DNA of 47,737 nt, taken from positions 1 to 47,737 of IMG/VR virus record IMGVR_UViG_3300017735_000016. One strand, given 5' to 3'. The number at the start of each line of letters is the position of its first letter. The first letter of the stretch is position 1. Position numbers and translations under genes: made by a program. The notes below the pieces were generated by a model. That model was not told the origin of the DNA, made no database searches, and saw nothing but the letters and a program-made list of their open reading frames with translations. Below, in pieces: positions 1 through 47,737 of this stretch. Source of the stretch: a virus.

Positions 1-285
1 CCATCACCAACAACAACTGTGAATCCGACAAGTACACCCGTACCTAGTCCAACACCAACGGTAGAACCAACAAGTACACCCGTACCTAGTCCAACACCAA
101 CGGTAGAACCAACAAGTACACCCGTACCTAGTCCAACACCAACGGAACAACCTGAGGCCACACCAACCCCAACCCCTAATCAAGAACCCACACCAACACC
201 ACAGACACCAACAGCAACTCCTGTTGGTCCAACGCCGACACCTACGGTTGATGCCGCTAATACGATATTTGTTCATTACCCATAA
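1..285 (+). CDS. C-terminal end of a Pro/Thr-rich repeat protein (cut by left edge)
   Basis: The reading frame is open from the first base and stops at TAA 283-285, so only the last 94 codons are visible. A GTG at 19 is in frame but sits inside the repeat and is unlikely to be the true start. Almost the whole visible part is a low-complexity Pro/Thr/Ser linker, including three copies of the 14-residue unit [14 protein letters not shown], ending in a short non-repetitive tail (TIFVHYP). The next gene, 13 nt downstream, has a similar linker in its middle, so the two may be paralogous or share a virion role such as a surface or fibre-tip protein. Function cannot be assigned from the fragment. 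Confidence 0.75.
19..144 (+). repeat. 42-bp tandem repeat, three copies
   Basis: Three 42-bp units lie at 19-60, 61-102 and 103-144. Copies two and three are identical; copy one differs only in its first few bases (gtgaatccg instead of gtagaacca). The unit length is a multiple of three, so gain or loss of copies keeps the reading frame. It encodes a 14-residue Pro/Thr/Ser unit. Confidence 0.9.
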
Positions 286-298
286 AACTTAATAGATC

Positions 299-2095
299 AT
301 GACAAACGATAAAATAATAGAAATAACATCACAATTAAATCGAACAACTACTGAAGATATTGTTTCGGTTTCATATGGTACAAAAACCGTAAATGGTAAA
401 TTAACAAGTGAAAAATCTATAGTCTTTACTGTTAAAGAAAAAAAACCTTTAGAGAATATTGATGAATCAGATAGATTACCGTCAACAGTAGAGATCGATG
501 GCGAGACGATTAAAACCGACGTTATTGAAGGTGTAGTAATGACTCAACAGGGATTTGCTCAAACATGTGATCCACAATTCTATTCGTGGCAAGGAATACC
601 ACCTGCCAACAGAAATATACATAGACCATTAATGGGTGGAATCTCAATGACTAATTGGGATTCGTTAGGTGGTTTTGTAGGAACGATGGGTTTTATTGCG
701 GTGGATAACGAAGATAACACTTTAGTTGCGGTTTCGAATAACCACGTTTTAGTTAATGACGCGTTTTTAACGAGTGAAAGAAACCCTAATGGTGTAAGAA
801 CTAACGTATTCCAAAATATATGTACACAACCTAATGATGGGGCAAACACGGGTCCAAATTTTAAGGTGGGTATGGTAAAAAAATATGAACCTATTAGTTC
901 TAATAATAAATCTGATTGTGCTTTGATGGCCATAGATGATATTAGTTTAATTGACCCTTCGGTTTCATGGAACCAATTCGGTATTACGGGTATGACCCAA
1001 GCACCAAGATTTGCAACTACTCAGGAAATAAATGTTATGTTGGAAGATCCAACTCAAGAATATTATATATCTAGTAGAACAACAGGTGCTAAGGGACAAC
1101 AAGACACTAAACTTTTAAACTATGCTTTGGGTAGTTCTGTATTAATAGGATATAAAAAACAAGGTGTATTAACTAACGTGTATATGGATGATACATTTGA
1201 ATTAGTTGCAAGTGGTTCTACCACCCCTGCGGGTGATTTATGTATTTGGCCATCGGCGGGTGGGGATTCGGGATCCGCAGTTTTAGCAACAATAAATGAA
1301 GAATTTGTTATTGTTGGTCTTTTATATGGGGGAAGATATATGCAACAAGATGAAACTCAAGTGGGTATACATACCCTATGTAACAGAATCGATAATATTG
1401 CAAATGATCTTAATATACGTGCATGGGATGGTACTTTTAATGGAGTTACCGTAAATAATGTAGGAGGTCCATTAACATATGTTGTTAGTGGTACTAGTAA
1501 TAAGAAAAGAATTAAAGTTGGTGCTCTTACGTTTTGGCAACACGGGTTAATTAGTGATTCTGTAATGCAACCTGATCCAACACCACAGCCAACACCAACA
1601 GTAGTCCCTACACAGGTACCAACCTCCACACCACAACCAACACCAACAGCGACAGTGGCACCTACACCAACACCAACACAGGTTCCTAACCCAACAGCAA
1701 CGGTAGCACCAACACCGACACCACAAACTTTACCATTCTCTCTTTCTCTTAATAGGGAAAATGTATGTACCGTAGCTCAAGTAATATTAGAAATAAATAA
1801 TGTACAGCAAGGTGCGGTTATTAATATTATTGAGGGTGGTATTCTTACGGCCACACCAAGAAGTGCAACAGTTACTGTAGGTGACGTAATAAGAGTTAGA
1901 TATAAGTCAGCTAACAACACTAATTCGTGTAGTGAGTATGATACAACAAGTGTTTCTCTAACTGATACATCCACAGGAAATGTATTGTCCGCGGCATCAC
2001 AGAATACATCATTATATACCGATTATGTTCATACAGTTCAAGTTTCCGATACAAATATTGGTTGGACATTTGAACTTTCCAACAATCTCGTGTAA
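299..2095 (+). CDS. Trypsin-like serine protease with Pro/Thr linker and C-terminal beta domain
   Basis: This 598-residue protein has the signature of a chymotrypsin-fold (S1-like) serine protease: His149 in SNNHVL, Asp206 in KSDCALM and Ser324 in GGDSGSA, in the order and spacing of the catalytic triad. The protease part covers roughly residues 60-400. Residues about 423-478 are a Pro/Thr linker, and residues about 480-598 look like an Ig-type beta domain. There is no signal peptide, consistent with a virion or intracellular protein. It lies 13 nt after another Pro/Thr-linker gene and 29 nt before a baseplate-like gene, so it is probably a structural or tail-associated enzyme. Possible roles are self-processing, cleavage of host surface proteins, or adhesion. 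The triad is read by eye; the target is unknown. Confidence 0.75.
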   Translation: MTNDKIIEITSQLNRTTTEDIVSVSYGTKTVNGKLTSEKSIVFTVKEKKPLENIDESDRLPSTVEIDGETIKTDVIEGVVMTQQGFAQTCDPQFYSWQGIPPANRNIHRPLMGGISMTNWDSLGGFVGTMGFIAVDNEDNTLVAVSNNHVLVNDAFLTSERNPNGVRTNVFQNICTQPNDGANTGPNFKVGMVKKYEPISSNNKSDCALMAIDDISLIDPSVSWNQFGITGMTQAPRFATTQEINVMLEDPTQEYYISSRTTGAKGQQDTKLLNYALGSSVLIGYKKQGVLTNVYMDDTFELVASGSTTPAGDLCIWPSAGGDSGSAVLATINEEFVIVGLLYGGRYMQQDETQVGIHTLCNRIDNIANDLNIRAWDGTFNGVTVNNVGGPLTYVVSGTSNKKRIKVGALTFWQHGLISDSVMQPDPTPQPTPTVVPTQVPTSTPQPTPTATVAPTPTPTQVPNPTATVAPTPTPQTLPFSLSLNRENVCTVAQVILEINNVQQGAVINIIEGGILTATPRSATVTVGDVIRVRYKSANNTNSCSEYDTTSVSLTDTSTGNVLSAASQNTSLYTDYVHTVQVSDTNIGWTFELSNNLV

Positions 2096-2113
2096 ATAAA
2101 AAAATAGATTGAA

Positions 2114-2120
2114 TATTTAT
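2114..2120 (+). promoter_or_regulatory. TATTTAT element, 4 nt before start at 2125
   Basis: TATTTAT followed by TAGT and then ATG. The same element with the same 4-nt spacing precedes the genes starting at 9318, 11326 (minus), 16022 and 38360. It may be a late promoter giving a nearly leaderless mRNA, or a translation or processing signal. Confidence 0.45.
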
Positions 2121-2124
2121 TAGT

Positions 2125-2493
2125 ATGGAATTTTTTATACGAAAAGGGGCTACAGACCCATTATTAAAATTAAGGTTGGTTGACGACGGTAAAAACGATA
2201 AGTCTTCTTTAAACGACTTATTAGAAAATGCCGACATTAGGTTTGATATGATTGATATCGAAACAGAGGTTCCTGAAATTTTAGGTGGTGAATGTTTATT
2301 GACAACAAGAACCAAAAAGTATGACCAAACTACAGAAGAATATTACATTACATATAGGTTCACATCAGAACAAACAAAAGAATCGGGTAAATTCGAGGGA
2401 ATAGTTAACATACAATTTAGAGACACAGATTTACTACCCACAAATAAACTCATCGTTCCAATTAAGGAAAAACTCTACATTAACATCATTTAG
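2125..2493 (+). CDS. Small baseplate-type protein with BppU-like Ig fold
   Basis: The 122-residue product starts FIRKGATDPLLKLRL, followed by LENADIRFDMID, then a region like TEEYYITYRFTSEQTKESG and a final IPIKEKLYINI-like strand. This order (ligand-like start, 'lkgatV.F.m', 'G.Y.y.wt..dt..sG.y...', closing strand) is the pattern of the BppU N-terminal Ig-like domain found in phage baseplate upper proteins. The assignment rests on pattern resemblance only. It lies between the protease and DNA polymerase genes and carries the TATTTAT element just ahead of its ATG, which groups it with the structural genes rather than with the polymerase. Confidence 0.5.
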   Translation: MEFFIRKGATDPLLKLRLVDDGKNDKSSLNDLLENADIRFDMIDIETEVPEILGGECLLTTRTKKYDQTTEEYYITYRFTSEQTKESGKFEGIVNIQFRDTDLLPTNKLIVPIKEKLYINII

Positions 2494-2533
2494 AAAGTGC
2501 ACAAACATTAATGGAGAATATATGATATCCGTA

Positions 2534-2564
2534 TTGATATTATAACTTATTTTTCATATCTTTG
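2534..2564 (+). promoter_or_regulatory. Bacteroidota-type -33/-7 promoter for DNA polymerase
   Basis: TTG at 2534-2536 and TATCTTTG at 2557-2564, separated by 20 nt, match the Bacteroidota primary-sigma consensus (TTTG / TAnnTTTG). The same arrangement and spacing occur before the SSB gene. Transcription would start near 2568, leaving a leader of about 55 nt before the polymerase start. Confidence 0.7.
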
Positions 2565-2625
2565 TATTAATTAAGGCAAACTATCCAACTAAGGGTAAGC
2601 TAATGTGTCATCCAATTTTAATACA

Positions 2626-5517
2626 ATGAACGAAATTATTTCCCAAGAGGTAATAGAAGAATTCCTCAACGGTTCGGACCCTGAAGAGTACATAACAGGA
2701 TTAGAATATGAGTACCGAACAAACACAATCTACAAAATTATTCAACACCCCGAAAAGGGTAAAATTATTAGAAAGGATAAGTTAACCGCATTCTTGTGGG
2801 TTGATGATCTTACTGGTTTAAATTTCTATGGTGATAGTAAGGCCAAACAACGTCAGAAAATGTCGGAGTATGGAATCACTATTGAAAAGTTAGATACAGC
2901 CGATAATGAACGTTTAGAGAATGGTTATAATTTCTTAGTTAAAAGTAGTCAAGGTTATCGTTCACTTCTTAGTTTTTTTAGACAAGGGGGTTTAAATCCG
3001 TGGGACGAAGAAATAAGAAAACATTTTATACTACTTAACCCTAAAGAACAATATCTCATACAAAAAGAAAAAAGATTATTTAAGGGTATTGAAGAATATG
3101 AAGATGTACATAGATTAGTTTTTGATATTGAAACAACAGGTCTTGAACCCGAAACAGATAAAATAATTCTAATTGGTTTAAAAGACAATAAAGGTTTTGT
3201 AAAGATTATTAATGCATTCGGTGAAGATGGTGAAAAGAATTGTATAATCGAATTTTTCAAATGTGTTGAAGAACTTAAACCTACAATCTTCTCTGGTTAT
3301 AACTCCGCATTTTTCGATTTTCCGTTTATTATTAAAAGGGCCGAAATATTAGGAATAGATGTAGAAGAACATACTAAGGTTTTTATAGACCAAGGTATGA
3401 AAGAGAGGGAAGGTATGTTGAAACTTGCAAATGAAGTTGAGACCTACACCCAACATATGATTTGGGGAATGAATATTCTTGATATCGCCCATTCAGTTAG
3501 GAGAGCCCAAGCAATTAATTCTGACATTAAGTCTTGGGGGTTGAAATATATTACAAAGTATTTGGGAGCCGAGAAAGACAATCGTGTTTATGTTGATGGT
3601 GCGTGGATTTCTAAAATATACTTGGATAATGAAAGTTATTATGTAAACCCAAAAACAGGTAACTATAAGAAAATAGGTGATCCCGGTACTGAGGGATTAT
3701 TAGAAAAGTATCCGAATCAATTTGAGGTATGGACAGGTAGAAAAATTGTTGAACAATATCTTGATGACGATTTATATGAAACTATGGTTGTTGATGATTC
3801 ATTTAGTCAGTCAACATTCTTACTTTCTAAAGTTGTACCTACAACCTATGAACGTATATCTACTATGGGTACCGCAACATTATGGAAACTAATAATGTTA
3901 GCTTGGTCATATAAACACAATTTGGCCGTACCTGAAAAACAAGATAGGAGAGCGTTTACGGGTGGACTATCAAGATTACTCGCGGTGGGATACGCAGAAA
4001 AGGTGGTTAAGTTTGATTACTCCTCACTATACCCTTCTATTCAATTAGTATATGATGTGTTTCCTAAATGTGATGTTATGGGAGTACAAAAATCCATGTT
4101 AAAATATTTTAGAGACGTACGTATTAAATACAAAAAATTAGCGTCCGAACATTACAAAACAGATCCCGAACTATCGGAAAAATATAACAGGAAACAATTA
4201 CCAATTAAGATATTCATTAATGCATACTTTGGGTCTCTATCCGCACCTCACGTATTTCATTGGGGTGATATGGATACAGGAGAAACAATCACGTGTGTTG
4301 GTAGACAATGTTTACGTATGATGATAATGTTCTTTGAAAAGAAAGGATATAAGTCACTTGTAATGGATACGGATGGTGTCAACTTCTCGTGTCCTGATGA
4401 TGTTGATGACAGAGTTTATGTATCTAAGGGTCTTAATGAGTTAGTAGAGGGTGGTAAAACTTACAGAGGTGCTGAGGCAGACACTGCGGAATTTAATGAT
4501 ATTTTTATGAGGAATGAAATGGGATTAGACATTGATTATGTCGCACCTTCCACAGTTAATGTTGCTCGTAAAAACTATGTACTAAAAAAACCGAGTGGGG
4601 GTCTTAAATTAACGGGTAACACAATTAAGTCTAAGAACCTTCATGGTTACATTGTGGACTTCTTAGATGAAAGTTTGAAGTTAATGTTGGATGGTAAGGG
4701 ACAAGAGTTTTTGGACGTATACTATAAATATATTAGTAAGATCTATAATAAAGAAATTCCATTATCTAAGATCGCAAATAAATCGAGAGTAAAATTATCC
4801 GTAGATAACTACTTAAAGTCCATGAAAACCAAAACTAAAAGTGGGGCATCTAAGGCAAGACAAGCACACATGGAATTGGTTATGAAGAACAATTATCCTG
4901 CAGGTCTTGGGGAAACAATATATTACGTTAATAATGGTGAACGTAAGGGTGATGGTGATGTTCAAAAAATTACTAAACCCACTAAGAAATTTCAAAAGGA
5001 ATTCCTTGAAGAACATGGGTACCCTGTTCCCGAAAATTATATAAAAATTAACTCTTTCATGATTACTGAAAAGGAGTTAAAAGAAAATCCCGACATGAAG
5101 GGTGATTATAATGTTGCTCGTTATATTAATACATTTAACAAAAGAATAGAACCATTGTTAGTTGTATTTCATCCTGACATTCGTAATGATATTATTATTG
5201 ATAACCCCGATGATAGACCTTTCTTTACAATAAACCAATGTAAGTTGGTCAATGGGTTTCCGATGAAAGAAGGTAGTCAAGATAGTTTTGAAGAGGTTAT
5301 GACATTATCCGATAGTGAAGTAATGTTTTGGAAGAAGGTTGGTAGGGATCCTTATTTTATGTATTTAGAAGATAGTCTTGAACACGTAGACCAATATTGG
5401 GTACAAAAGAATAGAGATGCTGTTAATTTTAAAGTTCCAAGTAGTCCCTCCCAAGAAGGTGATTTAATTGAAAGAAATGGTCACGATTATGCGACACACA
5501 CTGATGTAGATGTTTAA
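2626..5517 (+). CDS. 43: Family B DNA polymerase (T4 gp43-like)
   Basis: This replicative polymerase has a 3'-5' proofreading exonuclease. From ATG 2626 it is 963 residues long; an in-frame GTG at 2605 would add seven. Exo I is FDIETTG (about residue 167), Exo II is GYNSAFFDFPF, Pol motif A is FDYSSLYPSI (Asp464), Pol motif B is KIFINAYFGS, and Pol motif C is MDTDG (Asp581 and Asp583). All catalytic acids are present and no intein or frame break is seen. The length is near that of T4 gp43 (898). A host-type promoter lies about 60 nt upstream, suggesting early expression. The 3' end overlaps the convergent neck gene by 4 nt, and no terminator separates them. Confidence 0.95.
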   Translation: MNEIISQEVIEEFLNGSDPEEYITGLEYEYRTNTIYKIIQHPEKGKIIRKDKLTAFLWVDDLTGLNFYGDSKAKQRQKMSEYGITIEKLDTADNERLENGYNFLVKSSQGYRSLLSFFRQGGLNPWDEEIRKHFILLNPKEQYLIQKEKRLFKGIEEYEDVHRLVFDIETTGLEPETDKIILIGLKDNKGFVKIINAFGEDGEKNCIIEFFKCVEELKPTIFSGYNSAFFDFPFIIKRAEILGIDVEEHTKVFIDQGMKEREGMLKLANEVETYTQHMIWGMNILDIAHSVRRAQAINSDIKSWGLKYITKYLGAEKDNRVYVDGAWISKIYLDNESYYVNPKTGNYKKIGDPGTEGLLEKYPNQFEVWTGRKIVEQYLDDDLYETMVVDDSFSQSTFLLSKVVPTTYERISTMGTATLWKLIMLAWSYKHNLAVPEKQDRRAFTGGLSRLLAVGYAEKVVKFDYSSLYPSIQLVYDVFPKCDVMGVQKSMLKYFRDVRIKYKKLASEHYKTDPELSEKYNRKQLPIKIFINAYFGSLSAPHVFHWGDMDTGETITCVGRQCLRMMIMFFEKKGYKSLVMDTDGVNFSCPDDVDDRVYVSKGLNELVEGGKTYRGAEADTAEFNDIFMRNEMGLDIDYVAPSTVNVARKNYVLKKPSGGLKLTGNTIKSKNLHGYIVDFLDESLKLMLDGKGQEFLDVYYKYISKIYNKEIPLSKIANKSRVKLSVDNYLKSMKTKTKSGASKARQAHMELVMKNNYPAGLGETIYYVNNGERKGDGDVQKITKPTKKFQKEFLEEHGYPVPENYIKINSFMITEKELKENPDMKGDYNVARYINTFNKRIEPLLVVFHPDIRNDIIIDNPDDRPFFTINQCKLVNGFPMKEGSQDSFEEVMTLSDSEVMFWKKVGRDPYFMYLEDSLEHVDQYWVQKNRDAVNFKVPSSPSQEGDLIERNGHDYATHTDVDV

Positions 5518-6632
5518 ATCATATTAAAAGGAGATGGCATCGCTCTGTATTTTAACGATTTGTTGAGACTTTCGGCCTCATTTCCTTTTCTTTCCAACAT
5601 TTTGTCAGGTCTTAACCTTTCCAATCTTTGTGATAACTCTTCGATAAGTTTTAGTTTCTCATCTTTACCTTCGGTTAATAGGGATTGGTAATCTAATTTA
5701 ACTTGACTGTCAGGTACTTGTAGGTCACCTGAAAATTTAGAATATACTCTTCCTAACCCTTCTTTAGAGTATGCAATAAGACATTTCCTAACCCATGTTT
5801 GTGCAGGTCTATTAAGTTCTTCCCACACTAATTCTTCGGTCTCTATATCGGAAGGTAATTTTACAACATCTTTATTTTTATCTAAACAATCATCCCTGTC
5901 TGTAGTATCATAATACCAATACCAAACATAGTAGTTATGTTGTTGTATGGAACCAAAATCAAACCTACCACCAGGTACGTTAGCCAAGTGAATATATTTT
6001 TTACCTTCGGGTCCTGCAGTTATACGATAAGTCATTTCACCACCAATTAGTCGGTTTTTAATGTTCCTATCTTGCATACGTGATAATAAATCATAAGCGG
6101 GTAACATAAAGTAAGAACCTGAAGTTCCCATTTGTGCAAAACCACCTACACCACCTGAACCTACACCACCAAGACCACCGAATCCACCTAAAAATGGATC
6201 CACAATAGAGTCAGTCAATTCTGCACGTGTAAACCATAACAGTTCGTTTATTTCACGACCCGCAGGAATTTCGTACACTTGTTGATTTCGAACAAGTTCT
6301 ATTTTGTCTTTTAGTAATTCAGAATCACCACCCGCCTGTAAACCGACAATTTTTGAATATGCGTGTGAGTATTGTGTTTCATAGTCTAATGATCTCGTAG
6401 TAAACGCTCTCGTCAAAGATTGCGTATCCACATTTAACCCAGCTAAAGATGACCACTGAGATTCAATTAACCAATCACTTACATACTGTTCATATTCATC
6501 TAAGGATAATTCTAAGAAAGTATCCATTTGTTCTTCGGTCAATTCTATAGACCTAATAGGTGCCCCTAAAAGGTTAAAAACTTGAGTATAAAGTTTGTCT
6601 CGATTTGCCGGTGTGATAATAGTGCTTGCCAT
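5514..6632 (-). CDS. 13: Neck / head-completion protein, T4 gp13-like
   Basis: The 372-residue product begins with a segment of the form 'l...vfnlLGAPIRSIELTEEQmdtfLelSLdEYeqYvsdW', which resembles the N-terminus of gp13-type neck proteins in T4-like phages. A Gly-rich loop (GGFGGLGGVGSGGVGGF) lies near residue 150 and an aromatic stretch YYVWYWYYD near 235. T4 gp13 is 309 residues, so this is somewhat longer. It is encoded on the minus strand, opposite to the other neck and tail genes. Its own TATTTAT element lies 15 nt ahead of the ATG. The role would be closing the filled head and joining it to the tail. Assignment is by resemblance and neighbourhood. Confidence 0.55.
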   Translation of the reverse strand: MASTIITPANRDKLYTQVFNLLGAPIRSIELTEEQMDTFLELSLDEYEQYVSDWLIESQWSSLAGLNVDTQSLTRAFTTRSLDYETQYSHAYSKIVGLQAGGDSELLKDKIELVRNQQVYEIPAGREINELLWFTRAELTDSIVDPFLGGFGGLGGVGSGGVGGFAQMGTSGSYFMLPAYDLLSRMQDRNIKNRLIGGEMTYRITAGPEGKKYIHLANVPGGRFDFGSIQQHNYYVWYWYYDTTDRDDCLDKNKDVVKLPSDIETEELVWEELNRPAQTWVRKCLIAYSKEGLGRVYSKFSGDLQVPDSQVKLDYQSLLTEGKDEKLKLIEELSQRLERLRPDKMLERKGNEAESLNKSLKYRAMPSPFNMI

Positions 6633-6647
6633 ACTTGATTTATTAAT

Positions 6648-6654
6648 ATAAATA
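6648..6654 (-). promoter_or_regulatory. TATTTAT element, 15 nt before start at 6632
   Basis: Read on the minus strand this is CTATTTATATTAATAA, ending 15 nt before the ATG of the neck gene. The 14-15 nt spacing is also found at 17837 and 28630. Confidence 0.4.
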
Positions 6655-6685
6655 GTTTATATTTAGGAAAAACAGAACAACAATT

Positions 6686-7522
6686 TTGGATTTAAATAAA
6701 ATAAGACTCAAACATCGTAAAACACTTAACATATGGAGGTATATTTCTCAAACTTCCAAATTCAATAGAAAGTTTAGTAAAGAAATAACAAGAATTGTTA
6801 GAGAAACCCATTCAGGGGATGAGTTAAGATGGAGATCACCTATGGGTTCTGTTGGTGATGGTTACTACAATTACGATGAAGATACTAAATCATATAGTTT
6901 TAGAAGTGGGATTAATTTTATTAATACGGGTTATTCTTATCAGGAGTATATTGAAAGGGTTTTAAATGAAAAATATGGTATTAAATTACCCTATGAAACT
7001 GATAATGAGGGTAAATATATTGATGAGACTGTAGAAGAAACTTTGAAGGAGTTTTGTTATTACTTAGAACTTTATAAAGAGGATTTTCTTTTTGATGGTG
7101 ATATAAAGAATCACATAGACCTTATAAGATATAGATTAAAAGTAATATCTGATCGTTCGGAAAAATTAATAGAAAATAATTTTAAGAACATATGGACCAA
7201 TTCAATTAGTTACCTTTCGTCTACAGGAAATGGTGGTAATATAAAAGATTTTAAAGGTATTGATGCTGAGGTAATATTTGATCACGGGGTTGAAACTGTA
7301 CAGTGTAAGGAAGTAAGTTTTATTGAGGAAAATGATAATACAATCAATATAACACTAACAATGGACAGTAAAAAATATTCAAATATCAATTACTACGCAT
7401 TTACACAAGACAAGAATTATATTGTTTTTAAAAACGACTCAGAGGGTATAGAAATTTTAAGTTCTATGGAGGGTAATGTTTATTCTTTTAATAAGAACTT
7501 AATTATATGTTCTACGTTTTAA
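6686..7522 (+). CDS. Unknown protein with possible PD-(D/E)xK nuclease motif
   Basis: The frame runs 278 residues from a TTG at 6686. No ATG occurs in it until near 6833, which would remove a well-formed basic N-terminus, so a non-ATG start is likely and uncertain. The region FKGIDAEVIFDHGVETVQCKEV (near residues 190-210) has the shape of a PD-(D/E)xK nuclease core: an acidic residue after a GI/GV turn, then a strand ending QxK. The final 60 residues form alternating beta strands. It sits between two minus-strand genes, and its 3' end overlaps the helicase gene by 11 nt. It could be a nuclease, perhaps a homing type inserted between neck and helicase genes. Function is inferred from one weak motif. 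Confidence 0.45.
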   Translation: MDLNKIRLKHRKTLNIWRYISQTSKFNRKFSKEITRIVRETHSGDELRWRSPMGSVGDGYYNYDEDTKSYSFRSGINFINTGYSYQEYIERVLNEKYGIKLPYETDNEGKYIDETVEETLKEFCYYLELYKEDFLFDGDIKNHIDLIRYRLKVISDRSEKLIENNFKNIWTNSISYLSSTGNGGNIKDFKGIDAEVIFDHGVETVQCKEVSFIEENDNTINITLTMDSKKYSNINYYAFTQDKNYIVFKNDSEGIEILSSMEGNVYSFNKNLIICSTF

Positions 7523-9266
7523 TATTTTTAACTAACTCACTACCAAAACTTTCAGAGTATTCACCATCACCCATTACCTGATCTATTATATCTTTCTTTT
7601 TCTGTAATATATTATAGATGGTCATTTCAATAGTATTTTCGAAAACGGGATAGTAGACAAGTACACTGTTCTTCTGTCCATACCTATACGCTCTGTCTTC
7701 TGCTTGTGAGTGGTCAGCAGGAACAAACGATAAATCATTAAAGATAACCGTATCTGCGGCTGTTAAAGTTATACCAACTCCTGCCGCTTTTATATTACCA
7801 ATGAATATCTTTACTTTATCTTCATTTTGAAATCTATCGACGGATTGTTGTCTCCTATCCTTTGACATCCTACCGTCTAACACCACCGCTTTCTTTCCAT
7901 ATTTCTCATAAATCATATCTAAAGACATGGTAAAATTGGTAAAAACTATTACTTTTCTGCCCTGTTCTAAAACCTTGTCGATTAATTCACAAGTATGGTC
8001 TACTTTCTCTATTGCGATAAGTTGTCTTAATTTCATTAATCTATTAAGAGTAACCGTGAGACTCTCTTTCTTCCTATTTTCCTTACTTATCCTTAAGAAC
8101 TCACTTAATTCATCATCATAAAATGAGTTTTTTAGTTCTAACCATATTGGGGAAATTATTTTTTCGGGTAGATCTAAAATATCAGTCTTCATTCTCCTTA
8201 AAACAACCGCCTTAGTTTGTTCTCTTAATTCATCTAAATTACTTGCACCACTTGTATTCCATATTTTCCTACCACCAACTCTAAATTGGTAACCCTTACA
8301 ATATCTTAAAACATAACTCTTCCAATTAAGTGTTAGAGGTGAGTTTACAATTTTTAATAAGTTGAAATAGTTGATTGGTCTTGAGGTCATGGGTGTGCCC
8401 GTGAGTAACCAAACCTTAGGTATTTTTGCAAGTATGTCATTTAACAGTTTTGTTCTCTGTGCCTGACTATTTGAGATGTAGTGTGCTTCGTCAACTATTG
8501 CTAAATCAAACCCTTCATTTAAAATTATTTTATATGCGTCACTATCCTCGGTATTCTCTGTTGTGTGAAAGTTTTTAAGTATATCATAGTTTATGATGTA
8601 ATATTTAAAAGTGGACCCCCACTTCTTACCTTCAACAATTAATACATTTTCATCCGAATAGAGTTCTATTTCTCTCTTCCAATTGATTTTAAGGGATGCT
8701 GGACAAACTATTAATACCTTTTTAACATCACTCTCCAAAGATGCAATAACTGTACTTGTAGTCTTCCCTAACCCCATATCGTCGGCAAGAATAAATTTAT
8801 TGTTGGCCAATAATTTTTCTATTGCTATTTTTTGGTGTTCCATTGGAGGTCTGTGAGAATATGGACTATAATCTACTTCACGGTCTAAGGTCTTCTCTTC
8901 TTGAATAACAGACGCTTTCGGTATCCACATAGATATGGGTTTCATATCATTAGTTAAGTTCCCCCATATATTATATGCCTTATCACTCTCACATAGTAAT
9001 TTCTCCACCCAAACTTGTTCGACGGGTTTCATAAGTAGTCTGTCTTCTTGTAGTTTAGTACCAAAGGACTTTGCAATTGATAGATACTTTCGAGCAACTT
9101 TAGGTACTACCTCATGATATTTTATGACGTAGTCTGACTGTGGACGAGTTAAACTATAATTTTTCGATCTTTCGAATTTATGTTTTAGGTCCAATATATG
9201 GTTATTATAACCTGTATATCCTGTTACAATCTCCCTTGCTTGTATTTCGGGTAATAACTTTCCCAT
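7512..9266 (-). CDS. SNF2-family DEAH-box DNA helicase/translocase
   Basis: This 584-residue superfamily 2 ATPase has motif I DDMGLGKT (162-169), motif Ia VLIVCPASLK, motif II DEAH (259-262), motif III LLTGTP (288-292) and motif VI QAEDRAYRYGQ. The combination, especially RAYRYGQ, is typical of the SNF2/SMARCAL1-like group rather than of classical T4 UvsW. It may do the fork-remodelling or branch-migration work that UvsW does in T4, but that is inference. The N-terminal 130 residues are a separate substrate-binding-like part. It is convergent with the gene at 6686-7522 and divergent from the gene at 9318. A TATTTAG variant of the recurrent element lies 7 nt ahead of its ATG. Confidence 0.88.
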   Translation of the reverse strand: MGKLLPEIQAREIVTGYTGYNNHILDLKHKFERSKNYSLTRPQSDYVIKYHEVVPKVARKYLSIAKSFGTKLQEDRLLMKPVEQVWVEKLLCESDKAYNIWGNLTNDMKPISMWIPKASVIQEEKTLDREVDYSPYSHRPPMEHQKIAIEKLLANNKFILADDMGLGKTTSTVIASLESDVKKVLIVCPASLKINWKREIELYSDENVLIVEGKKWGSTFKYYIINYDILKNFHTTENTEDSDAYKIILNEGFDLAIVDEAHYISNSQAQRTKLLNDILAKIPKVWLLTGTPMTSRPINYFNLLKIVNSPLTLNWKSYVLRYCKGYQFRVGGRKIWNTSGASNLDELREQTKAVVLRRMKTDILDLPEKIISPIWLELKNSFYDDELSEFLRISKENRKKESLTVTLNRLMKLRQLIAIEKVDHTCELIDKVLEQGRKVIVFTNFTMSLDMIYEKYGKKAVVLDGRMSKDRRQQSVDRFQNEDKVKIFIGNIKAAGVGITLTAADTVIFNDLSFVPADHSQAEDRAYRYGQKNSVLVYYPVFENTIEMTIYNILQKKKDIIDQVMGDGEYSESFGSELVKNIKT

Positions 9267-9273
9267 GTATAAA

Positions 9274-9280
9274 CTAAATA
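9274..9280 (-). promoter_or_regulatory. TATTTAG variant element before start at 9266
   Basis: On the minus strand TATATTTAG ends 7 nt before the ATG of the helicase gene. It differs from TATTTAT in the last base, so support is weaker. Confidence 0.25.
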
Positions 9281-9306
9281 TAAGGAATTCAAATCAGTTT
9301 TTAAAC

Positions 9307-9313
9307 TATTTAT
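9307..9313 (+). promoter_or_regulatory. TATTTAT element, 4 nt before start at 9318
   Basis: TATTTAT, then CTAT, then ATG: the same layout as at 16011. Confidence 0.45.
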
Positions 9314-9317
9314 CTAT

Positions 9318-9830
9318 ATGAGTAAAAAATTACCAATTAAAAGAATGAGTAAATTCTTCTCTGAGGAAGACTTTGACTTTAATGTTCAAATAGGTCAGGA
9401 ATATCTTCATGGGGATTTAAATATGAAATTGGTACTCTACCGTGTTGATACTGAGAGTACAGATACTGATGCTGTATATGCTGAAGTCGGGAAAGATCAA
9501 ATAAAGTTTTTCCCACCTATCGAGTTCAACGCATTAGTTAAAATAGAACCACCTAAAAATGAATCTTACAAACCCGGTTTAGTCCGTTATATAGAGCCTG
9601 GTAATATGACCGTATCTGTTTACATAAGTCATTTACAAGATTTAGGGGTTGACATAAAATACGGAGATTTTATTGCATATCCTGAAACAGAAGATAAAGT
9701 TAGATATTATACAGTTTCAAATGACGGTAAAGTAACATCTGACAATAGACATAATATGTTTGGGTTTAAACCACATTACAGAACAATAACATGTGTACCA
9801 GCACAAGAATCGGAATTTAGAGGAATTTAA
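9318..9830 (+). CDS. Head-tail connector / neck-type structural protein (gp14 position)
   Basis: The 170-residue product contains GQEYLHGDLNMKLVLYRVD, followed by a beta-rich body with VSVYISHLQDLGVDIKYGDFI, RYYTVSNDGK and a C-terminal motif of the form HN.fGfKPhyRTItC. The 'lkyGD.I......vRYY.V..dg....dn....G.kp.yRtI.c' layout recurs in neck or structural proteins of T4-like phages. It is placed between the gp13-like gene and the gp15-like gene, so a gp14-type neck role is the best guess. The following gene starts 2 nt after the stop codon, implying co-translation. T4 gp14 is longer (256), so the equivalence is not certain. Confidence 0.45.
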   Translation: MSKKLPIKRMSKFFSEEDFDFNVQIGQEYLHGDLNMKLVLYRVDTESTDTDAVYAEVGKDQIKFFPPIEFNALVKIEPPKNESYKPGLVRYIEPGNMTVSVYISHLQDLGVDIKYGDFIAYPETEDKVRYYTVSNDGKVTSDNRHNMFGFKPHYRTITCVPAQESEFRGI

Positions 9831-9832
9831 TA

Positions 9833-11065
9833 ATGGCAATACCAAAAAGAAAAAATAACATAAAGGTTTATCAAGGTAATGAGTTAATGGGTAGGCGACA
9901 GGAATTACTCGATAAGATCACTCAAGGTGATTCCTATCTTCCTGATTCGGTATTACATGATGATTTGGACTTGGGTATGTTAGATTTTGTTAAAAAGAAT
10001 TTTGTAGTCGTTTCGGACGGTGTACAAATTCCCATCATACCTAAAATTTTGACACTTCAAAGATGGGGTGAGTTTACAAACACGTGGAATTTTTCAGATT
10101 TAGATGGTAATCCGTCTCTACCTTTTATAAGTGTCATAAGGAAACCAGATGTACAACTTGGTACTAATCCGAGTTTACAGAGAACTATACCTGATCGACA
10201 ACAATTTCACTACGCCACAGTACCGACATGGAATGGTACTCAGGTAGGTGCTGACATATATAAGATACCTCAACCTGTCCCTATTGATATAAGTTACGAT
10301 ATTACTATTGTTTGTACAAAATTCAGAGATTTAAATAAGTTTAATCAAATAATATTACAGAAGTTTACTTCAAGACAGGCATATACCACGGTAAAAGGAC
10401 ATTATGTCCCAATAGTGTTAGATAATATAGAAGACAACACACCCGTGAATTTAGAAACAAGAAGATTCTACGTCCAAAACTATAAGTTCACTTTATTAGG
10501 TTTTATTATAGACGATGAAGAATTTGAAGTGAAACCCGCAGTTAGTAGATTATTTTTAATGAATGAGTTTATTAAAAGTAATAATTTTGAGAAAAAATAT
10601 TTAACTAAGAATTTAGAGATTACTGTCGCTAATTTCACTGCTGATGGAGTACAAACAATCTTTAGTGTGGGTGAAACGATAGGTATACTTTTTAATACCA
10701 CCATTAATGGATTACTACAAGAAAGGGGTGTTGAATTTAATCATGTTTCTTTAACTTCTAAAATAAGTTTTGTTGAACCTCCGAGAGAAGGGTCCAAAGT
10801 AACAATTACTTATTACAAAGGTAGGTCAAGTGTTTTTGTCGATTCCGACGGGAATGTTAGACAGGTATCTACAGAATATTTTGACTACTCAGGAGGTGGT
10901 CTTTCATTTACTACAGTAAACAATATAGATAGTGTTATTAGTTTAGATTTAAACGGTCTATTATTAGAAGAAGGTAGTGATTTCGATATTACGGGTGGTA
11001 CTGAAGTAACACTAAATGGAACTCCTCGAATTGGTTCAAGAATAGGTATTACTTATTTATTTTAA
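9833..11065 (+). CDS. 15: Tail completion / sheath-stabilising protein, gp15-like, with two C-terminal beta repeats
   Basis: The 410-residue protein has an N-terminal part (about residues 55-250) with 'VQIPIIPKILTLQRW..f...w.f.D.dGnpsLPFIsViRkpd' and 'PiDisYdItIvCtKfrDlNkfNqiIlqkF', ending in 'RRFYVQNYKFTLLGFIIDDEEF'. This is the layout of the gp15 family that caps the tail and fixes the sheath. T4 gp15 is only 272 residues. The extra length here is two related beta repeats at about 291-331 and 373-410, both with 'NGLL.E.G..F', a strand, then 'P..GS.i.ItY'. It sits directly before sheath and tube genes. A hairpin with a T-run follows the stop codon. Confidence 0.55.
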   Translation: MAIPKRKNNIKVYQGNELMGRRQELLDKITQGDSYLPDSVLHDDLDLGMLDFVKKNFVVVSDGVQIPIIPKILTLQRWGEFTNTWNFSDLDGNPSLPFISVIRKPDVQLGTNPSLQRTIPDRQQFHYATVPTWNGTQVGADIYKIPQPVPIDISYDITIVCTKFRDLNKFNQIILQKFTSRQAYTTVKGHYVPIVLDNIEDNTPVNLETRRFYVQNYKFTLLGFIIDDEEFEVKPAVSRLFLMNEFIKSNNFEKKYLTKNLEITVANFTADGVQTIFSVGETIGILFNTTINGLLQERGVEFNHVSLTSKISFVEPPREGSKVTITYYKGRSSVFVDSDGNVRQVSTEYFDYSGGGLSFTTVNNIDSVISLDLNGLLLEEGSDFDITGGTEVTLNGTPRIGSRIGITYLF

Positions 11066-11107
11066 CCCACTGGGTTTTTTGGGTTTTTATTTTAACCCAC
11101 TGGGTTT
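11058..11107 (+). repeat. Duplicated hairpin unit
   Basis: The sequence tattttaacccactgggttt occurs at about 11058-11077 and again at about 11088-11107. Each copy folds into a 5-bp AACCC/GGGTT hairpin. Confidence 0.8.
11064..11080 (+). terminator. Short intrinsic terminator after gp15-like gene
   Basis: AACCC / GGGTT stem (11064-11068 with 11072-11076), 3-nt loop and a run of T to 11080. A second copy of the same hairpin lies at 11094-11106. Confidence 0.55.
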
Positions 11108-11108
11108 A

Positions 11109-11168
11109 TATTTTAATTGGCACAAACCCGCCACACATACATGATATGTATTTTAATTGGCAGAAACC
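11109..11168. repeat. 20-bp direct repeat pair flanking a hairpin
   Basis: tattttaattggcacaaacc at 11109-11128 and tattttaattggcagaaacc at 11149-11168 match at 19 of 20 positions. Between them is a perfect ATACAT-gat-ATGTAT hairpin (11137-11151). The second copy ends on the stop codon of the small minus-strand gene. Confidence 0.8.
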
Positions 11169-11326
11169 TATTCACCGTATAAACCTCTTTTTCGATCCAC
11201 ACAATTGGTTTCTATCCACTTTTCCACAACTTTATAAATTTTAAAACCATTATCATCACAATACTTTTTTAAGATATCATGGTGTTTTTGACTTATTTTG
11301 ATGTTTTTGGGGGTTTTGTCGCTCAT
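11168..11326 (-). CDS. Small 52-residue protein, possible DNA-binding helical protein
   Basis: Read on the minus strand, ATG at 11326 opens a 52-codon frame ending TAG at 11168. The product is MSDKTPKNIKISQKHHDILK followed by KYCDDNGFKIYKVVEKWIET and a short basic tail. The layout (a short 'nIKIs' strand, an amphipathic helix, 'Gfkiyk' turn, second helix) is like ribbon-helix-helix-type small regulators, but no family is claimed. A TATTTAT element lies 4 nt ahead of the ATG, the same spacing as at four structural genes, which strongly supports this being a real gene. It fills the otherwise gene-free gap between the gp15-like and sheath genes and is transcribed against them. Confidence 0.7.
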   Translation of the reverse strand: MSDKTPKNIKISQKHHDILKKYCDDNGFKIYKVVEKWIETNCVDRKRGLYGE

Positions 11327-11330
11327 AAAG

Positions 11331-11337
11331 ATAAATA
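11331..11337 (-). promoter_or_regulatory. TATTTAT element, 4 nt before start at 11326
   Basis: Minus-strand TATTTAT, then CTTT, then ATG. It is included in a 7-bp inverted repeat (AAAGATA 11327-11333 with TATCTTT 11350-11356). Confidence 0.45.
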
Positions 11338-11361
11338 TAGATAAAAAAATATCTTTAAATA

Positions 11362-11383
11362 TCCCAAAATAGAAAACTTGGGA
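11362..11383. other. Hairpin upstream of sheath gene
   Basis: TCCCAA (11362-11367) pairs perfectly with TTGGGA (11378-11383) across a 10-nt loop. It lies between the divergent elements at 11331 and 11405. No T-run follows, so it is more likely an operator or leader structure than a terminator. Confidence 0.35.
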
Positions 11384-11404
11384 ACTCTTTACTAAAAACT
11401 AAGA

Positions 11405-11411
11405 TATTTAT
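11405..11411 (+). promoter_or_regulatory. TATTTAT element, 35 nt before sheath start
   Basis: GATATTTATAGT ends 35 nt before ATG 11447. The tail tube gene has the same element at the same 35-nt distance, giving the two most highly expressed tail genes matching leaders. Confidence 0.45.
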
Positions 11412-11446
11412 AGTAAACAATAAAAATTTATAATTAAAGTTAATCG

Positions 11447-14260
11447 ATGGCAAATTCAAACAGAGTATTCGTTTCTCCAGGTGTATATACCTCAGAAAAG
11501 GATTTAACGTTCGTAGCACAAAGTGTGGGTGTGACCACATTAGGGTTATCAGGTGAGGCACTAAAAGGACCTGCATTTGAACCAATTCTAATAAGAAATT
11601 TTGACGAATTCAAAACATATTTTGGACCTACTTCACCAACTAAATTTTCGGACGGTAACCCAAAATACGAATTGGGTTATGTCGCAAAATCATACCTTCA
11701 AGAATCTAACCAATTATTTGTAACAAGAGTTTTAGGTTTGACGGGTTACGTACCAAAAATAACATACGCAATTAAAACATTAGGCGGAATAACAGTAGAC
11801 CTTACAGGTGGAACTACAAATACGGTAGAGGATCTTATAGGAACTGGTTTAGATATTTCAACTTATTCATTATTTGAAAACCTAAGTGGGAAGACAGCAA
11901 ATGATGGAAGTTCTATGTCTGACTGGATTACAAATTTAGGTGTCTTAGCTGACGGATCATGGTTTACTATTGGTTTAGTTGATGGGGCAGAAACATTAAG
12001 TTTGGGATCGTCTTTACAGATAGCGGGACCAATAGGAACAAACAACAATAACAATTGGTATAACACTTATTTTACAGAAAACGGTCTTGGAGTAGTATCG
12101 GGTGTAAGTTCTTACCTTTTTGTTTGGGATCAGACAGATAACGGATTCAAAATAACAGAGTTTAGTTATAATGCTTCAGTAAATTCTGACTACGACAATA
12201 TAGTGGTACTATCACTAAGATCAAGAGGATCGTACCAAGGACAAACATTAAACCTTGAATTAGGTTCATCAAGTGACATAAGTATTGCGTCATCCACTTT
12301 AGGGACCGACCCACTATCAGAATTTACACTTAATGTTACAGGTTCTACAAGTGGTGCTAAATCATTTACATGTACGTTGAATACATCATCTACTAAATAT
12401 GTTTCTAAAGTATTGGGTAATACTAATTTTGATAAGAAGAAAAATGAAGTACCTCTTTATGTTTTTGAAGAGTATCCAAAATTATTATCAGCACTTTACG
12501 GACAAGGACTTGTTAGAGGTTTAGACATTACACATGTTTCACATAACGTAGGAAACGATTATTTAAATCAATGGGAAACACCAGCATCACCAACAGTTGT
12601 ATCTGAAGTGAGAGGTGGTATTGTTTCCGACCTATTCAGTGTAATTAGTATATCAGATGGAAATGCTGCAAACACACAATTAAAAATTCAAGTTCAGAAT
12701 ATTGACCTTGATTCAGGTGAGTTTGATTTGATAATTAGAGATTTTAATGATACTGATAATAATATTTCAGTACTTGAAAAATTCTCAAGATGTACAATGA
12801 ACCCTGACCTACCTGGTTACATCGCTAAAAAGATAGGTACTTCAGATGGTGAGTATGAGTTACGTTCGAAATATATAATGTTGAACATGGCTGAAGATGC
12901 ACCTGTAGATGCATTTCCTGCAGGATTTAAAGGATTTACATCAGATTTCTTAGGTACATCTAAAGTTGGTAACGTACTATTCAAAACAAAATATAATGTG
13001 GCGGGTGACGTTGTTTCTTATAACTCACAAGGTACAGAACAAAAAACTAACGGAGATAAAATCAGAAAAGTTACTTTAGGTTTATCATCTCAAATTGGTT
13101 TCGATAGAGATTTATTTGAATATAAAGGAAACGCTGCGAGTTCAACATCACATAGTTTCCACCTTTCAAGTCAGGCGTCTGGTATATCAGGTTTTAAAAC
13201 AACACCGTATGATTTAGAAGGAAATGATAAAGGTTTATTAGAAAGTAAATCATATAGAAAATTTACATTCGCAGTTTGTGGTGGTTTTGATGGTTGGGAT
13301 ATCTACAGAGGAACAAGAACAAATGGAGATGGTTACATCTTTGGTAAAAACACTTATGTAAGTGGACACACATCTAACGGTGGTGTATTTAGTGATACTG
13401 TTGGAAACTCAGATTATTACGCATATTTAGCGGGAATTGAAACATTCTCTAATCCTGAAGCGGTTGATATCAACATATTTGCAACACCAGGTATTGATTT
13501 CTATAACCATAGTTCATTAACTAATCAAGCAATTGATATGATAGAAGGTGATAGAGCGGATTCATTATACATCACTAACTCACCTAACACTTCAGATGTT
13601 GACGAAATAGTTGACCAATTGGATGAAGTTGATTTAGATACTAACTACACGGCAACATATTGGCCTTGGATACAAGTAAGAGATGGGGACAATGCAACTC
13701 AGTTATACATTCCACCAACAGGTGAGGTTGTTAAGAATATCGCACTAACAGATAACGTTTCTTATCCTTGGTTCGCAGTAGCGGGATACCAAAGAGGTTT
13801 AGTAAATGCAATCAAAGCGAAGAAGAAGTTGACGTTAGATAACAGAGATGATCTATATAATGCAAGAATTAACCCAATTGCAACGTTCTCAGATACGGGT
13901 ACTATAATTTGGGGTAACAAAACATTACAAGTTAGAGAGTCTGCACTTGATAGAATCAACGTAAGAAGATTATTATTAAGAGCGAGAAAATTAATTTCAG
14001 CGGTGGCAGTTAGATTGTTATTTGAACAAAATGACGAACAAGTAAGAAATGAATTTTTAAGATTGGTTAACCCAATATTAGAATCTATTAAGAAAGAAAG
14101 AGGTTTATACGAATTTAGAGTAGTTGTGTCTAACGATCCAGAAGATATAGACGCGAACACACTAAGAGGTAAGATTTATGTTAAACCAACTAGATCTCTT
14201 GAATTCATTGATGTAGAATTCTTAATTACTCCAACAGGAGCATCATTTGAGAATATCTAA
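11447..14260 (+). CDS. 18: Contractile tail sheath protein (T4 gp18-like)
   Basis: The 937-residue protein starts with the sheath hallmark (FVSPGVYTSEKDLT near residue 8, then GEALKGPAFEPILIRNFDEF and TYFGP), matching the N-terminus of gp18-type sheaths. The last 200 residues hold the conserved C-terminal domain: PWFAVAGYQRG, NARINPIATF, GTIIWGNKTL, then RRLLLRARK and a closing 'iDVEFLITPtGAsfe' strand. T4 gp18 is 659 residues, so this sheath has about 280 extra residues in its middle, probably surface-exposed beta domains. The next gene but one landmark, the tube, follows after a 270-nt regulatory gap. The sheath surrounds the tube and contracts during injection. Confidence 0.95.
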   Translation: MANSNRVFVSPGVYTSEKDLTFVAQSVGVTTLGLSGEALKGPAFEPILIRNFDEFKTYFGPTSPTKFSDGNPKYELGYVAKSYLQESNQLFVTRVLGLTGYVPKITYAIKTLGGITVDLTGGTTNTVEDLIGTGLDISTYSLFENLSGKTANDGSSMSDWITNLGVLADGSWFTIGLVDGAETLSLGSSLQIAGPIGTNNNNNWYNTYFTENGLGVVSGVSSYLFVWDQTDNGFKITEFSYNASVNSDYDNIVVLSLRSRGSYQGQTLNLELGSSSDISIASSTLGTDPLSEFTLNVTGSTSGAKSFTCTLNTSSTKYVSKVLGNTNFDKKKNEVPLYVFEEYPKLLSALYGQGLVRGLDITHVSHNVGNDYLNQWETPASPTVVSEVRGGIVSDLFSVISISDGNAANTQLKIQVQNIDLDSGEFDLIIRDFNDTDNNISVLEKFSRCTMNPDLPGYIAKKIGTSDGEYELRSKYIMLNMAEDAPVDAFPAGFKGFTSDFLGTSKVGNVLFKTKYNVAGDVVSYNSQGTEQKTNGDKIRKVTLGLSSQIGFDRDLFEYKGNAASSTSHSFHLSSQASGISGFKTTPYDLEGNDKGLLESKSYRKFTFAVCGGFDGWDIYRGTRTNGDGYIFGKNTYVSGHTSNGGVFSDTVGNSDYYAYLAGIETFSNPEAVDINIFATPGIDFYNHSSLTNQAIDMIEGDRADSLYITNSPNTSDVDEIVDQLDEVDLDTNYTATYWPWIQVRDGDNATQLYIPPTGEVVKNIALTDNVSYPWFAVAGYQRGLVNAIKAKKKLTLDNRDDLYNARINPIATFSDTGTIIWGNKTLQVRESALDRINVRRLLLRARKLISAVAVRLLFEQNDEQVRNEFLRLVNPILESIKKERGLYEFRVVVSNDPEDIDANTLRGKIYVKPTRSLEFIDVEFLITPTGASFENI

Positions 14261-14278
14261 TAGAATAAAAAAGGAAAA

Positions 14279-14300
14279 GGGAGGGTCTAACGACTCTCCC
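14279..14300 (+). terminator. Strong hairpin after the sheath gene
   Basis: A 9-bp stem GGGAGGGTC / GACTCTCCC (one G-T pair) closes a TAAC tetraloop, 19 nt after the sheath stop. No T-run follows, so it may be a 3'-end stabiliser or attenuator rather than a true intrinsic terminator. Confidence 0.55.
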
Positions 14301-14327
14301 CTATCCAAAAGTAAAAATTGAGATGAC

Positions 14328-14446
14328 CCCAGTATATACTGGTTTAATATATACTAGATTTAATATATTATATAATTTATATCCTATATTTCATACTAGT
14401 AATTACTGGGTAATAAAAAAATACGGAAATTAATTGACAATGTCAA
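14328..14446. promoter_or_regulatory. Palindrome-rich regulatory gap between sheath and tube
   Basis: Perfect 14-nt palindrome CCAGTATATACTGG at 14329-14342. Its left half, CCCAGTA (14328-14334), can also pair with TACTGGG at 14404-14410, across a very A/T-rich stretch. A second palindrome, TTGACA-a-TGTCAA, is at 14434-14446. These look like operator-type dyads or alternative RNA folds. No open frame was found in the gap. Confidence 0.4.
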
Positions 14447-14488
14447 GTAGTTCTCAAATAAAAAAGAAAAATATTTCGTGAAGAGATA

Positions 14489-14495
14489 TATTTAT
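14489..14495 (+). promoter_or_regulatory. TATTTAT element, 35 nt before tube start
   Basis: GATATATTTATAATAA ends 35 nt before ATG 14531, the same distance as at the sheath gene. Confidence 0.45.
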
Positions 14496-14530
14496 AATAA
14501 TAGAATAACAAATATAACAAAAATACAGAC

Positions 14531-15019
14531 ATGGCAGATTTATTAATGAAAATGCCGGTTCCTTACGAACCGAAAAGAGTTAACCGATTTATCGTTAGGT
14601 TCCCTTCATCATTGGGTATCAACGAGTGGTATGTAACATCAGCGGCTAGACCGAGTGCAAAAATCAACTCAGTAGAGATTCCTTTCTTAAATACTTCAAC
14701 TTATGTTGCAGGTAGATTCGTATGGAATGAATTAAGAGTTAAGTTTAAAGATCCAATCGGACCATCAGCGTCTCAAGCGTTAATGGAATGGTTTAGATTA
14801 CACGCAGAATCAGTAACAGGAAGAATGGGTTATGCTGCAGGGTATAAAAAAGATATTGAATTAGAAATGTTAGACCCAACAGGTGTTGTGGTTGAAAAAT
14901 GGATTTTACAAGGTTCATTTATGACTGACTTAAACTTTAATGAACTTGACTACAACAATGATGCATTAGCAACAATTGATTGTACGTTAAGAATGGATAG
15001 ATGTATCCAAGTATACTAA
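14531..15019 (+). CDS. 19: Tail tube protein (T4 gp19-like)
   Basis: The 162-residue product (T4 gp19 is 163) begins with NRFIVRFPSSLGINEWYVTSAARPS, followed by 'V.iPfLNtSTYVAGRFVWNELRVKFKDPIG' and 'ALMEWFRLHAES', and ends 'LDYNNDALATIDCTLRMDRC'. This is the tube fold signature of T4-like phages. Rings of this protein stack to form the inner tube inside the sheath. It has its own element upstream and a classical terminator downstream, so it is probably expressed as a single-gene transcript, which fits the need for many copies. Confidence 0.95.
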   Translation: MADLLMKMPVPYEPKRVNRFIVRFPSSLGINEWYVTSAARPSAKINSVEIPFLNTSTYVAGRFVWNELRVKFKDPIGPSASQALMEWFRLHAESVTGRMGYAAGYKKDIELEMLDPTGVVVEKWILQGSFMTDLNFNELDYNNDALATIDCTLRMDRCIQVY

Positions 15020-15043
15020 AAAAATAATCTGTCGAAATATTTC

Positions 15044-15080
15044 AAGGGGGTCTTTTATAAGGATCCCCTTTTTTATTTTA
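15044..15080 (+). terminator. Intrinsic terminator after the tail tube gene
   Basis: Stem AAGGGGGTC / GATCCCCTT (15044-15052 with 15062-15070, one G-T pair), 9-nt loop, followed by TTTTTATTTTATTT. Confidence 0.9.
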
Positions 15081-15124
15081 TTTAAACTTTACTTTATACT
15101 ATTTAATAGTTACATTTAAACAGT

Positions 15125-15877
15125 ATGGAAAACGAATATAGAATAGACCCAACAATTCAATACGATGTTGTTGAATTACCAAGTAGAGGTATATACTATC
15201 CAAATGGTACGAAATCATTAAAGGTAGCATACCTAACTGCCGCAGATGAGAATGTTTTATCCTCACCAAACTTAGCGGCAAATGGAGACATCGTCACAGA
15301 ACTTTTAAAAAGAAAGGTTTTAACTAAAGATGTACCTGTTGAAGATTTAACAAGAGAAGATAAGGAGGCAATCCTGATTTTTTTACGTAATACTGCGTTT
15401 GGACCTGAATTAAAATTAGAGTTAAAGGACCCAAAAACAGAAGAATCATTTGAACATACAGTTGATTTAAGTGAACTCACCTATAAAGAATTCGATTTAA
15501 AAGAAGACGAAAACGGTGAGTATCCATATTTTATGGAAAAATCTAAAGTGGATATTACATTTAAATTTCTTACACCAAAAGACGAACAAGAATTAGAGGA
15601 TATAACTAAAAGTTGGAACGGTCTTGGTGCACCTCCTATTGTTACAAAAAGATTAGAAAAACTGATCAAGAGTGTTAAGGGTAATAAAGATCAAATGAAT
15701 ATTAGAAATTTTATTGAGACCTTACCCATATTAGATTCTCAGGATTTTAGGAAATACGTCAATAAAGTCAAACCAGGTGTAGACTTAGTACACCACGCAG
15801 TCGCCCCATCAGGAGAAAAAGTCACTTTTAGAGTAGACTTTGGGGTGGAGTTTTTTCGTCCTTTCTACGGACTATAA
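15125..15877 (+). CDS. 26: Tail assembly chaperone / baseplate hub protein, gp26-like (zero-frame product)
   Basis: The 250-residue product contains YDVVELPSRGIYYPNG near residue 13, a run 'VAYLTAADENVL', 'LTREDKEAILIFLRNTAFG', and 'iTFKFLTPKDEQELEDI', the layout of gp26-type tail proteins in T4-like phages. It stands between the tube and tape measure genes, the classical place of the tail-assembly chaperone. The frame ends at TAA 15875-15877, soon after TTTTTT at 15851-15856. The homologous C-terminal part of such proteins ('kGFsh.DVleMPvfmRRyYverIie') is found immediately downstream in the +1 frame (to 16010), so a frameshifted product of about 294 residues is expected. A weak TATTTAA variant lies at 15100-15106. 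Confidence 0.75.
   Translation: MENEYRIDPTIQYDVVELPSRGIYYPNGTKSLKVAYLTAADENVLSSPNLAANGDIVTELLKRKVLTKDVPVEDLTREDKEAILIFLRNTAFGPELKLELKDPKTEESFEHTVDLSELTYKEFDLKEDENGEYPYFMEKSKVDITFKFLTPKDEQELEDITKSWNGLGAPPIVTKRLEKLIKSVKGNKDQMNIRNFIETLPILDSQDFRKYVNKVKPGVDLVHHAVAPSGEKVTFRVDFGVEFFRPFYGL
15851..15857 (+). other. Probable +1 ribosomal frameshift site TTT TTT C
   Basis: In the zero frame the ribosome reads GAG TTT TTT CGT. Moving +1 changes the second TTT to TTC, which the same Phe tRNA reads better. A small GTCC/GGAC stem (15858-15861 with 15869-15872) follows directly. A -2 slip on the T-run would reach the same frame. Confidence 0.65.
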
Positions 15878-16010
15878 AAGCGCGCAGTTTACTGAAACAA
15901 TTTTTTTACTTAGAAAAGGGTTCTCACATAGGGATGTTTTAGAGATGCCCGTGTTTATGAGAAGATACTACGTCGAACGAATTATTGAGTTAGAAAAGTC
16001 TACCGACTAG
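15858..16010 (+). CDS. +1-frame extension of the tail chaperone (frameshift product C-terminus)
   Basis: These 50 codons are in the +1 frame relative to 15125-15877 and have no good start of their own: the frame opens after a TAG just before 15834, and the only early start is a TTG. They encode VLSTDYKSAQFTETIFLLRK, then GFSHRDVLEMPVFMRRYYVE and RIIELEKSTD. The 'GFS..DVLEMPVFMRRYYVERI' part is the kind of C-terminal motif seen in gp26-type and other tail chaperones, so it is unlikely to be noise. Slipping +1 on TTT TTT C (the Phe tRNA re-pairing from UUU to UUC) joins the frames. The tape measure starts 11 nt after the stop. Confidence 0.75.
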   Translation, partial: VLSTDYKSAQFTETIFLLRKGFSHRDVLEMPVFMRRYYVERIIELEKSTD

Positions 16011-16017
16011 TATTTAT
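16011..16017 (+). promoter_or_regulatory. TATTTAT element, 4 nt before tape measure start
   Basis: TATTTAT, CTAT, ATG. The element begins immediately after the stop codon of the frameshift extension. Confidence 0.45.
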
Positions 16018-16021
16018 CTAT

Positions 16022-17812
16022 ATGGACGATATCAACAAAATAATTAACGACCTACAGAAGCGGGGAGTGCTGAATGATAAGGACGGAAATATGCTTGACG
16101 ATAAGACAATCGGTCAAATCAAAAACAAATACAAAAATGTTGGTAATAACAGTTCAAGAGGTAACTCAGTTGGTGGTGATGATTTTAAATCCTCTATTGT
16201 TGATGTGATTGCCGGAGCAACACTACAACCATATGCACCTGAAGATACTAATATTCTTAAGGAATTGGCTCAGAATTATAAACCACCAACCGATGGTGGT
16301 AGTCAGACAGGTGCGGTTATTAGTTCTTTAATTAAAACTGCGATGAGTGGGATAGGTGATTATGTAAAAGAACAATCCTATTTACTTACGTTTGTTAATA
16401 AAGAATTGGGTTTAGCGGGAGAACTATCTCAAAAGTTTAGGGAATCAGTCACTGACGCTCAACCTGACCTAAGAAGAATGGGAATTCCTTTCAAGGAGAT
16501 GACCGATTCTGTAGGTAAATTAATAGAAGATACGGGTAGGTTTGCATTGGTTGGTACAGATATGTTAGTACGTGCGGGTGAAATCGCGGGTGCATATGGT
16601 ATGAAGATGTCCGAAGTTATCGGTGCATATGACGACTTTGAAAAAGTAGGTATAGGTGCGGCACAAGCACAAGAATCAATTGCCGATGCGGGTAAACGAT
16701 CTTTAGAGGTTGGAATACAATCAAGACAAACCATTCAAGGAATGATAGAGAATGTTGGAAAACTGAATGAATATGGTTTCCAACAAGGGGTTGAAGGTCT
16801 CGAGAAAATGGTTAGAAGATCAACCGAAATTAGAATGAGTTTAAGTGAAACATTTAAAGTGGCGGATAAAGTATTTTCACCTGAAGGGGCGTTAGAACTA
16901 TCTGCAGAATTAGGTGTTTTAGGTGCGGCGTTTGGAGATTTTAATGACCCACTAAGACTTATGTATATGGCAACCAATGAAGTAGAAGGGTTACAAGGGG
17001 CATTGGAAGGTGTGGCAGGTAATTTGGCAACCTACAATATGGAGACAGGTGGATTTGAAGTGACAGGTGCTAACCTTAGACAGGCAAGAGAAATTGCGAG
17101 TAAGTTAGGTATAGACATGAAAGAACTTACCCAATCAGCGATCGCACTACAAGAACGTCAACAGGCGGCGTTAGCGTTAGAAGGTTTAAATATTAACCCT
17201 GAAAACAAGGAATTCTTAACTAACCTCGCGAGAATGAAGGACGGAGAAATGTCAATTGATCTACAAGCGGCGGGATTGGAAGAAGAGTTTGGAAAAAGTT
17301 CAATTAAATTAAGTGAATTAAATGGTGATCTAGCCGACAAACTAATAGGTTTTCAAGACGAATTTAAAGACAAATCAGAAAAAGACCTCATAAGAGAACA
17401 AGTAACTTTAGTCGAAAACATAAGTAGGGATGTTAACTATTTAGCGTTGTTGGCTAGAATGGAAGTGGCTGGTGTAGGTGACAGAGCGGTACAAGCATTA
17501 TCTTCAATGAGTGCAAAAGAGGCGGGTGGAGATATAAGTAGTTTATTATATAAAGGTACTGATTCCTTAGTAGAAATGTTTGGTGAACAAAAGGCGGAAC
17601 TTATAAAAGGTATACAAACCCAAATGGGTATAGACCCAACCGAATTTAAAAAACCTCAAAACGTTCCTCTTGAAACCACCCAACAAGATAAGACAGTTAA
17701 ACATGAAGTTGAAATTAAGGCTAAAGATGCAATTACTGGGTTCTACCAAAAGGAATGGTCGTTAAATCCTGAGAGATGGGTTCAAGGTAAAGGTTATTTA
17801 GACCCTAATTAA
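16022..17812 (+). CDS. 29: Tail tape measure protein (T4 gp29-like)
   Basis: The 596-residue product is almost the length of T4 gp29 (590). It is largely alpha-helical and rich in Ala, Glu, Lys and Leu with few aromatics: SLIKTAMSGIGDYVKEQSYL, then long helices such as RAGEIAGAYGMKMSEVIGAYDDF and 'EGLEKMVRRSTEIRMSLSETFKVADKVF'. It has no enzymatic motif. It follows the frameshifting chaperone gene by 11 nt, which is the universal position of the tape measure in tailed phages. The protein fixes tail length and is probably packed in the tube before ejection. A small terminator hairpin overlaps its stop codon. Confidence 0.75.
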   Translation: MDDINKIINDLQKRGVLNDKDGNMLDDKTIGQIKNKYKNVGNNSSRGNSVGGDDFKSSIVDVIAGATLQPYAPEDTNILKELAQNYKPPTDGGSQTGAVISSLIKTAMSGIGDYVKEQSYLLTFVNKELGLAGELSQKFRESVTDAQPDLRRMGIPFKEMTDSVGKLIEDTGRFALVGTDMLVRAGEIAGAYGMKMSEVIGAYDDFEKVGIGAAQAQESIADAGKRSLEVGIQSRQTIQGMIENVGKLNEYGFQQGVEGLEKMVRRSTEIRMSLSETFKVADKVFSPEGALELSAELGVLGAAFGDFNDPLRLMYMATNEVEGLQGALEGVAGNLATYNMETGGFEVTGANLRQAREIASKLGIDMKELTQSAIALQERQQAALALEGLNINPENKEFLTNLARMKDGEMSIDLQAAGLEEEFGKSSIKLSELNGDLADKLIGFQDEFKDKSEKDLIREQVTLVENISRDVNYLALLARMEVAGVGDRAVQALSSMSAKEAGGDISSLLYKGTDSLVEMFGEQKAELIKGIQTQMGIDPTEFKKPQNVPLETTQQDKTVKHEVEIKAKDAITGFYQKEWSLNPERWVQGKGYLDPN

Positions 17813-17825
17813 TTTGAGGGTTTTT
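17802..17825 (+). terminator. Intrinsic terminator overlapping tape measure stop
   Basis: ACCCT (17802-17806) pairs with AGGGT (17817-17821) across a 10-nt loop that holds the stop codon, followed by TTTTT. Confidence 0.6.
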
Positions 17826-17836
17826 CATCTTAAATC

Positions 17837-17843
17837 TATTTAT
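17837..17843 (+). promoter_or_regulatory. TATTTAT element, 14 nt before start at 17858
   Basis: CTATTTAT followed by ATTAAAAAGAAATT and ATG. The leader is very like that at 28637-28651 (AATAAAAAGAATATT). Confidence 0.45.
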
Positions 17844-17857
17844 ATTAAAAAGAAATT

Positions 17858-20800
17858 ATGCCAAGTAACTTAGATTTCGATTCTACAAGTCAATTTAGGG
17901 ATAGTATATTAAATAGGACGTTACAACAACCCAACGGTCCTCAGACATTTACTAGTTCCGCATACTCTGTAGAGTCTCTTAGTGACCATTCAAATATTAG
18001 TCAGGGAGATGTAGACGATAATCTAAATACTTACTTATCAGTACCTCAAAACTCAAACACATTTACTACAGAAAATTTTAGTACTGTTGATACTTTAAGA
18101 AATTTAACAAGGATTGATGATTTGGGGTTATATCCCGAATATTTTGTACAAGGGAGTTATAGTAATTTAATTAGTATTATGACGACCGACAACTACGATA
18201 ATGAATCGAGGTTGATGAAGTTTGCTGCAAGACATATTAGGGAAAACAAACAAGGACCTGTTTTAGCGAGAATAACACAAAATTTAGTTGCCGCCACTTA
18301 TGGTAGAGTAAGACTAATAGATGCGTTGGAAGGTAATTTGGCAACAGCGGTTAATATTGTTACAGGTAAAGAAGGTTTAATAGAGAAGAATTTTAAAGTA
18401 ACGGTTGCCAAAACCATAGCGGGTAAGGCGATTGATTTCTTACAAACAGTTGCGGGTGTGGAATTTCCATGGAGTGAAATACCTGGTGATTATTTGACAA
18501 ACCCAAGAAGACCAACGGTTAATAGACCTGAGGCACAAACAGGATTGGGTGCAATTATACAAGATGTGACGGGGGCGTTAGGTTCTCTAATAGGAATTCA
18601 AAGAAGACCTAAACTGTCAAGAAAACCATCTGATTTAATGATTGAATATTTAGGTTCAGGTCAGAAGGATATTTTATTCGACAACCTAAGTTATTCAACA
18701 TATGCACCAAACTACACAAAAACAGCAAGATCACAACAATCATCTAAATTATTTACTTTCATTGATAAAGTGGGTGATGCAATTAATGACGTTTTAGGTA
18801 TGGGAGCACCAAGAGGTGTGGCATACATAGGTGATGATAGAGGTGAAGATGTAAAATACGCGATGGGGGATTTTAATGATAACATCGTTAGAAGTAGTTA
18901 TTACCTAAGTTTAATGTTTGATCCCGTACAAACCGCGTTATTTGAGAGACAACGTTCTGTGGTTGAAGGAGGACAAATAGGTGGTAGATTAACATGGTAC
19001 AGTAGTAAATCAAAAAATAAGTTAGGAGAAAGTAACCTTGAATACCAAGTTGAGAGATCTCAATTAGAGGAAAGTCTTTCCACTAAATACGGGTTTAGAA
19101 GTGACTCCATTTTAGGTAAAACTCAAGAACTACTTGAAACTATGCCATCAGACGGTGGTGCTGCGAGGTCACATGTGGCGAACGCAATCGACCAAACAAG
19201 TAGAATATTTAGAGAAGGTAATGTAATGATGTCGAGAGGATCGGCAGTAAAGTACGTGGATAAGTTTGGAGAAGAGTCAGGCGTTGAATACTGTAGGGTA
19301 TGGACAAAAGACGACCCATACATGAATATGTCCGACACAATGAAACGTACAGGTAACATAAGAAAGTTTGACTCTAGTGTGATGTCAAAACCATGGAATT
19401 TAAACATGGCACCAATGTCTAATGGAGAAGGTTCTTTTGAGGGATCAACGAATATTGTTGAATCTACCTTTGGTGATGGTTACATGGCAAAAAAATATAT
19501 GTTCTCACTTGAGAACTTAGCGTGGAAAACATCTACACTACCAGGTTTTACATACACGGACTTACCGTTTTGTGAAAGAGGACCTAATGGAGGTAGAGTG
19601 ATGTGGTTCCCACCATACGATATTAAAGTATCGGAACAAAATAATGCGAGATGGGAAAGTAATGTCTTTTTAGGTAGACCTGAACCGATATATACATATC
19701 AATCTACTGAAAGGTCGGGACAAATATCATTTAAAGTAGTTGTCGATCACCCAAGTATATTGAACCTTTTAGTAACTAAAGTTTTTAAAGGAATGTCAGA
19801 TGAAGAATCTGACAATTATATAAACGCGTTTTTTGCGGGATGTGAGGAATTAGATTTTTATGAGTTAATAAGAACTTACACAACTTTAACTAAGGAAGAT
19901 ATAGGTAGTATTCAAAAATATTTAGAAGCGGATAATCCTGATAAAGAATCAATCACCAAATATAAAGTAGAGGTGGATGATAGTGAATATGAAACACCCG
20001 ATTTAAGTCCTATTGAACAAGCACCTGAGAAAACCTTAATTAACTTATATTTTAGGAACGACTTTCCAAAGATAGGTTCAAGTGCGGTAACAAGTCCCAA
20101 CACATATACCGACGAATATACTACTTATGTTGGAAATAGAGGTTCAGCAACAGGAACACCGGCTGACGGGACTTATATGAAAGACTTAGTAAACGGATTG
20201 GATATGGTCTTTACTGCACCACTTACCGTTAACAAAAAGAATGACATAGAAAATATGTTTGGTAAATCCGAGGGGATAACGGGTAGTACTTCTGATTATG
20301 CACTTGTTAGGGATAAAATAGATAAGGGTTTCAATAGACTTGTTGATAATAAGACGACATATGACAGCAAACTAACCTCTATTAAATCAAGGATTGAAGG
20401 TGGAGAACTTAAAGATGTTTTAATTAAAATATTTACTAGTACATCATCTGTTGCCGATAACAATTATAACGTAAAATTATCGGCGAGGAGAGCCCATAGT
20501 GTCTTTATAGATGTTATGAAGAAGATACAGAAAAACAGTAAAGATTATGGAGAAGACTTTTCAAAGGTTGTTCCATCATCGGGAGTACCCTCAGTATCTC
20601 AAACACTTGGTTATACTTTTGAAGAGTTAGGATATGAAGGTATAGAAGGTGGTTTACGTATAGGTTATAGTGCAAATGGAGAAACAGTTAGTAAAGAAGA
20701 AAACTTGTTTGGTGGGGGTAGTGTTCCTGTAAATTGTCACAAAGATGAAATACGATCTAATAGTGCACTAAAAAGAACCGCACCTGTTACGTTTTACTGT

Positions 20801-22591
20801 AGACACGCAACCGTGGAAATGGTTGAGACACCAATAGATAAATTACCTGACCTTCCTGACGATCCAAAAGTTAAACTAACACCCGACGGAACAATAGAAC
20901 CACCTAAGGTAAAGAAACCACCTATTAATGAAATGAAAAAAATTATCATGAAGACGTTGTCTGAGTGTTATTATTTCAAGGCATTAGAGGAGGATTCACC
21001 TGTTACATTTAAAAGTTTAACAGAAAAACTAAAATACTTCCATCCCGCGTTTCACTCAACAACACCTGAAGGTTTGAATGCAAGGTTAACATTCCTTTTG
21101 CAATGTGTTAGACCTGGTGATACAATACCACTTAAGGGTATTGCGGATAATAATGATATAAATGCGAGAAATACAAGTTTCGGTCCACCACCTATATGTG
21201 TGGTTAGAATTGGTGATTTTTATCATTCTAAGATTGCAATTAGAGATGTCAACATAAATTACGACGAAGGTGTATGGGATTTAAATCCTGAAGGTATTGG
21301 TGTACAACCAATGATTGCTAATGTGACCCTACAGGTAAACTTTATTGGTGGACAAGGATTAGATAAACCAGTCGAAAGATTACAAAACGCACTATCATCT
21401 AATTTCTTTGCAAATACAGAAATGTATGATCCAAGATCTATAGGTACAAGTAATATTGATGGAAAAGACCCTGAAGAATTTACAAAAGAGTTTTTAGAAC
21501 AACTACAATCGGCGGGGTCCAATTCTCAAACACCTGATGGAGAACCATTAGAAGAAAATGAAATTAAACAAGGTGTTTATATTGGAGGATCGGGAGAGAC
21601 ACTTTCATATGGTGAGATCGTTAGTGGATTAAATACAGATATAGAATCATATTTTAACACCTATAAGGAATCGTATAATACAATACTAAAACAATATGGA
21701 CCACATATACATTCATTAGTGTTTTCACCCGATTACAGAAAGATAAATAAGTACGATGTTAATACGTCAACCACTTCAACAAGGGAAATAACTATGTTTG
21801 GTGAGTTTGATAAAATAAGAACCTTAGATCTTTTCTTAATAGAACTTAAAACAAAATTAGTAACGGCTATCGAATTAGAAGATGTTTCTACAATGTTTAA
21901 ATTTCATAGATTTTTAAATAATCCTAAAATGGAGAGATCTAATGAGTTATTAAAACCAGCATTGAGGAAAATAGTTGAGGATAAGTTAGATTCTTTATTA
22001 GAAAACGAAGCAATTAAAAGTATAAAGGCGGCAAGAAATTTAGTTATAATTAATTTAGATAAAGTTAATTACTTAACAAAATATGTGAGTGATGGTATGA
22101 TTGTAGAAGGTAATGCTACACAGGCAAATCTTTCAGGTTTTACTTATGAATCGGTTTATTCTGAAATTGATCACATGATGGATTATTTTGACAAAAACTA
22201 TGATAAGTTTGAGAAAAAATTAGACACAACTTATAATTTTAACAGTCTTTCGGTAGATGTGGATACACTAAGTGAAATATTATCCTTATTATTAGGGGGG
22301 ACACCTGAATCTATAGAAGATATAAAAAAGGTATATGAGGTGGATACAACATTATTCCCACCCAATATAAAAAATAAAATTGATAGAAAGGTCGATAAGT
22401 TTTTTGACGAAACAAAGGAGGAAAGAATAAGACTTTCTAAGTGGAAACCAAAGAAAAACAGTTCTGATCTTAACTTTAATGTGATAGACACGGTACCAAT
22501 TACTGATTCATCACAACAAGATACATTAACAAAAGTCCATTCAACTATAGGTGAACTTGGGTCTAAATTAAATCACTTTAAAAATGAGTAG
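17858..22591 (+). CDS. Large baseplate protein with tube-like and OmpA-like regions
   Basis: The 1577-residue product is a structural protein. Near residues 859-882 it carries FTSTSSVADNNYNVKLSARR-AHSV, the core of the OmpA-C-like peptidoglycan-binding domain (N..LS.rRA..V). Near residues 1060-1200 it has 'LTFLLQCVRPGDTIP', 'SFGPPPICVVRIGDFYHSKI' and 'VWDLNPEGIGVQPMIANVTLQVNFIGG', a beta layout that resembles tube-initiator proteins of the gp48/gp54 kind. A further segment, GQISFKVVVDHPSILNLL, lies near residue 628. The last 350 residues are mainly helical. The gene follows the tape measure and overlaps the LysM-like gene by 8 nt, so it is probably part of the baseplate hub or the platform on which the tube starts. 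The equivalence to a T4 gene is uncertain. Confidence 0.55.
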   Translation: MPSNLDFDSTSQFRDSILNRTLQQPNGPQTFTSSAYSVESLSDHSNISQGDVDDNLNTYLSVPQNSNTFTTENFSTVDTLRNLTRIDDLGLYPEYFVQGSYSNLISIMTTDNYDNESRLMKFAARHIRENKQGPVLARITQNLVAATYGRVRLIDALEGNLATAVNIVTGKEGLIEKNFKVTVAKTIAGKAIDFLQTVAGVEFPWSEIPGDYLTNPRRPTVNRPEAQTGLGAIIQDVTGALGSLIGIQRRPKLSRKPSDLMIEYLGSGQKDILFDNLSYSTYAPNYTKTARSQQSSKLFTFIDKVGDAINDVLGMGAPRGVAYIGDDRGEDVKYAMGDFNDNIVRSSYYLSLMFDPVQTALFERQRSVVEGGQIGGRLTWYSSKSKNKLGESNLEYQVERSQLEESLSTKYGFRSDSILGKTQELLETMPSDGGAARSHVANAIDQTSRIFREGNVMMSRGSAVKYVDKFGEESGVEYCRVWTKDDPYMNMSDTMKRTGNIRKFDSSVMSKPWNLNMAPMSNGEGSFEGSTNIVESTFGDGYMAKKYMFSLENLAWKTSTLPGFTYTDLPFCERGPNGGRVMWFPPYDIKVSEQNNARWESNVFLGRPEPIYTYQSTERSGQISFKVVVDHPSILNLLVTKVFKGMSDEESDNYINAFFAGCEELDFYELIRTYTTLTKEDIGSIQKYLEADNPDKESITKYKVEVDDSEYETPDLSPIEQAPEKTLINLYFRNDFPKIGSSAVTSPNTYTDEYTTYVGNRGSATGTPADGTYMKDLVNGLDMVFTAPLTVNKKNDIENMFGKSEGITGSTSDYALVRDKIDKGFNRLVDNKTTYDSKLTSIKSRIEGGELKDVLIKIFTSTSSVADNNYNVKLSARRAHSVFIDVMKKIQKNSKDYGEDFSKVVPSSGVPSVSQTLGYTFEELGYEGIEGGLRIGYSANGETVSKEENLFGGGSVPVNCHKDEIRSNSALKRTAPVTFYCRHATVEMVETPIDKLPDLPDDPKVKLTPDGTIEPPKVKKPPINEMKKIIMKTLSECYYFKALEEDSPVTFKSLTEKLKYFHPAFHSTTPEGLNARLTFLLQCVRPGDTIPLKGIADNNDINARNTSFGPPPICVVRIGDFYHSKIAIRDVNINYDEGVWDLNPEGIGVQPMIANVTLQVNFIGGQGLDKPVERLQNALSSNFFANTEMYDPRSIGTSNIDGKDPEEFTKEFLEQLQSAGSNSQTPDGEPLEENEIKQGVYIGGSGETLSYGEIVSGLNTDIESYFNTYKESYNTILKQYGPHIHSLVFSPDYRKINKYDVNTSTTSTREITMFGEFDKIRTLDLFLIELKTKLVTAIELEDVSTMFKFHRFLNNPKMERSNELLKPALRKIVEDKLDSLLENEAIKSIKAARNLVIINLDKVNYLTKYVSDGMIVEGNATQANLSGFTYESVYSEIDHMMDYFDKNYDKFEKKLDTTYNFNSLSVDVDTLSEILSLLLGGTPESIEDIKKVYEVDTTLFPPNIKNKIDRKVDKFFDETKEERIRLSKWKPKKNSSDLNFNVIDTVPITDSSQQDTLTKVHSTIGELGSKLNHFKNE

Positions 22592-22910
22592 AAAATATTT
22601 CAATAGGTATGAGTTTTTTGAGGAAGAGGGAGATTTTAAAATAGTCCCTGGTATTGAGATACCAATTAGGTCTACAGACAAGTATGTACAATATAAGAAA
22701 GGGAAAGATAGGTTTGATAAAATTTCTCAAGAATATTATAATACCCCCGTATTTGGTTGGTTAATATTACAGGCAAATCCATTAGCAGGAAGTATTGAAT
22801 TTGAAGTACCAAATAATTTCACGTTAAGAATACCTTTCCCACTGGTTAGTGCTTTACAAGAATATAAAAAATCGGTAGAGTTGTACAACTTATATTATGG
22901 CGAAGAATGA
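22584..22910 (+). CDS. LysM-like baseplate protein (gp53 / tail protein X type)
   Basis: The 108-residue product has 'KYVQYKKGKDRFDKISQEYYNTPVFGWLILQANPLAG' and ends in a strand 'fTLRIPFPL', which is the LysM-like layout: Y.v..Gd.l..Ia..yy..p..w..I...N, then l.IP. In T4-like phages gp53 and in P2-like phages gpX carry this fold and sit in the baseplate. The gene overlaps the gene before it by 8 nt and the gene after it by 14 nt, so the three are translationally coupled and probably interact. Binding to peptidoglycan is possible but not shown. Confidence 0.6.
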   Translation: MSRKYFNRYEFFEEEGDFKIVPGIEIPIRSTDKYVQYKKGKDRFDKISQEYYNTPVFGWLILQANPLAGSIEFEVPNNFTLRIPFPLVSALQEYKKSVELYNLYYGEE

Positions 22911-25900
22911 TACCACAAATAGTGAAAACATATTAGTTAAGGTTAATCAAAACAATCTTGTTTATATTGACCCTAATAGTGTTGTGTCTAATGGTATTAT
23001 AGAACCGAGATCCACAAATCATGAAAATTTAGTTTATTATATAAATTTAGAGGCGGACTTAGTTCCGAGAACTACACTTAATTCCAACAATGGGGGTGGT
23101 GGTCAACTAACCTCTGTAGCAAAAGGAACTCTTAATTTATTACAGAATAAAGACGGAGAATACCTTGATACAAAGTGGACAGATGTCTATACGGAACAAC
23201 CCACAAAAGACCCTGAAAAAGAAGGTATCTATGAACCTAATCATGATTCATCGGGACAATCTTTTGGAATGACAACTGTCAGTATAGAAGTAAAAGGTGT
23301 GAACTTTGTACCTGTAGTAAACATAAGTTTTGTGGATATAAGAGGTAAAACTCTTTTTGAATCACCTAAAAATTCACCATATAAATCTTTTTTTCACCTA
23401 CCATGGCCAATATTTTATTTAACAGTAAAAGGTTTCTACGGTAAGGCGATAAGATACAGACTTCATTTAATTAATTTTAATACGTCATATAACGCGGGTA
23501 ACGGTAACTTTGAAAGTACGGGTAAGTTCGTTGGATCAACATACGCATATCTTAATGATATTTCTTTAACATCTATCCTTAATGCACCTTACATGTATGG
23601 TATTGAAATACCTACTAAAAAAGAGACGAACACAAAAACAGGGGAGTCAAAAGTCAAACTTTCAAAAACATCACGAGGTTATCAAACACTATTATCAGTA
23701 TATCAAGAATATCGTAGAAAAGGTTTAATAACAATACCTGAAGGTATTAACCCGACATTAAGAGAACTTATACAAAAATCAAAAAATTTAGATAAGGAGT
23801 TAGAAAAGGCAATATTTGGTGATAAAGGTATTGTTGATATGAGACTATTTGGTTTGGTAAAGGAATTCGACGATGCGTTGGTAGAATTTGTTGGTGCGGT
23901 TAAAGCGTGGAAAACAAGATACCTATCAGATGGGTCTATCACCCTTCCAGATGAAAACGGAATAAAATACAACTACCTCAGTAAGGATCAATCAAATAAG
24001 ACAACAAATATAATTGGACCTAAGAGTGGAACATTAGAATCAATCTTAAAAGTTAAAAGTGCGAAGATTAAAAAGATACAAAACTCGATAAGGGAATTAC
24101 TTAAAAAATCAAGAAAAGAATTTAAAACCTTTAATGTTAGTGTAAAGAACCCATTAGTCGATATAAATTCATATTACTCTTCAACCGACCCAAAGTTGGG
24201 TGGTAAAATTGGTGTGGCCTACGAATTAATAATAGATCACATAAATGAAATTATAACCTCATTTAATCAAGAAAAGAAAAAATTACAAGATAAGGTAGAG
24301 GAGAAAATGAACGAAATCGTTAAAACCAACGGTAACGAAGGTTTAGGTTTCGAACCAACAATACGTAATGTTTTTGGTGTTGTTTTGGCAGGTGCAGATA
24401 CTTACATAAGGTTAATGCAAAACGTACATTTTCGAGCGTATAACGTAAGAGAAGAAAAGAAAAATATTTTAGTTGGATTTTCAGATGAAGCAACTTCCGA
24501 AGGTGCGGTTTATCCGTGGCCAGAAGTAAATAAGGTAAGTGACGATAAAAAGAAAATATTGGCATATCCTGCGGAGTTTGATCTGATACGAAAGTTGAGA
24601 TCAGATAATCCTACGTTATGGCCTGAAGTTGAGTTCGTTGAAGAATACATGGCCGTATCCCAAAGAATTACAGATAATTTAGCGGAAAAGGAGAAGACTT
24701 TCGATAAGGTTAGTTTTGAGTTTGAAAATTCAGACCCTAATCAAAACGACCTAAAGAAGATTTCCGAAGTTAATAGTTTAACTGATGTTGTACCTTACTC
24801 GGATAAAACATTAGCATCTATGTTCTATGAAATTATAGAAAGATGTAAATATAGTATGTTGTTTGACAGTTTTAATACTGAAACATCGATAAAGGAACTT
24901 GCAGATTTAGAATTTAAAACCCTACAATCTATGGTGGAAGGGGATTCGTTCGTTGTGGATATTCTAAAGGAAATCTCAACTTTCAGCCAATTAGAATCTA
25001 AACTTGAAAGTTTCTCACCTTTTGAAAGAAAACCATACTATGATGATGGGATTGCCACAGTACCTTATATTTCAGATAACATATACGAATCATTTAAGTT
25101 ACAAGATTACTCTCCCGACGCATTAGAGTCGGCGGATATGAGTGAAGAGTATGAAAAATTAAAATCTAATTTAGTTGAATACTCTGTAGAAGAATATAGG
25201 ACTAAAATATACCCTTTTAATTCTACCACATATTTGGACTATATTAATAAGACTTCATTAACAAAGGACGATATTAATTTAAAGAACATTTATAAGGTTA
25301 ATACAACTAAAGGACTTATACAAACACCCGTAAACCCCGAAGCATGGGTTCGTGATGATTTAAATGATCAAGGTAATTTCTTTAACATAAAATCATACTT
25401 AGATATAGGGGGTAATAACACTAACATTAGTTCTGTAATTAATACTCCTTATTTCCATAAATCATTATTTAATGATTTCTTTGGAACAAATAGTTCGGGT
25501 AAATATAAATCGTCCGCATACCTACTTCTTAATTCACTACCATATCACGATTTAGACATGGAAATAGAGTTAGAAGAAGGTAAAAAAACAAGGATGTCAA
25601 ACATCTTTAAAGAGATAAGTTCGACACACTTTATACCATATCACCTTATGGTGAAGTGGGGATCCATCTACCATAGATATAAAACATATGTATTAGATGG
25701 TATTGATATAATGAATGATGTTACTACACCAATAGACGGTGGATTGTTTTTCGACATTAATCAGAATCAAACATTTTCAGGAATTACAAGAAATGATCAG
25801 ACCGATATAGGTATACACCCTTATTATTCGAGTGTGTACCACCAAGTTATTAATGGGTACCTTTATTATGATGTATCAGACACAACACCAACATCGTTTG

Positions 25901-28605
25901 AAAACACTATTACAAACGGTATTTTACATATAGACTCATTCGAAAAGTTTGGTGGTTTTAAATATTATAATTCATTTGTTGATAATAGTAAGTTTGTTGG
26001 TGGTGAAAAAAGATACACTATTTTACCATCTCACGGTACCGCACCAAGACTAGACGGTAGTTTAAATAATGGTTTTAACCCATACTCCACAGACTATAAT
26101 ATAACAGAACAGTATAATTTTAATGTCGATTGGACTTCTCCACATGGTGAAGAGTTCGCGTTTAGTGGAGTGACATTCCCACCATATAATCAATACGTAA
26201 GTAAAGACAACAATAACCAAAATCGTACAATAGGTGATAATAATAAAAAAGTTATAGACCTTATTGCAACATTCTCACCCGAAATATTAAATGAGTTTGA
26301 AGATGCGTTTATTAAGTTCTCTAGTGAGAAAGTTGATACGTATGAGTCACCAAAACAGTTTGAAACTGTACAATATGATAAATTTCAAGACTTGTTACAT
26401 GATTTAGTTACGGTAGAAAAGAAGGACGATGACGACTTAACAAATATCGGTAATCAGTTAGCAACAATAACCAATAGACAAATAGAACAACAAAAGTATG
26501 TCACTGATATAATGGTTAATTCTAAAAATTTGGTACAATTAACTTTATCAAATCCAAAAGAGTTAAACTTGAATGCAATTAGGACGTTCATTCCACAGAG
26601 TGTTAGGATGTATGAAAAGGGATATGAATCATCACAGTTATCAAGTAACTTGAAGTTTATAGAATTATATCTCGGAGAAGACATGGACGGATATTATGAG
26701 GAATTCTTTCCGTTAAACGACATGGTCTTAAATGAAGAAAATATAATACACTATAGATCAATAATTCAAATTTATGCGGGATATAGAAAGAATGGGGGTG
26801 AGTTAAATAGGGATAGGTTTGTTACATATTTGAATGAATCAATTGCATTACCGTTTGAAGAAAGGGTAATTTCCTTTATCACTAGATTATTGGCTCAATT
26901 CCCTGGTTTAAAAAGACGTAAAGATAAAAACAATAACTTAGGTGTATTGAGAACATTCGGTATGGATCCTTTAAAATTGGAAACATATAGTATGTTTAAA
27001 CTCTTTAACGATAGGTGGTCTTCAGGAAATTCAATAGGACAAAGGTTACTAATGGAAGAGTTCTTATTTTTGGATAAGGCGAATAAAGATATTGGTGATG
27101 ATTTGTTTTATGATGTAAAAAGACTTGAGGTTTTTGAAAAGGCGGAAAGTCAAAATTTAAAACTATACAATGTTATTTCTCAGATGTTATCAGGAAATAA
27201 TTTAGATTTTAGGCCACTTCCAGCATATGTTAATTTTTACGGTAACAGATCGGGTAAGACTAAAATAAAAAAATCTGAAGAGGTTGCATCGTTATTATTT
27301 GGTAAATTTTTAGATGTTGATGTTGAACATTCAACCCCTAAAATGATCGTTCAATACGTTGGTAAACCCTCATCTCATATTGACACATCAACAATTAGTG
27401 AAGAATATAAGTACAAGAATGATACATTTAATGTAGGTGATACAAACAATAATCCTGTATTAATAACCGAACCAAATTACTTTGAACAAGAAAATTTTAA
27501 AAATTCCAATAAAGTGGTTGCATTTGAGGTTAGTTTTGGTGATCAAAATCAAGGGATATTTAAATCAATTAGTTTAGACCAATCACAATTCAAAGAGACT
27601 TTTGAAAGTAATGTTGCGTTAGAGAACACAGCAAGATCGGAATCAGGATCGGGGGTTGCACAAGTTAGTACAAATCTATACGACATATATAAGGTAAGAT
27701 CTTATGAATGTACGGTAGAATGTATGGGTAATGTCATGATTCAACCTACCATGTATTTCCAACTTAAAAATGTTCCTTTATTCGAGGGGGCATATTGGAT
27801 TGTGGAGGTATCCCATAGAATAGAAAACAACCAAATTAAAACAAATTTTAAAGGAGTTAGGATGCCAAAGGCGAGTTTACCTGACCCAAAAGAATCCTTT
27901 ACTGCATCATATAGAGTTATGTATGATAAGATAATGAAAAGTGCGTTGGCTAAGATTAAATCACTAAATCAAACCGACACTACGGAAATCATATCAACAT
28001 CTGAAGGTAATTTTAAGACCGATAGAGGTAATAAGATTATAGAGGGAGAAGAACTAATTAAAGAATCTGGTGTAACTAATTTGGGGGTACCATACAATGG
28101 TTATAAAAACATCTTGTCAATACAGAAAGTAAGATATAAGAATAAGACTTATTTTAGAAGTATCGTTACTAAATTCGATGGACCAACTAACCTAAACATG
28201 TCCTTACCCACACAGGTATCGTCATCAATAACCGTTAATCCTAGTAAAGTTCCATTCACTGAGATAAACCAATCTAGTAATTATTTCTATAGATTGAACT
28301 TTTATTCTCCATACATGACAAAGAAAAACAATACAACACCGTCGCAAGTGTCAGATTATTTACTTACTTCTGCATCCACAGAATTCTTTAATCCAAAAAA
28401 CGGTAGAAGAAAAACCATTGAAAGTTCATCCGTGTTAGACAATTCTGGAGGAGCCACAAGACAAATAACAGGACCCGCAGATCAGGGGGGTTCTAAATTG
28501 AATATTGGTGATGGTGCATTATACAGTGGAATTGCACTATCTAAACAACTAATGAAGGATTTAAAACTTCAAGAAGGTGACGTTATTTATTTTAATATCC
28601 TATAA
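22897..28605 (+). CDS. Very large baseplate hub-type structural protein
   Basis: With 1902 residues this is the longest gene here. The N-terminal quarter has FVPVVNISFVDIRGKTLFE (near residue 140) and 'LPWPIFYLTVKGFYGKAIRY' followed by 'FESTGKFVGSTYAYLNDI'. A helical region follows. Near residues 1540-1665 is a hub-like segment: 'FKSISLDQSQFKET', 'YECTVECMGNVMIQPTMYF', 'VPLFEGAYWIVEVSHRI' and 'TNFKGVRMP', the pattern of gp27 / late-control-D type hub domains (a closing strand that fits into a larger beta barrel). No lysozyme motif was found. It overlaps the LysM-like gene by 14 nt. It probably forms the central hub, with the T4 equivalents of several proteins fused or enlarged; that is inference. 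Confidence 0.55.
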   Translation: MAKNDTTNSENILVKVNQNNLVYIDPNSVVSNGIIEPRSTNHENLVYYINLEADLVPRTTLNSNNGGGGQLTSVAKGTLNLLQNKDGEYLDTKWTDVYTEQPTKDPEKEGIYEPNHDSSGQSFGMTTVSIEVKGVNFVPVVNISFVDIRGKTLFESPKNSPYKSFFHLPWPIFYLTVKGFYGKAIRYRLHLINFNTSYNAGNGNFESTGKFVGSTYAYLNDISLTSILNAPYMYGIEIPTKKETNTKTGESKVKLSKTSRGYQTLLSVYQEYRRKGLITIPEGINPTLRELIQKSKNLDKELEKAIFGDKGIVDMRLFGLVKEFDDALVEFVGAVKAWKTRYLSDGSITLPDENGIKYNYLSKDQSNKTTNIIGPKSGTLESILKVKSAKIKKIQNSIRELLKKSRKEFKTFNVSVKNPLVDINSYYSSTDPKLGGKIGVAYELIIDHINEIITSFNQEKKKLQDKVEEKMNEIVKTNGNEGLGFEPTIRNVFGVVLAGADTYIRLMQNVHFRAYNVREEKKNILVGFSDEATSEGAVYPWPEVNKVSDDKKKILAYPAEFDLIRKLRSDNPTLWPEVEFVEEYMAVSQRITDNLAEKEKTFDKVSFEFENSDPNQNDLKKISEVNSLTDVVPYSDKTLASMFYEIIERCKYSMLFDSFNTETSIKELADLEFKTLQSMVEGDSFVVDILKEISTFSQLESKLESFSPFERKPYYDDGIATVPYISDNIYESFKLQDYSPDALESADMSEEYEKLKSNLVEYSVEEYRTKIYPFNSTTYLDYINKTSLTKDDINLKNIYKVNTTKGLIQTPVNPEAWVRDDLNDQGNFFNIKSYLDIGGNNTNISSVINTPYFHKSLFNDFFGTNSSGKYKSSAYLLLNSLPYHDLDMEIELEEGKKTRMSNIFKEISSTHFIPYHLMVKWGSIYHRYKTYVLDGIDIMNDVTTPIDGGLFFDINQNQTFSGITRNDQTDIGIHPYYSSVYHQVINGYLYYDVSDTTPTSFENTITNGILHIDSFEKFGGFKYYNSFVDNSKFVGGEKRYTILPSHGTAPRLDGSLNNGFNPYSTDYNITEQYNFNVDWTSPHGEEFAFSGVTFPPYNQYVSKDNNNQNRTIGDNNKKVIDLIATFSPEILNEFEDAFIKFSSEKVDTYESPKQFETVQYDKFQDLLHDLVTVEKKDDDDLTNIGNQLATITNRQIEQQKYVTDIMVNSKNLVQLTLSNPKELNLNAIRTFIPQSVRMYEKGYESSQLSSNLKFIELYLGEDMDGYYEEFFPLNDMVLNEENIIHYRSIIQIYAGYRKNGGELNRDRFVTYLNESIALPFEERVISFITRLLAQFPGLKRRKDKNNNLGVLRTFGMDPLKLETYSMFKLFNDRWSSGNSIGQRLLMEEFLFLDKANKDIGDDLFYDVKRLEVFEKAESQNLKLYNVISQMLSGNNLDFRPLPAYVNFYGNRSGKTKIKKSEEVASLLFGKFLDVDVEHSTPKMIVQYVGKPSSHIDTSTISEEYKYKNDTFNVGDTNNNPVLITEPNYFEQENFKNSNKVVAFEVSFGDQNQGIFKSISLDQSQFKETFESNVALENTARSESGSGVAQVSTNLYDIYKVRSYECTVECMGNVMIQPTMYFQLKNVPLFEGAYWIVEVSHRIENNQIKTNFKGVRMPKASLPDPKESFTASYRVMYDKIMKSALAKIKSLNQTDTTEIISTSEGNFKTDRGNKIIEGEELIKESGVTNLGVPYNGYKNILSIQKVRYKNKTYFRSIVTKFDGPTNLNMSLPTQVSSSITVNPSKVPFTEINQSSNYFYRLNFYSPYMTKKNNTTPSQVSDYLLTSASTEFFNPKNGRRKTIESSSVLDNSGGATRQITGPADQGGSKLNIGDGALYSGIALSKQLMKDLKLQEGDVIYFNIL

Positions 28606-28629
28606 AGAGGACAATTAGTAAAAACTTGA

Positions 28630-28636
28630 TATTTAT
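28630..28636 (+). promoter_or_regulatory. TATTTAT element, 15 nt before start at 28652
   Basis: GATATTTATAATAAAAAGAATATT then ATG, the 14-15 nt class shared with 17837 and 6648. Confidence 0.4.
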
Positions 28637-28651
28637 AATAAAAAGAATATT

Positions 28652-28855
28652 ATGAGCAATATCAAAATAGGATCCGCAATTGACGGTTTTTTAAAAAACA
28701 AGACGGTTAAGAACCTCAATGAGGAAGGAACGGAACAAGAAGTTTGTGACATGAACACTGGTGAATGTTACACTATTAAAAGTAAAGATGGTCTTGTAGA
28801 AAGAATTAATAAAAAATATATTACCGAAGACGGTAGACAATTATTAAGAGATTAA
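28652..28855 (+). CDS. Small hypothetical protein (67 residues)
   Basis: I do not recognise this protein. It contains NLNEEGTEQEVCDMNTGECY with two Cys residues eight apart, then a Lys/Asp-rich C-terminus KKYITEDGRQLLRD. It heads a group of three small genes with spacing of 3 nt and then a 23-nt overlap, ending at the terminator at 29901. The TATTTAT element 15 nt ahead suggests it is expressed with structural genes. Confidence 0.65.
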   Translation: MSNIKIGSAIDGFLKNKTVKNLNEEGTEQEVCDMNTGECYTIKSKDGLVERINKKYITEDGRQLLRD

Positions 28856-28858
28856 AAG

Positions 28859-29524
28859 ATGAATTTAGAAAAACAACTACACGAAGAATTAATGAGATAC
28901 CGTAGTATTAATAAGTACGGTAAAAATTTAATACAAGAACAAGAAGAACCTATAGATGATATTCCTGTAGAGGAACCTGTAGATGACATTCCTGCGGAAG
29001 AACCTGTTGGTGATGCCCCTGTAGATGACATTCCTGCTGAGGGACCTGTAGATGATATTCCTGCGGAGGAACCAGTAGACGGTGGTATCGAACCAGACGT
29101 AGAAGAGGTAGATATTACAGATCTTGTTAACATGACTCAAAATATTAAAAACGATTTAGATTCGTCTAAAAGTGATAATGACCAAGTTATGGGTAAAATG
29201 GGTGACCTTTTTTCTAAATTAGATGATTTAGAGAGTAAATTATCTCAAATGGATAACGTAATAACCAAAATAGATGGTTTAGAATCTAAGGTTGAGGACA
29301 TGAAAGAACCTACACCTCAGGAAAGACTTGAGATGAGGTCGTTGGATTCATACCCATTTAATCAGAATCCTTCTGAGTTTTTCTCACAGAAACAACTTGA
29401 TATGAAAGCGAGTGGTAAAAATGAATACGTCATAACCAAACAAGATGTGGCGGATTATAACCCAGGAGAAATGAGAGATTCATTCAACCAAGAAAAACCT
29501 GATGAAAATGAGGTTGAGTGGTAA
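28859..29524 (+). CDS. Acidic-repeat coiled-coil protein of unknown function
   Basis: The 221-residue product has a basic helical N-terminus (LHEELMRYRSINKYGK), then a strongly acidic run of repeats (variants of PVDDIPAEE, about residues 32-75), then a predicted coiled coil with heptad-like leucines (residues about 85-150, including MGDLFSKLDDLESKLSQMDN), and a polar C-terminus. No enzymatic motif is visible. It could be a scaffold or a packaged or tail-associated protein. It begins 3 nt after the previous gene and overlaps the next by 23 nt. Function unknown. Confidence 0.65.
   Translation: MNLEKQLHEELMRYRSINKYGKNLIQEQEEPIDDIPVEEPVDDIPAEEPVGDAPVDDIPAEGPVDDIPAEEPVDGGIEPDVEEVDITDLVNMTQNIKNDLDSSKSDNDQVMGKMGDLFSKLDDLESKLSQMDNVITKIDGLESKVEDMKEPTPQERLEMRSLDSYPFNQNPSEFFSQKQLDMKASGKNEYVITKQDVADYNPGEMRDSFNQEKPDENEVEW
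28954..29085 (+). repeat. Degenerate repeats encoding (E)EPVDDIPAEE
   Basis: About five imperfect copies of a 24-27-bp unit (gtagatgacattcctgcgga and variants) make the acidic Pro/Asp/Glu stretch of the gene at 28859. Units are multiples of three. Confidence 0.7.
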
Positions 29525-29873
29525 TGTAAAATTCTTTCTTGAAGTACAATCACAACTTAAAGTACTACATTGGCAAACTAAGAGTCACGCAAAACACATA
29601 TCTTTTGGAGAGACTTATAATGTGTTAGATGGTCTTATAGATAATTTTGTCGAAATTGCGATGGGTATCTACGGTAGATTTAAATTAGAGGAAGAAGAAA
29701 CACACATATCTATTCAAAACCTTTCTGATGTTGACGTACTTGGAATGATCAAGACTGTGAGGAGTAGTTTACAACAAATAGAAATAAATCCGAAAGACAC
29801 AGATCTACTTAATATTAAAGACGAAATGTTAGCTCAGATCAACAAACTATCTTATTTACTGACACTTAAGTAA
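29502..29873 (+). CDS. Dps/ferritin-like four-helix protein
   Basis: The 123-residue product begins (after about 10 residues) with FFLEVQSQLKVLHWQTKSHA, then 'HISFGETYNVLDGLIDNFVEIAMGIYGR'. The Leu-x-x-x-His-Trp-x-T start, followed by 'F...y..LdgliDnfvEiamGiyGR', is the layout of the first two helices of Dps/ferritin-type bundles, and small phage proteins of this type exist as a conserved family of unknown function. The final helix is DLLNIKDEMLAQINKLSYLL. Whether the metal-binding residues are complete cannot be judged from the sequence alone. The start at 29502 overlaps the previous gene by 23 nt; ATG 29508 is an alternative. A terminator follows 27 nt after the stop. Confidence 0.6.
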   Translation: MKMRLSGNVKFFLEVQSQLKVLHWQTKSHAKHISFGETYNVLDGLIDNFVEIAMGIYGRFKLEEEETHISIQNLSDVDVLGMIKTVRSSLQQIEINPKDTDLLNIKDEMLAQINKLSYLLTLK

Positions 29874-29900
29874 AAAATACTACATATAAAAAAATTAATA

Positions 29901-29932
29901 AAGTTCAAGGGGTTGACTCTTGGACTTTTTTT
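29901..29932 (+). terminator. Intrinsic terminator before the SSB gene
   Basis: Stem AAGTTCAAG / CTTGGACTT (29901-29909 with 29919-29927, one G-T pair), 9-nt loop, then seven T. The -33 TTG of the SSB promoter lies inside its loop. Confidence 0.85.
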
Positions 29933-29943
29933 GTGTATCTTTT
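29913..29943 (+). promoter_or_regulatory. Bacteroidota-type promoter for the SSB gene
   Basis: TTG (29913-29915), 20-nt spacer, TATCTTTT (29936-29943), the same spacing as the polymerase promoter and one base off TAnnTTTG. The promoter overlaps the terminator, so the two signals are compactly joined. Confidence 0.55.
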
Positions 29944-29977
29944 TTATATAACATTAATAAATTAAAATTTAAAAATT

Positions 29978-30823
29978 ATGAGTTCAATCGACGCAATTCT
30001 TTCTCAGTATGAGAAAAACACGCAACCAGCCGCAGGCGGCAACAGAATTTCCAGTGAGGAAAGACTTAAAAAGTACTTCACTACAATTCTTCCTAAAGGA
30101 ACACAATCAGGACAAAAGAGAATTAGAATTCTCCCAACAACTGACGGTACAAGTCCGTTCCAAGAAATCGCATTCCATGAAGTACAAGTAGATGGGAAAT
30201 GGTTAAAACTTTATGATCCATCACAAGATGGTGACGTATCTCCGTTAAACGAGGTAAGACAAAGTTTATTATCAACAGGAAGTGAGGATGACAAAATCTT
30301 GGCAAGAAATTATAGAGCAAAAAAATTCTATATAGTCAAAGTTATCGATAGAGATAACGAACAAGATGGTCCAAAATTTTGGAGATTCAAACACAACTAC
30401 AAAGGTGATGGTAATTTAGATAAAATTATACCTATCATTAGAAGTAAAGGTGATATTACAGATGTTGTTGAAGGTAGAGATTTAATACTATCGTTAGCCG
30501 TAACTAAGGCAAACAATGGTAGAGAATACACTACTATCAACTCAATTATTCAAGAAGATAAGTCAGGTTTACATACTGATCCTGAAGTAAGTAACGGATG
30601 GGTTAATGACCCACAAACATGGAGAGATGTTTACTCTGTTAAACCTCTTGAGTACTTACAATTGGTAGCATCAGGTGAAAACCCTGTTTGGGATAAAGAC
30701 GCTAAGAAGTTTATATCTTCTATGGGTGGTGAGGAAACATTTGGAGGATCATCAATGACACCTAAGGTAGAAGTGGAAGATCCACAATCAACAACAAAAG
30801 TAGACGACAACCTACCATTTTAA
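29978..30823 (+). CDS. 32: Single-stranded DNA-binding protein (T4 gp32-like)
   Basis: The 281-residue product has the gp32-type core: 'KRIRILPTTDGTSPFQEIAFHEVQVDGKW', 'FWRFKHNYKGDG', 'GRDLILSLAVTKANNGREYTTINSI', and a C-terminal acidic tail ending DDNLPF (residues 276-281), which binds replication partners in both gp32 and bacterial SSB proteins. The size is near T4 gp32 (301). It contains no cysteine, so the zinc site that uses three Cys and one His in T4 gp32 is absent. The A-rich N-terminal SIDAILSQYEK likely handles cooperativity. It is the first gene of the replication cluster and has its own promoter. Downstream lies the structured leader of uvsX. Confidence 0.85.
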   Translation: MSSIDAILSQYEKNTQPAAGGNRISSEERLKKYFTTILPKGTQSGQKRIRILPTTDGTSPFQEIAFHEVQVDGKWLKLYDPSQDGDVSPLNEVRQSLLSTGSEDDKILARNYRAKKFYIVKVIDRDNEQDGPKFWRFKHNYKGDGNLDKIIPIIRSKGDITDVVEGRDLILSLAVTKANNGREYTTINSIIQEDKSGLHTDPEVSNGWVNDPQTWRDVYSVKPLEYLQLVASGENPVWDKDAKKFISSMGGEETFGGSSMTPKVEVEDPQSTTKVDDNLPF

Positions 30824-30830
30824 TTAACAC

Positions 30831-30910
30831 GGACCCACCCAAAACAATTATTGATGGAAACATCTGGTGGAGTAAGAAAAACCGATTAGTCGGTCCCTAC
30901 GGGTGGGTCC
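30831..30910 (+). ncRNA. Structured RNA element upstream of uvsX (three-way junction)
   Basis: A perfect 10-bp closing stem, GGACCCACCC (30831-30840) with GGGTGGGTCC (30901-30910), encloses two smaller hairpins: GATG-GAAA-CATC with a GNRA-type loop (30853-30864) and ACCGA-TTAG-TCGGT (30881-30894). GGTGG inside the loop (about 30866-30870) can compete for the 5' arm. The 3' arm ends 15 nt before the ATG of uvsX. It may be a translation-control leader, a processing site or a poor terminator. Confidence 0.55.
30854..30889 (+). CDS. Possible 11-residue leader peptide ahead of uvsX
   Basis: ATG at 30854 opens METSGGVRKTD and stops at TAG 30887-30889, within the loop of the structured RNA. A translating ribosome would cover GGTGG and disturb the second hairpin. 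It may be chance; there is no good ribosome-binding site. Confidence 0.2.
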   Translation: METSGGVRKTD

Positions 30911-30925
30911 ATTTTAAAAAAGAAT

Positions 30926-31921
30926 ATGGCAATTAAGAAAAAAGATTTTAAAAGTATCAAATCAAAGTTCTCTAAACAGGCGAAGTTTAAGTCTGATAAG
31001 TTTTTTGATTTAGGTGATGCGTTTTTAGATGCTACAGGATTACCAGGTCCGTCCATGGGACATATTAATATGTTTTTAGGACACTCAGATACAGGTAAAA
31101 CAACGGCACTTGTTAAAACCGCAGTCGACGCACAGAAGAAAGGTGTACTTCCTGTTTTTGTAATTACAGAACAGAAGTGGGATTTTCCACACGCAAAATT
31201 AATGGGTCTTGATATTGAAGAAACAGTTGATGAAGAAACAGGAGAAATTGAATACGATGGATTTTTCTTATTCAATAATGAATTTCAATATATAGAACAA
31301 ATTACTGATTACATAAATGAATTATTAGACGCTCAGAAGAAAGGTGAATTAGAATATGATTTACTATTCTTGTGGGATTCGGTTGGGTCCGTACCATGTA
31401 AAATGACATTTGATGGTAAAGGGGGTAAACAACATAATGCATCGACGTTAGCCGATAAAATCGGTATGGGATTAAATCAGAGAATTTCAGGTTCAAGACG
31501 AGTTGATTCAGAATATACAAATACACTTGTTATTGTTAATCAACCATGGGTTGAACTTCCTGATAACCCATTTAGTCAACCAAAAATTAAGGCAAAGGGT
31601 GGTGAATCAATATGGTTAAACTCCACACTTGTATTTAGGTTTGGTAATCAGAAAAATGCGGGTACTAACCCTATCTCTGCAGTTAAAGACAAGAGAAAGG
31701 TAAAATTCGCAACAAGAACGAAGATTTCTATCATGAAAAACCATGTAAATGGTCTTGGATATGAAGATGGTAGAATCATTGTGACCGCACACGGGTTTCT
31801 AAGTGGAAAAGATTCTACTGAGGAAAAGAAATCCTTAGAGGGATACAAAAAGGAACACGCAGAGTTTTGGAAAGACCAATTGGGTATCGAGGGTGACTTC
31901 GACATCAAAGAGGAGGTATAG
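30926..31921 (+). CDS. uvsX: UvsX/RecA-like recombinase
   Basis: The 331-residue product has a RecA core: Walker A GHSDTGKT (52-59), Walker B LLFLWD with Asp151, and 'SGSRRVDSEYTNTLVIVNQPWVELPDNPF' with the 'VNQPWV' loop typical of UvsX. The length is below T4 UvsX (391) and it ends in an acidic tail (FDIKEEV). It pairs single strands with homologous duplex DNA for recombination-dependent replication, together with gp32 (the gene before it). The start ATG is 15 nt after the structured RNA, so its translation could be controlled by that fold. The end runs directly into the 5' nuclease gene after 26 nt. Confidence 0.92.
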   Translation: MAIKKKDFKSIKSKFSKQAKFKSDKFFDLGDAFLDATGLPGPSMGHINMFLGHSDTGKTTALVKTAVDAQKKGVLPVFVITEQKWDFPHAKLMGLDIEETVDEETGEIEYDGFFLFNNEFQYIEQITDYINELLDAQKKGELEYDLLFLWDSVGSVPCKMTFDGKGGKQHNASTLADKIGMGLNQRISGSRRVDSEYTNTLVIVNQPWVELPDNPFSQPKIKAKGGESIWLNSTLVFRFGNQKNAGTNPISAVKDKRKVKFATRTKISIMKNHVNGLGYEDGRIIVTAHGFLSGKDSTEEKKSLEGYKKEHAEFWKDQLGIEGDFDIKEEV

Positions 31922-31947
31922 AATTGTTGAACCTATAAAAGGTAAAA

Positions 31948-32964
31948 ATGTCAGTATTATTAGTAGACGGAGATAACTTACTTACAATCGGATTTTATGG
32001 AGTAAAAAATTACTTCTATAAGGGTGACCATATTGGTGGTATATATCATTTCATTAATACTTTAAGAAAATCATTTGAACTTTATAGGTTAGACAAAATA
32101 GTTGTCTTTTGGGACGGAGAAGATGGATCCGCGACAAGAAGAAAAATGTATCATAGATACAAAGAGAATAGAAGACAACGAATTCGTACCGACAAAGAAA
32201 AAGAGTCATACACAAGACAAAGAAGAAGAGTCCAACAATACTTAGAAGAATTATACGTAAGACAAGGTGAGTTTGAATTTTGTGAGACAGACGACTGTAT
32301 CGCATACTACTCTCAACAATCAAACGAAAACACAATAGTCTATTCTTCAGATGGGGACCTAGCACAGTTAGTTTCTGACACCACTAAGGTATATAACCCT
32401 TCACACAGGAAACTTTACGGTCAAAATGATATAATACTATACGAACACCAAGAAATACACATACAGAACGTTAAAATCGTTAAAATAGTTTGTGGGGATA
32501 GATCGGACAATATTGCGGGGATTAAAAACATGGGCATTAAGAAGTTCATTAAGTTATTCCCTGAATTGAAAGACACCCCACTAGGTATTGAATATGTTAT
32601 TGAAAAATGTAATAAGTTATTTGAAGAGGATAAGTATAATAATACTGTCAAAAACTTACTTACAGGTGTTACTAAATACGGTGTTTTCGGGGAAGAATTT
32701 TTTAACCTCAATGAGAGTATCGTAAGTTTAGATCAACCGTTTCTCACGGATGTAGCGAGAGAAACAATCACAGACCTTATACACGAAAAATTGGATCCCG
32801 AAGGAAGATCCTATAAGAACACGATGAAGATGATGATGGAGGATGGGATATTTACAGTTCTACCTAAATCAGATGACGCGTGGATAAAGTTCCTTAATCC
32901 TTTCTTACGTTTAACACGTAAGGAAAAAAATAAAAGAGTTATAAAAATTAAAACAAATGAGTAA
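31948..32964 (+). CDS. rnh: 5'-3' exonuclease / RNase H (T4 Rnh-like, FEN1-type)
   Basis: The 338-residue product has the FEN1/5'-nuclease metal sites: LLVDGDNLL (residues 4-12), VFWDGEDGSATRRK with Asp56 (53-66), FCETDDCIAY with Asp115/Asp116, SSDGDLAQL (133-141) and the helix-hairpin-helix-linked GDRSDNIAG (183-191). T4 RNase H is 305 residues. It would remove RNA primers from lagging-strand fragments and trim 5' ends. The basic run KENRRQRIRTDKEKESYTRQRRR (about 72-94) is the likely DNA-clamping arch. It overlaps the next gene by 8 nt. Confidence 0.88.
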   Translation: MSVLLVDGDNLLTIGFYGVKNYFYKGDHIGGIYHFINTLRKSFELYRLDKIVVFWDGEDGSATRRKMYHRYKENRRQRIRTDKEKESYTRQRRRVQQYLEELYVRQGEFEFCETDDCIAYYSQQSNENTIVYSSDGDLAQLVSDTTKVYNPSHRKLYGQNDIILYEHQEIHIQNVKIVKIVCGDRSDNIAGIKNMGIKKFIKLFPELKDTPLGIEYVIEKCNKLFEEDKYNNTVKNLLTGVTKYGVFGEEFFNLNESIVSLDQPFLTDVARETITDLIHEKLDPEGRSYKNTMKMMMEDGIFTVLPKSDDAWIKFLNPFLRLTRKEKNKRVIKIKTNE

Positions 32965-33409
32965 CAACGAAACTACAAAACTTGAATTTCTACTAACCTT
33001 GAATGATAATATTATCTGTCAGAGGTTCTTTAATGTCAGAGGATTTAACCCAAAAGTTAAAAGATCTTTGAATCTTCACTACGATGTGAAAAATATTTGT
33101 GAAGAAATCGAAGAAAATTTGAAACAAAAAACTTTGGATTATCTACACAAAGATCAACATTATTTTCCCGTTTTCGACCCTTCCAACAACGAAGGTCCGG
33201 ACCCAGATGAATACTTCAGAGTAGAGATTAAGCAGAATGACGATGTATTTATTTCAAGAGCATTCCCTGCACATATCTATCACCCTAAAGTGAGATATTC
33301 TGTGGACATTCGACCGATCTTAAGAAGAGTATTAGGTGGACTAAGTGAGACCTTCTCTTTAGAGGATATAACAACAAAATATATGAATTATAATTTACAA
33401 CAAAACTAA
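32957..33409 (+). CDS. Conserved-looking hypothetical protein in the replication cluster
   Basis: I do not recognise this 150-residue protein. It starts inside the 3' end of the 5' nuclease gene (8-nt overlap) and ends 6 nt before the helicase gene, so it is co-translated with replication proteins and may act with them. It contains two similar segments, NIICQRFFNVRGFNPKVKRSLNL and DVFISRAFPAHIYHPKVRYSVDI, 90 residues apart. They look like a tandem duplication of a small module ('..I.rrfF....y.PKVr.Sl.i'). No catalytic motif was found. Confidence 0.7.
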   Translation: MSNNETTKLEFLLTLNDNIICQRFFNVRGFNPKVKRSLNLHYDVKNICEEIEENLKQKTLDYLHKDQHYFPVFDPSNNEGPDPDEYFRVEIKQNDDVFISRAFPAHIYHPKVRYSVDIRPILRRVLGGLSETFSLEDITTKYMNYNLQQN

Positions 33410-33415
33410 AGTACT

Positions 33416-34807
33416 ATGAGTGAGATGAACTTCGGAAAATTAGGAAATCAATTCCAACAAGCATTAATAAAATCAATTATTGAAGACGCCAAATATGGTG
33501 AACAAATAATGGAGGTTTTAGAAAGTAGGTACTTTGACAATAATTCATTTAAATATATTATTACACATGTAAAAGAGTTACAGGATATATATAAAACTAT
33601 TCCGACATACGAGACTCTTAAACAGAAGATAATGACTGAAACGTCAAATAATCCACTAGCAGGTAGGTTACATAGTGAGACACTACATTCAATAGAGAAC
33701 TTAGAAGAGGTTGTAGTGGGTCAGACATATGTAAAGGACACGGCACTTAACTTTTGTAAACAACAAAATTTAAGAAAAACAATGAGTGAGGCATTAAAAA
33801 TCATTGATAAAGGAGATTTTGAGTCATATGACAAAATTGCGGATATGGTTAATACGTCACTACAAGTGGGAGCTACAGACGATGATATCGTTGATATATT
33901 CGATGACCTTGACAATGCATTAGATATCGATCCAAGAATACCTATACCAACAGGTATAAGTGGATTGGATGATCTTTTAAAAGGTGGTATTGGTACAGGT
34001 GAGTTAGGTATGATACTAGCACCCACAGGTGTTGGTAAATCAACTATTTTGACAAAGTTTGCTAACACCGCAGCAAACACTGGTCACAAAGTAGTACAAA
34101 TATTTTTCGAAGATACTCAAACACAAATTAGACAGAAACATTTCACTTGTTGGTCTGGTTTTAGTTCTGACCAACAGACTGAATCACCTGATATGAAATT
34201 ACAGACAATCGCGAAGGCACGTGAATGTCAAGAAAGAGAAAATTTTGGTGGTTTAAAAATCATCAGAATGGAAAACTACAACACCACTGTTAGTGATGTT
34301 AAAAGAAAATTACTAAAATTACAATCACAAGGATTCAAAGCAGACTTAGTTGTTATTGATTATGTGGATTGTATGATTGCGGATAGGTCTAAAGGATATG
34401 ATGAAGAGTGGAAAGGAGAAGGGTCAGTTATTAGACAATTAGACGCAATGTGTTATGACTTAAATGTGGCGTTATGGACGGCATCCCAAGGTAATAGAAG
34501 TTCAATATCTGCGGACATTGTGAATGTTGATGATATGGGTGGGTCAATTAAAAAGGCACAGACAGCACATATAATTCTTTCAATTGCAAAGAGTTTAGAA
34601 CAAAAAGACAATAAGACGGCTAATATGAGTTTAATTAAGTCGCGAGTTGGTAGAGATGGAGTTAACTTTAACAACTGTAAATTTGATAACGAATTTATGG
34701 AAATCGATGTCACGGAACAAGAAACCTTATTGGGTCATCAAATGAGGAAACAAGAACAAGGTATCAACCGTGCTGCAGAGATTTACAAACAAACTCACAA
34801 TATATAA
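33416..34807 (+). CDS. 41: Replicative DNA helicase, DnaB-type (T4 gp41-like)
   Basis: The 463-residue product (T4 gp41 is 475) has the hexameric helicase core: TGISGLDDLLKGGIGTGELG (179-198), Walker A APTGVGKST (202-210), 'KVVQIFFEDTQTQIRQKHF', Walker B LVVIDYVD (311-318), and a further motif 'LNVALWTASQGNRSS'. The N-terminal 150 residues are the helical domain that would bind primase or loader. It unwinds the fork ahead of the polymerase encoded at 2626. It is followed after 24 nt by nrdB, so replication and dNTP supply lie in one cluster. Confidence 0.93.
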   Translation: MSEMNFGKLGNQFQQALIKSIIEDAKYGEQIMEVLESRYFDNNSFKYIITHVKELQDIYKTIPTYETLKQKIMTETSNNPLAGRLHSETLHSIENLEEVVVGQTYVKDTALNFCKQQNLRKTMSEALKIIDKGDFESYDKIADMVNTSLQVGATDDDIVDIFDDLDNALDIDPRIPIPTGISGLDDLLKGGIGTGELGMILAPTGVGKSTILTKFANTAANTGHKVVQIFFEDTQTQIRQKHFTCWSGFSSDQQTESPDMKLQTIAKARECQERENFGGLKIIRMENYNTTVSDVKRKLLKLQSQGFKADLVVIDYVDCMIADRSKGYDEEWKGEGSVIRQLDAMCYDLNVALWTASQGNRSSISADIVNVDDMGGSIKKAQTAHIILSIAKSLEQKDNKTANMSLIKSRVGRDGVNFNNCKFDNEFMEIDVTEQETLLGHQMRKQEQGINRAAEIYKQTHNI

Positions 34808-34831
34808 TCATTAACCTAAATACATTAAAAC

Positions 34832-35806
34832 ATGACTGAAAAGATTTTACAAGAAAATCCTGGACGATTTGTCCTTTTCCCTATCGAACATCACGATATA
34901 TGGAAATATTATAAACAACAAGAAGCATCCTTTTGGACTGCGGAAGAAATAGACCTAATGCAAGATGTTAGCGATTGGTCTAATAAGTTAAATGACGATG
35001 AGAAACATTTTGTTAAACACGTTTTGGCGTTCTTCGCAGCATCTGACGGTATTGTAAACGAGAACCTCGCAGAAAACTTCGTAAATGAAGTACAATATAC
35101 TGAGGCTAAGTTTTTCTACGGTTTCCAAATTGCAATGGAAAATATTCATAGTGAAACTTATTCATTGTTAATTGATACACTTATTAAAGATAAGGATGAA
35201 CAAAATAAGTTATTTAACGCGGTCGAAACAATTCCTGCAATTAAGAAAAAGGCGGATTGGGCACTTAAATGGATCGAGTCTGATTCATTTGCGGAGAGAC
35301 TTATTGCATTCGCAGCGGTAGAGGGTATTTTCTTTTCAGGATCATTTTGTTCCATATTCTGGCTCAAAAAACGTGGTTTAATGCCGGGATTAACCTTCTC
35401 CAATGAACTCATTTCGAGAGACGAGGGGTTACATTGTGATTTTGCGTGTCACCTATACAACGAACATATCTCTAAAAAATTAAGTAAAACAAGAATTAAA
35501 GAGATTATTCTTTCTGCATTAGAGATTGAAAAAGAATTCATTCTTGAAGCGTTACCTGTTAGGTTAATTGGTATGAACTCTGAACTAATGTCACAATATC
35601 TTGAGTTTGTTACTGATAGATTATTAGATTCTTTAGGTGTAGCAAAACATTTTAAATCTGAAAATCCATTTGATTTTATGCAAAACATTGCATTACAAGG
35701 GAAGACTAACTTTTTTGAGAAAAGAGTAGCGGAATACCAAAAGGCTGGTGTCAATAACGAAACCGAAGAGGACATAGATTCTGCGTTCGGGGATATGGAT
35801 TTTTAA
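34832..35806 (+). CDS. nrdB: Ribonucleotide reductase class I, beta subunit
   Basis: The 324-residue product has the di-iron site: Glu103 and His106 in ENIHSETY, Glu164 in AVEGIFF, Glu198 and His201 in RDEGLH. Tyr110, four residues after His106, is at the position of the radical tyrosine (Y122 in E. coli NrdB), so a normal tyrosyl radical is expected. The first metal-ligand acid lies further upstream in the [12 protein letters not shown] region. The C-terminus ([13 protein letters not shown]) is the acidic tail that docks on NrdA. It is followed directly by nrdA (11 nt). The pair supplies dNTPs for phage replication. Confidence 0.95.
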
Positions 35807-35817
35807 TACGGGTAAAG

Positions 35818-38274
35818 ATGAAAGTAAAAAAGAGAAATGGTTCGTTAGAACAAATGAAATATGATAAGATCACAAGAAGAATTTCTGCATTGTGTTCTGA
35901 TCTAAATTTAGATTACGTAGATCCAACGTATATTACCTTAAAAGTGACTCAAGGAATATATGATGAAATAACCACAACAGAGTTAGACACATTAGCGGCG
36001 GAAACCGCAGCGTCTATGACGACAACTCACCCCGACTATTCAAAATTAGCGGGTAGGTTGGCAGTTACTAATTTACATAAAACCACACCTAAGAAATTTT
36101 CACAATCTATAAAGGAACTATATTCTTTTATAGAACCAAGAACGGGTAAAGAGTCTTCATTAATATCTGAAGATCTTTATAATTTTGTTATGAAAAACAA
36201 AACCGCAATTGATGGTGCGATTGTACAGGAAAGGGACTTTGATTTTGATTATTTCGGGTTTAAAACGTTGGAGAGATCTTATCTTTTAAAAATTAGTGGT
36301 AGAATTATCGAGAGACCTCAATACATGTATATGAGAGTTGCCATGGGTATATGTAAGGGAGATATAGATATGGGTATTAGAATATACAATGATCTATCAC
36401 AACATTTCTATACACACGCTACACCAACCTTATTTAATGCGGGTACTAGAAGACCACAAATGTCTTCTTGTTTTCTTATAGGAAATAAAGGTGACGATAT
36501 AAATGCGTTATTTGATACTGTTAAGGATGTTGCGAATATTTCTAAATGGGCAGGTGGAATTGGTTTACATGTACATGATGTTAGAGCTAAAGGTTCATAT
36601 ATTAAAGGGACTGGTGGAGAATCCGATGGGTTGTTACCGATGATGAAGACATATAATGAAGTTGCGAGATGGATTAATCAAGGTGGTAAAAGAAAAGGTT
36701 CTTTTGCTATCTACTTAGAACCATGGCACGCGGATGTATTCGAATTTATTGAATTAAGAAAAAACCATGGTAAGGAAGAAATGAGAGCAAGAGATTTATT
36801 TCTAGCAATGTGGACTCCTGATTTATTCATGGAAAGAGTCAAACAAGATGGTGAATGGACATTATTTTCACCTGATGAGGCACCTGGATTGTCTGATGTC
36901 TACGACTCACCTGATTCTAAAGATTTTACAGAGTTGTACGAAAAGTACGAACAACAGGGTAAAGGTAGGAGAGTTGTGAGAGCAAGAAAATTAATGGACG
37001 CAATATTAACTGCACAGATTGAAACGGGTACACCTTATATGTTATATAAGGATTCAGCCAACTCTAAGTCTAATCAAAAGAATTTGGGTACAATTAAATC
37101 TTCCAATTTATGTACTGAAATTATTGAATATAGTTCACCTACTGAACAGGCGGTCTGTAATTTAGCATCAATTGCATTACCAAAATACATCGTTGATGGA
37201 GAGTTTAATCACGATCTATTATATCAGTATGTTTATCAAGTTGTTAGAAATTTGAATAACGTGATTGATTTAAACTTCTATCCAACAGAAGAGACTAAGA
37301 GGTCTAATCTAAAACATAGACCGATCGGTTTAGGAATACAAGGATTGGCAGATGTTTTTTGTAAACTTAAATTACCTTTTGAGTCTGAAATTGCGGATAC
37401 ATTACAAACAGATATATTCGAAACAATATATTTTGCGGCGATGACTTCGTCTAAAGACTTATCCTCGGAAGTTGGTCCTTATGAATCCATTTCAGGATCA
37501 CCTATTGAGAAGGGTATATTTCAATACCAAATGTGGGGGTTAAAGGATAAAGACCTATCAGGAAGATGGGATTGGAAATCACTTAGAAAGGAAGTAGTAA
37601 AATATGGTGTGAGAAATTCACTTTTATTAGCACCAATGCCAACGGCATCGACTGCACAGATTTTAGGTAATAATGAGGCATTTGAACCATTCACTTCAAA
37701 CCTATACTCAAGACGAACGTTAGGAGGGGAATTTATTGTAATTAATAAACACCTTGTGGAGAGTTTAATGGAGAACGATTTATGGAGTGATGAAATTAAA
37801 AATAAACTTATATTAGAGAATGGGTCCGTACAAAACATTCCCGAGATTCCTGTAGACGTAAAAGAGATTTATAAAACTGTTTGGGAAATGTCTCAAAAAA
37901 CTTTATTAAATATGGCAGCGAAAAGGTCAGTTTTTATTGATCAATCACAGTCATTAAATCTTTTTATAAGTAATGCGACCAAGGCGAAGTTATTGGCGGC
38001 ACATTTACATGGATGGAATTTAGGTTTAAAAACAGGAATGTATTATCTAAGGACAAAATCTGCGGTTGACCCACTTAAGGGATTAGGTGTGAGTACTACA
38101 AGGACTCAACCAACAGAACAAAACACTGAAGATAATAATGAGGTGGATGAAAAACCTAAACCAAATGTTACATCTAATTCATTAATAAGTGATAATAAAG
38201 AATTACAAATGGTTTCACAACCTACAATACGACCTGACGACTCACCTTTTGAGTGTGAAGGGTGTGGTTCTTAA
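35818..38274 (+). CDS. nrdA: Ribonucleotide reductase class I, alpha subunit
   Basis: The 818-residue catalytic subunit starts with an ATP-cone (about residues 1-90, KKRNGSLEQMKYDKI), which usually confers overall activity control. Active-site residues are present: Cys218 in PQMSSCFLI and Cys447 in AVCNLASI, the redox pair; Cys432 in SNLCTEI, the thiyl-radical site with Asn430 and Glu434 close by. The C-terminal CEGC (813-816) is the swinging pair that takes electrons from thioredoxin or glutaredoxin. A Thr/Asn-rich linker joins it to the body. T4 has nrdA before nrdB, here the order is reversed. A strong terminator follows 22 nt after the stop. Confidence 0.96.
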   Translation: MKVKKRNGSLEQMKYDKITRRISALCSDLNLDYVDPTYITLKVTQGIYDEITTTELDTLAAETAASMTTTHPDYSKLAGRLAVTNLHKTTPKKFSQSIKELYSFIEPRTGKESSLISEDLYNFVMKNKTAIDGAIVQERDFDFDYFGFKTLERSYLLKISGRIIERPQYMYMRVAMGICKGDIDMGIRIYNDLSQHFYTHATPTLFNAGTRRPQMSSCFLIGNKGDDINALFDTVKDVANISKWAGGIGLHVHDVRAKGSYIKGTGGESDGLLPMMKTYNEVARWINQGGKRKGSFAIYLEPWHADVFEFIELRKNHGKEEMRARDLFLAMWTPDLFMERVKQDGEWTLFSPDEAPGLSDVYDSPDSKDFTELYEKYEQQGKGRRVVRARKLMDAILTAQIETGTPYMLYKDSANSKSNQKNLGTIKSSNLCTEIIEYSSPTEQAVCNLASIALPKYIVDGEFNHDLLYQYVYQVVRNLNNVIDLNFYPTEETKRSNLKHRPIGLGIQGLADVFCKLKLPFESEIADTLQTDIFETIYFAAMTSSKDLSSEVGPYESISGSPIEKGIFQYQMWGLKDKDLSGRWDWKSLRKEVVKYGVRNSLLLAPMPTASTAQILGNNEAFEPFTSNLYSRRTLGGEFIVINKHLVESLMENDLWSDEIKNKLILENGSVQNIPEIPVDVKEIYKTVWEMSQKTLLNMAAKRSVFIDQSQSLNLFISNATKAKLLAAHLHGWNLGLKTGMYYLRTKSAVDPLKGLGVSTTRTQPTEQNTEDNNEVDEKPKPNVTSNSLISDNKELQMVSQPTIRPDDSPFECEGCGS

Positions 38275-38296
38275 TCACTTTTTTATTATTTTTTTT

Positions 38297-38323
38297 AAAC
38301 CCACCGTAATGGTGGGTTTTTTA
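38297..38323 (+). terminator. Intrinsic terminator after nrdA
   Basis: Perfect 9-bp stem AAACCCACC / GGTGGGTTT (38297-38305 with 38311-38319), 5-nt loop, T-run. It closes the replication cluster. Confidence 0.93.
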
Positions 38324-38348
38324 TTTACAACCATTTTAGTATTGAATA

Positions 38349-38355
38349 TATTTAT
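38349..38355 (+). promoter_or_regulatory. TATTTAT element, 4 nt before gp25 start
   Basis: TATTTAT, TAGT, ATG, identical to the layout at 2114. It decides the start of the gp25 gene: the open frame runs back to 38189 through the terminator, but the element and the family length point to ATG 38360. Confidence 0.5.
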
Positions 38356-38359
38356 TAGT

Positions 38360-38812
38360 ATGGCAGTAACGTATGGAATTGACTTTCCTTTTAGAGAAAG
38401 TCTCACAGGAGATTATTTAAAAATGACTACAACCCCTGAAAAAGAGGTTAGAGGGAATCTTATTCACCTTATTCTTACTAAAAAGGGTAGTAGATATTAT
38501 TTACCTGATTTTGGGACTAGGATATATCAATACATCTTTGATCAAAATGACATGGTTACATTCAACTTAATAGAAGAAGAAATAAGAGAGGGGTGTAAGA
38601 AGTACTTACCAAACCTTGACATAAACTCAATAAAAGTAATTTCCTCAGAAGATGATTCTGACCCCGTTACAACGGTAGATGAAGAGGATGATGAAAGATT
38701 ATTTAGACTTGCGGACGAATCAACTAAACCATACACCGCAAAAGTAAAAATTGATTACACAGTTAATAATGGTGCGTTTTCGTCATCAGATTTTATAATA
38801 ATTAATATATAA
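38360..38812 (+). CDS. 25: Baseplate wedge protein, gp25-like (lysozyme-like fold)
   Basis: From ATG 38360 the product is 150 residues, close to T4 gp25 (132). It has the family's core 'iRGNLIHLILTKKGSRYYLPDFGTRIYQYIFDQND' (about residues 30-64: a hydrophobic helix, then 'G.r...PdFG..l...iF') followed by a helix NLIEEEIREGCKKYLP and three strands. The frame is open further upstream to 38189, but that would run through the nrdA stop and the terminator at 38297, so it is not the start. An acidic insert (DEEDDERLF) lies near residue 110. It stands 1 nt before the gp6 gene; in T4 the order gp25-gp6 is the same. Confidence 0.9.
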   Translation: MAVTYGIDFPFRESLTGDYLKMTTTPEKEVRGNLIHLILTKKGSRYYLPDFGTRIYQYIFDQNDMVTFNLIEEEIREGCKKYLPNLDINSIKVISSEDDSDPVTTVDEEDDERLFRLADESTKPYTAKVKIDYTVNNGAFSSSDFIIINI

Positions 38813-38813
38813 G

Positions 38814-40646
38814 ATGGCAAAAAAAATATCATACGCTAAAAGAGACTTCGCAGGATTAAGGGAGGAATTGGTTAATTTAACTAAGGACTTTTATCCCGAT
38901 TTAATAAAGAACACTAACGACGCATCGATCTATTCGGTGATGTTAGATCTTAACGCCGCAATAGGTGATAACCTACACTACCACATAGATAGAGTTTGGC
39001 AAGAGACTATGTTAGACTTTGCACAACAAAGAAGATCACTTTTTCATATTGCAAAAACATACGGTATTAATGTACCGGGTAATAGACCATCGGTTGCGTT
39101 GTCTGATTTTTCAGTAAACGTACCTGTAAGAGGTGATAAAGAAGATGAAAGATATTTGGGAATACTCAAGGCAGGGGCACAAGTTTCAGGTGGAGGACAA
39201 ACGTTTGAAACAATAGAGGACATTGATTTCTCAAGTCCGTTCAATAGTAAAGGAGAACCAAATAGACTTAAAATACCAAATTTCGATAGTAATAATAAGT
39301 TAGTATCATACACTATCACTAAGAGAGATGCGATAGTCAATGGGGTGTCAAGAGTTTTCAGAAGAGTAATAGGGGCACAAGATCAGAAACCATTCTTAAA
39401 ATTATTTTTACCTGAACAAAACGTGTTAGGTGTAACGTCAATAATTCATAAGGAAGGAACTAACTTCACATCTAATCCATCGACATCCGAATTCCAAAGT
39501 GAAAAAAATAGGTGGTATGAAGTTAAGAGTTTGATGGAAGATAAGGTATTTCTCCCAAACAAAACTAAGTCCTCGGATACGGATAACTTTACTGCGGGAG
39601 ATTACAAAAGAGTAAGTAATAAATTTATTTCAGAATATACACCTGAAGGTTATATGTCAGTGACTTTTGGTTCTGGTAATATAGATCCATTAGATAATTT
39701 AGATTCATTTAACGATGGTACGTTAAAAGTAAATTTAGGTACATACCTTAACAATCTTTCCTTAGGTGCAACTCCAAAGAAAAACTCCACAGTCTTCATA
39801 AAATATAGAGTAGGTGGGGGTAAAAACAGTAATCTTGGTGTTAATGTCATCAATAGTGTTGATAATGTTGAATTTAATGTAACAGGACCATTAGGAAATA
39901 TTAATAGTCAGGTAATACGTTCACTAAACGCTACCAATGTTACACCTGCAGTAGGTGGGGCGGACCAACCAACAATTGAAGAAATAAGAAATATGGTTGG
40001 GTATAATTTTGCGGCTCAAGATAGGGCAGTAACACTTAACGATTATAAAGTTTTAATAGAGACCATGCCGTCTACGTATGGAGCACCCGCGAAAGTAAAT
40101 GTGATGGAGGAAGATAATAAAGTTAAAATAAAACTTCTATCCTATGATGATGAGGGTAACTTAAATGACACTGTATCAACTACACTTAAAAACAACATTT
40201 TAAGGTATCTAACAAACTATAGAATGATCAATGACTATATTGATATACAAAGTGGAGAAGTACTTGATTTGGGGTTAGAAATTGATTTATTAGTTGATAA
40301 AAACATTAATCAGACAGATATACTAAAAGATGTGGTTTCTAAATCTACATCGTTCTTTAATATTGAGAAAAGAAAAATGGGTGACCCACTATTCGTAGGT
40401 GAGTTACAGAAAGAAATATCAAATATCTCAGGTATTGTTAATGTTGTTGATTTAAGAGTTTTTGGAAAGACAGGTGGAGAATATTCCACGGCAGAGGTAA
40501 GTCAAGGTTATAGTGACGAAGAGACAAAACAAGTTGCCCAATCAGATTCAACAATTTTTATGAAGAGTAATCAAATCTTCCAAATTAGATTCCCTAATAA
40601 AGATATAAAAATTAGGGTTAAATCTTTGGGTTCCACTACATTTTAA
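38814..40646 (+). CDS. 6: Baseplate wedge protein, gp6-like (baseplate J family)
   Basis: The 610-residue product (T4 gp6 is 660) begins 'ISYAKRDFAGLREELVNLTKDFYPDL' and 'NAAIGDNLHYHIDRVWQETMLDFAQQRRSLFHIAKTYG', the N-terminal layout of gp6/baseplate J proteins. The middle has 'PTIEEIRNMVGYNFAAQDRAVTLNDYKVLIETMPSTYG', the conserved baseplate J core of 'R.vt..Dy..l....p..yg', and the C-terminal third has the beta/alpha repeats of the arm, 'VGELQKEISNISGIVNVVDLRVF'. It forms the wedge ring that links tail hub and fibres. It starts 1 nt after the gp25 stop. Confidence 0.9.
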   Translation: MAKKISYAKRDFAGLREELVNLTKDFYPDLIKNTNDASIYSVMLDLNAAIGDNLHYHIDRVWQETMLDFAQQRRSLFHIAKTYGINVPGNRPSVALSDFSVNVPVRGDKEDERYLGILKAGAQVSGGGQTFETIEDIDFSSPFNSKGEPNRLKIPNFDSNNKLVSYTITKRDAIVNGVSRVFRRVIGAQDQKPFLKLFLPEQNVLGVTSIIHKEGTNFTSNPSTSEFQSEKNRWYEVKSLMEDKVFLPNKTKSSDTDNFTAGDYKRVSNKFISEYTPEGYMSVTFGSGNIDPLDNLDSFNDGTLKVNLGTYLNNLSLGATPKKNSTVFIKYRVGGGKNSNLGVNVINSVDNVEFNVTGPLGNINSQVIRSLNATNVTPAVGGADQPTIEEIRNMVGYNFAAQDRAVTLNDYKVLIETMPSTYGAPAKVNVMEEDNKVKIKLLSYDDEGNLNDTVSTTLKNNILRYLTNYRMINDYIDIQSGEVLDLGLEIDLLVDKNINQTDILKDVVSKSTSFFNIEKRKMGDPLFVGELQKEISNISGIVNVVDLRVFGKTGGEYSTAEVSQGYSDEETKQVAQSDSTIFMKSNQIFQIRFPNKDIKIRVKSLGSTTF

Positions 40647-40694
40647 AATTCTTTTTCTGTATTATTATTAATTAAGGGAAATTAGGTTCCAATC

Positions 40695-40701
40695 TATTTA
40701 T
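40695..40701 (+). promoter_or_regulatory. TATTTAT element, 5 nt before start at 40707
   Basis: CTATTTATATGAT, then ATGATG. A second ATG follows directly, so either could start the protein. Confidence 0.4.
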
Positions 40702-40706
40702 ATGAT

Positions 40707-43700
40707 ATGATGCAGAAACACAGAATACGTACTGAAATAGGTAATAATCAAAAATTGACTGTAGAGTTAAAACAAGATTATGACTTATTAGAAATACTTT
40801 CACTCAAATTTAGTCAAAAAGATGCATACACATCTCTTTGTGCTGATTATGGGGTTGTTTGTGGTAGGATCACTGCGAACCAAGGGTTTGGTGTTGCAAA
40901 TGCAAGGGTCTCTATTTTTATACCCTTGGATGATGTTGATGAACAAGATCCTGTAGTATCTGCACTTTACCCATATAAATTAACACAGGACACAAATACA
41001 GACGGATACAAGTACAATCTTTTCCCAAAAAGAAAACAACATACAGGACATACTCCTACAGGTACATTTCCTGACCAAGAAGACATTCTAACAAGGGAGG
41101 AGGTACTATATGTTTATGAAAAATATTATAAGTATACTGTAAAGACTAACGACGCTGGTGATTTTATGATATGGGGAGTTCCTGTTGGTAAACAAACAAT
41201 ACATGTAGATGTAGATTTATCAGACATGGGATGTCAGTCGTTAGTACCTTATGATTTTATTTATGAGGGAGTTTCTGAAGAAAAGTTTGAAAACAATTAC
41301 TCATTTAGAAGTAGTTCCGATATTGGAAGTTTACCACAGACATTAACTTTTGAGGAAAGTTTAGAAGTTTATCCTTTTTGGGGTAACGAGGATTTATGTG
41401 AAATAGGAATTACAAGAACAGATTATGATTTATCCGAACAAGGTATTAGAATAGAACCATACTCAATCATGATGGGGGGGACTTTCACTGATTCAGGAAA
41501 GGATTCGGTAAGAGTTAGGTGTAATGTTGATAACCAAATGGGGGAAAAATGTGCACTCGTAACTGGTGAAGGTGATATCGAGGCAATTAGATTTTCTGGA
41601 TATTATGAGGAAAATAATGATGGGACACCAAATTTCGAAAGACCAATATTAGAGGCAATACAGTTGGATTCCCAAATAGATAAAGAAGGTAATTTCTTTT
41701 TTAGAGTACCCATGAATATGGGATACAGAATTACAAATGAATTTGGTGAATTAGTGGAAACTAAAGATACCCAAAGGGGAATACCTACAAGAGGAACTTA
41801 TAGATTTAGATTTTCGTTACAAAATGATAATGGTCAGAAAAAACAATACAGGGGTAAGTATTTGGTACCACAAGTTAAAGAACATCAATTAAGTGGTGAG
41901 ATTCATCCCAACGCGTACACATTCTCAGATAATTTAGATGATTACCCTTCCGATTCACATGATGATATTACGGGTATTAATAATAATGGGTTTGCAAATG
42001 ACATGTTTTACTCTTTTAGATACAATAGGGTTTATACGGTATCGTCATTTATTAACCAATACCATAATAAATCTTGGGGTGAACGAGTATTCCCGTTTTT
42101 TGCAAAAGATAGAAATGAATCCTTTATCGGTATAAAAGAAATACAACCCTCCATTGAAGAAGATTGTTCGAATAATAACGAGTACTTCCCAATTACTGAT
42201 GCGGTTAGAAATCACAAATTTAAGTTCCTAATCACAACGATCTTAAATTTTTTGGAAAGACTTTATTTAATTATTACTCAATTTGCATTTGATTTCATTG
42301 TTGAGTTCATATTTGATGTTTCTGAAATCCTTTACGACATTAAAATTCCTGTCGTTAAATACAGACCTTTCAAAAGTACCGCAAGAAGAATTTCCAGATT
42401 CGCACGACAAATTCAAATTGCCACAATTAGAAATTTAGAATTAATTAATTATCCTGATTGTTATGAATGTTCAAAAGATCCACTAACGGGTAGTGACGGA
42501 ACCCCTGGTGGAGATACATACGAGATAGTTCTTATAAATGATGATGGGGACGAAATAGAATTCCCAACTGGTTCCACTAGTAGTTACCTAGAGTCGATTG
42601 TTAACGCTTCGGGTTTGACCGCGGTGAACAGTAATATAGTTACTAACCACCCATATGACCCAAATGACGGTACTTCAAGTGGTTCTCCCGATTATTTAGA
42701 TTTAACTATAACAGGTGGACATCCTGATAAAAACTATATTATAAAATTTATTGTTGAACCAGAAGTTGGATATACTGATCCCAATACAGGAGAATACATA
42801 ATTACATCACAGGCGGTATATTATTATCTATTTATTGGATATGGATCTGATTCTCCGGTAAACGATTCAGTTACTGGAAGGTATGATGGTCTTTCGTACG
42901 AGATATTTACTGCCTACTATGATAGCAACAATACAGATATGAGTGGTTCCTTACCCGATGAATACCCGGGAACTGTATTATCCGCTGTTGGTCAATTTAC
43001 CATCCACACCGTCTATTTCTATGGTGAAAAACAGGTAAATACGACTTCTAATGATTTAGCGGAATCCGGTTGTTCTAAATATGATACCATTTACGATCCT
43101 GATAATGACATGTCATTAAGGGCATTTTTGAATAATGCTGGAGGGACAAATGATTACAATTATTGGGTTGGGGTTGGTTCACAAGGAAGTGCTTATCCCG
43201 ACATCTTTATAGACACTGAAGATCCGTGTAACTATACCCCACCATCATTTGATATCGTGGCATCAATTAGTGCGTGGTATAAGGAAGCTGGTAAAACGGG
43301 TGATCCATATACCTCAAGAAGATGTAGGATAGCGGACGGACACGCACCAGATAGAGAAACAGGAATCCCTGCAGGTACTGCGTCAGGACATTCAGAATTT
43401 AGAGACGGTGTCTATACTTTAATTGCGGCTGCGGGTAAAAATAGAGCAATGATTCTAAACTACTCAAGAAGAAAATTACTCGGAAAACTTATGTGTGGGG
43501 GTATAACATCATACACATTTAGTAATAGTTGGTTAAATGGGTCATTATACTTCTTCCAATTTAGAAGAAGAAAAGGGGGTAATAATGCAAAATATTGTAA
43601 AGATGTTATACATCGGGAAGTAGACGACACTGGGGTACACTATTATTATAGATCAACACCATATGACGGTACTAATTTTATTGGTGGTAAAAATGAAGAA

Positions 43701-44372
43701 AATAGTCAGACTAACCCCGAAATATTATTTCCAACAACAATTATGGATTTAGGGCCAAGAAACATGTTCATTAAGGAGATATGTGTAGACCCTGAATTAG
43801 ATGTAAACTGTTCAGTATCTAAGAGTATTGGAAATACATCATACCAAGACATAAACGACCTAATGGAGTGGGTTATATCCTCTAAAGAGGTCAAAGAAAA
43901 GGGAAAACTAAAAGTACAAGATCTTTTTGATAAAAGGGGTAATGGATCAATGGACGGAGATATTGTTCAATTATTAAATTTCAACTCTCAACTTGGAATA
44001 TACGGGTACGACGATGAGGACCAAGATAGTCCCTACTTCCCTGTTAATGGGGCTGAGTATTTTGATGGTGTTGGACCACTAAGTTTAAACTTTCGTTTTT
44101 CTGAAGATGATCAAGATACTGAAATTGTTGAAAAAGATGGTACGTTACTTAGAATATGTATAAACTCATCAGGTAATTTAACCGAAACAGCTCAGGATGT
44201 CCCATATTATAGGTGGGATAAAAAGGGTGACGGATTTGGTGGTGATGTAGCGACCGGTACCAATTCAAACGGTGAGACTACGTATAGTGTTACCGATTCA
44301 GAAACCCAAGATTGGTCGAGAAATACCATATACTCAACCAAATATCAGGGAGGGTGGACCTTTCACGGATAA
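40707..44372 (+). CDS. Large baseplate/tail structural protein (gp7 position)
   Basis: The 1221-residue product follows gp25 and gp6, where T4 has gp7 (1032 residues). Near residues 45-200 it has 'VVCGRITANQGFGVANARVSIFIPL' and 'GVPVGKQTIHVDVDLSDMG', a layout of the carboxypeptidase-regulatory-like beta domains common in Bacteroidota. Residues about 504-545 form a long hydrophobic helix-like stretch (HKFKFLITTILNFLERLYLI and QFAFDFIVEFIFDVSEILYD). The middle is a beta-rich part (about 640-850) and the rest is rich in turns. It stops at TAA 44370-44372 with a 72-codon frame directly in phase after it. A structural wedge or fibre-attachment role is the best inference; the T4 equivalence is by position only. 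Confidence 0.5.
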   Translation: MMQKHRIRTEIGNNQKLTVELKQDYDLLEILSLKFSQKDAYTSLCADYGVVCGRITANQGFGVANARVSIFIPLDDVDEQDPVVSALYPYKLTQDTNTDGYKYNLFPKRKQHTGHTPTGTFPDQEDILTREEVLYVYEKYYKYTVKTNDAGDFMIWGVPVGKQTIHVDVDLSDMGCQSLVPYDFIYEGVSEEKFENNYSFRSSSDIGSLPQTLTFEESLEVYPFWGNEDLCEIGITRTDYDLSEQGIRIEPYSIMMGGTFTDSGKDSVRVRCNVDNQMGEKCALVTGEGDIEAIRFSGYYEENNDGTPNFERPILEAIQLDSQIDKEGNFFFRVPMNMGYRITNEFGELVETKDTQRGIPTRGTYRFRFSLQNDNGQKKQYRGKYLVPQVKEHQLSGEIHPNAYTFSDNLDDYPSDSHDDITGINNNGFANDMFYSFRYNRVYTVSSFINQYHNKSWGERVFPFFAKDRNESFIGIKEIQPSIEEDCSNNNEYFPITDAVRNHKFKFLITTILNFLERLYLIITQFAFDFIVEFIFDVSEILYDIKIPVVKYRPFKSTARRISRFARQIQIATIRNLELINYPDCYECSKDPLTGSDGTPGGDTYEIVLINDDGDEIEFPTGSTSSYLESIVNASGLTAVNSNIVTNHPYDPNDGTSSGSPDYLDLTITGGHPDKNYIIKFIVEPEVGYTDPNTGEYIITSQAVYYYLFIGYGSDSPVNDSVTGRYDGLSYEIFTAYYDSNNTDMSGSLPDEYPGTVLSAVGQFTIHTVYFYGEKQVNTTSNDLAESGCSKYDTIYDPDNDMSLRAFLNNAGGTNDYNYWVGVGSQGSAYPDIFIDTEDPCNYTPPSFDIVASISAWYKEAGKTGDPYTSRRCRIADGHAPDRETGIPAGTASGHSEFRDGVYTLIAAAGKNRAMILNYSRRKLLGKLMCGGITSYTFSNSWLNGSLYFFQFRRRKGGNNAKYCKDVIHREVDDTGVHYYYRSTPYDGTNFIGGKNEENSQTNPEILFPTTIMDLGPRNMFIKEICVDPELDVNCSVSKSIGNTSYQDINDLMEWVISSKEVKEKGKLKVQDLFDKRGNGSMDGDIVQLLNFNSQLGIYGYDDEDQDSPYFPVNGAEYFDGVGPLSLNFRFSEDDQDTEIVEKDGTLLRICINSSGNLTETAQDVPYYRWDKKGDGFGGDVATGTNSNGETTYSVTDSETQDWSRNTIYSTKYQGGWTFHG

Positions 44373-44591
44373 ATGGAAATAGACCCATATAACGATGCCG
44401 GTGGGGATCCAACAGACGAGATAAATAGTCATTACTATGATGGTAGTATTTTACCACCATTTCGTGAGTGTGCCGACGATAATTACATACCAGATGAAGT
44501 ACCACTTGGTGGACCTTACCACTTTTACTTCGGTTTAAGAACTGGTAAAAGTTCTTGGAATAAATTTATTAAAAACTTCGGTCCGTTATGA
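44373..44591 (+). CDS. Small 72-residue protein in frame after the 1221-residue gene
   Basis: ATG 44373 begins immediately after the TAA of the gene before it and in the same frame. The product is acidic at first (MEIDPYNDAGGDPTDE), then has a C-terminal motif GGPYHFYFGLRTGKSSWNKF that looks like the natural end of a larger structural protein. Either the two are separate proteins made by coupled translation, or the stop is read through, or it is a natural break of a once single gene. It overlaps the next gene by 4 nt (ATGA). Confidence 0.65.
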   Translation: MEIDPYNDAGGDPTDEINSHYYDGSILPPFRECADDNYIPDEVPLGGPYHFYFGLRTGKSSWNKFIKNFGPL

Positions 44592-46333
44592 TAAAAAAGA
44601 AAATTGTTGCACCAAGTAAACGTTATAAAAAGGCGGAATCTGAAGATTTAACTTTAAGAATAAATTTTGAAGAGGATAAGAGTTTATTAAGGGAGGGTGA
44701 TAAAAATATAGTTTTAGACATTGCAGAACTTTATAGAAAGGAACGTAATGAAAGTACCAAATATAGAATTTATGGTAAAATGAATATGGTGTTTAGAAAC
44801 ACATATAGCGGAACTACCACATACGATCCTTTACGTAACAACCTTTATATTATAGGTGATGGTCTTGATGGTGATTTTACGGGACACTTACCATATAACG
44901 AATTTGCATTCATTAGAAACGATTATGTTAGAGAAGTCTCCATTTCAACAGGTACTACAATGGGGACCTATGATCCCAATATATTTATAACAGGTGATAC
45001 CACACATAGAGTGATAAATGAAATAGACTCTGCATCTACAAATTGGAATGTGTTTTTATCATATGTCTATGATAAAGACTCAACACACCAAATGAAGTAT
45101 ACTTTGTCGGGAAATACGGAGTATAGTTTTACGGCATCTAATGGAGTACCGTTTAGGATAACGGAGTATCCGAACTACTACGAACTTACAAGTCCAATAC
45201 CACATAATATGAAACAGGGGGAATTCGTAATAGTTTCAGGAACTTCAATAAGTAGTGGTACCGAATTGGATAGAATATTCCCAATATCTTCAGTAGGTAA
45301 TGAAATATTTGACTCTGAGAAATATGTATTAATCATACAAAAGTCGGCACTATCTAATTCACAAACAATGAGTGGGGTGGTTTTCGGTAAAAGATGTATA
45401 GACAAATTAAGAATGTCGGGAACAACATCTGAGTATTATGTTCATAAACACAAAATACTCACAAATACCGACGACTGTATAATAGATAGAACAGGTTTTG
45501 AAACACCTGTTTTTGAAATAGAAAGAAAATTACAGTTTGAAACCGCAGACAATAGAAATGATGTGTATACAGTACAGAATAGACCTGAAACGGTTCTATT
45601 TCATTTTAAAGATGAGATAGACATAAATGGTCTAATAAATAATTTAGGTTATACAATAACGGACCTTTATGTAACGAAAGTGTTTAAAAATGGTAATGGA
45701 TATTTCCAATATCCCCCAAGACACGGTTATAAATTTCATTTTCATAATAATTGGGTGGATAATCATTTTGATACTTCATTTTCAGGGTCAGACTTAGGAC
45801 TACAATCAACCAACTTTAGTAATAGTGGTTTTACATTTACAAAAGGTACTGAACTTCAGAAAGATGATGAGATATTAGGTGCATTTGTGGAATACAATAA
45901 AGAAGATTTTAAAGAAACTATATTGTCTGAGTCGTTTCATAAATACACAATTGATTTTAACATTTTTAATCACGGACAAATAGATCCAAGTGTCGGATCA
46001 ACCGTAACAAATCCTTTAGGGTTATACTACCAACCTCACCAAAGGGTTAAATTAAGAGAATTATCACCATACGTGGAGACCGCAAATACGGATCAAATAT
46101 ATGGACTACCTGAGAACTCTGTTTACGATGAATATAGGGTTTTATGGAAATGGAGAGATTTATATGACCATGGTTATATTGATCCCGATGGGTTTGGAAC
46201 AAACCACCCATTTACAAATGGACAACATTACGTCAAATCTGACATAAACTTTTACCTTAGAAATGAGGAGACCTTCATGAATAAAAGTGATGGTTTAACT
46301 AATTTCAGTGAGGATAACGATGGAATATGTTAG
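44588..46333 (+). CDS. Tail or baseplate structural protein, unknown
   Basis: I do not recognise this 581-residue protein. It starts with a basic stretch (MIKKKIVAPSKRYKKAE), and most of the rest is beta-rich with many Thr, Ser, Asn and Tyr. Near its C-terminus is LWKWRDLYDHGYIDPDGFGTNHPF, a short well-formed motif, followed by GQHYVKSDINFYLRNEE. The position after gp25, gp6 and a gp7-position gene would fit gp8, but it is much longer than T4 gp8 (334). It overlaps the gene before by 4 nt and is followed with no gap by the next gene, so the products are probably made in matched amounts. Confidence 0.55.
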   Translation: MIKKKIVAPSKRYKKAESEDLTLRINFEEDKSLLREGDKNIVLDIAELYRKERNESTKYRIYGKMNMVFRNTYSGTTTYDPLRNNLYIIGDGLDGDFTGHLPYNEFAFIRNDYVREVSISTGTTMGTYDPNIFITGDTTHRVINEIDSASTNWNVFLSYVYDKDSTHQMKYTLSGNTEYSFTASNGVPFRITEYPNYYELTSPIPHNMKQGEFVIVSGTSISSGTELDRIFPISSVGNEIFDSEKYVLIIQKSALSNSQTMSGVVFGKRCIDKLRMSGTTSEYYVHKHKILTNTDDCIIDRTGFETPVFEIERKLQFETADNRNDVYTVQNRPETVLFHFKDEIDINGLINNLGYTITDLYVTKVFKNGNGYFQYPPRHGYKFHFHNNWVDNHFDTSFSGSDLGLQSTNFSNSGFTFTKGTELQKDDEILGAFVEYNKEDFKETILSESFHKYTIDFNIFNHGQIDPSVGSTVTNPLGLYYQPHQRVKLRELSPYVETANTDQIYGLPENSVYDEYRVLWKWRDLYDHGYIDPDGFGTNHPFTNGQHYVKSDINFYLRNEETFMNKSDGLTNFSEDNDGIC

Positions 46334-47287
46334 ATGAAAATTAGATTTAATCAAAATAATAAGAACTTATTAATCAATAAGGAACAAAACTTTAAAACTG
46401 ATGCTGGGTGGGATGAGAATTTTCAGTCATATGAGGATGAGGTTTTAAAAGATATTATAAATCCTGTTGAGAACTACGAAACTAATAGGTATGTTCATAA
46501 ACCTTACGTTTCTACAATAGGTCAAGCACCTGGTTCAGGAGACACGTCAGCTCCTGACGGTAGTAATGATTCCGCATTTTCAACATCATTATTTACAACT
46601 ACTGTTAGTTCCGTAGAACAAACTGATATATGGTTTTACTTTTATTTTAAAAACCCATCGAATGTCTACACATTAGATTATAAAAATGTAGGTATTACCC
46701 AAACAGATAAATTAATGGCTAACTTAAAATATAGTTTTTTTAGGTTAGAGTTTTATAAAACCCCCAATAACGAACCACCTAACAGATCTAATAGGAGATT
46801 GGTTTTTGCAAAAAATTTAGCACCCGCGGTTGGAGAAAGAGCAACCTTTGAAAATAAGTTTGAGAAAATGTATGTACCTGTATTTTTCGGTTCAAGTATG
46901 AGAAACAAAGAGAACATGTATCTTTTTTGGTTCCATGATGATACTGTTTTAGAAGAGACAGAACTTACGGGAACTACTTTTTTTATGACCGCAAAGTTTT
47001 ACAATTCTTTTGATGGTAGTAAGGTACCATTTGCAAATAAAGAAATAACAGACACTTCGAGCATTGTAGAAGAACAAGATCTATACTTCCAAGTAGAGAT
47101 GGATAGGACCAACACACCCACATACCATTACACTATTTCAGAATACAATGGAACTTCCCCATACACATCAAATCGAAAGGGTATGAGTGGAGACCCTATA
47201 AAGTTTTATGAAATACCGACAGTGGTTGATAGTGTTCCTCCACCAAATTCTTCAACACCTGACGACTCTAATACTTCAACTGATTAA
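46334..47287 (+). CDS. Structural protein, unknown (317 residues)
   Basis: I do not recognise this protein. It is beta-rich, with WFYFYFKNPSNVYTLDY near residue 100, 'FFRLEFYKTPNNEPPNRSNRR' and a region YVPVFFGSSMRNKENMYLFWF near 185. The C-terminus is a Pro/Ser/Thr/Asp linker (VPPPNSSTPDDSNTSTD). ATG lies directly after the TAG of the gene before, and the next gene begins directly after its own TAA, so it is translationally coupled on both sides. Its place among baseplate genes suggests a tail role. Confidence 0.55.
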   Translation: MKIRFNQNNKNLLINKEQNFKTDAGWDENFQSYEDEVLKDIINPVENYETNRYVHKPYVSTIGQAPGSGDTSAPDGSNDSAFSTSLFTTTVSSVEQTDIWFYFYFKNPSNVYTLDYKNVGITQTDKLMANLKYSFFRLEFYKTPNNEPPNRSNRRLVFAKNLAPAVGERATFENKFEKMYVPVFFGSSMRNKENMYLFWFHDDTVLEETELTGTTFFMTAKFYNSFDGSKVPFANKEITDTSSIVEEQDLYFQVEMDRTNTPTYHYTISEYNGTSPYTSNRKGMSGDPIKFYEIPTVVDSVPPPNSSTPDDSNTSTD

Positions 47288-47737
47288 ATGATGAATAAGA
47301 ATTATTATAAAATACTAAAATCAATCACTGGTACAACATACCATTTACCAATATACTTGGACAGTAAAGGTTATGAGATGGGTGGAATGGTTGGATTCGA
47401 AGGAGATATTGAACAAGTTGAACAAATAACGAACTTTAATTACCAACATACAGGTGGTAATACGATTAGATTATATAACTCAGTTAATAGGGACGCATTA
47501 AGAATAATTAAAAATGAAAATTTTTCTATTGATTGGGGTGATGGATCAGTAGATACCATTGGTGTTGGTCTTGGTAATAGTTTAGAATATAAACAACATA
47601 CATTTCCTTCTTCAGGTACTTATAATGTGTCTATTGGTTTAACTAATAATTGGACTCAGAAAAAAATAACAAAAAAAATTACAGTACCCGAAAACACAAC
47701 AGTGAGTAACTCTAACGGATCTTTTGGACCATTTATA
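47288..47737 (+). CDS. N-terminal part of a PKD-domain structural protein (cut by right edge)
   Basis: The frame is open from ATG 47288 (a second ATG at 47291) to the window's end, 150 codons. After about 70 residues of beta-rich sequence it has SIDWGDGSVDTIGVGLGNSL followed by YKQHTFPSSGTYNVSIGLTN, a PKD domain with its WGDGS and 'H.f...GtYnVsl.vtN' signatures. PKD domains are carbohydrate- or protein-binding beta modules common in surface proteins of Bacteroidota and in their phages' fibres. It is likely a fibre or tail-tip protein, but the C-terminus that would tell is outside the window. Confidence 0.75.
   Translation, partial: MMNKNYYKILKSITGTTYHLPIYLDSKGYEMGGMVGFEGDIEQVEQITNFNYQHTGGNTIRLYNSVNRDALRIIKNENFSIDWGDGSVDTIGVGLGNSLEYKQHTFPSSGTYNVSIGLTNNWTQKKITKKITVPENTTVSNSNGSFGPFI

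Follow-up and report, generated by a model that had tools for sequence, protein, structure and literature searches.

What is a serine protease doing among the tail genes of a bacteriophage? The question is raised by the open reading frame at positions 299 to 2,095 of the window, as we call the whole 47,737-nt stretch of DNA from an uncultured virus analysed here (IMG/VR record IMGVR_UViG_3300017735_000016). The initial annotation had described its product as a trypsin-like protease built like a virion surface protein, with a full His149-Asp206-Ser324 triad, no signal peptide and a Pro/Thr linker leading to a beta domain, lying next to another Pro/Thr-rich protein. Translation and inspection of the codons confirmed the frame and the triad (Table 1). 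The N-terminus is hydrophilic and, by eye, contains no signal-peptide-like stretch; the linker is followed by a domain predicted to be all-beta (pLDDT 81); and the neighbouring protein, although truncated by the contig start, is indeed Pro/Thr-rich. The window contains a single copy of the protease.

Table 1. Features at the beginning of the window, in order of position (aa, amino acids).
Feature	Position	Strand	Basis or remark
C-terminal end of upstream Pro/Thr-rich fibre-like ORF, cut by contig start	1..285	+	
Tag NTIFVHYP ending the upstream protein; 16 bases separate it from the protease start	259..282	+	
NAL1-like serine protease ORF, 598 aa, ATG start	299..2095	+	translation, relatives, fold
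N-terminal domain, residues 1-81, NAL1_N-like	299..541	+	model strands at 21-81
Chymotrypsin-fold protease domain, residues 109-378	623..1432	+	superposition ranges
His149 codon CAC, context NNHVL	743..745	+	
Asp206 codon GAT, context SDCAL	914..916	+	
Ser324 codon TCG, context GGDSGSA	1268..1270	+	
C-terminal core motif TFWQHG, family form [YF]WQxG	1529..1546	+	conservation
Pro/Thr-rich linker, residues 425-477 (about)	1571..1729	+	translation
C-terminal Ig-like beta domain, optional across the family	1730..2092	+	predicted structure, homologue comparison
Conserved downstream neighbour, 122 aa (MEFFIRKGATDP...)	2125..2493	+	same order in L003, L004, L006, L009, L013, L019

Relatives were collected in two scans of IMG/VR. 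Four query sequences yielded 26 loci in the first; a broader profile yielded 149 relatives in the second, 80 of which were kept, and removal of near copies left 67 distinct proteins. Near-copy or duplicate loci left out of the second set (L007, L008, L010, L011, L017, L020, L022-L024 and L026-L032) mostly reappear in it under other identifiers. L015 is absent from alignment A4.

The catalytic His, Asp and Ser residues and the GDSG motif are kept in 67 of the 67 distinct members, so the triad is not a product of chance. All 64 members tested match phrog_20754, a group labelled only "protease", whose annotation mentions neither NAL1 nor fibres nor the tag described below. The protein is a member of a large and almost unnamed family of phage proteins. 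What its members have in common is a core of about 405-430 residues, and relatives such as L015-L022 and L023-L032 end right after it, at about 404-427 residues. Near the end of the core lies the [YF]WQxG element, in which Gly416 is invariant and Gln414 and Trp413 are found in 66 and 59 of the 67 distinct relatives, respectively.

Single-protein searches against Pfam, NCBIfam and PDB sequences yielded no useful match to the core, the NCBIfam matches falling on the Pro/Thr repeat. Among the INPHARED genomes, tblastn returned no match to the window core or to L023; L030 and L066 found LR756508 only (26-27% identity), and L124 found only an Alphaspiravirus "putative serine protease" (22.9%, E 6e-3). 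The latter, encoded at HE681887.1:10592-11311 in Alphaspiravirus yamagawaense, is weakly similar to the family. The LR756508 relative (L033:7950-8957) is a NAL1-like protein of 335 residues from a 484-kb uncultured phage genome, where it stands among non-tail genes; by eye, it has neither the tag nor the [YF]WQxG element. A first scan of genome contigs found no relatives; a second found two, one in Halomonas (L129) and the other in a Neomarinimicrobiota MAG contig. Literature searches for trypsin-like proteases in phage virions and for NAL1 together with bacteriophage turned up nothing on such a pairing. In the excerpted text of PMC10783043, a trypsin-like serine protease is listed in one alphaproteobacterial phage group, with no further detail given there.

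The predicted structure of the core (pLDDT 73.9, pTM 0.81) finds its best match in rice NAL1 (Foldseek E 4.9e-16). VIA-align superposes model residues 1-384 on this protein with a Z score of 29.4 and an rmsd of 3.7 over 320 aligned residues, at 15% identity; the next family, comprising bacterial proteases (2sfa, alpha-lytic protease), attains a Z score of about 18.9 and is matched over residues 109-378 only. NAL1 is also found by sequence with a 64-sequence profile (4.5e-6), the HV and GDSGS motifs being aligned. At E values up to 0.1, Pfam NAL1_N is detected in 21 of the 64 relatives (best 6.2e-7) and Nal1_C in four of the 64 (best 0.014); the window protein matches neither, and its missing NAL1_N match speaks against strict membership of the NAL1 family. 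As modelled, the protein is a phage serine protease of the NAL1 type, having the N-terminal domain as well as the chymotrypsin-fold domain and superposing on rice NAL1 over the whole core. Members of the NAL1 family assemble into hexamers. Rice NAL1 is a plant regulator, whereas the phage member is a tail gene; unlike NAL1, the phage proteins have an added C-terminal [YF]WQxG element and Pro/Thr-rich or adhesin tails. Until now the fold has been known mainly from plants, and the excerpted text of a recent maize paper presents NAL1 as a plant-specific serine protease (PMC12915138). The closest viral predicted structure, an unannotated protein of Virus NIOZ-UU157 (A0A7S9XDX3), has a TM score of 0.79 and is 28% identical.

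The comparison with S1 proteases called for at the outset gave a match to the chymotrypsin fold (S1, clan PA), with GDSG present and His, Asp and Ser in order. Alpha-lytic protease and the Streptomyces griseus proteases, which are secreted bacterial enzymes, share the double beta-barrel domain with the model (rmsd 2.3-2.4 A over 184-191 residues, alpha-lytic protease accounting for 191 residues at 2.4 A) but lack an N-terminal domain of the NAL1 type. Superposition of the modelled residues 109-378 on alpha-lytic protease is indirectly consistent with the three triad residues meeting in the fold. Trypsin proper, with its specificity for a basic P1 residue, has an Asp at the sixth position ahead of its catalytic Ser. 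The family has a proline there (Pro318, conserved at 90% or more), so the term "trypsin-like" is true only of the fold.

The linker and the beta domain, to which the initial annotation had attached weight, are confined to a single clade, made up of L008-L014 together with the window protein. Being an optional tail and no hallmark of the family, they say little about a surface role. Homologues of the beta domain are limited to the tails of proteases within this clade, which led us to reject the idea that it is a fibre paralogue; the exception is the second tail domain of L008, present in two other ORFs. VIA-align and Foldseek matches were too weak to give the beta domain a family name (best Z 8.6; pilin and adhesin domains). 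Elsewhere in the family the tails differ, some of them being surface-type modules: Pfam identifies PKD and DUF285 domains in L083 and L106 and an M12B reprolysin domain in L118. In this last case (L118:4974-11216), a single ORF of 2080 residues combines the NAL1-like protease with a reprolysin-type metalloprotease (HELGHNLGTIHTHD; Pfam 4.4e-12).

The window encodes a tail sheath, a tail tube, a baseplate-like protein and T4-type replication proteins, and its minus strand gives a match to a head-tail adaptor; sheath and tube genes also lie, by eye, beside L023 and L025. The presumed phage structural context thus holds, the gene adjoining a fibre-like gene within the tail cluster of a phage with a contractile tail, and the order relative to fibre genes is tight across the family. 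These neighbours speak for a protein of the virion tail. The initial annotation is partly supported: sound in its main lines, it leaned on the wrong feature. The conserved 122-residue downstream neighbour has no Pfam match. By eye, it resembles proteins of 135-136 residues (L105:4568-4978, L116:121-528; MEFFIRKGATDP versus M[ND]FYIKKNSTLP), which stand upstream of proteases whose loci lack the tag. Relatives of the sheath include Flavobacterium phages and the best relatives of the polymerase are Salinibacter phages, at 24%; we infer a host of the Bacteroidota type.

The unexpected part of the locus is a conserved peptide at the very C-terminus of the neighbouring fibre protein, and it constitutes much stronger evidence for a surface role than the linker and beta domain. 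The upstream protein ends in a tag of the form N-T-[IVL]-[FYW]-x-x-[FIY]-[PDEN]. More of this protein is seen in the 91%-identical sibling L003, where the ORF extends over at least 576 residues; a domain of this fibre (L003:2-1732), ending in YECYYHGYMGGQD, is cupredoxin-like by eye. Inspection by eye found the tag in the upstream ORF of all 25 first loci (NTIFLHIE, for example). Of the 63 distinct loci whose protease has an ORF adjoining it upstream, 53 match the strict pattern, versus one of 444 other ORFs in these loci, and that sole match also precedes a protease. L102 and L109, cut at the 5' end, were excluded from the tag counts. Adding by eye L015 (NSVYVHIP), L103 and L113 (DYIRFS and DYVRFS types) and L061, in which a tagged fibre is followed by a tandem protease pair, brings the tally to 57 tagged and eight untagged among 65 testable distinct loci. 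The untagged loci are L083, L105, L106, L112, L115, L116, L118 and L119, two of which have no adjacent ORF. Taking the window together with five records, the tag is matched by 10 of 694 ORFs, six of them before a protease; the genome-wide background there is four of 684 ORFs. Fisher's test puts the statistical link between tag and protease at about 1e-60, uncorrected for kinship; the counts are not independent because tagged pairs are inherited together. When the proteases are clustered at 60% identity, 25 of the 31 clusters are entirely tagged, five are untagged and one is mixed. Of 55 distinct tag strings, 52 have the Thr and all 55 have an aromatic residue at position +2, partly by construction since the motif itself served as anchor. 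A ribosome-binding artefact was considered and rejected, since the spacing between this tag and the start of the protease varies from -7 to +18 bases.

We envisaged that the tag could serve to attach the protease to the fibre. Carriers are largely unrelated and yet keep the tag just before the protease gene, which makes docking likely. BLAST sorts the upstream bodies into 10 unlinked groups, one large group probably being held together by shared fibre modules, and the carriers include a protein of 101 residues (L099) and even other proteases (L025). In L025, five of the six ORFs preceding a protease (four proteases and a structural-looking protein of 920 residues) end in the tag or, by eye, in a looser variant (TTYMRVIEN, TTYMNL, TTYFYIS); the first ORF does not, and the two proteases that no protease follows are untagged. 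The tag occurs twice in tandem in L052 and L054. Against docking speak the eight untagged loci, the tagless LR756508 relative among its non-tail genes, and the L061 and L099 tandem arrays, where the second protease comes after an untagged one. The Neomarinimicrobiota relative (24% identity), found without using the tag, has an upstream ORF ending in DTVFMKVS. Very long protease ORFs (4/8 untagged versus 0/57 tagged loci, p 1e-4) and a missing Trp413 (p 0.006) are both associated with absence of the tag, small numbers being involved in both cases. Natural in-frame fusions of fibre and protease were sought and none was found; only L114 has an open extension of more than 25 residues (37 residues). 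A module of about 296 residues is embedded in the L006 tagged fibre and recurs, 46% identical, in the protease tail of L109, as if fibre and protease were both at one place. This module (L006:11-3919, L109:1-2094) shows an EH[IV][FL]HT[VI]H motif and has no Pfam name.

Scans from the side of the tag gave 60 stretches, of which 30 were counted as real C-termini and the other 30 were judged by eye to have matched by chance in short or antisense frames. A protease comes next in 26 of the 30 real ones, and the majority are on contigs that the protease scans had already found. The remaining four (L196, L197, L198 and L200, all of one phage type) have a good tag and no adjoining protease, nor was a protease found anywhere in their records (4.7-26 kb), and the tag is therefore not confined to protease loci. 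In these phages, Ser/Thr-rich proteins end in NTIYTHF[DE]AL and the next gene encodes 371-378 residues (MSNCSNCYNGC...).

Our preferred reading builds on the computed reading frame, triad conservation, NAL1-like fold, tail neighbourhood and tag-protease gene link, and we give it about an even chance: a NAL1-fold protease resides in the tail, docked on the C-terminal peptide of the upstream protein, and cuts host-surface proteins at adsorption. The protease would be made in the cytoplasm, as the lack of a signal peptide suggests, and then built into the tail. It would bind the NT[IVL][FYW]xx[FIY][PDEN] peptide of its partner, usually a long fibre with Pro/Thr or Ser/Thr linkers; the peptide is probably bound as an added beta strand, docking site and strand mode both being guesses. 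Mounted on the fibre, the enzyme would cleave proteins on the host surface during adsorption; in some phages its own linker bears further beta or adhesin domains. Presence in the virion and catalytic activity are presumed here, and surface proteolysis is plausible given the neighbours and the fused domains. As a bolder reading, we tentatively propose a phage-wide plug-and-socket system, possible though doubtful, in which a C-terminal beta-strand tag of about eight residues would allow a tail protein to capture whatever the following gene encodes, in most cases a NAL1-like protease. Tag-bearing proteases could then form daisy chains on one fibre, as perhaps in L025, and other effectors may be docked likewise where carriers are without a protease, as in L196, L197, L198 and L200.

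Many phages have dedicated maturation proteases, and fibre trimming is a live rival to docking, albeit a rather unlikely one. The tag would then be a recognition or product peptide and the fibre would be trimmed during assembly, making presence in the virion unnecessary. The one-to-one pairing of the genes, the single protease in 27 of 30 records and the terminal position of the tag all fit a substrate signal; however, no residues follow the tag that could be cut off, some of its carriers are themselves proteases (L025), and fusion to long structural or metalloprotease tails suggests that the protease stays. C-termini of fibres often hold folding elements, and the tag might be just such a folding or trimerisation strand, making no contact with a protease whose proximity merely reflects operon history. 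Tags without a neighbouring protease in L196, L197, L198 and L200 suit this idea, which we nonetheless hold distinctly unlikely: the tag is borne by mostly unlinked proteins, among them proteases and a 101-residue protein, a protease gene almost always follows it directly, and its absence tracks protease architecture.

An intracellular protease, engaged in host takeover, counter-defence or capsid maturation and merely situated in the tail cluster, would agree with the missing signal peptide and with the non-tail surroundings of the remote LR756508 relative, but the tightly kept order of protease and fibre genes throughout the family, the link to the tag and the fused adhesin or metalloprotease domains make it very improbable. 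Non-enzymatic adhesins, gp38 among them, commonly form the tips of fibres (PMC12892980, excerpted text), but retention of a dead protease fold as adhesin or scaffold is extremely unlikely with His, Asp, Ser and GDSG intact in every distinct member.

The proposed docking of the protease on the fibre recalls an arrangement in T2-type phages, where the gp38 gene lies directly downstream of gp37. In the excerpted text of PMC12892980, gp38 is a small protein mounted on the end of the gp37 fibre. It is a poly-glycine sandwich adhesin according to the same text, whereas the window core is modelled as a protease fold and the two proteins are unrelated; furthermore, the conserved part of the fibre is here a short C-terminal peptide.

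Virion enzymes that cut host-surface sugars are well known; virion-mounted proteases have, to our knowledge, rarely been described. If docking on the fibre is correct, a widespread class of proteases is added to tail fibres, and a protease family described as plant-specific acquires a bacteriophage branch. The short portable peptide could become a tool for fixing enzymes to fibres, and for annotation a tagged C-terminus would predict the function of the next gene.

One further observation concerns the tail sheath of the window (positions 11447-14260, 937 residues). The tblastn pieces of most of the cultured relatives listed span only about its last third, so the window sheath has a large extra region.

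Follow-up and report, generated by a model that had tools for sequence, protein, structure and literature searches.

The window, i.e. the whole stretch of 47,737 nucleotides of viral DNA that was analysed (IMG/VR record IMGVR_UViG_3300017735_000016), carries between its ssb and uvsX genes a structured RNA which, judged by its sequence plan, is the single-module form of an RNA whose multi-module arrays include wcaG (RF01761). The identity and anatomy of this module are assigned with high confidence. The best overall explanation, to which we give close to an even chance, is that this single-module wcaG-related RNA may act independently of its position, as a trans-acting or stable RNA. The element and its neighbours comprise the following features.

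29978 to 30823, plus strand: ssb gene (single-stranded DNA binding protein), upstream of the element (PHROG 224/1192)
30831 to 30840, plus strand: 5' arm of the outer stem, which encloses the core; compensatory arm changes in relatives
30853 to 30864, plus strand: hairpin 1, GATG-GAAA-CATC, with a GNRA loop; both partners of its pairs vary within the family
30854 to 30889, plus strand: 11-codon frame ATG...TAG, unconserved and judged not to be a gene
30865 to 30872, plus strand: single strand UGGUGGAG, invariant in alignments A1 and A4, an invariance partly built in because most pattern scans demanded UGGUGGAG, so that the described forms are favoured
30881 to 30894, plus strand: hairpin 2, ACCGA-UUAG-UCGGU, covarying family-wide
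30894 to 30896, plus strand: YCC that closes the core, UCC in the window, its U also shutting hairpin 2
30901 to 30910, plus strand: 3' arm of the outer, terminator-forming stem
30912 to 30915, plus strand: U-run of the terminator tail, weak, with 4 U in the window and 4-6 U in relatives
30926 to 31921, plus strand: uvsX-like recombinase gene, downstream of the element (PHROG 97)

The core of ~45 nt (30853-30896) consists of hairpin 1, UGGUGGAG, hairpin 2 and YCC. The module follows a self-contained plan of U-rich flank, hairpin 1, UGGUGGAGY, hairpin 2 and NYCC; the GG of the loop and the terminal CC of the core are both invariant. The window RNA has a folding energy of -30.2 kcal/mol, compared with -20.3 ± 3.1 kcal/mol for 200 shuffled sequences, none of which folds as well (z = -3.23), and with flanks included the z-score is -3.19. 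An earlier reading of the DNA, made from the sequence only, had described a perfect closing stem of 10 bp around two hairpins, one with a GAAA loop, and a 3' arm ending 15 nt before the uvsX start. All of this is borne out: the stem has ten pairs, the hairpins lie where they had been placed and uvsX starts at 30926.

To obtain relatives of the element, uvsX and ssb homologs were taken from viral contigs and the gaps between them were read. Close relatives retain the element at the ssb|uvsX gap, with outer-stem arms that are fully replaced yet still paired (GGACCCACCC/GGGTGGGTCC, GGGTCCCC/GGGGACCC and GAACCTATCCCCC/GGGGGGTAGGTTC). Hairpin 1 occurs among them as GACG-GAAA-CGTC (L007) and as the 5-bp form GATGT-GTGA-ACATC (L102), and TGGTGGAG and the final CC are constant. 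The covariation check that the sequence-only reading had proposed thus finds the stems preserved by compensatory changes in relatives that keep the flanking genes. More distant relatives show a plain short GC hairpin and a U-run at the same spot, and the outer stem is therefore regarded as the terminator of the gap and the core as an insertion or elaboration. In other words, the ssb|uvsX gap has the 10-bp outer stem as its intrinsic terminator, grown around the core in this phage group, and in the window the core lies in the ssb 3' UTR, enclosed by the terminator stem. As in intrinsic (Rho-independent) terminators generally, a GC-rich stem (30831-30840/30901-30910) is followed by a U-run, here a weak one (30912-30915), at a gene junction. 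Unlike in such terminators, the loop of 60 nt contains an independently conserved RNA core. A separate terminator-like hairpin, AGTTCAAG...CTTGGACT followed by a T-run, is found at 29895-29935 between the phrog_858 gene and ssb, so that the window phage may commonly have terminators in narrow gaps between genes.

Two further features named by the sequence-only reading are present, but the roles proposed for them are not supported. The mini frame of 11 codons is present, but is not conserved: its ATG is lost in several relatives (it reads GACGG in L007 and L105 and is gone in L011 and L108), and the length of the frame varies elsewhere. A leader peptide or upstream frame was rejected, as a short frame with start and stop codon is not conserved in these relatives. 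Similarly, GGUGG (GGTGG in the DNA, 30866-30870) is able to pair with CCACC of the 5' arm, as had been suggested, but competition for this arm as a switch is not supported, since GGUGG is invariant even where the enclosing arm is missing. The pairing CCACC:GGUGG is confined to the ssb group, in which L139 retains no more than CCAC, and a switch of this kind was rejected as limited to one phage group.

Pattern scans of viral contigs reveal the same core at other junctions, on numerous contigs of unrelated phages, where it lacks the enclosing stem and is followed by a separate terminator; many of the GC-rich matches of the first viral scan were due to chance and were excluded by a GC cut. The core adjoins at least a dozen different gene pairs. 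Its 72 instances have 17 upstream and 13 downstream protein clusters as neighbours, a rough count that probably includes some out-of-frame upstream calls. The commonest downstream neighbours are a WEK-type gene (22 times) and uvsX (17 times), both of which dominate the sample. In standalone members a stop codon usually lies 3-34 nt upstream of the core, and a terminator lies 42-72 nt downstream in 44 of the 45 standalone members outside the ssb group, compared with 5.9% of random stretches; the sole exception (L595) looks like a chance match within coding sequence. At four loci (L183, L195, L198 and L220) the 5' arm of the downstream terminator repeats GGTGGAG, so that GGUGGAG of the core is a possible second partner for its 3' arm, CTCCACC (or CTTCACC); this type of terminator is absent from L168, L215 and L421.

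These contexts do not agree with a switch or attenuator between ssb and uvsX, as had been supposed, because the core sits at many other junctions. Nor do they agree with control tied to uvsX, as several phages that have uvsX without an adjoining core carry the core far off. The two are at least 70 kb apart in G015, G019-G021, G025 and G026, and the ssb|uvsX gap of G020 and G021 contains a plain terminator. More generally, ssb-uvsX phages that miss the core at this junction often have it elsewhere. Diverged copies are detected in G036 and G041 with a covariance model and in G035 with a second model, none of them adjoining uvsX; UGGUGGAG is changed to UGGUGGAAG in G035 and to UGGUGGAUC in the crAss-like phage cr128_1. 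The element resembles the translational operator of T4 gp32 in being a structured RNA that adjoins an ssb gene. The T4 operator sits upstream of its own gene, whereas the window element follows ssb, a gene to which it has no tie in other phages. An autogenous operator of the gp32 type is not supported, as the constant adjacency to ssb that it predicts is not seen across phages.

The conservation of the stems is also evident from scans that fixed the single strand and a portion of hairpin 1 and left hairpin 2 unconstrained. In many phages the arms of hairpin 2 are then found to be wholly different and still complementary, as in CCGAC/GUCGG, GCCAA/UUGGC, CUGAC/GUCAG, GACUA/UAGUC and others. The MAFFT alignments A1-A4 misplace hairpin 1; covariation was counted on alignment A8 (45 distinct sequences), a model-fitted alignment whose stems are also recovered by an alignment-free search. 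All ten pairs in A8 are altered on both sides, and 97.4% of the cells are paired, compared with 80.4% for shuffled partners (0 of 500 shuffles reach the observed value) and 20-49% for slid controls.

The copy number of the core is low. A strict pattern matches exactly once per record in 35 of the 35 records that have the core, including contigs of 322, 318 and 308 kb, and the reversed pattern gives no match; many records are fragments, so that 'one copy' describes the recorded sequence. Likewise, the model R2 finds one place per genome in most records, among them the tmRNA phages, which show no further copy. A search of 396 Bacteroidota genomes with a core-type pattern yields three chance-type matches, no more than the reversed control. 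In the window, R2 matches 30852-30896 with 17.6 bits (E 0.0016), its training set having included two window relatives (L007 and L105). This score is modest; the window element is assigned to the module chiefly through close relatives, which link the window to the other members.

Searches of the window itself agree with the earlier statement that no known riboswitch or ribozyme is recognised there, as no Rfam family reaches its threshold and neither strict nor lax settings give a credible match. Bacteroidales-2 on the other strand was dismissed at 13 bits, far under its cut-off of 204. The wcaG model gives no match in the window at its gathering threshold (42 bits), nor around the element up to E 10. 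A tRNA-like reading was also discarded: TGGTGGAGC resembles a tRNA D-arm, yet ARAGORN calls no tRNA in the window. Among isolated phages, BLAST at E 1e-5 finds neither a match to the standalone module with its flank nor a relative of the window ssb. By UvsX similarity, the closest isolates belong to the immuto group of Flavobacterium phages (46% identity). The gene order ssb-recombinase-exonuclease-DnaB is common to the window phage and Flavobacterium phage immuto, and the ssb/recombinase junction of the immuto group has no room for the element.

The relation to wcaG emerges from cyanophage genomes. At six cyanophage-type loci an Rfam wcaG RNA has the core nearby or immediately upstream, and in the isolates S-SRM01 and S-IOM18 the core is directly upstream of it. 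The wcaG consensus itself is a tandem built on the same plan, in which UGGUGCGGA and UGGCGAG replace UGGUGGAG. In S-RIM2 the Rfam wcaG model takes a UGGUGGAG module as its first module (56 bits, cut-off 42), and R2 conversely matches the second wcaG module in S-IOM18 (19 bits). Like each wcaG module, window positions 30853-30896 contain a hairpin, UGG with a G-rich strand, a second hairpin and CC. Unlike wcaG, which is an array of two tandem modules of the UGGUGCGGA and UGGCGAG type, the window has a single UGGUGGAG module and no Rfam match. Among 104 distinct wcaG RNAs gathered by pattern, 64 are preceded by TGGTGGAG at a distance of up to 110 nt, and 84 are followed by a terminator within 180 nt, compared with 8.7% of controls. 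wcaG, which occurs in cyanophages and marine metagenomes, was proposed as a riboswitch candidate and described as regulating downstream genes in cis (Weinberg 2010, PMC2864571), and it is handled as a cis-regulatory RNA in the open-licence papers PMC2864571, PMC9964418 and PMC9602691. In view of the terminators that follow 84 of the 104 arrays, it seems doubtful whether wcaG is rightly labelled a 5' leader of the following gene. Individual wcaG loci (L642:1001-1200 and L643:984-1153) illustrate that an additional UGGUGGAG module often stands before wcaG, and a terminator usually after it. The S-IOM18 array sits just before tRNA-Pro, and one contig with a wcaG/module array and a tRNA cluster also carries an abiF RNA (RF03085, L524:8207-8243).

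A second set of contexts is formed by genes of stable RNAs. The core is located inside the tmRNA of four phages, identified by RF00023 above its cut-off or, for one of them, by ARAGORN.

L603, 2901 to 3224: phage tmRNA with module (RF00023)
L540, 5602 to 5962: phage tmRNA with module (RF00023)
L506, 1 to 309: phage tmRNA with module (RF00023)
L560, 350 to 725: phage tmRNA with module (ARAGORN)

In these tmRNAs the module occupies the region from the tag stop codon to the 3' acceptor half, and in L603 little else remains of the usual pseudoknot region. The same arrangement is judged by eye to be present in L520, L593 and the crAss-like phage cr128_1. The likely tmRNA of cr128_1 (MT774392.1, L810:560-1240), which is missed by ARAGORN, combines the module with a group I intron (RF00028) close to its 3' end. 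Lactococcus phage WRP3 has the core between tRNA-Arg and tmRNA, with a skipping-rope RNA nearby; this unannotated row of RNAs (KM677185.1, L811:808-1755) reads tRNA-Arg, module, tmRNA, tRNA-Asp, skipping-rope RNA. The module resembles the tmRNA pseudoknots PK2-PK4 (RF00023) in that it fills the pseudoknot stretch of L603, L540 and L560, and differs from them in that the cyanobacterial and Hymenobacter host loci examined lack it and the window element lies outside any tmRNA. Cyanobacterial tmRNA has two small tandem pseudoknots (PMC1168896), which provide an analogy only. It is possible to regard the copies embedded in tmRNA as no more than a structural substitute for pseudoknots. Derivation of the module from host tmRNA was rejected, as it is absent from the host tmRNA loci examined (cyanobacteria and Hymenobacter).

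Copy number one, changing neighbours and the sites in stable RNAs (tmRNA interior and tRNA clusters) argue for an RNA with a function of its own, as opposed to a regulator of the gene beside it. A trans-acting or stable-RNA role, considered by itself, is a tentative assignment. Transcription through ssb would halt at the terminator, and the terminated or processed 3' piece of ~80-100 nt would be a stable RNA, in which the two hairpins might display UGGUGGAG as the contact site for a conserved partner. This partner could be an RNA, bound by base pairing, or a protein that belongs to the host machinery for translation or decay. The position of the core inside the terminator loop and the weak run of 4 U in the window count against this role. 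In addition, a single copy would also suit a cis element required by one transcript, and the uvsX (17 times) and WEK-type (22 times) contexts may leave room for some link in cis.

One such cis role is that of a 3'-end element, which would shield the upstream transcript or tmRNA body from 3'-to-5' exonucleases or set a processing site. Nearly all standalone members lie between a stop codon and a terminator, the core folds independently of this terminator, and in tmRNA it replaces the usual pseudoknots between tag stop codon and 3' acceptor half. However, a general stabiliser is expected at many transcripts per genome, whereas about one copy is found, and the single strand UGGUGGAG is conserved far past the needs of a mere plug; we consider this role rather unlikely. 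Control in cis could also involve sensing of a ligand, with the core as the aptamer of an attenuator or riboswitch that governs the terminator and hence the downstream gene. The invariant, aptamer-like loop next to a terminator would suit this, as would the former candidacy of wcaG itself (PMC2864571) and the ability of CCACC in the 5' arm of the window group to pair with GGUGG. Such sensing is nevertheless improbable, because the ~13 downstream clusters share no pathway and include tRNA or tmRNA genes, and because the tmRNA-internal copies have no terminator within 120 nt. Moreover, the helices of core and terminator are distinct and do not overlap in standalone members, so that no mutually exclusive pairing is conserved. 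That the element is just an ordinary, elaborate terminator with its inner hairpins as decoration is suggested by the plain GC hairpin and U-run of distant relatives, but is hardly credible and already contradicted by conservation of the core at other loci and in tmRNA, where no stem encloses it.

A more specific form of action in trans would have alanine-type RNAs as its target, with a widespread phage RNA directed at their 3' acceptor end. tRNA-Ala and tmRNA usually end in CUCC-A-CCA. UGGUGGAG is the exact complement of this CUCCACCA end, including U70 of the G3-U70 identity pair, and the module lies in or beside tmRNA and tRNA genes of several phages. On the other hand, wcaG modules carry other sequences after UGG, and such targeting appears very improbable. 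The idea that the module pairs with the 3' end of the tmRNA in which it lies was rejected: the tmRNAs of L560 and L520 retain UGGUGGAG and have 3' ends that read GUCCAC, from which it follows that the module does not pair with its own carrier. If alanine-type RNAs were indeed the target, phages would sequester or reroute host tmRNA or tRNA-Ala, e.g. to curb trans-translation during infection.

The single-copy RNA at transcript 3' ends in large phages related to Flavobacterium phages is undescribed in the open-licence literature. Its assignment to the wcaG module joins three things that are found separately there, if at all: this single-copy 3'-end RNA, the module-bearing phage tmRNAs, and wcaG, an orphan cyanophage RNA that has been a riboswitch candidate since 2010. 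The function of the module is directly testable in laboratory phage-host pairs, since isolated cyanophages (S-IOM18, S-SRM01 and S-RIM2) as well as Lactococcus phage WRP3 carry it.
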